From the NCBI GenBank assembly GCA_026988315.1, contig JALSLJ010000090.1, forward strand, positions 1 to 39,328: DNA of 39,328 nucleotides, written 5' to 3'. Numbering within the stretch: position 1 is the stretch's first letter; each line of letters begins with the position of its first letter. Positions 1 through 39,328 of this stretch are shown in pieces. Made by a program: the position numbers and the translations under genes. The notes beneath the pieces are model-generated. The model saw only the letters and a program-made list of their open reading frames with translations. It was not told the DNA's origin and made no database searches. This stretch comes from Sulfurimonas sp. (GTDB lineage: Bacteria; Campylobacterota; Campylobacteria; Campylobacterales; Sulfurimonadaceae).

Positions 1-1248
1 ATGCAAGGTAGTGATGCTTGGTACTCAATGCCTATAGAAAACCTTCTATATCCTGGTTCTGGCTATAAAGCGGACGAAGTGGAAAAAGTAACAGACATAT
101 TAGATGTTTGGTTTGACTCTGGCTCAACTTGGAATAGTGTTTTAAAATCTCGTAACTATGATGCTGGTGAGTATCCAGCAGATGTATATTTAGAGGGAAG
201 TGACCAACATCGTGGTTGGTTCCAATCTTCTTTGTTTTTATCATGTGCAGTTGAGCATAAAGCACCATATACGACAGTAATTACACACGGATTTACAAAT
301 GATGCCAATGGTCAAAAAATGTCAAAATCTAAGGGTAATGTTATTTTACCTGATAAAATAATAAAACAGTATGGTTCGGAAATACTTCGATTATGGGTAG
401 CTATGACTGACTATCAAAACGACCAAAGAATATCTGATAATGTACTCAAACAGATAAGTGAAAACTACCGTAAATTAAGAAATACTTTTAGAATTATGCT
501 TGCCAATATCAATGATTTAGAAACCTTGACAGCCTATAAAGATATGGGGGAACTAGATAAATGGATTTTAAATGTTGCCCAAAGTACTTTTAGTGAAGTT
601 CACAAATCATTTTCAGAATATAACTTTGTTAGTGGTATGAGTACACTCAACAACTTCATAGCAAATGAGCTCAGTGGTATGTATATCGACATGACCAAAG
701 ACTCTCTTTATTGCAATGAGAAAAATAATCCACGAAGAATGGCAAGTCAAAGTGCAATGGCAATTATCACAAGAACTCTGCTTCTTTTAATGGCTCCAAT
801 CTTAACTTACACAGCTGATGAGATTGTTGAACATGCTCCTACTATTATTAAAGGTGATGCAGAATCAATTTTTGATATAACTTATGAGATGATTGAAACT
901 GAAAAGTCCACATTTAATGCAGAGTACATGACAAAAGCTAGAGAAGGTTTTGGTGCCATAGTGGATGGACTGAAAAAAGAGAAAATAATTAAAAGCACTT
1001 TGGAGTTAGTTATTACAACTGATTCCTCTATAGCACTTGGCATGGATACTACAGATGCTGAGGACTGGTTTGTTGTTTCATCTGTTTCACAAACTCTCAC
1101 AAATGAAGAACTTGGTCATTTTACAGTTGACAACGATACATTTAGAATCTCAAAAGCTACAGCACATAAATGTCCTAGATGTTGGAAATTCCAAGCTAAG
1201 GCAGAAGATTGCACATGTGAGAGATGTACGAGAGTTGTAAATGCCTGA
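1..1248 (+). CDS. ileS: Isoleucyl-tRNA synthetase, C-terminal part (5' end outside window)
   Basis: Class Ia aminoacyl-tRNA synthetase that charges tRNA-Ile in the cytoplasm. The visible 415 residues cover roughly the C-terminal half of a protein usually near 920 aa. They include DVWFDSGS and YLEGSDQHRGWF of the catalytic Rossmann core, the KMSKS loop (QKMSKSKGN, about residues 106-114), the helical anticodon-binding domain, and a C-terminal zinc-finger-like CPRCW...CERC motif (Cys near 391, 394, 406, 409). The zinc motif is typical of bacterial IleRS. The ATG at base 1 is almost certainly an internal Met: the HIGH motif and editing domain are missing, so the gene starts upstream of the window. 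Its last 8 bases overlap the next small ORF. Confidence 0.97.
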   Translation: MQGSDAWYSMPIENLLYPGSGYKADEVEKVTDILDVWFDSGSTWNSVLKSRNYDAGEYPADVYLEGSDQHRGWFQSSLFLSCAVEHKAPYTTVITHGFTNDANGQKMSKSKGNVILPDKIIKQYGSEILRLWVAMTDYQNDQRISDNVLKQISENYRKLRNTFRIMLANINDLETLTAYKDMGELDKWILNVAQSTFSEVHKSFSEYNFVSGMSTLNNFIANELSGMYIDMTKDSLYCNEKNNPRRMASQSAMAIITRTLLLLMAPILTYTADEIVEHAPTIIKGDAESIFDITYEMIETEKSTFNAEYMTKAREGFGAIVDGLKKEKIIKSTLELVITTDSSIALGMDTTDAEDWFVVSSVSQTLTNEELGHFTVDNDTFRISKATAHKCPRCWKFQAKAEDCTCERCTRVVNA

Positions 1249-1348
1249 TTTTTCAGAGCCAGTTTCATTTACATTTGTAACTACTAGCATAGTGCTAATA
1301 TTTGTAATGGTTGGAATTGGAATTGCTGCGGTAAGAAAATATAAATAA
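1241..1348 (+). CDS. Putative 35-aa single-pass membrane microprotein overlapping ileS
   Basis: A short ORF that starts inside the ileS stop region (ATG at 1241, ileS stop TGA at 1246-1248) and ends at TAA 1346-1348. The product begins MPDFSEPVSF, runs through a hydrophobic stretch of about 20 residues (TSIVLIFVMVGIGIAAV), and ends in a basic tail RKYK. That is a plausible N-out/C-in single transmembrane helix under the positive-inside rule. The overlap suggests translational coupling to ileS, but no strong Shine-Dalgarno is visible (only a weak GAGAG-like run upstream). I do not recognise a family. It could be a real microprotein or a chance ORF; the compact hydrophobic design with a basic end favours a real one. 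Confidence 0.5.
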   Translation: MPDFSEPVSFTFVTTSIVLIFVMVGIGIAAVRKYK

Positions 1349-1364
1349 CTTATTAGAAAATGTT

Positions 1365-1397
1365 GCTTTTAGCCTCGCCTATTTGCGGGACTAAAGC
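1365..1397. repeat. Imperfect inverted repeat, REP-like, between ileS and gatA
   Basis: A stem is formed by GCTTTTAG (1365-1372) with CTAAAGC (1391-1397), with an inner CTCGC/GCGGG pairing around a CTATTT loop. The right arm continues into a GGGACTAAAGCTCCACC run, which resembles the GGGACTNNAGTCCCACC core of REP/RAYT-type repeats as I remember them from Campylobacterota genomes. No T-tract follows, so it is not a clear intrinsic terminator. Only one copy was noticed in this window. Confidence 0.4.
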
Positions 1398-1428
1398 TCC
1401 ACCTTCTAAAATAATCAAAGGAAATTGA

Positions 1429-2772
1429 GTGATTACATTAAAAGAAGCTCTAAAATTAAATAAAGCTGAACTAGAAAATTTTAAAGAAGATTTAAAAGCT
1501 AAAATAGAAGCTAATCCTGAGTTAAATGCCTATATTGATATTAAGAATGCTGGAGATGGCGTGCCTATAGCTATTAAAGACAATATCCAAGTAAAAAGTT
1601 GGCCTGTAACTTCTTGTTCTAGCATACTTCAAGGGTATATAGCTCCATACAATGCCACAGTAATTGAAAAGATGACCGAAGCAGGACTTAGCCCATTTGG
1701 TAGAACAAATATGGATGAATTTGCTATGGGAAGTACGACTGAGTCAAGCTTCTATGGGAAAACACAAAACCCTCATAATGCTGATTATGTTCCTGGTGGA
1801 AGTTCTGGTGGTTCGGCTGCTGCAGTTGGTGCTGGCTTAGCTATCGCTGCTTTAGGAAGTGATACGGGTGGGTCTATCCGTCAACCTGCTTCTTTTTGTG
1901 GAATTGTAGGGATGAAACCAACATATGGTCGTGTAAGCCGCTATGGTTTAGGTGCCTATGCTTCTAGCCTTGATCAAATTGGTCCAATGACGCAAAATGT
2001 TGAAGATGCTGCAATTTTATATGACATTATCAGCGGTTCGGATGAGAAAGATTCTACAAATGCAAAGATGGATGATAAAGTTACTCCAAACCTAAACCCT
2101 GAAAGGAAAATGAAAATCGCTATCCTTCCAAACTATATCAAAGATGCAAATCAAGATGTGAAAGATGCTTACGCAAAAGCTATAAATGCTCTTAAAGTTG
2201 CTGGACATGAGATAGTTGAAAAAGATATGTTGGATGCTAAGTTTGATATCTCAGCTTACTACATCACAGCAACGGCTGAAGCTACAACAAACTTGGCAAG
2301 ATATGACGGCATCCGTTATGGAAACCGTGTAACTGGCTCAAACCTTGAAGATACTTTCATTAAAACTCGTAGTAATGGTTTTGGAGATGAAGTGAAGCGT
2401 AGAATACTGCTTGGCAACTTTGTACTCTCAAGTGGATACTATGAAGCATATTATGTAAAAGCACAAAAAACAAGACATATCATCAAAGATGAGTATGCAA
2501 AAATTTTTAAAGAAGTTGATTTAATACTTTCACCAATTGCGCCAGGGAGTGCACCAAAATTTGGTGAGCTTAAAAATCCTATGGATATGTACCTAAGTGA
2601 CATCTATTCTATAAGTGTAAACCTTGCAGGACTCCCTGCCCTTTGCCTTCCTATCGACACAAACACTAATGGTATGCCTATAGGGCTGCAACTCATAGCA
2701 AAAGCCTATGATGAGCAAACTCTTTTTGATGGAGCATTAAGCTTAGAAAAAGAGATAAACTACAACAAATAA
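1429..2772 (+). CDS. gatA: Asp-tRNA(Asn)/Glu-tRNA(Gln) amidotransferase subunit A
   Basis: Glutaminase/amidase subunit of GatCAB, which converts misacylated Glu-tRNA(Gln) and Asp-tRNA(Asn) to the amides. The 447-aa length is slightly short for GatA (about 455-490). The amidase-signature triad is fully visible: Lys50 (PIAIKDN), cis-Ser125 (GGSSGGS) and nucleophile Ser149 (DTGGSIRQP). The 75- and 24-residue spacings match the FAAH/GatA family. Start is GTG at 1429, supported by AAGGA at 1418-1422 with a 6-nt spacer. gatB and gatC are not in this window, which is normal for Campylobacterota where gat genes are scattered. It follows ileS, so two tRNA-charging functions may share a transcript. Confidence 0.97.
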
Positions 2773-2814
2773 ATTTTTGCCCCCTAGGTGGCAGAAACTA
2801 TTTTCATATTTTTC

Positions 2815-2820
2815 TATAAT
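2815..2820 (+). promoter_or_regulatory. Sigma-70-type -10 box for the YfdX gene
   Basis: A perfect TATAAT in an AT-rich stretch, 46 bases before the ATG at 2867. No clear -35 is seen, as usual for Campylobacterota promoters. The AAGGAG ribosome site lies at 2855-2860. Confidence 0.55.
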
Positions 2821-2866
2821 CTCAGTGTAATAAAAAATTTCTATTACATACATCAAGGAGAAAAAG

Positions 2867-3754
2867 ATGAAAAAGATACTACTTTCAACGCTTCTAGCTT
2901 CATGCTTATTAAGTACAAATGTTTTTGCAAGTGCACAAAATTTAGATACAAAAAAAAGTGTACAAGAGACAAATGAGCTTGCTGTAAAAAATGCAAAGCA
3001 AAATACACACACTTCACAAGACAAACTTATTGGTGAGGCTATCACATCATTAAAGTTCACACAAAAAGCCCTTTACAACTTAAACAACAACGAGATGCAA
3101 AAGGCAAAAGAAAACATAGAAAAAGCCCTTGGCAAGTTAGAAGTTATACTCAGTGCTAAAGATGCACCCAAACTACTTCCTGTTGACAATATAATATCTG
3201 TTCAGGAATATATAGGAACGAAAGAATCTATAGAGAAATCTCTCAAAGATGTTCAAGAATTACTAAAAAACAACAAAACACAATCAGCTAGAATACTGCT
3301 CAATACACTACAAAGCGAAATAGATGTTACTGTTGTAAGTTTACCACTTGTTACATATCCAGATGCTTTAAAATTGGCAGCAAAATATATTCATGACAAT
3401 GAAATTAAAAAGGCAAAAAAAGTTTTAGAGATAGCTTTAAGCACTTTTGATAAAACAACTCAAATAATCCCCTTGCCACTATTAAAAGCAACCGACCTCA
3501 TAGCAATGGCTACAGAACTCTCAGCTAAGAGCAAAAAAGAGGAAGCATTAGTTTATCTAAAATACGCTAGTGATGAGCTAGATGTAGCTCAAACACTTGG
3601 TTATGTAAGTAATTCAAGCCATTCATATAAAAGCATGCATGAGCTCATCGAAAAACTAGAAAAAGAGATTCAAGGGAAAAATAAAGCTGAGAAGATATTT
3701 GAAGACTTGAAAGCTAAACTCAAAGATTTTAAAGAAAAAGTATTTTCCGAATAA
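2867..3754 (+). CDS. YfdX-family secreted protein
   Basis: A 295-aa protein with a clean Sec signal peptide (MKKILLSTLLASCLLSTNVFA, cleavage about residue 21-22), so periplasmic. The rest is almost all helical and rich in Lys, Glu and Ala. It has features I associate with the YfdX family: repeated helix pairs of the AL..L..A/E type, and LPLVTYPDALKLAAKYI near residue 160, where the family often has an LP...P pattern. YfdX in enterobacteria is linked to acid and stress tolerance, but its biochemical role is unsettled, so I assign none. The start is well supported by AAGGAG six bases upstream. It appears monocistronic, with its own -10 box and a downstream hairpin. Confidence 0.75.
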   Translation: MKKILLSTLLASCLLSTNVFASAQNLDTKKSVQETNELAVKNAKQNTHTSQDKLIGEAITSLKFTQKALYNLNNNEMQKAKENIEKALGKLEVILSAKDAPKLLPVDNIISVQEYIGTKESIEKSLKDVQELLKNNKTQSARILLNTLQSEIDVTVVSLPLVTYPDALKLAAKYIHDNEIKKAKKVLEIALSTFDKTTQIIPLPLLKATDLIAMATELSAKSKKEEALVYLKYASDELDVAQTLGYVSNSSHSYKSMHELIEKLEKEIQGKNKAEKIFEDLKAKLKDFKEKVFSE

Positions 3755-3769
3755 TCCATCTAAACTAAT

Positions 3770-3792
3770 TTACCCACTTTTTCAGTGGGTAA
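3770..3792. terminator. Hairpin downstream of the YfdX gene
   Basis: A perfect 9-bp stem, TTACCCACT (3770-3778) with AGTGGGTAA (3784-3792), around a 5-nt TTTTC loop, 16 bases after the stop. There is no downstream T-tract on the plus strand, so it is either a weak or bidirectional terminator, or a 3'-end stabilising hairpin. The rest of 3793-3984 is AT-rich with no gene that I can support. Confidence 0.5.
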
Positions 3793-3984
3793 CAACACAC
3801 AATAGTATTGGAGATTGTTAGGTCACTCTAATTCTCAAATGGTTTATGATGTATATGTTAATTATATTGATAAATTTAATGTTGATTTTGATAGGTCTAT
3901 TTCTATTTATAAATAGATTTAGCATAGGCAAGAAATATTTTTGATTTTTAAAAGGTGTTTGAAAGTGCTTAAAATAGGACTTCG

Positions 3985-4074
3985 TGGTGGAGAAGGAGAG
4001 ATTCGAACTCTCGGTACAGTTACCCGTACGCATCCTTAGCAGGGATGTGGTTTCAGCCGCTCACCCACTTCTCC
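3985..4074 (-). tRNA. tRNA-Ser (anticodon GCU)
   Basis: On the minus strand: acceptor stem GGAGAAG pairs with CTTCTCC, and the anticodon arm CATCC-CTGCTAA-GGATG gives anticodon GCT, reading AGC/AGU. There is a long variable arm with a GTAC...GTAC stem, typical of class II tRNA-Ser, and a T-arm GAGAG-TTCGAAT-CTCTC. CCA is encoded (+ strand TGG at 3985-3987). The discriminator base 73 is A; the G73 usual for bacterial tRNA-Ser is not seen. It is transcribed away from the neighbouring lapG-like gene. Confidence 0.95.
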
Positions 4075-4088
4075 ATTTGAAGAACGAG

Positions 4089-4094
4089 ATTATA
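4089..4094 (-). promoter_or_regulatory. -10 box for tRNA-Ser
   Basis: TATAAT on the minus strand (ATTATA on +), 15 bases from the mature tRNA 5' end, which implies a leader of only a few nucleotides. Confidence 0.5.
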
Positions 4095-4154
4095 GTCATA
4101 TATTTATAATAATTAGCTTAAAAATAAATGTTTTTAAATTTAAAAAATTTTCAC

Positions 4155-4160
4155 TATAAT
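4155..4160 (+). promoter_or_regulatory. -10 box for the LapG-like gene
   Basis: TATAAT within the context TCACTATAATCATAAT. It places a transcript start near 4167, just upstream of AGGA at 4182-4185. If used, it excludes the ATG at 4128 and supports the AUU start at 4194. A second TATAAT at 4105-4110 could serve a longer transcript. Confidence 0.45.
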
Positions 4161-4193
4161 CATAATAATTTAATTTATTCTAGGAATTGGCGT

Positions 4194-4802
4194 ATTAAAA
4201 CTTTATTACTCATTTATTTCACTCTTACACTTTATGCTACTGAGATAGATCAAAAACCTATAGTTATGGATAAAAAACAGATAAATATATCTAAAAATAG
4301 AATTCTTGATTATCAAATTACGATTGAATCTTATAGGCACTTATCTAAAAAAAAACAACTAAAAAAAGTAAATTTATACCTCAATCAGCTTCTCCCTCAA
4401 TACGATAAAGTAATTCAAGATAAAGAAGATTATTGGGCAACTCCAAAAGAGTTTTTAACTTATGGCTTTGGTGATTGCGAGGACTATGCCATAATAAAAT
4501 ATTTTACGCTATTAAAACTTGGCTTTGACGAAAAAAAGCTTTTTTTAACAACTGTTCGAGATAGTTTTAACGGCGGTTATCATATGGTACTTAGTTACTT
4601 TGAGAAAGAAGATAGAGCTCCAATGATTTTAGACAATCTTAGCTTTAAGATATTAGATTTACAAAAACGCAAAGATTTAAAAGCAAATCTTTTTATAAAC
4701 TCAACAGGAGTATATAAGATTACTGATGATTTCAAGCTAAAAGAAACAAAAATTAAATCTTTAAATTTTGAAGAACTCTTAAAAAGAAATGAAGAATTTT
4801 AA
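4194..4802 (+). CDS. LapG-like periplasmic cysteine protease (bacterial transglutaminase-like, BTLCP)
   Basis: A 202-aa protein counted from a proposed AUU start; an upstream in-frame ATG at 4128 would give 224 aa. Predicted triad: Cys95 (GFGDCEDYA), His130 (GGYHMVL) and Asp147 (ILDNLS). The C-H and H-D spacings of 35 and 17 equal those of Legionella LapG (C137/H172/D189). LapG cleaves the N-terminus of large surface adhesins and is held in check by LapD according to cyclic-di-GMP level. From 4194 the N-terminus is an ideal short signal peptide (KTLLLIYFTLTLYA). From 4128 it gains 22 Asn/Tyr/Phe-rich residues that look like translated leader, with no ribosome site and a TATAAT inside. AGGA lies 8 bases before 4194. 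No lapD or adhesin gene is in this window. Family certain, exact start uncertain. Confidence 0.85.
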   Translation: MKTLLLIYFTLTLYATEIDQKPIVMDKKQINISKNRILDYQITIESYRHLSKKKQLKKVNLYLNQLLPQYDKVIQDKEDYWATPKEFLTYGFGDCEDYAIIKYFTLLKLGFDEKKLFLTTVRDSFNGGYHMVLSYFEKEDRAPMILDNLSFKILDLQKRKDLKANLFINSTGVYKITDDFKLKETKIKSLNFEELLKRNEEF

Positions 4803-4833
4803 ATACTATTTAAGCGTTAAATAAAGCTTAGAA

Positions 4834-4842
4834 TGTGATAAT
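4834..4842 (+). promoter_or_regulatory. Extended -10 for the haem protein gene
   Basis: TGTGATAAT, an extended -10-like TGN plus GATAAT, 29 bases before the ATG at 4872. Confidence 0.35.
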
Positions 4843-4871
4843 AGATTATACTAATGTATGAGGAGTTGTTT

Positions 4872-5294
4872 ATGATTAGTCAAATTCTAAAAGTCTATAT
4901 TGTTCTTACTTTTTTATTTATGGGTAGTTTATATGCTGAACAAAGGTCTGTCACAATGGAAAATCTACTTGATGGCATAAGTTTAGTTCAACTAGGGTTT
5001 TTAACAAATACTGAGAAATTTGTCAAAGAAGGAAGCCTTGAAATTAAAAGATCTTCTAAAGTCTTAACCCATTCCAAACATTTAGGAATGCCTAGTTTTA
5101 GTGAAGTACAAGAAATTGTATATACTAAAGATAATGCACATCAACTTCATCTACATGCAGACAATTTACTAGTACAGTACCAAGATGGAAACATCACTAT
5201 GGCACTTAAAGAGTACGACTCAATCATTATGCAGTGTATTAATTGTCATGAAAAATTAAGAGATTTTCGAGATAGAGGAAACGGCTTTAGATAA
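4872..5294 (+). CDS. Periplasmic monohaem c-type cytochrome-like protein
   Basis: A 140-aa protein with a signal peptide (MISQILKVYIVLTFLFMGSLYA) and one haem-attachment motif CINCH (Cys122, Cys125, His126), 14 residues from the C-terminus. A mostly helical protein with CXXCH near its end is the layout of class II cytochromes (c'/c-556 type). Candidate haem-contact residues are the His-rich HQLHLHAD near residue 90-97. The start at 4872 is chosen because AGGAG at 4861-4865 sits 6 bases upstream and the product begins directly with a signal peptide. An in-frame ATG at 4854 would add MYEELF and has no ribosome site. Role unknown: electron transfer or sensing. It follows the lapG-like gene by 69 bases with its own probable promoter. 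Confidence 0.75.
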   Translation: MISQILKVYIVLTFLFMGSLYAEQRSVTMENLLDGISLVQLGFLTNTEKFVKEGSLEIKRSSKVLTHSKHLGMPSFSEVQEIVYTKDNAHQLHLHADNLLVQYQDGNITMALKEYDSIIMQCINCHEKLRDFRDRGNGFR

Positions 5295-5317
5295 AAAGAA
5301 CCTCTAAAAACTAAAGC
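5284..5317. terminator. Inverted repeat between the convergent haem protein and pyrF genes
   Basis: GCTTTAG (5284-5290) pairs with CTAAAGC (5311-5317) across a 20-nt A-rich loop. On the plus strand four Ts follow. The repeat contains the last codons of both genes: the haem-protein TAA is in the loop and the pyrF stop is part of the right arm. The loop is long, so this is only a modest bidirectional terminator candidate. Confidence 0.35.
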
Positions 5318-5994
5318 TTTTCTATAATTCTCTTAACTATGCTTTTTGGATTAGTCGAGTTATAAATCGGTCGTCCTACTACAATAAAATCAACAAATGC
5401 ATTTTGTGCGTAGTTTATGTCTGCAACTCTTTTTTGATCACCTGCATCCTCACCAAATGGACGGATACCAGGAGTTAAAGTCATAAACTCATTTCTTGTT
5501 ACACTCTTTATAGATGCACTCTCAAAAGCAGAACATACAACACCATCTAAACCACTCTCATACGCATCTTTTGCAAATTGGTCAGCCTTTTGGGCTATCC
5601 CATTTTCATACACCTCTTTAAACTCTTCTTCACTAAAAGATGTAAGAGCAGTCACAGCTAAAACTATTGGTCGTTTTTCATAAGCTTTAAGCCTATCCAT
5701 AACCCCACTCATAGCTCGTTTTCCAGCAGAAGCATGAACATTAAACATATCAACACCAAGTCCCATTATAGACTCTGCTGCATCAGCCATAGTATTTGGG
5801 ATGTCATAAAGTTTTAGGTCTAAAAATATTTTAAAATTTGGATTTATTTTTTTTATATCTTTTAAAAAATCAGCACCATCACGAATGTAAGAGCGAAATC
5901 CAACTTTTAGCCATACATCATATTTTTTTATTTTTTCAACTAACTCTAAATTTTCTTGTTTTGTAGGTAAATCAAGTGCTACACAAAGTTCCAT
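5311..5994 (-). CDS. pyrF: Orotidine 5'-phosphate decarboxylase
   Basis: Catalyses OMP to UMP, the last step of pyrimidine synthesis. At 227 aa it is full length for the bacterial short type. It starts MELCVALDLPT (first beta strand with the substrate-binding Asp) and has the catalytic signature FLDLKLYDIPNT (Asp-x-Lys-x-x-Asp, near residues 58-66), the TPGIRP phosphate-gripper loop and a final VGRPIYNS. AAAGAGA precedes the ATG. The gene is 21 bases downstream of the alkylation-repair gene on the same strand, so the two probably share one promoter near 6808. It converges with the haem-protein gene. Confidence 0.97.
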   Translation of the reverse strand: MELCVALDLPTKQENLELVEKIKKYDVWLKVGFRSYIRDGADFLKDIKKINPNFKIFLDLKLYDIPNTMADAAESIMGLGVDMFNVHASAGKRAMSGVMDRLKAYEKRPIVLAVTALTSFSEEEFKEVYENGIAQKADQFAKDAYESGLDGVVCSAFESASIKSVTRNEFMTLTPGIRPFGEDAGDQKRVADINYAQNAFVDFIVVGRPIYNSTNPKSIVKRIIEKL

Positions 5995-6015
5995 TTTTTC
6001 TCTTTTATATTTTAA

Positions 6016-6765
6016 TTATGAAATTATAGCATTTTTACGAAGTGTTCTTAATGCTCTTCTTACAAGCCATTCTCTATTTTTGCTTGGATGTTTCAAAATA
6101 TCTTTAGTTACAGATAGAACCAATGTTGGATTTGTTTTTGACAAATCATTGAGATGATTTGCTACTGATTTTCTAACATATAAAGACTCATCATCAACTA
6201 AAGATAAAACTAAAGGTAAGGTTCTCTCAATATTTTCAAAAAGGATAGGTATCTGAGTTGCCCATGGCAATCTTAACCTTGTCCCTTCACTCACTAACCT
6301 CCGCACATGCTCATTTTCATCACTACACCAATTCTTTAGTTGAATGAGAGTGTATTCGTAATGTTCTACTAAAAAAGGTCGCAAAGCAAATTCTGCACTA
6401 AAGAGATGAGTAAGTTCTTTTAAAAGTTCCAATGAAATCTCTGGCTCTTCAATCCCGTAAATAGCCACATAATCTATGATAGGCCAAGAGGCATAATCAA
6501 ACCAGCCATTGCCGTTTTGATTATACTTCCAAAATTTTGGAATTTGTTTTAAGATTATTGCCGTTTTTGGAAAATCATTTGGAAAAATATTGTAAAGGTG
6601 TTCTGCTATATGCTTGACTCTTGCTTTTAACTCAAAGTTTTGTAAATCTTTTACACACTCTTCTACAAAAAAATTTACATCAAGCGACTCATCACAAAGA
6701 TGTAAAATAGATGCTATTTTTTTTACAGCATCAAGGTCTAGGTTGTCTTTTAAGGCTTTTGCCAT
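6016..6765 (-). CDS. DNA alkylation repair protein, HEAT-like (AlkC/AlkD superfamily)
   Basis: A 249-aa all-helical protein. The centre and C-terminus carry AEFALRPFLVEH, ENEHVRRLVSEGTRLRLPWA and YVRKSVANHLNDLSK, which I recognise as the conserved HEAT-repeat core of AlkC-type 3-methyladenine DNA glycosylases. These enzymes wrap DNA and excise alkylated purines without base flipping. The Glu and Arg in VSEGTRLRLPW and the HVRR/YVRK Arg-Lys pairs are the likely DNA-facing residues. Length is normal for this branch (AlkC somewhat longer, AlkD about 235). The ATG at 6765 follows AAAGAGA. Probably co-transcribed with pyrF, with no obvious functional link. The AlkC versus AlkD label is by motif memory. 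Confidence 0.8.
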   Translation of the reverse strand: MAKALKDNLDLDAVKKIASILHLCDESLDVNFFVEECVKDLQNFELKARVKHIAEHLYNIFPNDFPKTAIILKQIPKFWKYNQNGNGWFDYASWPIIDYVAIYGIEEPEISLELLKELTHLFSAEFALRPFLVEHYEYTLIQLKNWCSDENEHVRRLVSEGTRLRLPWATQIPILFENIERTLPLVLSLVDDESLYVRKSVANHLNDLSKTNPTLVLSVTKDILKHPSKNREWLVRRALRTLRKNAIIS

Positions 6766-6807
6766 AATATCTCTTTACAAAAGTATTTACTATCTCTTAC
6801 TTATGAC

Positions 6808-6813
6808 ATTATA
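6808..6813 (-). promoter_or_regulatory. -10 box for the alkylation repair gene and pyrF
   Basis: TATAAT on the minus strand (ATTATA on +) in the context GTTATAATGTCA, 43 bases upstream of the ATG at 6765. Confidence 0.5.
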
Positions 6814-6817
6814 ACAT

Positions 6818-7428
6818 CTACAAACTACTAATTGTGGCAAATTCTCCTAATCCTCTTGGCTTATAATGCATTAAAAACTCACCCTTACTTTTTCCATCTG
6901 CAAAACTACTTTTATAACCTAGCCCCTCTACAAGTATGCATGTTTTTCTCTTGCATCTTCGTTTTTGTACTTTTCATATTCTATTCTGTAGATGGCACTA
7001 TAAATAGCTGCTCTGCCCGTTCCATGATAGCAGTGTATAAGAACTGGATAGTTGGTTTTATCATCTAAAACTTCAAAAAATTTGATTAATGTTTCTTTTG
7101 TGGGAACCTGCCCTGATGGAATATGTACATGTTTTACATCTGAATTTGTGGCAAAATTATATGCATTTATTGCTTTGTTTTCAGAATCAACTTCATTTTG
7201 TTTAGCAGGATTTAGGCTATCTTGAACACCAGGATCAAGTAGGTCTATAACTGTTTTAATTTTGTATTTACTTAAATAGTAAGCTAAATCATCTGGATCT
7301 ATTAGTGCTGATTTATATACTTTATTTTTACTTATCTCTTCAAATCTATAATCAAAATGCACATAATATGCATAATACGAGCTAGAAAGTAATACAATAG
7401 AACCTAAAATTTTCAATATGAATTTCAT
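6818..7428 (-). pseudogene. Frameshifted membrane-anchored tyrosine/dual-specificity phosphatase
   Basis: The uninterrupted part (7428 down to the stop at 6928, 166 aa) encodes an N-terminal membrane segment (FILKILGSIVLLSSSYYAYYV). A DSP/PTP domain follows with the P-loop HCYHGTGR: catalytic Cys133 and Arg139, counted from the ATG at 7428. The frame then ends abruptly at REKHAYL. Adding one base to the A5 run (T5 on + at 6943-6947) restores a 203-aa frame running to a stop at 6818. Its tail contains GLGYKSSFADGKSKGEF and LMHYKPR, which looks like genuine protein and like the C-terminus of related phosphatases. So this is a one-base deletion, a slippage-variable gene or a sequencing error. 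The catalytic core is upstream of the shift, so a truncated enzyme might still fold. ATG 7428 is preferred (AAGG 8 bases upstream) over a GTG at 7446. Confidence 0.7.
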
Positions 7429-7522
7429 GTAGCAAACCTTAAACACAGTATCTAGTTGAAACTATATTTAAGGTCTGTTACACCAGAAAAACATTTATTC
7501 TACATTATGGCGACAAAAATAT

Positions 7523-9481
7523 TTATTTATTTACCATAGCTGAAATTTTTGCAACGATGCTTGGGTCTTCAAGAGTAGAGATATCTTGAGTAATCTCTTC
7601 CCCTTTTGCAATGGCACGAAGAATACGACGCATGATTTTACCTGAGCGAGTTTTAGGAAGTCCTGGTGCAAAAACCATATCATCACACAAAGCAATATTA
7701 CCTATCTCTTTTTTGATAATGTTGTTAATAGCTTTAACCTCTCCAACCTCATCAGCTACACCATCGTCAGATTTTAATACTACATAGGCAAAGATACCCT
7801 CACCTTTAAGTTCATGTGGTTTACCAACAACTGCAACCTCTGCTACATTTGGATGTTTTTTGATAGCTGCTTCAACTTCAGCAGTACCCATTCTATGTCC
7901 ACTTACATTGATAACATCATCAGTACGACCTGTAATAGTGATATAGCCATCTTCATCATATCTCGCACCATCACCTGTAAAATATACAGCTTTGCCATCT
8001 TTTTTTACATCACCAAAATATGACTTAATATATCTCTCTTCATCACCCCAAACACCACGAATCTGTGCTGGCCAAGGCTTAGTGATACACATATAACCAG
8101 TTTCACCAACTTCTGCCACCTCGCCAGTTGCAGGGTCTAAGATTTCAGCCATAATCCCTGGTAACGGGAGTGTCGCACAACCAGCTTTAATAGGTGTAGC
8201 CCCAGGAAGTGGAGATACTATATGTCCACCAGTCTCAGTCTGCCAGTAAGTATCAACGATAGCACATTGAGAACTTCCAACCTCTTCGTAGTACCATTTC
8301 CACGCTGGTGGGTCAATAGGTTCACCAACTGTTCCAAGAACTTTTAATGAACTGAGATCATATTTCTTAGGCTCATCTTCACCCATCTTATGTAAAACTC
8401 TAATAGCAGTTGGAGCCGTATAGAACTGATTAATTTTATGCTCTTGCACCATTTTCCAAGGACGACCAGCATCTGGATGTGTAATCACACCCTCAAACAT
8501 TACAGTTGTAGCACCCATCGCAAGTGGACCATACACTATGTAGGTATGACCTGTAATCCAACCAACATCCGCCGTACACCAGTAAGTATCGTTCTCTTTT
8601 ACATCAAACACCCACTCCATAGTCATCTGAGCCCAAAGAATATAACCCGCTGAGTTATGCTGAACACCTTTTGGTTTACCTGTAGAACCTGAAGTATAAA
8701 GCAAGAAAAGAGGATCCTCAGCATCCATAACCTCGGCTTCACATTTTGAAGATTTATTTTTAATTAGTTCATTGTAAGAATAATCACGCCCCTCTTTCCA
8801 AGTTACCTCTTCATTATTACGCTCAACAACTAAAACCTTCTCAACAGGTGTTTCACCTTCAAGTGCCGCATCAACAACTGGTTTTAGCATATATGGCTTT
8901 GTCTTTCTATACGCTCCATCAGCAGTGATAACAAGCTTAGCCTCTGCATCGTCTATTCTATCTTTGAGTGCTTCACTTGAAAATCCACCAAATACTATAG
9001 AATGGATAGCACCAATTCTTGCACAAGCGAGCATTGCGTAAGCAGCTTCGGGTATCATTGGCATATATATAACAACACGGTCACCTTTTTGAACTCCAAA
9101 ATCTTCTTTTAAAAGATTTGCAAACCTGTTTACATTATTAGACAAATCATTATAAGTAATATTTTGAATATCTCCACGATCACCCTCAAATAAAATGGCA
9201 GTTTTATTCCCTCTTATATCTAAATGACGATCAATACACTGAGTAGAAACATTAAGTTTGCCACCATCAAACCATTTTACAAACGGTGCATTTGATTCAT
9301 CAAGTACCTTTGTAAACGGCTCAACCCAATCAAGCTTTTCTTTTGCATAATCACCCCAAAAACCCTCATAGTTCTCTTTTGCTTTATTCATTAGAGCGTT
9401 ATACTCATCCATACTTCCTATATTTGCATTTTTTGCAAACTCTGCATTTGGTTGAAAAACTTGTTTTTTTATTTCTGACAT
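7523..9481 (-). CDS. acs: Acetyl-coenzyme A synthetase
   Basis: AMP-forming acetate-CoA ligase; activates acetate through acetyl-AMP to acetyl-CoA in the cytoplasm. At 652 aa it is exactly the family length. Visible motifs: [13 protein letters not shown] (A3, phosphate loop, near residue 264), [11 protein letters not shown] (A5, near 412), [14 protein letters not shown] and [15 protein letters not shown] (A7/A8 hinge), and C-terminal [11 protein letters not shown]. The Lys in the last motif is the one acetylated by Pat-type enzymes in other bacteria. The ribosome site AAGGG is at 9488-9492 and a TATAAT lies at 9515-9520. The upstream divergent region with phased T-tracts may carry regulation. 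Monocistronic: the phosphatase gene downstream begins 95 bases later. Confidence 0.98.
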
Positions 9482-9514
9482 TTTAAGCCCTTATATTTTA
9501 AATTAATTGCGAAA

Positions 9515-9520
9515 ATTATA
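9515..9520 (-). promoter_or_regulatory. -10 box for acs
   Basis: TATAAT on the minus strand in the context GATATAATTTTC, 34 bases upstream of the acs ATG at 9481. Confidence 0.55.
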
Positions 9521-9549
9521 TCTTGAAAAAATTCATCTTTCCTTGAAGA

Positions 9550-9579
9550 TTTTTTTTTATTTTTTTTTAAAGTTTTTTT
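9550..9579. promoter_or_regulatory. Phased A/T-tracts in the acs/cyclophilin divergent region
   Basis: Three T runs on +: T9 (9550-9558), T9 (9560-9568) and T7 (9573-9579). Their centres are about 10 and 12 bases apart, close to the helical repeat, so bending should add up. They lie 30-65 bases upstream of the acs -10 and 42-76 bases upstream of the cyclophilin -10, the position of UP-element or bend-type activation. Confidence 0.45.
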
Positions 9580-9620
9580 AATGTTAAGAGTTGTAATTGC
9601 ATCTATTAAGAATAATTCAC

Positions 9621-9626
9621 TATAAT
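9621..9626 (+). promoter_or_regulatory. -10 box for the cyclophilin gene
   Basis: TATAAT in TTCACTATAATTTC, 28 bases before the ATG at 9654. AAAAGGA at 9642-9648 is the ribosome site. Confidence 0.55.
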
Positions 9627-9653
9627 TTCAAAATTATTTATAAAAGGATTATA

Positions 9654-10160
9654 ATGTTTGGTAGAACAGAATTAAAAACATACGACTTAACTGCTGAAGA
9701 GTTAAGTAAAAAACAATGGGCTAAAATGTCAACTGCAAAAGGTGACATCTGGTTAAAACTTTATCCAGATGAAACTCCAAATACTGTTGCAAACTTTGCA
9801 CACTTAGCGGAGAGTGGTTTTTACAACAACTTAAATTTTCACCGTGTAATCCCAGGTTTTATGGCTCAAGGTGGTTGCCCAACTGGAACTGGAACTGGCG
9901 GACCTGATTGGTCTATCCCTTGTGAAACTGCACTTAACACTACTCGTCATGCACGCGGTTCTTTGTCTATGGCTCACGCTGGACCAAATACTGGAGGAAG
10001 TCAATTTTTCATCTGTTTTGTACCTACGCCACATTTAGATGGTGTTCACACTGTTTTTGGCGGAATTGAAGCAGACGATGCAGAAAGTTTTGATGTTCTT
10101 GATAGCATTCAAGGTCAAGATGCAATCAACTCTGTTGAAATTTTTGAAAAAAGAGATTAA
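9654..10160 (+). CDS. Cyclophilin-type peptidyl-prolyl cis-trans isomerase
   Basis: A 168-aa protein from ATG 9654. This start is preferred over an in-frame start at 9597 because AAAAGGA stands just upstream and the promoter -10 lies between the two. Cyclophilin core: NFHRVIPGFMAQGG (catalytic Arg and Phe/Met/Gln), NTGGSQFFI and a PHLDGVHTVFG loop. It catalyses proline isomerisation in protein folding. There is no signal peptide, so it is cytoplasmic, PpiB-like. About 25 N-terminal residues (GRTELKTYDLTAEELSKKQ) precede the domain. It is convergent with the chemoreceptor gene, 22 bases between stops, and they share a hairpin. Confidence 0.95.
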   Translation: MFGRTELKTYDLTAEELSKKQWAKMSTAKGDIWLKLYPDETPNTVANFAHLAESGFYNNLNFHRVIPGFMAQGGCPTGTGTGGPDWSIPCETALNTTRHARGSLSMAHAGPNTGGSQFFICFVPTPHLDGVHTVFGGIEADDAESFDVLDSIQGQDAINSVEIFEKRD

Positions 10161-10168
10161 CCTAAAAA

Positions 10169-10196
10169 CATTTTGCACTCAATTAAGTGCGAAATG
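10169..10196. terminator. Bidirectional hairpin terminator overlapping the chemoreceptor stop codon
   Basis: CATTTTGCACT (10169-10179) pairs with AGTGCGAAATG (10186-10196), 10 of 11 Watson-Crick plus one G-T type pair, around a 6-nt CAATTA loop. On + it is followed by TTTC. The chemoreceptor stop (TAA on -, 10183-10185) lies in the loop, so its last codons form one arm. Confidence 0.65.
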
Positions 10197-12132
10197 TTTC
10201 AAGCTTTACATTCAGCTCATCTGTTAAAGCGTTAAGATGCTCAGCGGTTGCTGCTATCTCCTCGACACTTCTTGCGTTTACTGATGAGATCTCATTTATC
10301 TCTTCCACTTTAGAAATTATAACCCCTACACTCTTACCTGTACTTTCAAAATCTCCTACTGTCTTATCACTAGCACTCACAGCTTCATCTACTAGCTCAG
10401 CTGTAAGGTTTATCTTCTGTTCCACCTCTTGAGCTATATCTGCCAACTCTAAAATATCTTTTGAATTTTCTACCATTTGAGACGAAGCATCTCCGATAGA
10501 CTGAACCACAACATTTATAGTAGCGTTTATCTCAGAGAGTGTTTTTTGCGTTCTCTCTGCAAGTTTTCTTACCTCATCCGCAACAACTGCAAACCCTCTT
10601 CCATGCTCTCCAGCTCTTGCCGCTTCAATGGCTGCATTTAATGCTAAAAGATTTGTCTGATCTGCAATATCACTTATGATAGTAAGAACCTCTTTTACAT
10701 TGTTAGCTTCTCCTGAGAGCTCTTCCATATTTTGAGCTAATTGAGCTTCTGTTTGAGCAGATGTTTGAACTCTTGTTGTAAGTGTTACTATCTCACCTCT
10801 TGCATCTTTTAGGTTTGTATTTGCTTTTATAATCTTTTCTTTACTGTTTTGTGCATCTGCTATAGCTTCTACAATTTCATTTTGTATCGCTCTTGAATCA
10901 GCTGTTGCTTCATTCACTATAGTTACAGAATTTTCAACATTTTTCCCAACACCTATAGCTGTTGTAGATAGTTCATGCGCCATAGAAGCATTTTCTATCG
11001 AACTATTTTTAAATCCAGCCATAAGATTGTTAAACATGGCTATCAAGCTATTTAACTGTTTTGAAATCTCCCCTATCTCATCTTGTGAGTTATTTTGACT
11101 TCTAAGAGTAAGGTCGTGAGTGGAAGAGAGATTTGACATGTAGTTTTGTAGTGCAGTAATTGATTTTTTTATAGAGTTCACTATGAAAGCTCCAAGCATT
11201 AAACCTAGCAGTATTGAGAGTACCATAACAACCATCAATGTTGATTTTATTGAACTTTTTTTCTCTCTCATACTTTGACTTGCACTGTTTGCTGCATCTT
11301 CCGCTTGTTTTACTACACTACCTCCAGCATTTTTCATCTTTGGCAATATCTCTTTAGTGAGTTTTTTATTAAGCCCTACCCATTGATGCGCAGCACTTTC
11401 ATAACTTTTAGCTGCCTTATAAAATGTCTCAATTTTTTCTAATTCAGAACTGTTTGATGCTATCGATTTCAACATTTTCAATTTACTTAACATCTCCTTA
11501 AAATGATTCTTCATCAGTTGAAATGCTTCCTCTTTTTGCGTGAGCATATATATCTTTTCATTTGCTCTAATATTATAAGTCAGTTTCCAAATATCTGTAG
11601 CTATATTTGTTTTTTTTACAAGTGTATAAGATAATTTTTTTTGAAGCTCCTCTCTTTTTTCCTCTACATAGTTTTTAGCTTGTAGAGTAGCAAGACTACC
11701 ATCTTTATGAAGAACTAGAGCAGATTTTTTAAGTTTTTGTATAACTGAGACACCCTCGTTATACAAGTTTTCATATTCTTTTGTATCTTTTCTTGCAATT
11801 TTTGACTTTTGTAATATCTCCTTGTCACTCTCTATACTATCAATCGTATCTAATGTTTTGTAGATATTTGCTATATTTTCTTTTGCTAAAACAAAAGCAT
11901 TCTCTGCTAAAGTATTATCCTCTGTTGAGATATTTGAATTTAAGAGATAGATCTTTTCTTGAAGTATTGTCTTGTAAGCATCTCTCTCTACCTCAGTTGC
12001 CATCTCCAAACTAGTCAGTTTGTCACCAATTTCGTTAAGCCCAAAGATAGAAACAACCGAAAGCACTACAGCAGTTAAAATACTTAAAAGCACTAGCAAA
12101 TACGCCTTTAGTTTTATACTAATATTATTCAT
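10183..12132 (-). CDS. Methyl-accepting chemotaxis protein
   Basis: A 649-aa transmembrane chemoreceptor. TM1 is about residues 10-32 ([20 protein letters not shown]). A roughly 260-residue all-helical periplasmic sensor follows; its length suits a helical bimodular (HBM-like) or tandem four-helix domain. TM2 is about 298-320 ([20 protein letters not shown]), then a HAMP linker and the cytoplasmic coiled coil. The hairpin tip [20 protein letters not shown]...[16 protein letters not shown] is the universal CheA/CheW-contact region (quoted in two parts). The C-terminus ([10 protein letters not shown]) has no CheR/CheB pentapeptide. The ligand cannot be read from the sequence. AAAAGGGATT precedes the ATG. 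No che gene is nearby, so it is an orphan receptor locus. Confidence 0.95.
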
Positions 12133-12211
12133 TTTAATCCCTTTTTTTATTTATTGTACAATATTTGCATATATCAACTAAGGTTCTACTTAATATTAGT
12201 TCTAAATTTGT

Positions 12212-12217
12212 TATACT
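12212..12217 (+). promoter_or_regulatory. -10 box for queH
   Basis: TATACT in TTGTTATACTTTC, followed by AAAAAGG at 12224-12230. It lies inside the frame that a far-upstream TTG (12165) would open, so it argues for a later start. Confidence 0.4.
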
Positions 12218-12236
12218 TTCAATAAAAAGGATAAGC

Positions 12237-13319
12237 ATCTTAGTCCATATCTGCTGTAGTGTTGACTCACACTTCTTTTTGCAAAAACTTCAAAACGATT
12301 TCCCAGATGAGAAGCTCACTGGCTTTTTTTATGATCCTAACATCCACCCCTATTCGGAATACCAACTCCGTTTTTTAGATGTCGAGCGTTCTTGTAAAAA
12401 ACTCGGCATTAATCTGCTTGAGGGTGAGTATGACTATGAAAACTGGATGCAAGCTGTTCGAGGCTTAGAAAAAGAGCCAGAAAAAGGTGCTAGGTGTGAA
12501 GTGTGTTTTGATAAACGCTTTGAAATAAGTGCTCAAAAAGCCCTCTCTCTTGGCGAAAAAACCATGACAACGACACTGCTTGTTAGTCCTTTAAAATCTC
12601 AAGAACAGCTCAAAAAGAGTGGTGATATCTTCGAGAAAAAGCATGGGGTGAAATTTATTGCAGTTGATTACCGTGCAGGTGGAGGCACACAAGACCAAAG
12701 CAGAATTACAAAAGAGGAACAACTTTACCGACAAGACTATTGCGGATGTATCTATGGCTTAACTATGCAAAGAAAGCAGCAAGATAGACTTATGGATGAG
12801 ATGTTTTCCCCTATCTCAAAACAAACTCTTCCAGCATCCATTGAAGAGCGATTAGAAATATATAAAAAGCGTATTGAGTTAGAAGAGCAAAATATAAAAT
12901 ACAAGATTATAAAACAAAAATTTTTAAATTATCGTCAATTCAGCTTACAAGTCACTCTAGGCAAAAAAGAAAATATCCCTGCTTATGCACTCTCCTACTC
13001 TATAATTCCAAGAAAAAAGGCACAAGGGAAAATTGAATTTAGTGCTTCAAATATCTCTTATTTGAGCCGTGAAGAGGTGAAATTCATCACAAGAGACCAT
13101 TTCAACTTCCTCTGTAAATCTAAGTATAAAAATATTAAAGAGCTTATTTTCAAAGCTCCAAATTTTGATGAAGAGTTGTATATAAGGGAGAAACTAGGAT
13201 GTGATTTTTATGATTTAACCCCTATAGTAGTTGTCGAGAATATACCTGATTCTAAAATAACTATAAAGTTAGATGCAAAAACTTACAAAGACACGAGAGA
13301 AAAACTAATCATAATCTAA
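12237..13319 (+). CDS. queH: Epoxyqueuosine reductase QueH with C-terminal extension
   Basis: QueH (DUF208) reduces epoxyqueuosine to queuosine in tRNA and replaces QueG. Residues near the N-terminus, LVHICCSVDS, hold the conserved adjacent Cys pair. Further on, GARCEVCFDKR and RQDYCGCIYGL hold the other Cys pairs expected to bind Fe-S and metal. The family domain ends near residue 190. A further 150-170 residues, Lys/Glu-rich with mixed strands, form an extension I do not recognise. No ATG, GTG or TTG lies at the conserved N-terminus. The best fit is AUC at 12237, 5 bases after AGGA, giving (M)LVHICC and 360 aa. A TTG at 12165 would add 24 leader-like residues and has no ribosome site. Confidence 0.9.
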   Translation: MLVHICCSVDSHFFLQKLQNDFPDEKLTGFFYDPNIHPYSEYQLRFLDVERSCKKLGINLLEGEYDYENWMQAVRGLEKEPEKGARCEVCFDKRFEISAQKALSLGEKTMTTTLLVSPLKSQEQLKKSGDIFEKKHGVKFIAVDYRAGGGTQDQSRITKEEQLYRQDYCGCIYGLTMQRKQQDRLMDEMFSPISKQTLPASIEERLEIYKKRIELEEQNIKYKIIKQKFLNYRQFSLQVTLGKKENIPAYALSYSIIPRKKAQGKIEFSASNISYLSREEVKFITRDHFNFLCKSKYKNIKELIFKAPNFDEELYIREKLGCDFYDLTPIVVVENIPDSKITIKLDAKTYKDTREKLIII

Positions 13320-13368
13320 TGTTTATTTAGGTAAAATAGCCAAAATTATTATATAAGGCTTTTACCCA

Positions 13369-13815
13369 ATGACTATGGATATTATGGAAATTCAACAAAT
13401 TATACCTCACCGTTACCCTTTTTTACTCTTAGACCGCATCACTGACTTGACAAAAGGTGAATCAGTTATCGGATATAAAAATGTAACAATAGGCGACAAT
13501 GTATTTCAAGGTCACTTTCCAGGACATCCAATCTATCCCGGTGTTATGATTTTAGAAGGGATGGCACAAGCTGGTGGAATCTTAGCATTTAAAAGTATGG
13601 ATATGACAGAAGAGGAAGTAGCAAACAAAGTTGTTTATTTTATGAGTATTGATAAAGCTAAATTTCGTTCTCCTGTAAAACCAGGTGATAAACTAGAATA
13701 TCGCGTAAGTATGATTAAACAAAAAGGTGCTATTTGGATATTTGATGGTAAAGCATATGTTGATGACAAACTAGTTGCACAAGCTGAATTAAAAGCGATG
13801 ATTGTTGACAAATAA
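13369..13815 (+). CDS. fabZ: (3R)-hydroxymyristoyl-ACP dehydratase
   Basis: Hotdog-fold dehydratase of type II fatty acid synthesis; removes water from 3-hydroxyacyl-ACP. 148 aa, full length. Visible motifs: [13 protein letters not shown] (near residues 11-23) and [20 protein letters not shown], which holds the catalytic His and Glu. Three in-frame ATGs lie close together (13369, 13375, 13384). 13369 is used because AAGG at 13355-13358 is 10 bases away; a few residues of uncertainty remain. First gene of the fabZ-lpxA-clpX-mreB-mreC cluster, with 27 bases to lpxA. The fabZ-lpxA pairing balances fatty acid and lipid A supply from the same 3-hydroxyacyl-ACP pool. Confidence 0.97.
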
Positions 13816-13842
13816 AAATTATTACGAAATAAAGGTAAAAAT

Positions 13843-14628
13843 TTGAGTAAAATCTCTCCCCTAGCTATTATAGAAAATGGTGCAATTATCGGCAAAGATG
13901 TCGAGATTGGGCCGTACTGTTTTATATCATCCAAGGCAACTATAGGTGATGGAACCAAGATAGATCAAAACACTTGTATCTATGGTAAAACAACTATTGG
14001 TAAGAACAATAAAATATTTTCACATGCTGTTATCGGTTCTATCCCTCAAGACCTTAAATTTGCTGGAGAGGATGTAGAACTCATCATTGGTGACAACAAT
14101 AAAATAAGAGAGTTTACTCTTTTTAATCCAGGAACTAAAGGTGGTGGTGGAAAAACTATAGTTGGTTCACACAATCTTTTTATGGGCTATGTTCACTTAG
14201 GACATGATGTAATCATAGGAAACCATTGTATTTTAGCAAATGCTGCAAATTTAGCAGGACATGTTGAAGTTGGTGACTATGCTGTTATTGGTGGTATGAC
14301 TCCAGTTCACCAGTTTGTACATATTGGAAGTTATGCAATGATTGGTGGTGGCTCAGCAGTAGCTCAAGATATACCTCCATTTTGTTTAGCTGAGGGGAAT
14401 CGTGCAACTCTAAGAGGGCTAAATCTAACAGGTCTAAGACGCAACATAGATAGAGAAGATATAGATAAATTAAAATCAGCATATAGAGAACTGTTTGAGT
14501 CTGGAAAGCCTTTGAAAGAAACAGCTTCTGAGTTGGTTGAAAATACTAAAAGTTACAAAGTGCACGACCTGTGTAACTTTATATTAAAAACAAAAAGAGG
14601 GATACCTTTTGAGAGGAAAAATGTATGA
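13843..14628 (+). CDS. lpxA: UDP-N-acetylglucosamine acyltransferase
   Basis: First step of lipid A synthesis: moves a 3-hydroxyacyl chain from ACP to UDP-GlcNAc. 261 aa, full length. The N-terminal two thirds is a left-handed beta helix of hexapeptide repeats ([32 protein letters not shown]). The catalytic His region is [16 protein letters not shown], and [13 protein letters not shown] and RNRATL-like [11 protein letters not shown] follow. The helical C-terminus covers the last 70 residues. Start is TTG at 13843, with AAAGGT upstream. The stop overlaps the clpX ATG in an ATGA junction, suggesting coupled translation. Confidence 0.97.
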
Positions 14629-15869
14629 TACATAGACATTGTAGTTTTTGTGATGCAAGTGAAAGTGAAGAAAATCCACTAATAGCTGGAAATGGTGTTT
14701 ATATTTGTAAAAACTGTGTTGTTTCAGCATATAAAATCATGTTTGGCGATGAAAAAGAGCTAGCTACTTCTGAAGAAAAAGAACTTCTTGATGCAGTTAC
14801 AAAACTGATGACTCCAAAAGAGTTAAATACATTTTTGGGTGATTATATTATTGGTCAAGAGCGTGCAAGAAAGCTTCTGAGCGTTGCAGTATATAATCAT
14901 TATAAAAGAATATTTAAAACAAAAAATATAACTAAAGATGATACAGAGATAGCAAAATCGAATGTTCTTCTTATCGGACCAACAGGGAGTGGTAAAACTC
15001 TTATGGCGCAAACAATTGCAAGGGTTTTAAATGTTCCTATCGCAATAGCAGATGCTACAAGTCTTACAGAGGCTGGATATGTGGGGGAAGATGTTGAAAA
15101 CATCTTAACAAAACTTCTACAATCAGCTGATGGTGATATACAAAAAGCTGAACAAGGTATAGTCTTTATAGATGAAGTTGACAAGATCTCTCGTATGAGT
15201 GAAAATCGTTCAATCACTCGCGATGTATCGGGAGAAGGTGTACAACAAGCACTTCTTAAAATTATTGAAGGTTCAGTTGTAAATATCCCGCCAAAAGGTG
15301 GAAGAAAACATCCAAATCAAGAGTTTACATCTATTGACACAACAAATATTTTATTTATATGTGGTGGTGCATTTGATGGACTCAAAGATATACTCAAGAA
15401 AAAACAAGGTGAAAATGTTTTAGGCTTTGGTCACGATAAAAAAACAAAAGATGAGCAAGAAACAACATATCAAATGGTTGAACCTGATGACTTAGTCTCA
15501 TATGGTCTTATTCCTGAGTTAGTTGGAAGATTGCCTATTATCGCTTCACTCAATGAGATTACACAAGAGGATATGGTTCGCATATTAACAGAACCAAAAA
15601 ACTCTCTAATAAATCAGTATAAAAAACTATTTTCTATAGATGAAGTGGAATTAAATTTTGAAGATGAAGCATTAAAAGCGATTGCACAAAAAGCTATTAA
15701 AAGAAAAACAGGTGCTCGTGGACTTCGTGCAATTTTAGAAGAAAATATGATAGACATTATGTATGAGCTTCCTGAGTACAGCGGGTATGAAGTTTTAGTT
15801 ACAAAAGATGTAATTGAAAATGGTGATACACCAGTATATATTAAAAAAACAACACAAAAAACAGCATAA
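14625..15869 (+). CDS. clpX: ATP-dependent Clp protease ATP-binding subunit ClpX
   Basis: Hexameric AAA+ unfoldase that feeds substrates to ClpP. 414 aa, normal length. The N-terminal zinc-binding domain has Cys6, Cys9, Cys28 and Cys31 (CSFC, CKNC). Also visible are Walker A (GPTGSGKT, near residue 115), the pore-loop region GYVGEDVE, Walker B (VFIDEVDK), the ClpP-docking loop as LGFGHDK in place of the common IGF, and sensor 2 [11 protein letters not shown]. It starts within the lpxA stop (4-nt overlap) and precedes mreB by 9 bases, so it belongs to the lipid A and cell-shape operon. Confidence 0.98.
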
Positions 15870-15878
15870 GGCATATAC

Positions 15879-16916
15879 ATGATATTTAGTAAAATAGTAG
15901 GTCTTTTTTCAAGTGATTTATCTATAGATTTAGGAACGGCAAATACTATTGTAATTGCAAAAGGAAGAGGTATTATTATCAATGAGCCTTCTGTTGTTGC
16001 CGTTAAGACTGAAAAATATGGACAACAAAGAGTTTTGGCTGTTGGACATGAAGCAAAAGATATGGTTGGTAAAACTCCAGGTAATATCAAAGCTATTCGT
16101 CCTATGAGAGATGGTGTAATCGCAGATTTTGATATGACTGAAAAGATGATTAGAAAGTTTATTGAAAAAGCACATGGAAGAAGTACTTTAATTAGTCCAA
16201 GAATTATTATCTGTGTTCCATATGGCTTAACTCAAGTTGAAAGAAAAGCTGTTCGTGAATCTGCTCTTAGTGCTGGAGCTAGAGAGGTTTTTCTTATAGA
16301 GGAACCTATGGCAGCTGCAATTGGTGCGGGGATTGACATCCGTGAACCTCAAGGGAATTTAGTTGTAGATATTGGTGGTGGGACTACTGAAATCGGTGTC
16401 GTTTCTCTTGGTGGACTTGTTCTTTCTAAATCTATCCGTACTGCTGGAGATAAACTAGACAAGGGTATAGTTGATTATGTTAAGAGAAAATACAATCTTT
16501 TAATTGGTGAGCGAACCGCTGAAGAGATTAAAATCAATATTGGTACCGCTGTTGCTCTCGATGAAGAACTTACTATGATTATAAATGGTAGAGACCAAGT
16601 TGAAGGGCTTTTAAGTTCTGTGGAGCTTACAAGTGAAGATGCGCGAGAAGCTATGCAGGAGCCACTTAAAGAAGTAGCAGAAGCACTTCGTGATGTCTTA
16701 GAAAAGATGCCACCTGATTTAGCTGGAGACATTGTAAACCACGGTATTATACTTACGGGTGGTGGTGCTCTTATCCGCCAACTAGACAAGTATTTATCTG
16801 ATATTGTAAAAATACCTGTATTTGTTGCTGATGAACCGCTACTTGCCGTTGCACACGGAACTGGTCGAGCACTAGAAGAGATAGACCTACTACAAGAACT
16901 TTTCGAAAATGAATAA
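15879..16916 (+). CDS. mreB: Rod shape-determining protein MreB
   Basis: Actin-like ATPase whose filaments beneath the inner membrane guide lateral wall synthesis. 345 aa, normal. Nucleotide-binding signatures: SIDLGTANT (phosphate 1, near residues 15-23), VVDIGGGTTEIGV (phosphate 2, near 160) and HGIILTGGGALIRQLD (adenosine motif, near 290). The N-terminal MIFSKIVGLFSSD is a short amphipathic helix that can tether MreB to the membrane. It overlaps mreC by 8 bases. Confidence 0.98.
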   Translation: MIFSKIVGLFSSDLSIDLGTANTIVIAKGRGIIINEPSVVAVKTEKYGQQRVLAVGHEAKDMVGKTPGNIKAIRPMRDGVIADFDMTEKMIRKFIEKAHGRSTLISPRIIICVPYGLTQVERKAVRESALSAGAREVFLIEEPMAAAIGAGIDIREPQGNLVVDIGGGTTEIGVVSLGGLVLSKSIRTAGDKLDKGIVDYVKRKYNLLIGERTAEEIKINIGTAVALDEELTMIINGRDQVEGLLSSVELTSEDAREAMQEPLKEVAEALRDVLEKMPPDLAGDIVNHGIILTGGGALIRQLDKYLSDIVKIPVFVADEPLLAVAHGTGRALEEIDLLQELFENE

Positions 16917-17670
16917 AGAGCTCTTTAGCTTTTTTTTAATCTTCATTGCACTCTTTTTGGGTGCATTATACTACACAAATACCATTCAGGGTCCTTTTAT
17001 ATCTGCTCTTAATTACATCAAATCAAGCTATCACAACTCTGTAGAATTTGTTGAGTACACAATTGATAAACATCTATTACAAGCGCAAAACATTCAAGAG
17101 CTCAAAGAAGAGATACAACAATACGAAAACAATCATCTTGTGATGCAACAACTTGCTTCTGAGGTTACTGATCTTTTTAAGCAAAATCATTCAAAACTAA
17201 AAACTGATCCAAGAGTAGAATTAGTAAGAACAATTTCATACGCTAAATTTGGAGACTTCAATAGAATTTGGCTAGAAGCAAGTGAATTTAATAGTTCAAA
17301 AATCTATGGACTAATTTATAAAGAATTAGTAGCAGGTATTGTTATAAGCCAAAACAACAAACCTTTAGGACTCCTCAACAAAGACATTAAAAGCTCTTAT
17401 GCTGTGTATGTTGGAAAAGACTCTGCTCCTGGTATTGTTCACGGAAACAATTCAGAACATTTAGTTGTAAAATTTATACCCTCTTGGTTCGATATAAAAG
17501 TTGGTGATGAAGTTATCACCTCTGGGCTAGATAAAATATTTTTCAAGGGTTTAAAAGTTGGACGTGTCATCTCTGTTACAAAATCTCAGGGTTATCAAAA
17601 TGCTATTGTAGAAGCTTATTATAAAGCAAATAACCCCAACTATTTTCATATGATAACAAAAGTAAAATGA
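16909..17670 (+). CDS. mreC: Rod shape-determining protein MreC
   Basis: Bitopic inner-membrane protein linking MreB to the elongation peptidoglycan synthases. 253 aa, typical of Campylobacterota and shorter than E. coli MreC (367 aa). One TM helix (LFSFFLIFIALFLGALYYT, residues 4-23), then a coiled coil (about 55-100: QAQNIQELKEEIQQYENN), then the beta-rich MreC fold with YVGKDSAPGIVHGN, VGDEVITSGLDKIF and GLKVGRVISV. The latter two are the conserved GD.v.TSG..g.f..G..VG.v family signature. No mreD follows; instead a MipA/OmpV gene overlaps the stop (ATGA). Confidence 0.93.
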   Translation: MNKELFSFFLIFIALFLGALYYTNTIQGPFISALNYIKSSYHNSVEFVEYTIDKHLLQAQNIQELKEEIQQYENNHLVMQQLASEVTDLFKQNHSKLKTDPRVELVRTISYAKFGDFNRIWLEASEFNSSKIYGLIYKELVAGIVISQNNKPLGLLNKDIKSSYAVYVGKDSAPGIVHGNNSEHLVVKFIPSWFDIKVGDEVITSGLDKIFFKGLKVGRVISVTKSQGYQNAIVEAYYKANNPNYFHMITKVK

Positions 17671-18401
17671 AATATATAATTTTTTTATCATTACTATTAT
17701 CATCATTAGTTGCAGATAAATTAACAATAGGTGCAGGACCATATATACAAACGCAACCCTATAAAAACACCAAGTCGATTACTGTTCCATCGCCTGTTTT
17801 ATTTTATGATAATGGCATCGCTTATATAAGATGGACGAGAATTGGTCTCTACTTTTTAGGTGAAAGTAAGGATGAATATTCATGGGGATTTTCACTCACA
17901 GCCCTTCCTCGCCCCTATGGTTACTTAGCTTCTGATTCTGTTGCTTTACATGGTATGGATGAGAGAAAAACTTCATGGGAAGGTGGTTTAGCCTTTGGTG
18001 CAAAAGTAGATAAAGCATATATTGAAATTTTAGCTGTTAGTGATCTATTAAACGCTAATGATGCCTGGGTCATCAAGACAGAAATAGGATATGAATTTAA
18101 AGTAAACAACTTCTCTTTTTATCCAAGTGTAATTGCTGTATATCAATCATCAAACTTTGTAAATTACTACTATGGTGTTAAGCAAGAAGAGGTAACTACT
18201 AGTAGAAGTTTCTATCATCCTAATGCTGATATGCAGTATGGACTTCAAACTTACATACAACATCCAATCACCGATGGGTTTTCCTTTTTTGCAAATTTTA
18301 AAGCTGATTTACTCTCATCTGAAGTGACTTCTAGCCCTATAGTAGATGACAACTTTATATACTCAGGGATACTTTCTCTTATCTATACTTTTGAGCAGTA
18401 A
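17667..18401 (+). CDS. MipA/OmpV-family outer-membrane protein
   Basis: A 244-aa beta-barrel candidate with a signal peptide (MKYIIFLSLLLSSLVA, cleavage about 16). Matches to the MipA/OmpV family: GAGPYIQTQPYKNT near the start, PSPVLFYDNG then RWTRIGLYFLG, NYYYGVKQEE in the middle where the family has YYGV, and alternating strands to the end (GILSLIYTFEQ). MipA in E. coli is a scaffold for murein hydrolase MltA and PBP1B. Here the gene overlaps mreC by 4 bases and closes the fabZ-lpxA-clpX-mreBC operon, which fits a role in envelope synthesis, though that is inference. C. jejuni has an uncharacterised periplasmic protein at this same place between mreC and carB (from memory). Confidence 0.75.
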   Translation: MKYIIFLSLLLSSLVADKLTIGAGPYIQTQPYKNTKSITVPSPVLFYDNGIAYIRWTRIGLYFLGESKDEYSWGFSLTALPRPYGYLASDSVALHGMDERKTSWEGGLAFGAKVDKAYIEILAVSDLLNANDAWVIKTEIGYEFKVNNFSFYPSVIAVYQSSNFVNYYYGVKQEEVTTSRSFYHPNADMQYGLQTYIQHPITDGFSFFANFKADLLSSEVTSSPIVDDNFIYSGILSLIYTFEQ

Positions 18402-18443
18402 AATTCTATTTTAAAACTCATCAAATTTTAAGTGCTTTTTATC

Positions 18444-18449
18444 TATAAT
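18444..18449 (+). promoter_or_regulatory. -10 box for carB and downstream genes
   Basis: TATAAT in TATCTATAATAAAA, 37 bases before the carB ATG. The ribosome site AAAAGG is at 18474-18479. Confidence 0.55.
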
Positions 18450-18485
18450 AAAAAAATTTATTATATACATCTTAAAAGGTAAAAA

Positions 18486-21400
18486 ATGCCAAAACGCACA
18501 GATATAAACACTATTTTACTTATAGGTTCTGGTCCAATTATTATTGGTCAAGCTTGTGAATTTGACTATTCAGGAACTCAAGCCGTTAAAACTCTAAAAG
18601 AGCAAGGCTACCGTGTTGTTCTTATCAATTCTAATCCTGCAACTATTATGACAGATCCAGAGTTTGCAGATAGAACTTATATAGAGCCTATCAAAGAAGA
18701 TGTAATAGCTGAAATTATTAAAAAAGAAAATGTAGATGCTGTTCTTCCAACAATGGGTGGTCAAACTGCACTTAATGTTGCTACAAGTATGTACGAAAAA
18801 GGGATGTTGAAAGGGGTAGAATTTCTTGGGGCAACTCCTGAGGCAATACACAAAGGTGAAGACCGCTCAGCGTTCAACGAAGCTATGATAAAAATTGGTA
18901 TGGATTTACCAAAAAGTGCCAATGCATATAGTGTTGATGAAGCGATAGAATTAGCTCGTGAGATTGGTTTCCCAGTTATCAGTAGAGCTTCTTTCACTCT
19001 TGCCGGTGGTGGTTCAGGTGTTGCCTACAATATGGAAGAGTTTAAGAAATTAGCTGAGGAGGGCATCTCTGCTTCCCCTGTTAATGAGATCGAAATTATG
19101 GAGTCTATGCTTGGCTGGAAAGAATATGAAATGGAAGTTATCCGCGATAAAGCGGACAACTGTGTAATTATCTGTGCAATCGAGAACTTTGATCCAATGG
19201 GTGTGCATACTGGTGACTCCATAACAGTTGCTCCTGCACTTACACTTACAGATAAAGAGTACCAAAGAATGCGTGATGCTTCTTTTGCAATTTTAAGAGA
19301 GATTGGGGTTGACACAGGTGGATCAAATGTTCAGTTTTCAATTTGCCCAAAAACTGGGCGTATGATTGTTATTGAGATGAACCCTCGTGTATCTCGTTCT
19401 TCTGCTCTAGCATCAAAAGCTACAGGGTACCCTATCGCAAAAATAGCGACACTTTTAGCAGTTGGTTATACACTTGATGAACTTACAAATGACATTACAG
19501 GAACTCCTGCATCATTTGAGCCTGTAATTGACTATGTTGTAACAAAAATTCCCCGTTTTACATTTGAGAAATTCCCTGAAGCTGTAAGTACATTAAGTAC
19601 AAGTATGAAATCAGTTGGTGAGGTTATGGCAATCGGTAGAACATTTAAAGAGTCAATGCAAAAAGCTCTCTGTTCTCTTGAAACAGATCTTTGTGGTTTC
19701 AATGAACTAAATGCAGATACAGAATTTGTGAAACATGAAATCCGTCGTCCAAATGCAGATAGAATGTTGTATGTTGCAGAAGGTTTTCGCCGTGGTATGA
19801 GTATAGATGAGATGTATGATACCTGTGCGATTGACCACTGGTTCCTTTATCAAATTCAAGAGATTATAGAAGCGGAAAACTCTATTACGGACAAAATTTT
19901 ATTTGATGAAAAATTTATGAGAAGCCTGAAAGTTGATGGTTTTTCAGATAAAAGAATCGCACAACTTATCAAGAAAAACTCTCATCAAGAGGTGAGTGAA
20001 AATGAAGTGTACGAGAAAAGAAAATCTTTAGGTGTATCATTAGAATTTAATGAAGTTGATACATGTGCGGCTGAATTTGAAGCACTCACTCCATACCTTT
20101 ACTCTACAACAAATATTATTGTATCTCCAAACGCTAAAAACAGAGTAAGTGATAAGAAAAAAGTTCTTATTTTAGGTGGTGGACCAAATAGAATAGGTCA
20201 AGGTATCGAATTTGACTACTGCTGTGTTCATGCTGCTTTTGCTTTAAAAGAGATGGATATAGAGTGTATTATGTACAACTGTAATCCAGAAACTGTTTCA
20301 ACTGACTATGATACCTCTGATGTGCTTTATTTCGAGCCAATTGATTTTGAACATGTGAGAGAAGTTATAGAAAATGAGCAACCAGATGGAATTATAGTTC
20401 ATTTTGGTGGACAAACTCCATTAAAACTTGCAGATGCGCTTACAAAAATTGGTGCTAATATCTCTGGAACTCCTTCTGCTGTTATTGATCTCGCAGAAGA
20501 CAGAGAACAGTTTTCAGATTTTGTAAATAAACATGGACTAAAACAACCTGCCAACGGTTTGGCTCGCAAGAAAGAGGAAGCTGGACCAATCGCTGAGAAA
20601 CTAGGTTTTCCAGTTCTTGTTCGTCCATCATTTGTTCTCGGTGGTCGTGGCATGAAAATAGTTTATAGTCATGAAGAGTTAAATGATTATATGGCTCTTG
20701 CGATAAGTGTTTCAAATGAAGCTCCTGTTTTAATTGACAAATTTTTAGACCAAGCTATAGAGCTTGATGTAGATGCTATTACTGATGGGAGTGATGTTTA
20801 CATAGGTTCTGTCATGCAACATATTGAAGAAGCTGGAATTCATTCAGGTGACAGTGCCTGTTCACTACCCCCTATAAATCTTTCACCAGAGATGATTGAG
20901 AAAGTTGAACAACAAACAAGGACTATAGCTCTTGGTCTTGGTGTAGTTGGTCTTATGAATGTTCAATATGCAATCTTTAAAGATGAAGTTTACCTTATAG
21001 AGGTAAATCCAAGAGCTTCAAGAACTGTGCCATTTGTTTCAAAAGCTACAGGGATGCCTTTAGCAAAAGTTGCTACTCGTGTTATGGTTGGTGAGACATT
21101 AAAAAGTTCACTAGAGTATTATGACAAATACAACATAGTTCAAGAGGTTAACGGCTTATTAAAACCTAAACTAAAAGGTCATATCTCTATCAAAGAGGCA
21201 GTATTTCCTTTTCATAAACTAATTGGTGCTGATTTAGTTCTAAGCCCTGAGATGAAATCAACTGGTGAAGTGATGGGGATTAGTTCTAACTTTGGTGTGA
21301 GTTTTGCAAAAGCACAATTGAGTGCTGGAAATAAAATCCCTACTTCTGGAACTTGCTTCCTCTCTTTTGTCGATACAGACAAGGTTTATGCTCCAGAGAT

Positions 21401-21743
21401 AGCAAAAGGGCTCCATAAACATGGATTTAAGCTTGTTGCAACCAAAGGCACACAAGCGGTTATCGAAGGTGCTGGTATCCCATGTGAGCGTGTTCTTAAG
21501 ATTTCTGAGGGTCGTCCAAATATTGAAGATAGTATGAAAAACGATGAAATTGCAATGGCAATAAACACTTCTGACAACAATACATCTAAAAAAGACGCTA
21601 CTGTAATCCGTCAAGAAGTACTCAGAAAAAACATACCTTATTTTACAACTCTAAGTGCAGCAAGGGCAATGATCCTCGCACTAGATGAAATGGACGATAA
21701 CTCATGGTCAAGAGCAAAAGCTTTACAAGACTTTCTTCTTTAG
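18486..21743 (+). CDS. carB: Carbamoyl-phosphate synthase large subunit
   Basis: Makes carbamoyl phosphate for arginine and pyrimidines from bicarbonate, ATP and ammonia supplied by CarA. 1085 aa, full length. Two homologous ATP-grasp halves are visible: [19 protein letters not shown] at the N-terminus and [17 protein letters not shown] at about residue 565. Each is followed by [15 protein letters not shown] or [14 protein letters not shown] glycine-rich loops and by [18 protein letters not shown] or [18 protein letters not shown] metal-site motifs. The C-terminal MGS-like allosteric domain begins near 945. carA is not in the window. pyrF is present but far away. The next gene starts 2 bases after the stop, and an intrinsic terminator sits in it. 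Confidence 0.98.
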
Positions 21744-21745
21744 AA

Positions 21746-22177
21746 GTGAGCGTAATTCTTACACAAACCGACACTACTGTCGGTTTTTTATCTCAAAACG
21801 CCAAAAAACTTTATGAGATAAAATCTCGTAATACTACAAAGCCATTCATAAGAGTTTATTCAAATTTTAAAACCCTTTTATCTTTTGGCCATAGAATTCC
21901 AAATAAATTCAAAAATAGTGTGAGACGATCAAAAAAAACAACTTTTATTGTTAAAAACACTGCCTTTAGAGTTGTAGAGCCCTCTTTAGACTCTCAAATT
22001 CTTAAAAATTTACAATGGAATTTTTCCACATCTGCAAATGAATCCACTAAAAAGTTTCACAGAGAGTTTTGTGAAAAAAAAGCTGATATAATAGTAGAAG
22101 ACAATGAAGGATTACACGAGTATAGCTCGTCGAGTCTTATTAAGATTGGTAAAATTAAAAGGAGAAAAATAAGATGA
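21746..22177 (+). CDS. Short Sua5/YciO/YrdC-family (TsaC-like) protein
   Basis: A 143-aa protein from GTG 21746, which directly follows carB. The N-terminus SVILTQTDTTVGFLSQ matches the family's PTDTVYGL start, LYEIKSRNTTKPF matches the K-x-R..KP element, and FSTSANEST matches the TSAN motif. TsaC/Sua5 makes threonylcarbamoyl-AMP from Thr, bicarbonate and ATP for tRNA t6A. At 143 aa it is well short of TsaC (about 190), lacking part of the C-terminal half. An in-frame ATG at 21704 would lie inside carB. It could be the lineage's slim t6A enzyme or a relative with another role. It is coupled to the next gene by an ATGA overlap and carries a terminator in codons 7-15. Confidence 0.7.
   Translation: MSVILTQTDTTVGFLSQNAKKLYEIKSRNTTKPFIRVYSNFKTLLSFGHRIPNKFKNSVRRSKKTTFIVKNTAFRVVEPSLDSQILKNLQWNFSTSANESTKKFHREFCEKKADIIVEDNEGLHEYSSSSLIKIGKIKRRKIR
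21765..21789 (+). terminator. Intrinsic terminator within the start of the TsaC-like gene
   Basis: AAACCGACA (21765-21773) pairs perfectly with TGTCGGTTT (21778-21786) around a CTAC loop, ending in T6 (21784-21789): a 9-bp GC-containing stem with 4-nt loop and U-tract. It starts 22 bases after the carB stop and lies wholly inside the next gene, encoding the conserved TQTDTTVGF stretch. Confidence 0.7.
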
Positions 22178-22617
22178 GTAAATTTGTCATGGCTTTTTTA
22201 AGTGGTACTTTTTTTACATTTATCTTAGATTTTTTCATCTTTTTAGGAATTAAACTTCACTATATAGATTTTTACGGAATTGATCTTTATTACAATATAC
22301 TCTTTGCTGATAATCAAAGCCCTCTGCTTTATCTTGTTTCAAGTATAATTTTAGGATATATTACTATCTATATTGACAATAATAAACTCAGCACGATTGT
22401 ACTTGGGATTTTGTTTTTCATAGTTTCATTAACTCTTATAGAACCTATTGGTAATTATGTAGGAAAGATGATACTTATGGAAAAAAATGTAACTTTTAGA
22501 GACCATAAATATACTTTTACAGGGGATATTTACTATAATGGCAGAGATACAATAACATTTTATGATTATGAACTTGAAAAAATTATATTTTTAAAGAAAA
22601 AGGATTTAAAACAATGA
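22174..22617 (+). CDS. Three-helix membrane protein of unknown function
   Basis: A 147-aa protein. I do not recognise a family. Hydrophobic segments are at about residues 5-28 (FVMAFLSGTFFTFILDFFIF), 49-67 (SPLLYLVSSIILGYITIYI) and 72-93 (LSTIVLGILFFIVSLTLIEP). A soluble tail of about 50 residues with Asp/Tyr-rich GDIYYNGRDTITFYDYE and a basic Lys cluster follows. Its first 4 bases overlap the TsaC-like stop and its last 4 overlap the lipoprotein gene, so it is embedded in a tightly coupled unit. An inner-membrane location is likely. GGAGAAAAATAAG precedes the ATG as ribosome site. Confidence 0.85.
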   Translation: MSKFVMAFLSGTFFTFILDFFIFLGIKLHYIDFYGIDLYYNILFADNQSPLLYLVSSIILGYITIYIDNNKLSTIVLGILFFIVSLTLIEPIGNYVGKMILMEKNVTFRDHKYTFTGDIYYNGRDTITFYDYELEKIIFLKKKDLKQ

Positions 22618-23189
22618 AGCATATTTCTTCAATAGCCGGTGGCGTTGCACTTGGGAGTGCGGGTGTTCTTATGATGAGTGTACTAAGCGGATGTGAAGCA
22701 CCACAAGAACAACAACAGCAACAAAATCGTTTCATAGTAATTGAACAACAAGCAAATGGAAAGTATATAGTTGTTGAAGAGATGCCTACCGAGGGTCCTA
22801 GTCGTGCGATTATTCGTGAAAAAGATGCCAATGGTAATACTGTTGAGCGTTTTATGAGTGAAGCAGAGATGAAAGCACTTGCAGAACAAGAGTATCAAAA
22901 AGTACAAGACGGCACATCTGAGACTATACAAAGTGGTGACAGCAGTGGCGGTATGGGTCTTGCAGGAACTATATTAGCTGTAGCGGCAGGTTCACTTTTA
23001 GGTAATATGATTGGTAATGCTTTAATGAACAACAAAAACTTTTCAAAGAATGCAGCAAACTCTAATAAGAGTGCTTATAGTCGTTCAGCCGCTTCAAGAA
23101 GTTCAACGAAAAAAAGCAGTACAAGAAAAAGTTTCTTTGGTGGTAGTTCTAGCAGAAGTTCATCTTCTAGCAGAGGTTTTGGAAGTTGA
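22614..23189 (+). CDS. UPF0323 family lipoprotein
   Basis: A 191-aa lipoprotein. The signal sequence ends in the lipobox LSGC with Cys27, followed by a Gln-rich run. A mixed domain (RFIVIEQQANGKYIVVEEMP, RAIIREKDANGNTVERFMSE) leads to a glycine-zipper hydrophobic segment (MGLAGTILAVAAGSLLGNMI, about residues 110-130) and a Ser/Arg/Lys/Gly tail ending SSSSSRGFGS. I recognise it as UPF0323, known from Helicobacter and Campylobacter (Cj0371 type). The layout of lipobox, glycine-zipper and Ser/Gly tail also resembles E. coli YgiB (DUF1190). In both lineages the next gene is a glutathionylspermidine-synthase-like ATP-grasp enzyme. Function unknown. Confidence 0.85.
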   Translation: MKHISSIAGGVALGSAGVLMMSVLSGCEAPQEQQQQQNRFIVIEQQANGKYIVVEEMPTEGPSRAIIREKDANGNTVERFMSEAEMKALAEQEYQKVQDGTSETIQSGDSSGGMGLAGTILAVAAGSLLGNMIGNALMNNKNFSKNAANSNKSAYSRSAASRSSTKKSSTRKSFFGGSSSRSSSSSRGFGS

Positions 23190-23191
23190 GC

Positions 23192-24370
23192 ATGGTTACA
23201 TTACAAAAATTAAGTCCACTTGATGATGCAGCTTTAGAAGAGTTAGGTTTTACTTGGCATACAGATGAAGATGGAACGAAATATGTAAGTGACGAGCTTG
23301 TTGAAGTATCACATAGTGAGGCAGAAGCTTATTATGAAGCAGCAAATACAATCTATGATATGTATGTAGAAGCTGCAGAATTTGTAATTGCCAATGATCT
23401 GTTTTTTGAGCTTGGCATCCCTTTTAATCTTGTTGAAGCGATTAAAAAAAGTTGGGAAAGTGATGTTCACTGGCACATCTATGGGCGATTTGATTTAGCT
23501 GGTGGTCTTGACGGTAAAGATATAAAACTCATAGAATTTAACGCTGATACTCCAACTGGTCTTTTTGAAACAGCCCTACTTCAATGGGCATTACTCAAGC
23601 ATAATGATATGGATGAAGCCAAACAATTCAACAATGTATATGAAGCGATAAGTCAAAACTTTAAAAGACTCATCACCCTATTTGATGATACAGAACTTTT
23701 TGATGAGCGTTATGATGGCTGGAAAATACTTTTTTCATCCATAGATGGCAATGACGAGGAGGAAACAACAACAAGACTACTCCAGCAGATGGCAACTGAT
23801 GCTGGATTTAACACAAGTTTCGAATATCTGCAAAATGTAAATTTTGATGACAACGGAATCTCTGATGCATATGAAAATGGGTATGAATACTGGTTTAAAC
23901 TCTACCCATGGGAAGATATGGGGCATGATGAACCAGAACTAGCTACCACTATATCAAACATTATGAAAAATCAAAAAGCAATCATATTAAACCCTGCATA
24001 CACACTACTCTTTCAATCAAAGGGGATGATGAAAATCTTATGTGACCTTTTTCCAGACTCTCCGTACCTACTAAAAACTTCTTTTGAGCCACTAGAGGGG
24101 ATAAAACAGGTTGAAAAATCTGTATTTGGTAGAGAGGGTGCGAACACTAAAATCATTGACGCTAAAGGTGATGTTTTACAAGAGAAAGATGGCCCATATG
24201 ATAACTATAAAAAAGTGTATCAAGAGTATGTAGATTTTAACAAAGATATTCATGGCAAAAAGTATCAAGCTGGCGTTTTCTTTGCTTATGAGGCTTGCGG
24301 AATGAGTTTTAGAAAAGGTGATGAGATTATGGACAATATGAGTAAGTTTGTAGGTCACATTCTCGTTTAA
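23192..24370 (+). CDS. Glutathionylspermidine synthase-like ATP-grasp ligase
   Basis: A 392-aa protein of the GSP_synth family, preferred start ATG 23192 (GGAAG 6 bases before; a TTG at 23186 is possible). Family features: GRFDLAGGLDGKDIKLIEFNADTP-type region (IEFNADTPTG near residue 113 holds the ATP/metal residues), NPAYTLLFQSKGMMKILCDLFP near 270, LLKTSF, and a C-terminal ACGMSFRKGDEI where the family has a glycine- and acid-containing ATP-grasp loop. True GspS also has an amidase domain, absent here. The stand-alone form equals YgiC/YjfC, whose substrate is not firmly known. It follows the UPF0323 gene by 2 bases and converges with the FmdE-like gene. Confidence 0.88.
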   Translation: MVTLQKLSPLDDAALEELGFTWHTDEDGTKYVSDELVEVSHSEAEAYYEAANTIYDMYVEAAEFVIANDLFFELGIPFNLVEAIKKSWESDVHWHIYGRFDLAGGLDGKDIKLIEFNADTPTGLFETALLQWALLKHNDMDEAKQFNNVYEAISQNFKRLITLFDDTELFDERYDGWKILFSSIDGNDEEETTTRLLQQMATDAGFNTSFEYLQNVNFDDNGISDAYENGYEYWFKLYPWEDMGHDEPELATTISNIMKNQKAIILNPAYTLLFQSKGMMKILCDLFPDSPYLLKTSFEPLEGIKQVEKSVFGREGANTKIIDAKGDVLQEKDGPYDNYKKVYQEYVDFNKDIHGKKYQAGVFFAYEACGMSFRKGDEIMDNMSKFVGHILV

Positions 24371-24381
24371 GTATATTTCTT

Positions 24382-24409
24382 AGTTACAAGCCTTTATAAG
24401 CTTGTAACT
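24382..24409. terminator. Bidirectional hairpin between ATP-grasp and FmdE-like genes
   Basis: AGTTACAAGC (24382-24391) pairs perfectly with GCTTGTAACT (24400-24409), a 10-bp stem around the 8-nt loop CTTTATAA. The FmdE-like stop (TAA on -, 24394-24396) is in the loop. There is no T-tract on either side, so termination strength is uncertain. Confidence 0.6.
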
Positions 24410-24993
24410 GTAATAACACTTTGAGAATTTTCAAAAATTCTTTTAACTCTATCTTGCCAAATTGTACCAAAGTCTATAAGCTCTTCTTCACTTGCACTAC
24501 CTTGCATCATTTTTTGCATCAATGGTTGCATTTTTGGATTTGGAGCAACAGAGGATGGATTATAAATAACATCTACACTTTCATTATTGTCAATTCTGGT
24601 AAATCTTGCAGATGAACTAATATTTGCATTAAAATCCATAAGAGAGTGTCTAGCAAACTTACCAGCTAAACCTTTAAATCCACTTCTATCAGTCGCACCT
24701 GTTATATGAGATATAACATTACCTATGACACCGGCAACTCCATCTTCTAGCGATTCTTTAAACTCCACTTTAATACTACCTCGAACAGCTCTTTCGTTTG
24801 GATAGAGAGCTTTTAATGCCTCTTGCGTTATGAGGTATGCACCTGCAACTGTTGGGCAACTATGCCCTGCTGATTTTACAACATCAAGATAAGTAAACTC
24901 ATACTCACCATTTTCAAATGCACCTAGTACATTAGAGAGGGGGTCTTTCACTTGAATAACTTCACAATTGTCAAAAAACTTTGGATAACTCAT
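24394..24993 (-). CDS. FmdE-like metal-binding domain protein
   Basis: A 199-aa protein. KSAGHSCPTVAGAYLITQEA (near residues 40-60) fits the FmdE family signature (GHxCPG..GY), whose Cys/His bind metal in the formylmethanofuran dehydrogenase operon protein E. Here the pathway context is absent, so the name carries no methanogen function. No other Cys pair at the C-terminus and no TM segment is seen. The start overlaps the xseA stop in a TAATG junction, with GGAAT as ribosome site inside xseA. I would not assign a substrate; stand-alone FmdE-like proteins of bacteria are largely uncharacterised. Confidence 0.6.
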   Translation of the reverse strand: MSYPKFFDNCEVIQVKDPLSNVLGAFENGEYEFTYLDVVKSAGHSCPTVAGAYLITQEALKALYPNERAVRGSIKVEFKESLEDGVAGVIGNVISHITGATDRSGFKGLAGKFARHSLMDFNANISSSARFTRIDNNESVDVIYNPSSVAPNPKMQPLMQKMMQGSASEEELIDFGTIWQDRVKRIFENSQSVITVTSL

Positions 24994-26243
24994 TATATAT
25001 TCCTTATTTCTATTACTTTAGCGCTTAGATTTATTGTATCACTCTGTGCTTCAAATACATCATCGATTTTCAATGTTGAGAGATCAACTACCTTATTATT
25101 TTGAGATATTTGAGCAAATCCACTCTTGCTTTTAAATTTTGGATTATTTGATTCTAGCATATTTTTTAAATTATTCAATTGATTTTGCGCAACATTTATA
25201 ACTGCATTGATAGCATTTGGATAGTTGATGGTAATATGCTCTAACTCTTTAGAAAAAGTTTGCAATTTAAAATTGATAGTTTGTATATATGCACCTTGGA
25301 GCTGTTTAATTTCTGTATTTTTTTGAACAAGTTTTTTCTCTATTGAATGTTGCGAGTAAGAACTATAGAGGTGCTCCAGCTCCTGTTGTTTTACAAATAA
25401 TTTTTGAGATAGTGTTTGAGAAAATTGCATCTGAAGTGAATCCAAATATTGATATAGTTCATTTGTATCAGGAAGAATCATCTGCATTGCTGCGCTAGGT
25501 GTTGGTGCTCGTAAATCTGCACAAAAATCACTTATAACCCAGTCTATTTCATGCCCTACCGCAGAAACTATAGGTGTTTTAGCTCTAAAAATCGCATCTG
25601 CAACCACCTCTTCGTTAAAAGCCCATAGGTCTTCTATGCTTCCACCACCACGCCCAATAACAATAATATCATAATATCTAGTATCACTAACAATTATTGC
25701 ATTTGCAATTGCCCCAGCTGCACTATCACCTTGAACCAATACATCATACAAATCAATATCTATTGCTCTGTATCTTGTGTTTGCAACTCGTAACATATCT
25801 TGCACAGCTGCACCTGTCACAGATGTTATAAGAGCAATTTTACGAGGAAAGGGAGGCAGTTGTTTTTTTATAGACTCTTCAAAATAGCCTTGTGATGAAA
25901 GCTTTTGTTTTAACTGTTCATATGCCAAAGCCAAAGCGCCGTGACCTGCTGGTTCTATTGAAAAACAATTAATTTGGTATTCACCACGAGGCTTGTAAAG
26001 AGTGATAGCACCATCGAGAATAACTTTAAGTCCCTCTTTTAACTGAAACTTTAACTTTGATGCATTACCACGAAACATCACTGCTTTTAGTGTTGAAGAG
26101 GAATCTTTAAGAGTAAAGTATATATGTCCGCTGTTGTGAAAAGTTATACGGGAGAGTTCACCCTCAACTAAAACACGATTAAAGCTTGTCTCTAGTAAAG
26201 ATTTAATCTGCTCATTGAGTGCAGACACACTAAGTGTATGCAT
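24993..26243 (-). CDS. xseA: Exodeoxyribonuclease VII large subunit
   Basis: Catalytic subunit of ExoVII, which degrades single-stranded DNA to oligonucleotides. 416 aa, normal. The N-terminal OB-fold (VSALNEQIKSLLETSF..VLVEGELSR and SGHIYFTLKD) is followed by the nuclease core with ALITSVTGAAVQDML, VIGRGGGSIEDLWAFN and VSAVGHEIDWVISDFCADLRAPTPSAA, then coiled-coil helices. xseB (small subunit) is not adjacent. The gene follows ubiE by 6 bases and its stop overlaps the FmdE-like start; xseA next to ubiE is a Campylobacter arrangement I recall. Confidence 0.96.
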   Translation of the reverse strand: MHTLSVSALNEQIKSLLETSFNRVLVEGELSRITFHNSGHIYFTLKDSSSTLKAVMFRGNASKLKFQLKEGLKVILDGAITLYKPRGEYQINCFSIEPAGHGALALAYEQLKQKLSSQGYFEESIKKQLPPFPRKIALITSVTGAAVQDMLRVANTRYRAIDIDLYDVLVQGDSAAGAIANAIIVSDTRYYDIIVIGRGGGSIEDLWAFNEEVVADAIFRAKTPIVSAVGHEIDWVISDFCADLRAPTPSAAMQMILPDTNELYQYLDSLQMQFSQTLSQKLFVKQQELEHLYSSYSQHSIEKKLVQKNTEIKQLQGAYIQTINFKLQTFSKELEHITINYPNAINAVINVAQNQLNNLKNMLESNNPKFKSKSGFAQISQNNKVVDLSTLKIDDVFEAQSDTINLSAKVIEIRNI

Positions 26244-26249
26244 AAATTA

Positions 26250-26960
26250 TTACTTTTTTCTTGCTATTAAAAGTGTAGAGATATCCATAGAAAAGCTTTT
26301 TGTATATAATATCTCAAAACCAGCACTTTTAAGTTCATTTTGCATATTTTCTACAGTTGAAAAATCTTCTATAGAGTTTGGTAAGTACTCATATGCTTCT
26401 TTGTTTTTAGAGATAAATCCACCAACTTTTGGTAGTATTTTATTCGTATAAAAATTCATTATTTTTGCTATTAGTGATGGATTTTCATTTTTCATAAACT
26501 CTAAAATTACAACTAATCCGCCAACTTTTAAAACTCTATTGAACTCATCTAAAGCTTCTTTTCTCTCAATAACATTTCTAATCCCATAAGTGATACTAAC
26601 AATATCACTAGACTCATCTTCAAGTGGAATTTCCGTAGCTTTTGATATATGATAATGAAACTCAGGATACTTCTCTTTTGCAACATCCACCATACCAACA
26701 GAAGGATCAACACCAACAATCTCATTGATTGTAACATCGGAGGTCTTAGCACGCTTTTTCCAAAAATCCATCATATCACCAGTGCCACAAGCAACATCTA
26801 CAATTTTATCAAGCTCACCTTTACCATAAAATTGATATGCCTTATCACAAGCTTTGCGTCTCCAGCTTTTGTCAACACCCATACTCATTACACGATTTGC
26901 AGTATCATATGTTGGAGCAATATCGTCAAACATTGAGACAATTTTTTCTTGTTTTTGCAT
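26250..26960 (-). CDS. ubiE: Demethylmenaquinone methyltransferase
   Basis: SAM-dependent C-methyltransferase that converts demethylmenaquinone to menaquinone, the main respiratory quinone in Campylobacterota. 236 aa, full length. SAM site VDVACGTGDM (near residue 54), second acidic loop IVGVDPSVGMV, then ITYGIRNVIERKEALDEF and VLKVGGLVVILEF of the UbiE signature. In this phylum the ring is thought to come from the futalosine route; no mqn gene is in this window. It lies between ribD (22-base gap) and xseA. Confidence 0.95.
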   Translation of the reverse strand: MQKQEKIVSMFDDIAPTYDTANRVMSMGVDKSWRRKACDKAYQFYGKGELDKIVDVACGTGDMMDFWKKRAKTSDVTINEIVGVDPSVGMVDVAKEKYPEFHYHISKATEIPLEDESSDIVSITYGIRNVIERKEALDEFNRVLKVGGLVVILEFMKNENPSLIAKIMNFYTNKILPKVGGFISKNKEAYEYLPNSIEDFSTVENMQNELKSAGFEILYTKSFSMDISTLLIARKK

Positions 26961-26982
26961 CTAAATCTTTCCTCAGTTAATT

Positions 26983-27999
26983 CTATAAATTATTTGTTTC
27001 TTTCATCCACATCATTATATCTTGCTCTTCTTTTTGTAGATTTAAAATTTCAAATTTTGTATCTAAATTTTTAAATCCTTTTGAGCCACCAAATGAGGGA
27101 GCTACAAAGGAGAGATAATAATCAACATATACTTTACTTAATGCAAACATTGCTGCACCTCCTTCAATCATAATATTATTATAACTATCGAGCAATGAAA
27201 AATTATCTGCAATGAAAACTCTTCTATTTTTCACATTAAACAAAGGGATAGTTTTATCAAATGTTTTTTCTTTTGAGAGTATGAGTATATCAGGGGCTTT
27301 TCCATTTACAAGTCTTGAATCAAGCGTAGGTCTATCTATTCTAACAGTATTTCCGCCAATCACTAGTAAATCACATAGATCCCTCATCGCATGAGTTTTT
27401 CTTCTGGATTCTTTTGAACTGATTATTCCCCCATCAGTAGTGCCATTTAATCTTTGTGCCCATTTAAAGAATATAAATTTTTCTTTACTCCATAAGCTAA
27501 ATGGCTCTAATAAATTACTACACTCTTTTTGTAAAATATTTTCTGCTACATCTACACCATTTTTTCTTAGTATATCATTGCCATGAGCAGCAACTTCATT
27601 AAAGTCACTTACCCCAACATAAACTTTTTTAATACCAAGTTGAGATATTAAAGAGGCGCAGGAGGGTGTTTTACCTTGATGAGAGCATGGCTCTAAAGTG
27701 GCATAAAGTGAAACATTTTTAAAACAATTATTATGATTTTGCAAAAGATATGCGTGTATTTCAGAAGATGATGTTAACGACAAAATATCAGTATTGCTAG
27801 TGAGTTTACAATATGCATCTTGAAGTGCCATAATTTCAGCATGTGGAGTTCCAGCTTTTTTGTGTGCATTTATGCTTAAGAGTTCACCTCTGTCACCAAC
27901 TACACAACATCCAACCGCTGGATTTGGATAGGTAAAACCCTGATATTTCCAAGCCTCTTGCAAGGCTAAGTTCATAAAAAAGTTACTGTCGATTACCAT
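26983..27999 (-). CDS. ribD: Bifunctional riboflavin biosynthesis deaminase/reductase
   Basis: Two-domain enzyme converting the pyrimidine deamination product of GTP to the reduced ribityl amino form in riboflavin synthesis. 338 aa, a little short of the usual 360. The N-terminal cytidine-deaminase-like domain has GTPHAEIMAL and ATLEPCSHQGKTPSCA (zinc His, Cys and Cys; catalytic Glu in HAE). The C-terminal reductase starts near 180 with RLNGTTDGGIISSKESRR and VIGGNTVRIDRPTLDSRL. It overlaps the rimP stop by 7 bases, so it follows the infB operon directly. Confidence 0.94.
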   Translation of the reverse strand: MVIDSNFFMNLALQEAWKYQGFTYPNPAVGCCVVGDRGELLSINAHKKAGTPHAEIMALQDAYCKLTSNTDILSLTSSSEIHAYLLQNHNNCFKNVSLYATLEPCSHQGKTPSCASLISQLGIKKVYVGVSDFNEVAAHGNDILRKNGVDVAENILQKECSNLLEPFSLWSKEKFIFFKWAQRLNGTTDGGIISSKESRRKTHAMRDLCDLLVIGGNTVRIDRPTLDSRLVNGKAPDILILSKEKTFDKTIPLFNVKNRRVFIADNFSLLDSYNNIMIEGGAAMFALSKVYVDYYLSFVAPSFGGSKGFKNLDTKFEILNLQKEEQDIMMWMKETNNL

Positions 28000-28442
28000 T
28001 CAAAATATGTTTTAGCTTTGTTGATATCATAAAAGTCAATTACAACTTCCTCACCATCTACATTAACAAAAATTTTAGAATCTTGAACCTTAATGAGAGT
28101 ACCTTTACATTTTTCTTTATTTACTAGAAGAAGTGAAACTTTTTCACCTATTGATAACAAATAATGTTTTAAGGTTGATAATTTTCTCTCAATTCCAGGA
28201 GTTCCAACTTCAAGTCTATAGTCACCTGAAACTGGTGGAGTGACATCAAGTAAAGGGGATATGAGATGTGTTAACTCAACACAAGAGTCAAGACTAACCC
28301 CTGCTCTTTTACCAGAAACAATCTCTTTAGAAATTACACTAACACGGTAAATTGTTTCATCATTTTCACTCACCACTGTAGTATCATACAGTTCTAAATC
28401 TACCGATTTTACTAGTGAATTAATATCGCTCTCAAGACTCAT
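27993..28442 (-). CDS. rimP: Ribosome maturation factor RimP
   Basis: A 149-aa 30S assembly factor, start ATG at 28442. A longer in-frame ORF to 28571 adds 43 residues of rbfA-antiphase sequence and is rejected. Features: VEVGTPGIERKLSTLKHY-type region (LEVGTPGIERKL is the conserved SPG-like loop), the C-terminal SH3-like barrel (VSLLLVNKEKCKGTLIKV) and VNVDGEEVVIDFYDINKAK. The start lies inside the rbfA end (11-base overlap), indicating translational coupling of the two assembly factors. Confidence 0.92.
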   Translation of the reverse strand: MSLESDINSLVKSVDLELYDTTVVSENDETIYRVSVISKEIVSGKRAGVSLDSCVELTHLISPLLDVTPPVSGDYRLEVGTPGIERKLSTLKHYLLSIGEKVSLLLVNKEKCKGTLIKVQDSKIFVNVDGEEVVIDFYDINKAKTYFEW

Positions 28443-28797
28443 CTTTAGTATCCTTTGCAATTCTCTTAAATAAATCTTCAATATTTTGTGATTTTTTAAG
28501 TTGTTCGTCAAATTCAAAAGCAAATTTTGGGCAACGAAACCAACCTTGATCTTTAAGGCAAAAATCTTCAATAATTGGACGAGCTTTTCTTAAAAGTTTC
28601 AAATAAGCTCTTTTTTCTTCTTCTGTAAATAAACTAGGGTCAATATAAACCTTAGCATCACTTTTACCACGAGAACACTTCACTTCAATTATACTTAATT
28701 CGTGAAGACGCTTGTCATTTAAAGAGCTTAAAGCCTCTGGAATCAACTGTAAAAGTATTGATTCCGTACGCTTGAGTTTTATCTGTGCTTCTGTCAT
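28432..28797 (-). CDS. rbfA: Ribosome-binding factor A
   Basis: A 121-aa cold-shock and 16S maturation factor with a KH-like fold. It has KLKRTESILLQLIPEAL at the N-terminus, a central LSIIEVKCSRGKSDAKVYI region and the C-terminal CLKDQGWFRCPKFAFEFDEQ, where the family has the R...P.L.F..D pattern. Directly abuts infB (infB stop at 28798) and overlaps rimP, reproducing the infB-rbfA-rimP order. The order is unusual in that rimP comes last rather than first as in E. coli, but normal for Campylobacterota as I recall. Confidence 0.93.
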   Translation of the reverse strand: MTEAQIKLKRTESILLQLIPEALSSLNDKRLHELSIIEVKCSRGKSDAKVYIDPSLFTEEEKRAYLKLLRKARPIIEDFCLKDQGWFRCPKFAFEFDEQLKKSQNIEDLFKRIAKDTKDES

Positions 28798-31425
28798 TTA
28801 TAAACTTACTTTTTGCTCAACTTTTTTGAATGTCTCAAGAATATCACCAGGTTGAACATCGTCGTAGCCACTAATAACAACACCACACTCGTAGCCATTG
28901 CCAATCTCTTCAACATCATCTTTGAAACGCTTCAGTGAAGTAAGTTCACCCTCATAATGAACTACACCATCACGAATAACACGAACCATACCACCACGGA
29001 TAAGACGCCCATCAACAACAACTGAACCAGCAACAACACCTTTAGGGATTTTAAACACTTCTCTAACTTCTGCTTGACCTGTATTTTCTTCAGTGTATTT
29101 TGGAGCCATCATACCTGTAAGCATTCCAGTGATATCATCGATTAATTGATAGATAATTGAGTAAGTTTTTATCTCAACACCTTTTTGTTTTGCACTTGCT
29201 TTAACTGCACCAGTTGGACGAACATTAAATCCAAGTAGTACACAGTTTTCAGAGTTATTTACAAGTTCAACATCACCTTCAGTTATTCCACCAACTCCAC
29301 TTGAGATGATATTCACTTTCACTTCATCATTTCTTAAGGCTGTAATAGATGTTTTAATCGCTTCGAGAGTTCCATGAACATCCGTTTTAAGAACAACTTT
29401 AAGAGATTTTAATTTACCCTCTGCAATCATTGCTGTCATATCTTCAAGTGACGACTTCGTACTAATTGAAAGCTCTTTATGTCTGTCATACTCATGACGC
29501 TTTAAAGCAAACTCTTTTGCTTCTTTATCGCTATTCATAACTGTCATAATTTCACCAGAAGCTGGAACTTCGTTAAGTCCAGCTATCACAGCTGTATGAG
29601 ATGGTAAAAGTTCTTTTATTTGCTTTTTATGCTCATCAATCATCGCTTTTACACGACCATAAGCAGCACCACAGACAACATAATCACCAACTTTTAGAGT
29701 ACCATTTTGCACGATAACCGTAGCAACTGGACCACGACCTTTTTCTAAAGAAGACTCGATAACAGCAGCTTTTGCAAGTGTGTTTTTATTTGCTTTAAGT
29801 TCTAGTATTTCCGCAGTTGTGAGAATATTTTCTAATAAATCATCAATACCCATACCAGATTTTGCAGAAACAGGAACAAACTCTACATCCCCGCCCCAAT
29901 CAACAGGGTTGATACCATGTTCTGCCATTTGACCTTTTACCATATCAGGTTGCGCTGTCTCTTTGTCCATTTTGTTTAAAGCAACAATAATAGGAACACC
30001 TGACTCTTTCGCCATTTTAATAACTTCAAGAGTTTGTGGTTTTACACCATCATCAGCAGCAACAACGATAATAATAATATCTGTAATATCAGTACCCTTT
30101 TGACGCATATGACTAAATGCAGCATGCCCCGGTGTATCGATAAATGTAATTGCTTTACCATTTTGCTCAATCGTATATGCACCAATATGCTGAGTAATTC
30201 CACCAGCTTCACCATCAGTAACTTTCGCTTCACGGATAGCATCAAGAAGTGAAGTTTTACCATGGTCAACATGACCCATAATTGTAATAACAGGAGCACG
30301 CTCAGTTGCATCTGGATCTTCTTCTATATCTTTTACATCTTGAGTAAACTCATCTTTAGGGTCAATAATAGTAACTTCAACTTCAAACTCTTCACTTAAG
30401 ATTTCAATTTCGTCGTTCCCGAGAAAATCATTTTTAGTCATCATCATACCAAGATCAAAAAGTACTTTTATGACATCTGACATTGGTCTTTTAAGAGCTT
30501 CTGCGAACTCATAAACACGAATATCTTCAGGAATCTCCACATGTGTTACAATCTCTTCTTCATGACTTGCTTTTGCATATTTTTTTCGCTTATCTTTACG
30601 AACTTTTCTACCACGGGGTGCTTGTTTTTTATTAGCATTTCTCCCAATTGGCTTAGGTGGTCTCGGTTTTCTTGGCTCTTCAACAGGAAGTGGAGCTCTC
30701 TCTGTTGAGTTTAAATCTAAGAGTGTCACTTGATTATCCATATCCATAGATACATCACTCATGGAACCACCAAAAATATCTATCCTCTTCCCTTGCTCTT
30801 GTTTTTTTGCATTACTTGAACTTTGTTTTGTCTTCTTCTTTTTAGCTAATTCCTCTAAAGCTTCAGCGCTTATTTTTCCATAACTAGAAACAGAAGCTTG
30901 TTTTTTTGGCATATCAAAATTTTCTTGAACTTCTACCTTAGGTTTTTTCTTTTTTACAATTTTAAGGCCAGATCTTTTTATTGCCTGTTTAACAATAACA
31001 GGACCAGTAGATTTCTGCTCTTTGACTTGTGTCTTGTTTTCTACATTCTCTGTTGTAGGCTTCTGCGTTTCAGTAATAATTTCTTTCTTTTTTGAAATTT
31101 CTCTTACAGGCTCTACTTTTGTGATCTCTTTTTGTTGAGGAGCTTCTTCTACTTTTTGAGATTCTATTTGAGCATCTTTTTGAGGAGTTTCTTCTTTTTT
31201 TTCTGGTGTTTCATTTTTTACTTTAACTGCTGTCTTCTTCTGTGTTTCGGGTAGATTATTATCACCGTTCATGATGTAATTTGCAATCTCTTCTGCTTGT
31301 TCCATACTAACTTTACTTTGTGCGGCTTTCACTTCTATACCCATATTCTTAGCTTTCTCTAAGACATCTTTAGAAGCTATCCCAAGCTCTTTTGCAATTT
31401 CGCTAACGCTAACTTTTTCTGTCAT
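28798..31425 (-). CDS. infB: Translation initiation factor IF-2
   Basis: An 875-aa GTPase that brings fMet-tRNA to the 30S subunit. The N-terminal IF2 domain ([21 protein letters not shown]) is followed by a 270-residue charged Lys/Glu/Pro-rich linker, an IF2-N repeat near residue 300 ([15 protein letters not shown]), then the G domain. G motifs: G1 [14 protein letters not shown] (near 388), G3 [10 protein letters not shown]4 NKMD and G5 SAKSGMG. Domains II to IV end with [16 protein letters not shown] and [12 protein letters not shown]. Its ATG lies inside the ylxR end (17-base overlap). Confidence 0.98.
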
Positions 31426-31672
31426 CAGTGATGATCTCCTTTAGTCTATTCGTAATTTTATCTCTATCACCACTTCTGCATTGTCGCATAAGTGCTTTTA
31501 ATACTTTTTTTTCATCTAAAATACAATTATTACACAGATAAAAACTTCTTCCAAATCCGGTAAAAGTTTCTAGCTGTCCATTTTTGCATCTAAATCTATT
31601 TAGTTCATTTTGTACATATCTTAGCCTACAAGAGATGCACATTCTCACTGGTTGATGAAATTTTGTCGCCAT
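31409..31672 (-). CDS. YlxR-family nucleic-acid-binding protein (DUF448)
   Basis: An 87-aa protein matching the YlxR fold: [11 protein letters not shown] at the N-terminus (family P.R.C..C) and [18 protein letters not shown] where the family has GRGAY.C....C. The Cys pairs may bind zinc in this branch. YlxR is an RNA- or DNA-binding small protein usually between nusA and infB; here it precedes infB directly without nusA. No good ribosome site precedes the ATG at 31672; coupling from thrB (31-base gap) is possible. Confidence 0.88.
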
Positions 31673-31703
31673 TATATCTAAAACTTGCTTTATTTAATAG
31701 AGA

Positions 31704-32585
31704 TTACCTCTCTATTATGAGCCCATTGTTATCAAAGTTTAATATTTTCACTGAAAAGTCTGGAAATTTTTGCTTTAACCTGTTTGCAATCATCGCAGTA
31801 TCTTCATCATAAGCCATAGAAAAAAATGTAGAACCACTCCCTGAGAGTGTGCTCATAAGTGCTCCACTCTCATATGCAACTTTTTGAACACTAAAAAGTT
31901 CAGGTAATGTTTTCATTCTCGCTTTTTGATGAAATCTATCTCCAGTTGCAAGTTTTAACATCTCCCAATCTTCATTAAAAAATGCAGCAACTGTCAAAGC
32001 TGTGTGGGAGAGATTATAGATAGCATTCTCTTTTGAATACGACTTCGGTAGAAGTGTTCTCGCTTTTGCTGTGCTAATTGGTTTATTTGGTATTACCACT
32101 ATCGCTTTAAGATAATCAGGAAGATGTTTTCTTTGAGAAAAAACTTTATTTTTCTCAACTGTAGCCGCATTAAATCCACCCATAACAGCTGGTGTAATGT
32201 TATCTGGATGTGGCTCATACACAAGTGCATGATTTAAAATTCTTCTTTTGCTTACTCTTATACCTGCTGCTTCATGTGCACTTGCAATTGCACTTACAAT
32301 CACCGCAGAGGAACTCCCAAGTCCTCTTGACATCGGCACTTGATTATAAAAAGTAAATTTAAAATTTTGTCTTTTTTGAGTTAAACGGTTGTAGTGGTCA
32401 TTAAAAATACTTACAAAAAGGTTATTACCCTTTAAGCGTGGATTATTTTCACCCTCGCCCCTAATACTAACACTAAAAAATCTAGATTGATGGAACTCCA
32501 CCTTATTACGCAAATCTACTGCTAGCCCTAAAGAATCAAATCCTGGACCTAGGTTAGCACTGGTTGCTGGTACGCTTACTGTCAC
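31704..32585 (-). CDS. thrB: Homoserine kinase
   Basis: GHMP-family kinase that phosphorylates homoserine in threonine synthesis. 293 aa, full length. N-terminal [24 protein letters not shown] loop [14 protein letters not shown] (near residue 88) and C-terminal [13 protein letters not shown] are the three GHMP motifs. Start is GTG at 32585, with AGGAAA upstream. Placed between tsaB and ylxR, an order also found in Campylobacter (from memory). Confidence 0.96.
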
Positions 32586-32594
32586 TAATATTTC

Positions 32595-33056
32595 CTATCC
32601 AACTGCACCAATAGAATATAAAGGCGTTGTTATTTTATTAAAATCATCAGTTTTAAGTAACTCTGGAAGCATAAACTTCATCTCTGGTACTTCTACTAAT
32701 TTTTCAGTTTTTATTTCTGACGCGATTTTAACAAAGTATAGCTTTCCAATCGCTTTTATTGGTTGATTATTATTAAAATAAAAAGCATCTGTTGCAAAAA
32801 GTGGTATGTCCTTAAGGATACTCAATGATTTTAAAAAAATATACGCTACTTTTATAGCCATAAAGCTACCTGGACCATTGGCATAAAAAAGTTTTTCTAT
32901 CTTGTAAGTTTTAAAAAGCTTATCAAAAATGATTGGAAGAATTTCTGAGCTCTTTTTTTCACTTTCTATAGTATCAATGAGTTTATTATCTTCATATATC
33001 CCAATTGTAATTGGGGAAGAAAGAGCAACTAAAACAATATCAACCTTTTTAAGCAT
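32595..33056 (-). CDS. TsaB-like t6A biosynthesis protein, short form
   Basis: A 153-aa ASKHA-fold protein. [20 protein letters not shown] is the TsaB signature (family GPGSFTGLRIG) and the N-terminus [20 protein letters not shown] is the phosphate-1-like strand pair with a degenerate core. TsaB is the scaffold that joins TsaD and TsaE in t6A synthesis. Normal length is about 220-230 aa, so the C-terminal half is reduced, as expected for Campylobacterota/Helicobacter TsaB from memory. It overlaps the lpxC stop by 8 bases and thrB follows by 9 bases. Confidence 0.8.
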
Positions 33057-33933
33057 ACGCTTTTTCTAACTCCGCGGTTTTCTCTCCAACTAACTCAATA
33101 ACTTCATAGTTTTCAGAATCTTTTAAAAGTGCTAATGTAAGCTTATGGTTCAAATCATGACTACCAGCCATAGCTTCATAATTTCCTATAAAGTTCATCC
33201 CAATCAAAGACATATCTCCAATGGCATCTAAAATTTTATGGCGTACAAACTCATCAGGAAATCTTAAACCCTCTGGATTTAAAATCTTTTTTTCATCCAA
33301 TACAATGGCATTTTCCAAAGAACCCCCTAGTGCTAATCCTTTAGAGCGTAAATATTGCACCTCATGCAAAAAACCAAAAGTTCTCGCACGAGCTATCTCG
33401 TTTTTATAAGTCTCTTTTGTAAAGTTCAAGACATACTCTTGTTTGTTAATAACTGGATGGGGAAATTTTATTGTAAAATCGTATTTTAAATCAAGAGATG
33501 GGGAAAGTTTTACATACTTCTCCCCCTCCTGCACTATAATATCTTTTTTTATGCGCATAACTTTTTTAGGAATATCTTGTTCTACAAGCCCCGCTTCATC
33601 TAAAAGCATGCAAAAACTTGCACTACTCCCATCCATCACAGGCACCTCATCTGCGTCCACAATGATTCTTAAATTATCTATGCCATAAGCATACACTGCT
33701 GATAACATATGTTCTATTGTCGAGATAACATAACCCTCTTTACCAATGACGGTTGCCATTTTTGTGTCCACTACATTTTCTGGGATTAGAGGGATAGAAA
33801 TATTTACATCACTACGATAAAAGACTATACCGCTGTTTGAATCTAATGGTTCAAGCCTCAGTCTTACTGCGACACCTTTATGAAGTCCTATCCCAACAAG
33901 CTCAACAGGTTTTTTTATAGTTGTTTGATACAT
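33049..33933 (-). CDS. lpxC: UDP-3-O-acyl-N-acetylglucosamine deacetylase
   Basis: Zinc deacetylase, committed step of lipid A synthesis, following LpxA. 294 aa, normal. First zinc His in [17 protein letters not shown] (near residue 75-90), then [11 protein letters not shown] (active-site acid region), and the [12 protein letters not shown] motif (second zinc His and Asp). The HxxAGSHxLNHK-like end is seen as [12 protein letters not shown]. Followed by tsaB with an 8-base overlap; the M23 peptidase precedes it by 11 bases. Confidence 0.97.
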
Positions 33934-33944
33934 ATTTCGATCCT

Positions 33945-35312
33945 TTAGCCTCTATTTATAATCTCTTTAGCGTTTTTTATAACATTGGTAATATTTAACT
34001 TTATCCATGTTGCATCCATCCACTCTGCAGGACGAACTTCGATACCTTGAACTAAAACACCAAAATGTAAGTGATCTCCCATAGCATAGCCACTCTTACC
34101 AGTATTTGCTATATACGATTTCGCTATCACTTCATCACCACTACTAATATTTACGCTAGCACAGTGTCCATAAAGAGTATAGAGTCCAAGCCCATGATGA
34201 ATAACTGGCATATTTCCATATATACCGTTATAATCTGAATAGACCACCTCTCCCCCATTTTGTGGTTTAATTTTTGCCATAGCATTACTCGCTAAATCTA
34301 GTCCTAAATGGTAAGACTCACTAATGTAGTCACCCTTATACGAGTACTTTCTATGATCACCAAATGTAGCTACAACTTGAGCATTTTTGAGTGGATACAT
34401 CTTATTCATCTTAAAATCACTTATCATCTCATCTGAAATTTTTGATGTTATATCATGAATAAGCTTCTCATTTTTTTCTCTTACATCTTCATTAATAATT
34501 TTAAACTGCTCAAGAGAACTCTCTACTCCTTGAGTCTCTTCAAACTCTTCAGCTAATTCAGCAATCTTGCCTTTTAAAAATTTATCACTTAGTTTTATGT
34601 TTGAAACTCGGTAGCCTTTCTCTTTTAAATAAAGAGGAATATAAGTTTTTGATGTATTGCCTGCATAATCACGAGCAACTATTGTAGCTTTAAAACTCAC
34701 TTCAGTTACTGGCCATGCTAATAAAGAGATATAATACCCATCCTTATAAAATGGTTGTACTTGAAACCTTTTACCAAAATTTGTTTGAATGAACATATCT
34801 TGTAGATTCTCATCACTTGCTTTAAAAACGACTAAAGCAGAGCCACCTTTAGTTATCTTATATGAATGGGCAACCGTTGAGAGCTGTGGTCTTTTTTTAT
34901 CAATATTCAAGGAAAATTGTTTCGTTGAGCTATTTCCTTTCAGGAAATTCCATTTGCTAGCATCTATCGCTTCTATTATAATTTTAATACTTTTATCTTT
35001 GATAGCATATGCATTTCTAGGTGATTCAAGTTTTATATTTACAGAACCTTGCGGTGTGATAAACTGTTCGCTATACAAAGAAGTTTCATCATTTGCAGTT
35101 TTTAATACAACTCTATAGGATTTAATACCACTTTGGTCATTTATAATAATATTTAATGGTTTTTTCATATTCCAATAGCCATTGTTTTCCATAGTTATTT
35201 CAGGAGCATTTCTCTCAAACATAACAGAGTTATACAAATACAAAACACCACCAATAATTAAACCAAATAATAATAACACTACAATCGAAGATTTATTTTT
35301 TTTTCTATACAA
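33945..35312 (-). CDS. Membrane-anchored M23 (LytM-type) peptidase
   Basis: A 455-aa protein. One N-terminal TM helix ([19 protein letters not shown], about residues 9-27) anchors a roughly 300-residue periplasmic region of beta-rich Ig-like or unknown fold. The catalytic domain occupies about the last 130 residues: [11 protein letters not shown] (zinc H and D), [14 protein letters not shown] and [12 protein letters not shown] (HLHFG). This is the complete active M23 set, so it should cut peptidoglycan cross-links. It sits directly before lpxC and 1 base after the DHH gene stop. Campylobacter has an M23 protein before lpxC too (from memory); related Pgp/Csd enzymes shape cells. Confidence 0.92.
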
Positions 35313-36251
35313 TTACATTTCCTTATAAATTATCTCTAAAACTTTTTTCTTTGCATCATCCAATGTAAGAGGAGCTTTTATATTAAATCCTGCTCTATGA
35401 GTATCTCCATCGCCATCAAATGATGATGCTATTTTTAATACATCAACATCAAGAGTTGAACGCAAAGAACCTCTTATACTCAAATCACTATTTTGTTTCA
35501 ACAAAAGAGCCACCTCTACACTAGGAAGAAAGAGGGCCTCTTTTAAAACACTTTCACAATCTTCACCTAGAGCACCACTTGATTTCATATCATCATCACT
35601 CACACAAAAAACTGCTATCTTTGCTTCATTCTCTAAATGCATGTTTTTATACATAATCGCTTTTAACCTAAAAGCTCCAAGGGATATGCGTTTCATTATG
35701 AAATCATTACATAATTTATACTCAGCACCACAAGCTATTAACTCACTTATCATAGCAAAAACTGTACCATCAGTGCTCTCATCCATAAAGCCAAAAGTTT
35801 CATCTAAGATCCCAGCATATAAAGCTGTTGCCATCTTTTTATTTATGCTTATATTGTTCTCTTTAAAAAAATTAAACAACACCTGCGTAGTGCTAATGCA
35901 AGAGTTATCAACTAAAGAAAAATCACCATACTTATCGTTGTTAGAGTGATGATCAATGTTTATTAAATCACACTCTATTGCTACACCTATCCTACTTTTA
36001 TCTCCACAATTTAATGCAATAGCCAAATCAGCGGAAGAGGGAAAAGAACTTCTAATTTTTTCAAACCAAGGTAAAAATGACAAGTTTTGATTTATCTCTT
36101 TCGTAACACAAAAAAAAGAAATTTTTTTGTGAAGCCTAAGTAGATATGTATAAAAGGCACTAGCACTAGAAATCGAATCAGCATTAGGATCTATATGCGA
36201 TATAACCACTATATGTTTTGCGCTCTCAATACGCTCCAATATTTTATTCAT
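35313..36251 (-). CDS. DHH-family phosphoesterase (NrnA-like)
   Basis: A 312-aa protein (ATG 36251; a TTG one codon upstream is the other option). The N-terminal DHH domain has ISHIDPNADSISSASAF (motif I, where NrnA has HxxPDxDA), LALN-like AIALNCGDKSR and LINIDHHSNNDKYG (the DHH motif). The C-terminal DHHA1 domain has FDGDGDTHRAGFNIK, a variant of GGGH..A.G with one more residue between Gly and His. Metal ligands are intact by eye. NrnA-type enzymes degrade nanoRNA, pAp or cyclic dinucleotides; which applies is not decidable. First gene of the minus-strand run with its own TATAAT. Confidence 0.88.
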   Translation of the reverse strand: MNKILERIESAKHIVVISHIDPNADSISSASAFYTYLLRLHKKISFFCVTKEINQNLSFLPWFEKIRSSFPSSADLAIALNCGDKSRIGVAIECDLINIDHHSNNDKYGDFSLVDNSCISTTQVLFNFFKENNISINKKMATALYAGILDETFGFMDESTDGTVFAMISELIACGAEYKLCNDFIMKRISLGAFRLKAIMYKNMHLENEAKIAVFCVSDDDMKSSGALGEDCESVLKEALFLPSVEVALLLKQNSDLSIRGSLRSTLDVDVLKIASSFDGDGDTHRAGFNIKAPLTLDDAKKKVLEIIYKEM

Positions 36252-36274
36252 CAAATTCTCTTAATCTTTGTGAT

Positions 36275-36280
36275 ATTATA
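36275..36280 (-). promoter_or_regulatory. -10 box for the DHH-M23-lpxC run
   Basis: TATAAT on the minus strand in GAGAGTATAATATC, 24 bases before the ATG at 36251, just past the flhB stop at 36290. Confidence 0.5.
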
Positions 36281-36289
36281 CTCTCTTTT

Positions 36290-37342
36290 TTATTTCTTAT
36301 TCATTTTAAATACATAAGCTAACACTTCTGCTACTGCTGCAAAAAGTTCATCAGGAATAGGATGTTCTACTTCAACCTGAGCATACAAGCTCCTTGCCAA
36401 TGGTGGATTTTGCACTATATGTACACCATGTTCTCTAGCTATCTTTTTTATATTTTGTGCGATAGTATCCATCCCCTTAGCAACAACTATAGGTGCGTGA
36501 GATTTTTCTTCGTCATACTTAAGAGCTACAGCATAGTGAGTTGGATTTGTCACTACAACATCTGCATTTGGAACCTCTGCCATCATTCTTTTTTTAGAAG
36601 CTTGCATCTGAATTTGACGAATTTTACCTTTTATTAGTGGGTCTCCCTCCATATTTTTCATCTCATCTTTCACCTCTTGCATACTCATCTTTAGTCCATC
36701 GAAATACTGCTTTCTTACTATAATGATATCAATAATAGCAAACACAAAAATAATCAAAATCATTACAAAAGCTATGATGATTGCTTTTTCTTTAAACCAA
36801 ATTAACTGCTCACCAAGTCCAAATAATGCAACCGTCGGAAGTTCCAAGATAAAATAAAAGAAAAATATAAACCCAATCCCAAGCGTCGTAAATGATTTAA
36901 AGGTTATTTTCACACCTTCTATAAGTTTTTTCATAGAAAATAGATTCTTAGCACCCTTGAGAGGGTTAATCTTTTTTAAATCAGGCATCACTGCTTTTAT
37001 TGTAAAAAGAAATCCAAATTGTGCAAGAGCTGCTATAACACCAGAAACAGCCGCAACAATAGCTATAGGCAAAATAATCAGTAGAAATTCTCTCACAGTT
37101 ATCACGGCTATATCTATCATCAAAGCACGGTCAAGTTCCATACCGATAAGAGAGAAATAATACTTAAATAAAAACACCATATGAGAACTCATGTAAGGAA
37201 AGAGTAAAAGAAAAAACAAAGAAACCATAAAAAGAGTCACTACCCCAGAGGCATCCTGAGACTTCGGAACATTCCCCTCTTTTCTGGCATCCTCTATCTT
37301 TTTGGGGGTGGGTTCTTCGGTTTTTTCCTGATCATCAGCCAT
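36290..37342 (-). CDS. flhB: Flagellar type III export protein FlhB
   Basis: A 350-aa export gate protein that controls the switch of substrate from rod/hook to filament. Four TM segments (about residues 30-55, 90-115, 142-165, 185-210) follow a charged N-terminus (ADDQEKTEEPTPKKIEDAR, typical). The autocleavage motif NPTHYAVALKYD is intact near residue 265 (cut between N and P). The C-terminus IAREHGVHIVQNPPLARSLYAQ and IPDELFAAVAEVLAYV is the FlhB-C domain. No other flagellar gene is in the window. It has a likely own promoter at 37429. Confidence 0.98.
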   Translation of the reverse strand: MADDQEKTEEPTPKKIEDARKEGNVPKSQDASGVVTLFMVSLFFLLLFPYMSSHMVFLFKYYFSLIGMELDRALMIDIAVITVREFLLIILPIAIVAAVSGVIAALAQFGFLFTIKAVMPDLKKINPLKGAKNLFSMKKLIEGVKITFKSFTTLGIGFIFFFYFILELPTVALFGLGEQLIWFKEKAIIIAFVMILIIFVFAIIDIIIVRKQYFDGLKMSMQEVKDEMKNMEGDPLIKGKIRQIQMQASKKRMMAEVPNADVVVTNPTHYAVALKYDEEKSHAPIVVAKGMDTIAQNIKKIAREHGVHIVQNPPLARSLYAQVEVEHPIPDELFAAVAEVLAYVFKMNKK

Positions 37343-37428
37343 TAGTTATCTTTTCTTAGAAGATTGAAACTCTTCAACATTAGAGTTTTGTTATGCGTAC
37401 TCAATATATTTTCTTGTGATATATTTGC

Positions 37429-37434
37429 ATTATA
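37429..37434 (-). promoter_or_regulatory. -10 box for flhB
   Basis: TATAAT on the minus strand in TCGTTATAATGCAA, about 90 bases upstream of the ATG at 37342. An AAACTCT/AGAGTTT hairpin (37367-37373 with 37382-37388) lies in the resulting leader. Confidence 0.45.
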
Positions 37435-37447
37435 ACGAAAATAAATA

Positions 37448-38263
37448 TCAATCCATCTTCATAGATACATCAATCCAATTAGCTTGATGTATCATAGAAC
37501 CACTACTGATTGCATCTACACCACTTAAAGCATATGATTCTATAGTCTCAAGTGAGATATTTCCACTTGCTTCTAAAAGTATATGCGGGAAGTTCTTATC
37601 TTTGTATAAAACCACCTCTTGTATCTGCTGGGGTGTCATATTGTCACACATTACTATATCTGCTCCACTTTGCATCGCTTCTTGTGCTATCTCGTAAGTT
37701 TCAGCTTCCACTTCTATCTTGGATGTAAAGGGGATTTTTGTCCTTGCTCTATGGATGTAAGAGGCTAAATTTTCTATGGTTTTTAAATGGGTATCTTTTA
37801 TCATCAAAGAATCATCAAGTCCCATTCTATGATTAACAGCACCACCACATCTTGAAGCATACTTCTCAAATACTCTCAGCATTGGTCTTGTTTTTCTAGT
37901 ATCTAAAAGTTTTACCCCATATGGCTCTATAATTTTTGCATATTTGTTTGTTAAGGTTGCTATGGAGCTTGCGTGTAAAAGCATATTTAGCAGAGTTCTC
38001 TCAATTCGTAAAAGTGTATGTGAATCTCCAGCTATTGTAGCTATTACATCCCCTTTTGCAAAGCTTTGTGAATCACTTTTAAACCAATTTATCTCAAAAT
38101 TCTCCAATTGTGCTAAAACATCTACATACTCTTGTCCAGCAACTATACCATCACTTTTAGCGATTATCTTAGCACTAGAAGCTACACTTGGCTCAACTAA
38201 AGCATATAAATCACCGCGTCCTACATCTTGAGCAAGTGATGCTTTAACAAACTCCTCTATCAT
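37448..38263 (-). CDS. nadC: Nicotinate-nucleotide pyrophosphorylase (carboxylating)
   Basis: Quinolinate phosphoribosyltransferase: quinolinate plus PRPP to nicotinate mononucleotide. 271 aa, normal. N-terminal ASLAQDVGRGDLYA, then LLDTRKTRPMLRVFEKYA (PRPP/quinolinate Arg and Lys), RCGGAVNHRMGLDDSLMIKD and IEVEAETYEIAQEAMQSGADIVMCDNM, all family signatures. The first 4 bases overlap the nadA stop, so nadA-nadC act as a pair in de novo NAD synthesis. nadB is not visible here. Confidence 0.97.
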   Translation of the reverse strand: MIEEFVKASLAQDVGRGDLYALVEPSVASSAKIIAKSDGIVAGQEYVDVLAQLENFEINWFKSDSQSFAKGDVIATIAGDSHTLLRIERTLLNMLLHASSIATLTNKYAKIIEPYGVKLLDTRKTRPMLRVFEKYASRCGGAVNHRMGLDDSLMIKDTHLKTIENLASYIHRARTKIPFTSKIEVEAETYEIAQEAMQSGADIVMCDNMTPQQIQEVVLYKDKNFPHILLEASGNISLETIESYALSGVDAISSGSMIHQANWIDVSMKMD

Positions 38264-39258
38264 AATGCCAACATTCTCTCTAGGGCAATTTTAGCCCACT
38301 TCTGTGTGCTTTCATCTATGCTAATCTCATTAATAGGCTCACCATCATCTATTGCTTTTAGAGTTACATACACATCTTCAAGTGTTGTTTCATTCATCGT
38401 TGGACACTCTGGTTTTGTTGAGCTTAAAACATAGGTGTTTTTATCTCTGAGACGATTAACAAGGTTAAATTCTGTTCCTACTGCCACTTTTTGATCCTCT
38501 GGAAGCTCTTTTATGTACTTAATTAGCTGAGAAGTTGAACCAACAAAATCTGATGCTTCGCAGATTGCAGGGTCACACTCTGGATGTGTAACTATTAAAA
38601 TACCTGGAAATTTTTTACGATAAAAAGTGATGTCATCAAGAGTAAAAAGCTGGTGAACTGAACAAAAACCGTTGTAACAGATAACATCAGCATCTTTTGG
38701 GTCAGTTCCATCACCAATAACACAAGATTTTAGCCCCATATCATTTGCTATGTTTTGCCCTAAACATCTATCTGGAACAAAAAGGATTTTTTTACCCTCT
38801 TCCAGTGCTTTTGTGATGATTTTTTTCGCATTTGAGCTTGTACAGACCATACCACCCATCTCGCCAACTTTTGCCTTTACTTCAGCGTTTGAGTTGATGT
38901 ATGTGATTGGCAAGATGTTTTCTTTGACAATTCCATGGTCATTCATATATTTTATAGAATCATCAAAGTACATAGAGTCAATCATCCTTGCCATTGCACA
39001 ACATGCGACCTTTGGCATAACAACTCTCTTGTGAGGTGAAAGTACTTTTACACTTTGCCCCATAAAACCAACACCACAAAAGAGTACAAACTCTGCATCA
39101 TCATCTCGTGTTCGTGTTGCAAGCTCTAGTGAGTCACCAGTGATATCTCCCACTTCAAAAACCTCATCTCTTTGGTAAAAGTGAGCAACAACAGTGACAC
39201 TTAACTTATCTTTTAATATATTTATTTTTTCTTTTAATTCTTCGTTCGTAAATTGCAA
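38260..39258 (-). CDS. nadA: Quinolinate synthase
   Basis: [4Fe-4S] enzyme that condenses iminoaspartate with dihydroxyacetone phosphate to give quinolinate. 332 aa. Starts VVAHFYQRDEVFEVGD, then CCAMARMID and DRCLGQNIANDMG. HPECDPAICEASDFVGSTSQ follows and the end is KPECPTMNETTLEDVY. Cluster Cys candidates are in CCAMA, CEAS and PECPTM; the conserved H, Y, S and T active-site residues are visible. Start TTG at 39258 is supported by AGGA in GAGGAC (39264-39269) upstream. TTG rather than ATG may mildly limit expression. Confidence 0.97.
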   Translation of the reverse strand: MQFTNEELKEKINILKDKLSVTVVAHFYQRDEVFEVGDITGDSLELATRTRDDDAEFVLFCGVGFMGQSVKVLSPHKRVVMPKVACCAMARMIDSMYFDDSIKYMNDHGIVKENILPITYINSNAEVKAKVGEMGGMVCTSSNAKKIITKALEEGKKILFVPDRCLGQNIANDMGLKSCVIGDGTDPKDADVICYNGFCSVHQLFTLDDITFYRKKFPGILIVTHPECDPAICEASDFVGSTSQLIKYIKELPEDQKVAVGTEFNLVNRLRDKNTYVLSSTKPECPTMNETTLEDVYVTLKAIDDGEPINEISIDESTQKWAKIALERMLAL

Positions 39259-39286
39259 AATTTGTCCTCATTCTGATAATTTCGTA

Positions 39287-39292
39287 ATTATA
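39287..39292 (-). promoter_or_regulatory. -10 box for nadA-nadC
   Basis: TATAAT on the minus strand in TCGATATAATTACG, 29 bases before the TTG start at 39258. Confidence 0.55.
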
Positions 39293-39328
39293 TCGAAAAA
39301 TAATAACTTGTTATGCCCCTTACTAAAA

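Follow-up and report, generated by a model that had tools for sequence, protein, structure and literature searches.

Within the window, that is, the whole stretch of 39,328 nucleotides of the Sulfurimonas sp. contig analyzed here, a gene encoding a ligase of the glutathionylspermidine synthetase type directly follows a lipoprotein gene, and this arrangement raises the question on which substrate the ligase acts. The UPF0323 lipoprotein, assigned by NF003146 and the family alignment and proposed as substrate or partner of the ligase, comprises 191 amino acids and is encoded at positions 22614..23189 of the plus strand. The stand-alone GSP_synth ATP-grasp ligase (23192..24370, plus strand), identified by PF03738 and by its homology to YgiC/YjfC, has a length of 392 amino acids counted from the ATG at 23192, which is located 2 bases past the TGA of the lipoprotein gene; an alternative TTG at 23186 would overlap. 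Upstream, an ORF encoding a three-TM protein (22174..22617, plus strand) is translationally coupled to the lipoprotein gene, the start of which it overlaps by ATGA. Further neighbors of the pair are carB and a gene for an FmdE-like protein, and genes encoding DUF350 and PspA proteins are absent. The FmdE-family protein (PF02663) is encoded at 24394-24993 on the minus strand, convergent with the ligase gene. A terminator-like hairpin at 21765-21786, directly 3' of carB, would set the operon apart from its upstream neighbor. All features which a first-pass annotation of the sequence had described for lipoprotein and ligase, namely the ORF positions, the lipobox, the glycine zipper, the tail, the 2-base gap and the lack of an amidase domain, were confirmed.

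The ligase matched PF03738 with residues 13-390 of 392 (E 4e-119, 398 bits), and no amidase domain was found in it by the domain search. Its nearest solved structures are those of E. coli YgiC (7uk8, E 7e-33) and YjfC (7uk6). Residue roles described for trypanothione synthetase (TryS; PMC3581523) were transferred through a profile alignment to TryS and GspS. In this alignment R99, D101, E115, and N117 correspond to TryS R328, D330, E344, and N346, and T122, K277, and K309 to S351, K513, and K548, with Thr122 replacing Ser351; as far as the alignment indicates, the residues serving Mg, ATP and the activation of the carboxylate are retained. An acidic pair, E189-E190 (23756..23761, plus strand), aligns with Glu407, which contacts spermidine in TryS, and with Glu408, and E189 is invariant across 13 diverse ligases. 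The residues holding the gamma-glutamyl carboxylate in TryS (Met459, Ser462, Ser571) showed no apparent conservation when the ligase alignments were inspected by eye, which suggests an altered substrate preference. By its full-length domain and its catalytic and spermidine-contact residues the enzyme is a clear YgiC relative of the YgiC/YjfC type, for which peptide-spermidine activity is predicted. For YgiC and YjfC themselves, such peptide-spermidine ligase activity has been reported in vitro (10.1021/acs.biochem.2c00592, as cited in PMC12568646). Moreover, nspC, which belongs to the carboxynorspermidine route to spermidine, was found in the genome of the window, and no export signal was found in the ligase.

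Other ATP-grasp proteins were encountered as well. Two weak matches to the glutathione-synthetase family in the window's genome were not assigned to that family; judged by their size and neighbors, we read them as other ATP-grasp proteins of a peptidase cluster. On contig C34 of the same genome, two consecutive ORFs for RimK-like ATP-grasp proteins (L196 and L197) adjoin apparent M20 and M14 peptidase genes, a locus resembling a small peptide-modification cluster. Genome G015 (locus L081) has two GSP_synth matches, the lipoprotein-adjacent one being more diverged (52% identity) than in relatives.

The lipoprotein matched the NCBIfam model NF003146 (PRK04081; UPF0323) over its full length with an E-value of 4e-55 and 186.4 bits, slightly below the curated cut-off of 194 bits, and its relatives from the same GTDB family likewise scored under this cut-off. 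Against PF06693 (DUF1190) no match was obtained at E up to 1. The signal peptide and the lipobox VLSGC (22614..22694, plus strand) end with Cys27, which is invariant in 28 relatives of the family alignment. A Gly-rich hydrophobic segment of the glycine zipper type (residues 111-137; 22944..23024, plus strand) is present in all relatives examined; in UPF0323 proteins it has an acidic region on its N-terminal side and a K/R-rich tail on its C-terminal side. An hhalign comparison of UPF0323 with DUF1190 yielded a probability of 89% over 28 columns, with the hydrophobic segment as sole aligned region, and we do not accept homology of the two families as proven.

The window's lipoprotein has a Ser/Arg/Lys tail, which ends with SSSSSRGFGS. 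This tail contains RKSFFG (residues 171-176; 23124..23141, plus strand), the proposed counterpart of an RGGFG sequence in other ligase partners, within which F175 is invariant in the family alignment, and terminates in RGFGS (23172..23186, plus strand) with the conserved terminal [FY]-G-[S/G/A]. The family motif [RK]S[GF]F[FG] was found in 61 of 81 distinct UPF0323 tails, 20 members being missed by the expression, compared with 1.9% of composition-preserving shuffled tails. Of the 81 distinct proteins, 80 end with S, G or A; position -2 is occupied by Gly in 65, against a background of 10%, and position -3 by Phe or Tyr in 73. Some members (rows L022, L025, and L028) carry the motif twice, and its second copy lies 8-10 residues from the end. 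The terminal FGS is thus present in the window, and the inner motif occurs in relaxed form only; the strict pattern [RKH]xG[FLYWIM]G was not found in the window's lipoprotein tail, and by comparison of the sequences KSGFF/KSFFG resembles RGGFG only loosely. An AlphaFold2 model of the lipoprotein alone reached a mean pLDDT of 59, was confident solely in a region of four strands plus a helix, and gave no fold match in the PDB. In a natural read-through fusion of lipoprotein and ligase, modeled as a tethered chain whose C-terminus is not free, AlphaFold2 predicted no docking of the tail, which was disordered and in which pLDDT fell to about 27.

Co-occurrence of the two genes was analyzed in 298 nearly complete genomes of Campylobacterota. 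The ligase was present in 270 of them, the lipoprotein model was matched in 273, and 270 genomes contained both. Not a single genome carried the ligase without the lipoprotein, and a genuine lipoprotein without ligase was detected only once. Sorting of the lipoprotein-only calls revealed a weak match to an unrelated protein (G086), a contig end (G232) and one real case (G212). In this sole exception among the 298 genomes, the UPF0323 lipoprotein (L069) has an intact tail, and no ligase was detectable. Both genes are jointly absent from genomes of the window's genus (two), of genus g16 (three) and of genus g20 (two), and also from the families f5, f6, and f12, among others; such recurrent joint absence in separate genera argues for a loss of lipoprotein and ligase together. 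In three further genomes (G023, G046, and G236) the genes are located far apart, and both are kept, with intact lipoprotein tails. Since these genomes retain the pair in unlinked form, co-retention goes beyond mere shared location, and the pairing of lipoprotein and ligase is not due to chance. Genomes in which ligase and lipoprotein occur independently, named in the first-pass annotation as evidence that would speak against a common function, were therefore essentially not encountered within the Campylobacterota.

A C-terminal sequence shared by ligase partners was first suggested by the neighbors of plasmid-borne ligases. GTDB genomes were scanned for YgiC-like ligases, and the neighbors were listed for the best 80 loci, which include Pseudomonadota, Actinomycetota, Acidobacteriota, Verrucomicrobiota, Planctomycetota, Bacteroidota, Hydrogenedentota, and a relative of Geobacter. 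The strict partner pattern [RKH][GSQA]G[FLYWIM]G within the last 70 residues, which was worded after the neighbors had been listed and hence is no blind test, was found in an adjacent ORF at 75 of these 80 loci, which are rich in Enterobacterales and not independent of each other; among 965 non-adjacent ORFs, only 3 carried it, and shuffling of the tails produced it in 1.8%. The weight of the tail signal is carried by the size of this contrast and by those phyla with the tail that are missing from the plasmid examples, i.e., Acidobacteriota, Verrucomicrobiota, Planctomycetota, Bacteroidota, and Hydrogenedentota. At 74 of the 75 loci the tail partner is encoded directly upstream of the ligase, the gap ranging from -1 to 55 bases. 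The tails of these 75 partners have the layout [RKH]-x-G-[FL]-G, then a spacer, then G-[G/S] as the terminus; the RGGFG piece, which is most conserved, lies 7-31 residues ahead of the C-terminus. In these partners from outside the Campylobacterota, Gly is found at position -2 in 67 of 75 and a terminal G or S in 69 of 75, with a background of 16% Gly. The five misses include two near matches (SGGFG at L124, RGTFG at L157) and a contig end (L184). The remaining two, L148 from Amnibacterium and L189 from a planctomycete, are loci of YgiC-like ligases without a recognizable adjacent tail partner.

Apart from their tails the partners are diverse. After removal of the last 45 residues, they fell into 14 groups unlinked by BLASTP at E 1e-3, some of which may be distantly related. 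DUF1190 was matched by only 11 of 21 sampled partners, and an alignment of these 21 gave a mean identity of 18% with conservation concentrated in the tail. The partners from Geobacillus and Virgibacillus are lipoproteins of merely 86-91 amino acids, ending with KSGLGSGKSSAGS and KSGIGSSVKPSGRGASS. As judged from these comparisons, the tail is the only feature common to the ligase partners across phyla, and the occurrence of the same kind of tail in partners of about a dozen phyla suggests that it is what the ligase works on. The earlier proposal that the enzyme acts on, or with, the lipoprotein tail has thus gained strength.

The closest described counterparts are found in E. coli. The pair resembles YgiB-YgiC of the tolC-ygiBC operon in gene order, short spacing, the homologous stand-alone ligase and the lipidated partner; like the window's lipoprotein, YgiB has a Gly-rich hydrophobic segment, and its tail ends with RGGFG...SMGG. 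In contrast to UPF0323, YgiB matches DUF1190, the bodies of the two lipoproteins are without detectable BLASTP similarity, and the window has no tolC neighbor. The correspondence to YgiB-YgiC postulated beforehand nevertheless holds, given homologous ligases, an identical gene order and a related tail at the end of both lipoproteins. A ligase together with a tail partner is also encoded by yjfIJKLMC, in which the tail of YjfM, the partner of YjfC, reads SRGGYGRSSSARGHWGG, whereas the window lacks neighbors like the PspA-like YjfJ, DUF2491, and DUF350. With GspS/amidase and trypanothione synthetase the ligase shares the ATP-grasp core as well as the catalytic and spermidine-contact residues; in contrast to them it has no amidase domain, the gamma-glutamyl pocket is apparently not conserved and a protein tail is the proposed substrate. 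The three-TM protein, for which a role as third partner had been considered, is linked to the pair in the window's family only, and its relatives elsewhere are unlinked. In two genomes (G061 and G105) such relatives persist though lipoprotein and ligase are both missing. It is an optional local neighbor and not an obligatory partner.

The distribution of charges in UPF0323 proteins, acidic before and K/R-rich after the Gly-rich segment, would agree with a cytoplasmic orientation of the tail. In Campylobacter jejuni, Cj0371 is the UPF0323 protein and Cj0372 the ligase gene adjoining it, and HP_0232 of H. pylori is a further UPF0323 protein. EGFP exported by the Sec system is non-fluorescent. 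A C-terminal fusion of Cj0371 to EGFP displayed polar fluorescence (PMC4944492), which suggests a cytoplasmic C-terminus of Cj0371; the protein also pulls down the cytoplasmic CheV (PMC6104132). E. coli YgiB and HP_0232 were detected in vesicle fractions (PMC7973035, PMC13136172), so that the published evidence on location conflicts. Short partners, e.g., those of Geobacillus and Trichlorobacter, have no second membrane segment, and their tails should consequently end outside. For this reason a cytoplasmic location of the tail was rejected as a general rule. As the ligase is without an export signal, it would have to act on such partners before export, and a modification preceding export would reconcile the data.

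Taken together, we propose that a widespread module, of which the pair may be the Campylobacterota version, combines a tail-bearing protein, usually membrane-anchored or lipidated, with a peptide-polyamine ligase resembling YgiC. The cytosolic ligase would recognize the C-terminal tail by a motif of the [RK]-x-G-F-G type and the terminal G-[G/S], activate the C-terminal carboxylate with ATP in the way glutathionylspermidine synthetase activates the glycyl carboxylate of glutathione, and link a polyamine, most likely spermidine, to it. The lipoprotein would thereby gain a polycationic C-terminal cap, presumably serving envelope stress adaptation or, in Campylobacter, the tuning of polar chemotaxis. 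That the tail is the substrate, spermidine the amine and the C-terminus the site of the bond is what we infer from these data, as is the physiological role. Recognition of the tail and attachment of a polyamine to its carboxylate, taken as a whole, appears to us somewhat better than an even bet.

Among the alternatives, a function of the tail as docking or regulatory element, which would tether or control the ligase at the membrane while another peptide or protein is modified, is unlikely, though supported by the position of RGGFG 7-31 residues from the C-terminus at the best 80 loci, just where a docking motif would lie, and by the selection of YgiC from an inner-membrane proteome with Min system-dependent composition (PMC4858940). 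Docking alone would not need conservation of the very last residues, which are conserved as well. These terminal residues, i.e., the tail with its G-[G/S] signature, point to chemistry at the C-terminus and leave the amine unspecified, and the apparent lack of conservation of the gamma-glutamyl-binding residues of TryS, as seen by eye, indicates a changed substrate preference; the tail could accordingly be joined to an amino acid, another amine or an amino group of the cell wall, the latter resulting in a crosslink between lipoprotein and envelope. We regard an amine other than spermidine as quite unlikely, since the spermidine-contact glutamate is invariant, the E. coli homologs use spermidine in vitro according to the report cited in PMC12568646, and polyamine genes occur in related operons (PMC11237479).

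Two simpler readings have far less in their favor. Ser/Gly-rich tails are expected to show weak resemblances, and the likeness of the tails could be a mere low-complexity bias in two independent genes with ordinary linkage; given the frequencies of 1.8-1.9% in composition-preserving shuffles and 3 of 965 in the controls, and the co-retention of lipoprotein and ligase also where they are unlinked, this is close to refuted and very improbable. The synthesis of glutathionylspermidine, suggested by the family name and the conserved ATP-grasp core, is rejected in view of the domains and the pocket residues and retains next to no probability: an amidase domain is lacking, the binders of the gamma-glutamyl carboxylate in TryS are apparently not conserved, and YgiC was reported to be without glutathionylspermidine synthase activity (PMC12506659). 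This report and those on peptide-spermidine ligation fit the apparent lack of conservation in the gamma-glutamyl pocket, and the initial view that the ligase does not make glutathionylspermidine is upheld.

The designation as an undescribed system applies in part. Already published are Cj0371 as a chemotaxis- and virulence-associated protein, the annotation of Cj0372 as GSP_synth (PMC2846917), the activity of YgiC and YjfC, and the operon association of GspS-like ligases with DUF1190 lipoproteins, DUF350, and PspA-like proteins (PMC11237479). In the literature found on Cj0371 there was no mention of ligase or tail, and we found neither a paper on the shared tail or on a link between UPF0323 and the ligase nor a report on the natural substrate of YgiC or YjfC; subscription papers, including a 2009 amidoligase survey, may hold related predictions. 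What is new relative to the known systems is a partner that is not a DUF1190 protein, though the ligase is a clear relative of YgiC. The main claim, that tail and ligase belong together, is supported, and of all results the wider tail signature most deserves to be followed up. Common to otherwise unlike partners that are encoded beside the ligase in about a dozen phyla, the tail is a candidate substrate, and it can also be used to recognize partner proteins without a family name. A more far-reaching reading, to which we give somewhat less than even chances, is a widespread bacterial modification in which dedicated envelope proteins receive a polyamine at their C-terminus in an ATP-dependent manner by means of a portable RGGFG-type tail, common to the partner families of about a dozen phyla, with UPF0323 proteins and YgiB/YjfM as natural substrates. 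If true, many bacteria would possess such a system of protein modification, and Cj0371 with its relatives would become more accessible to biochemistry.
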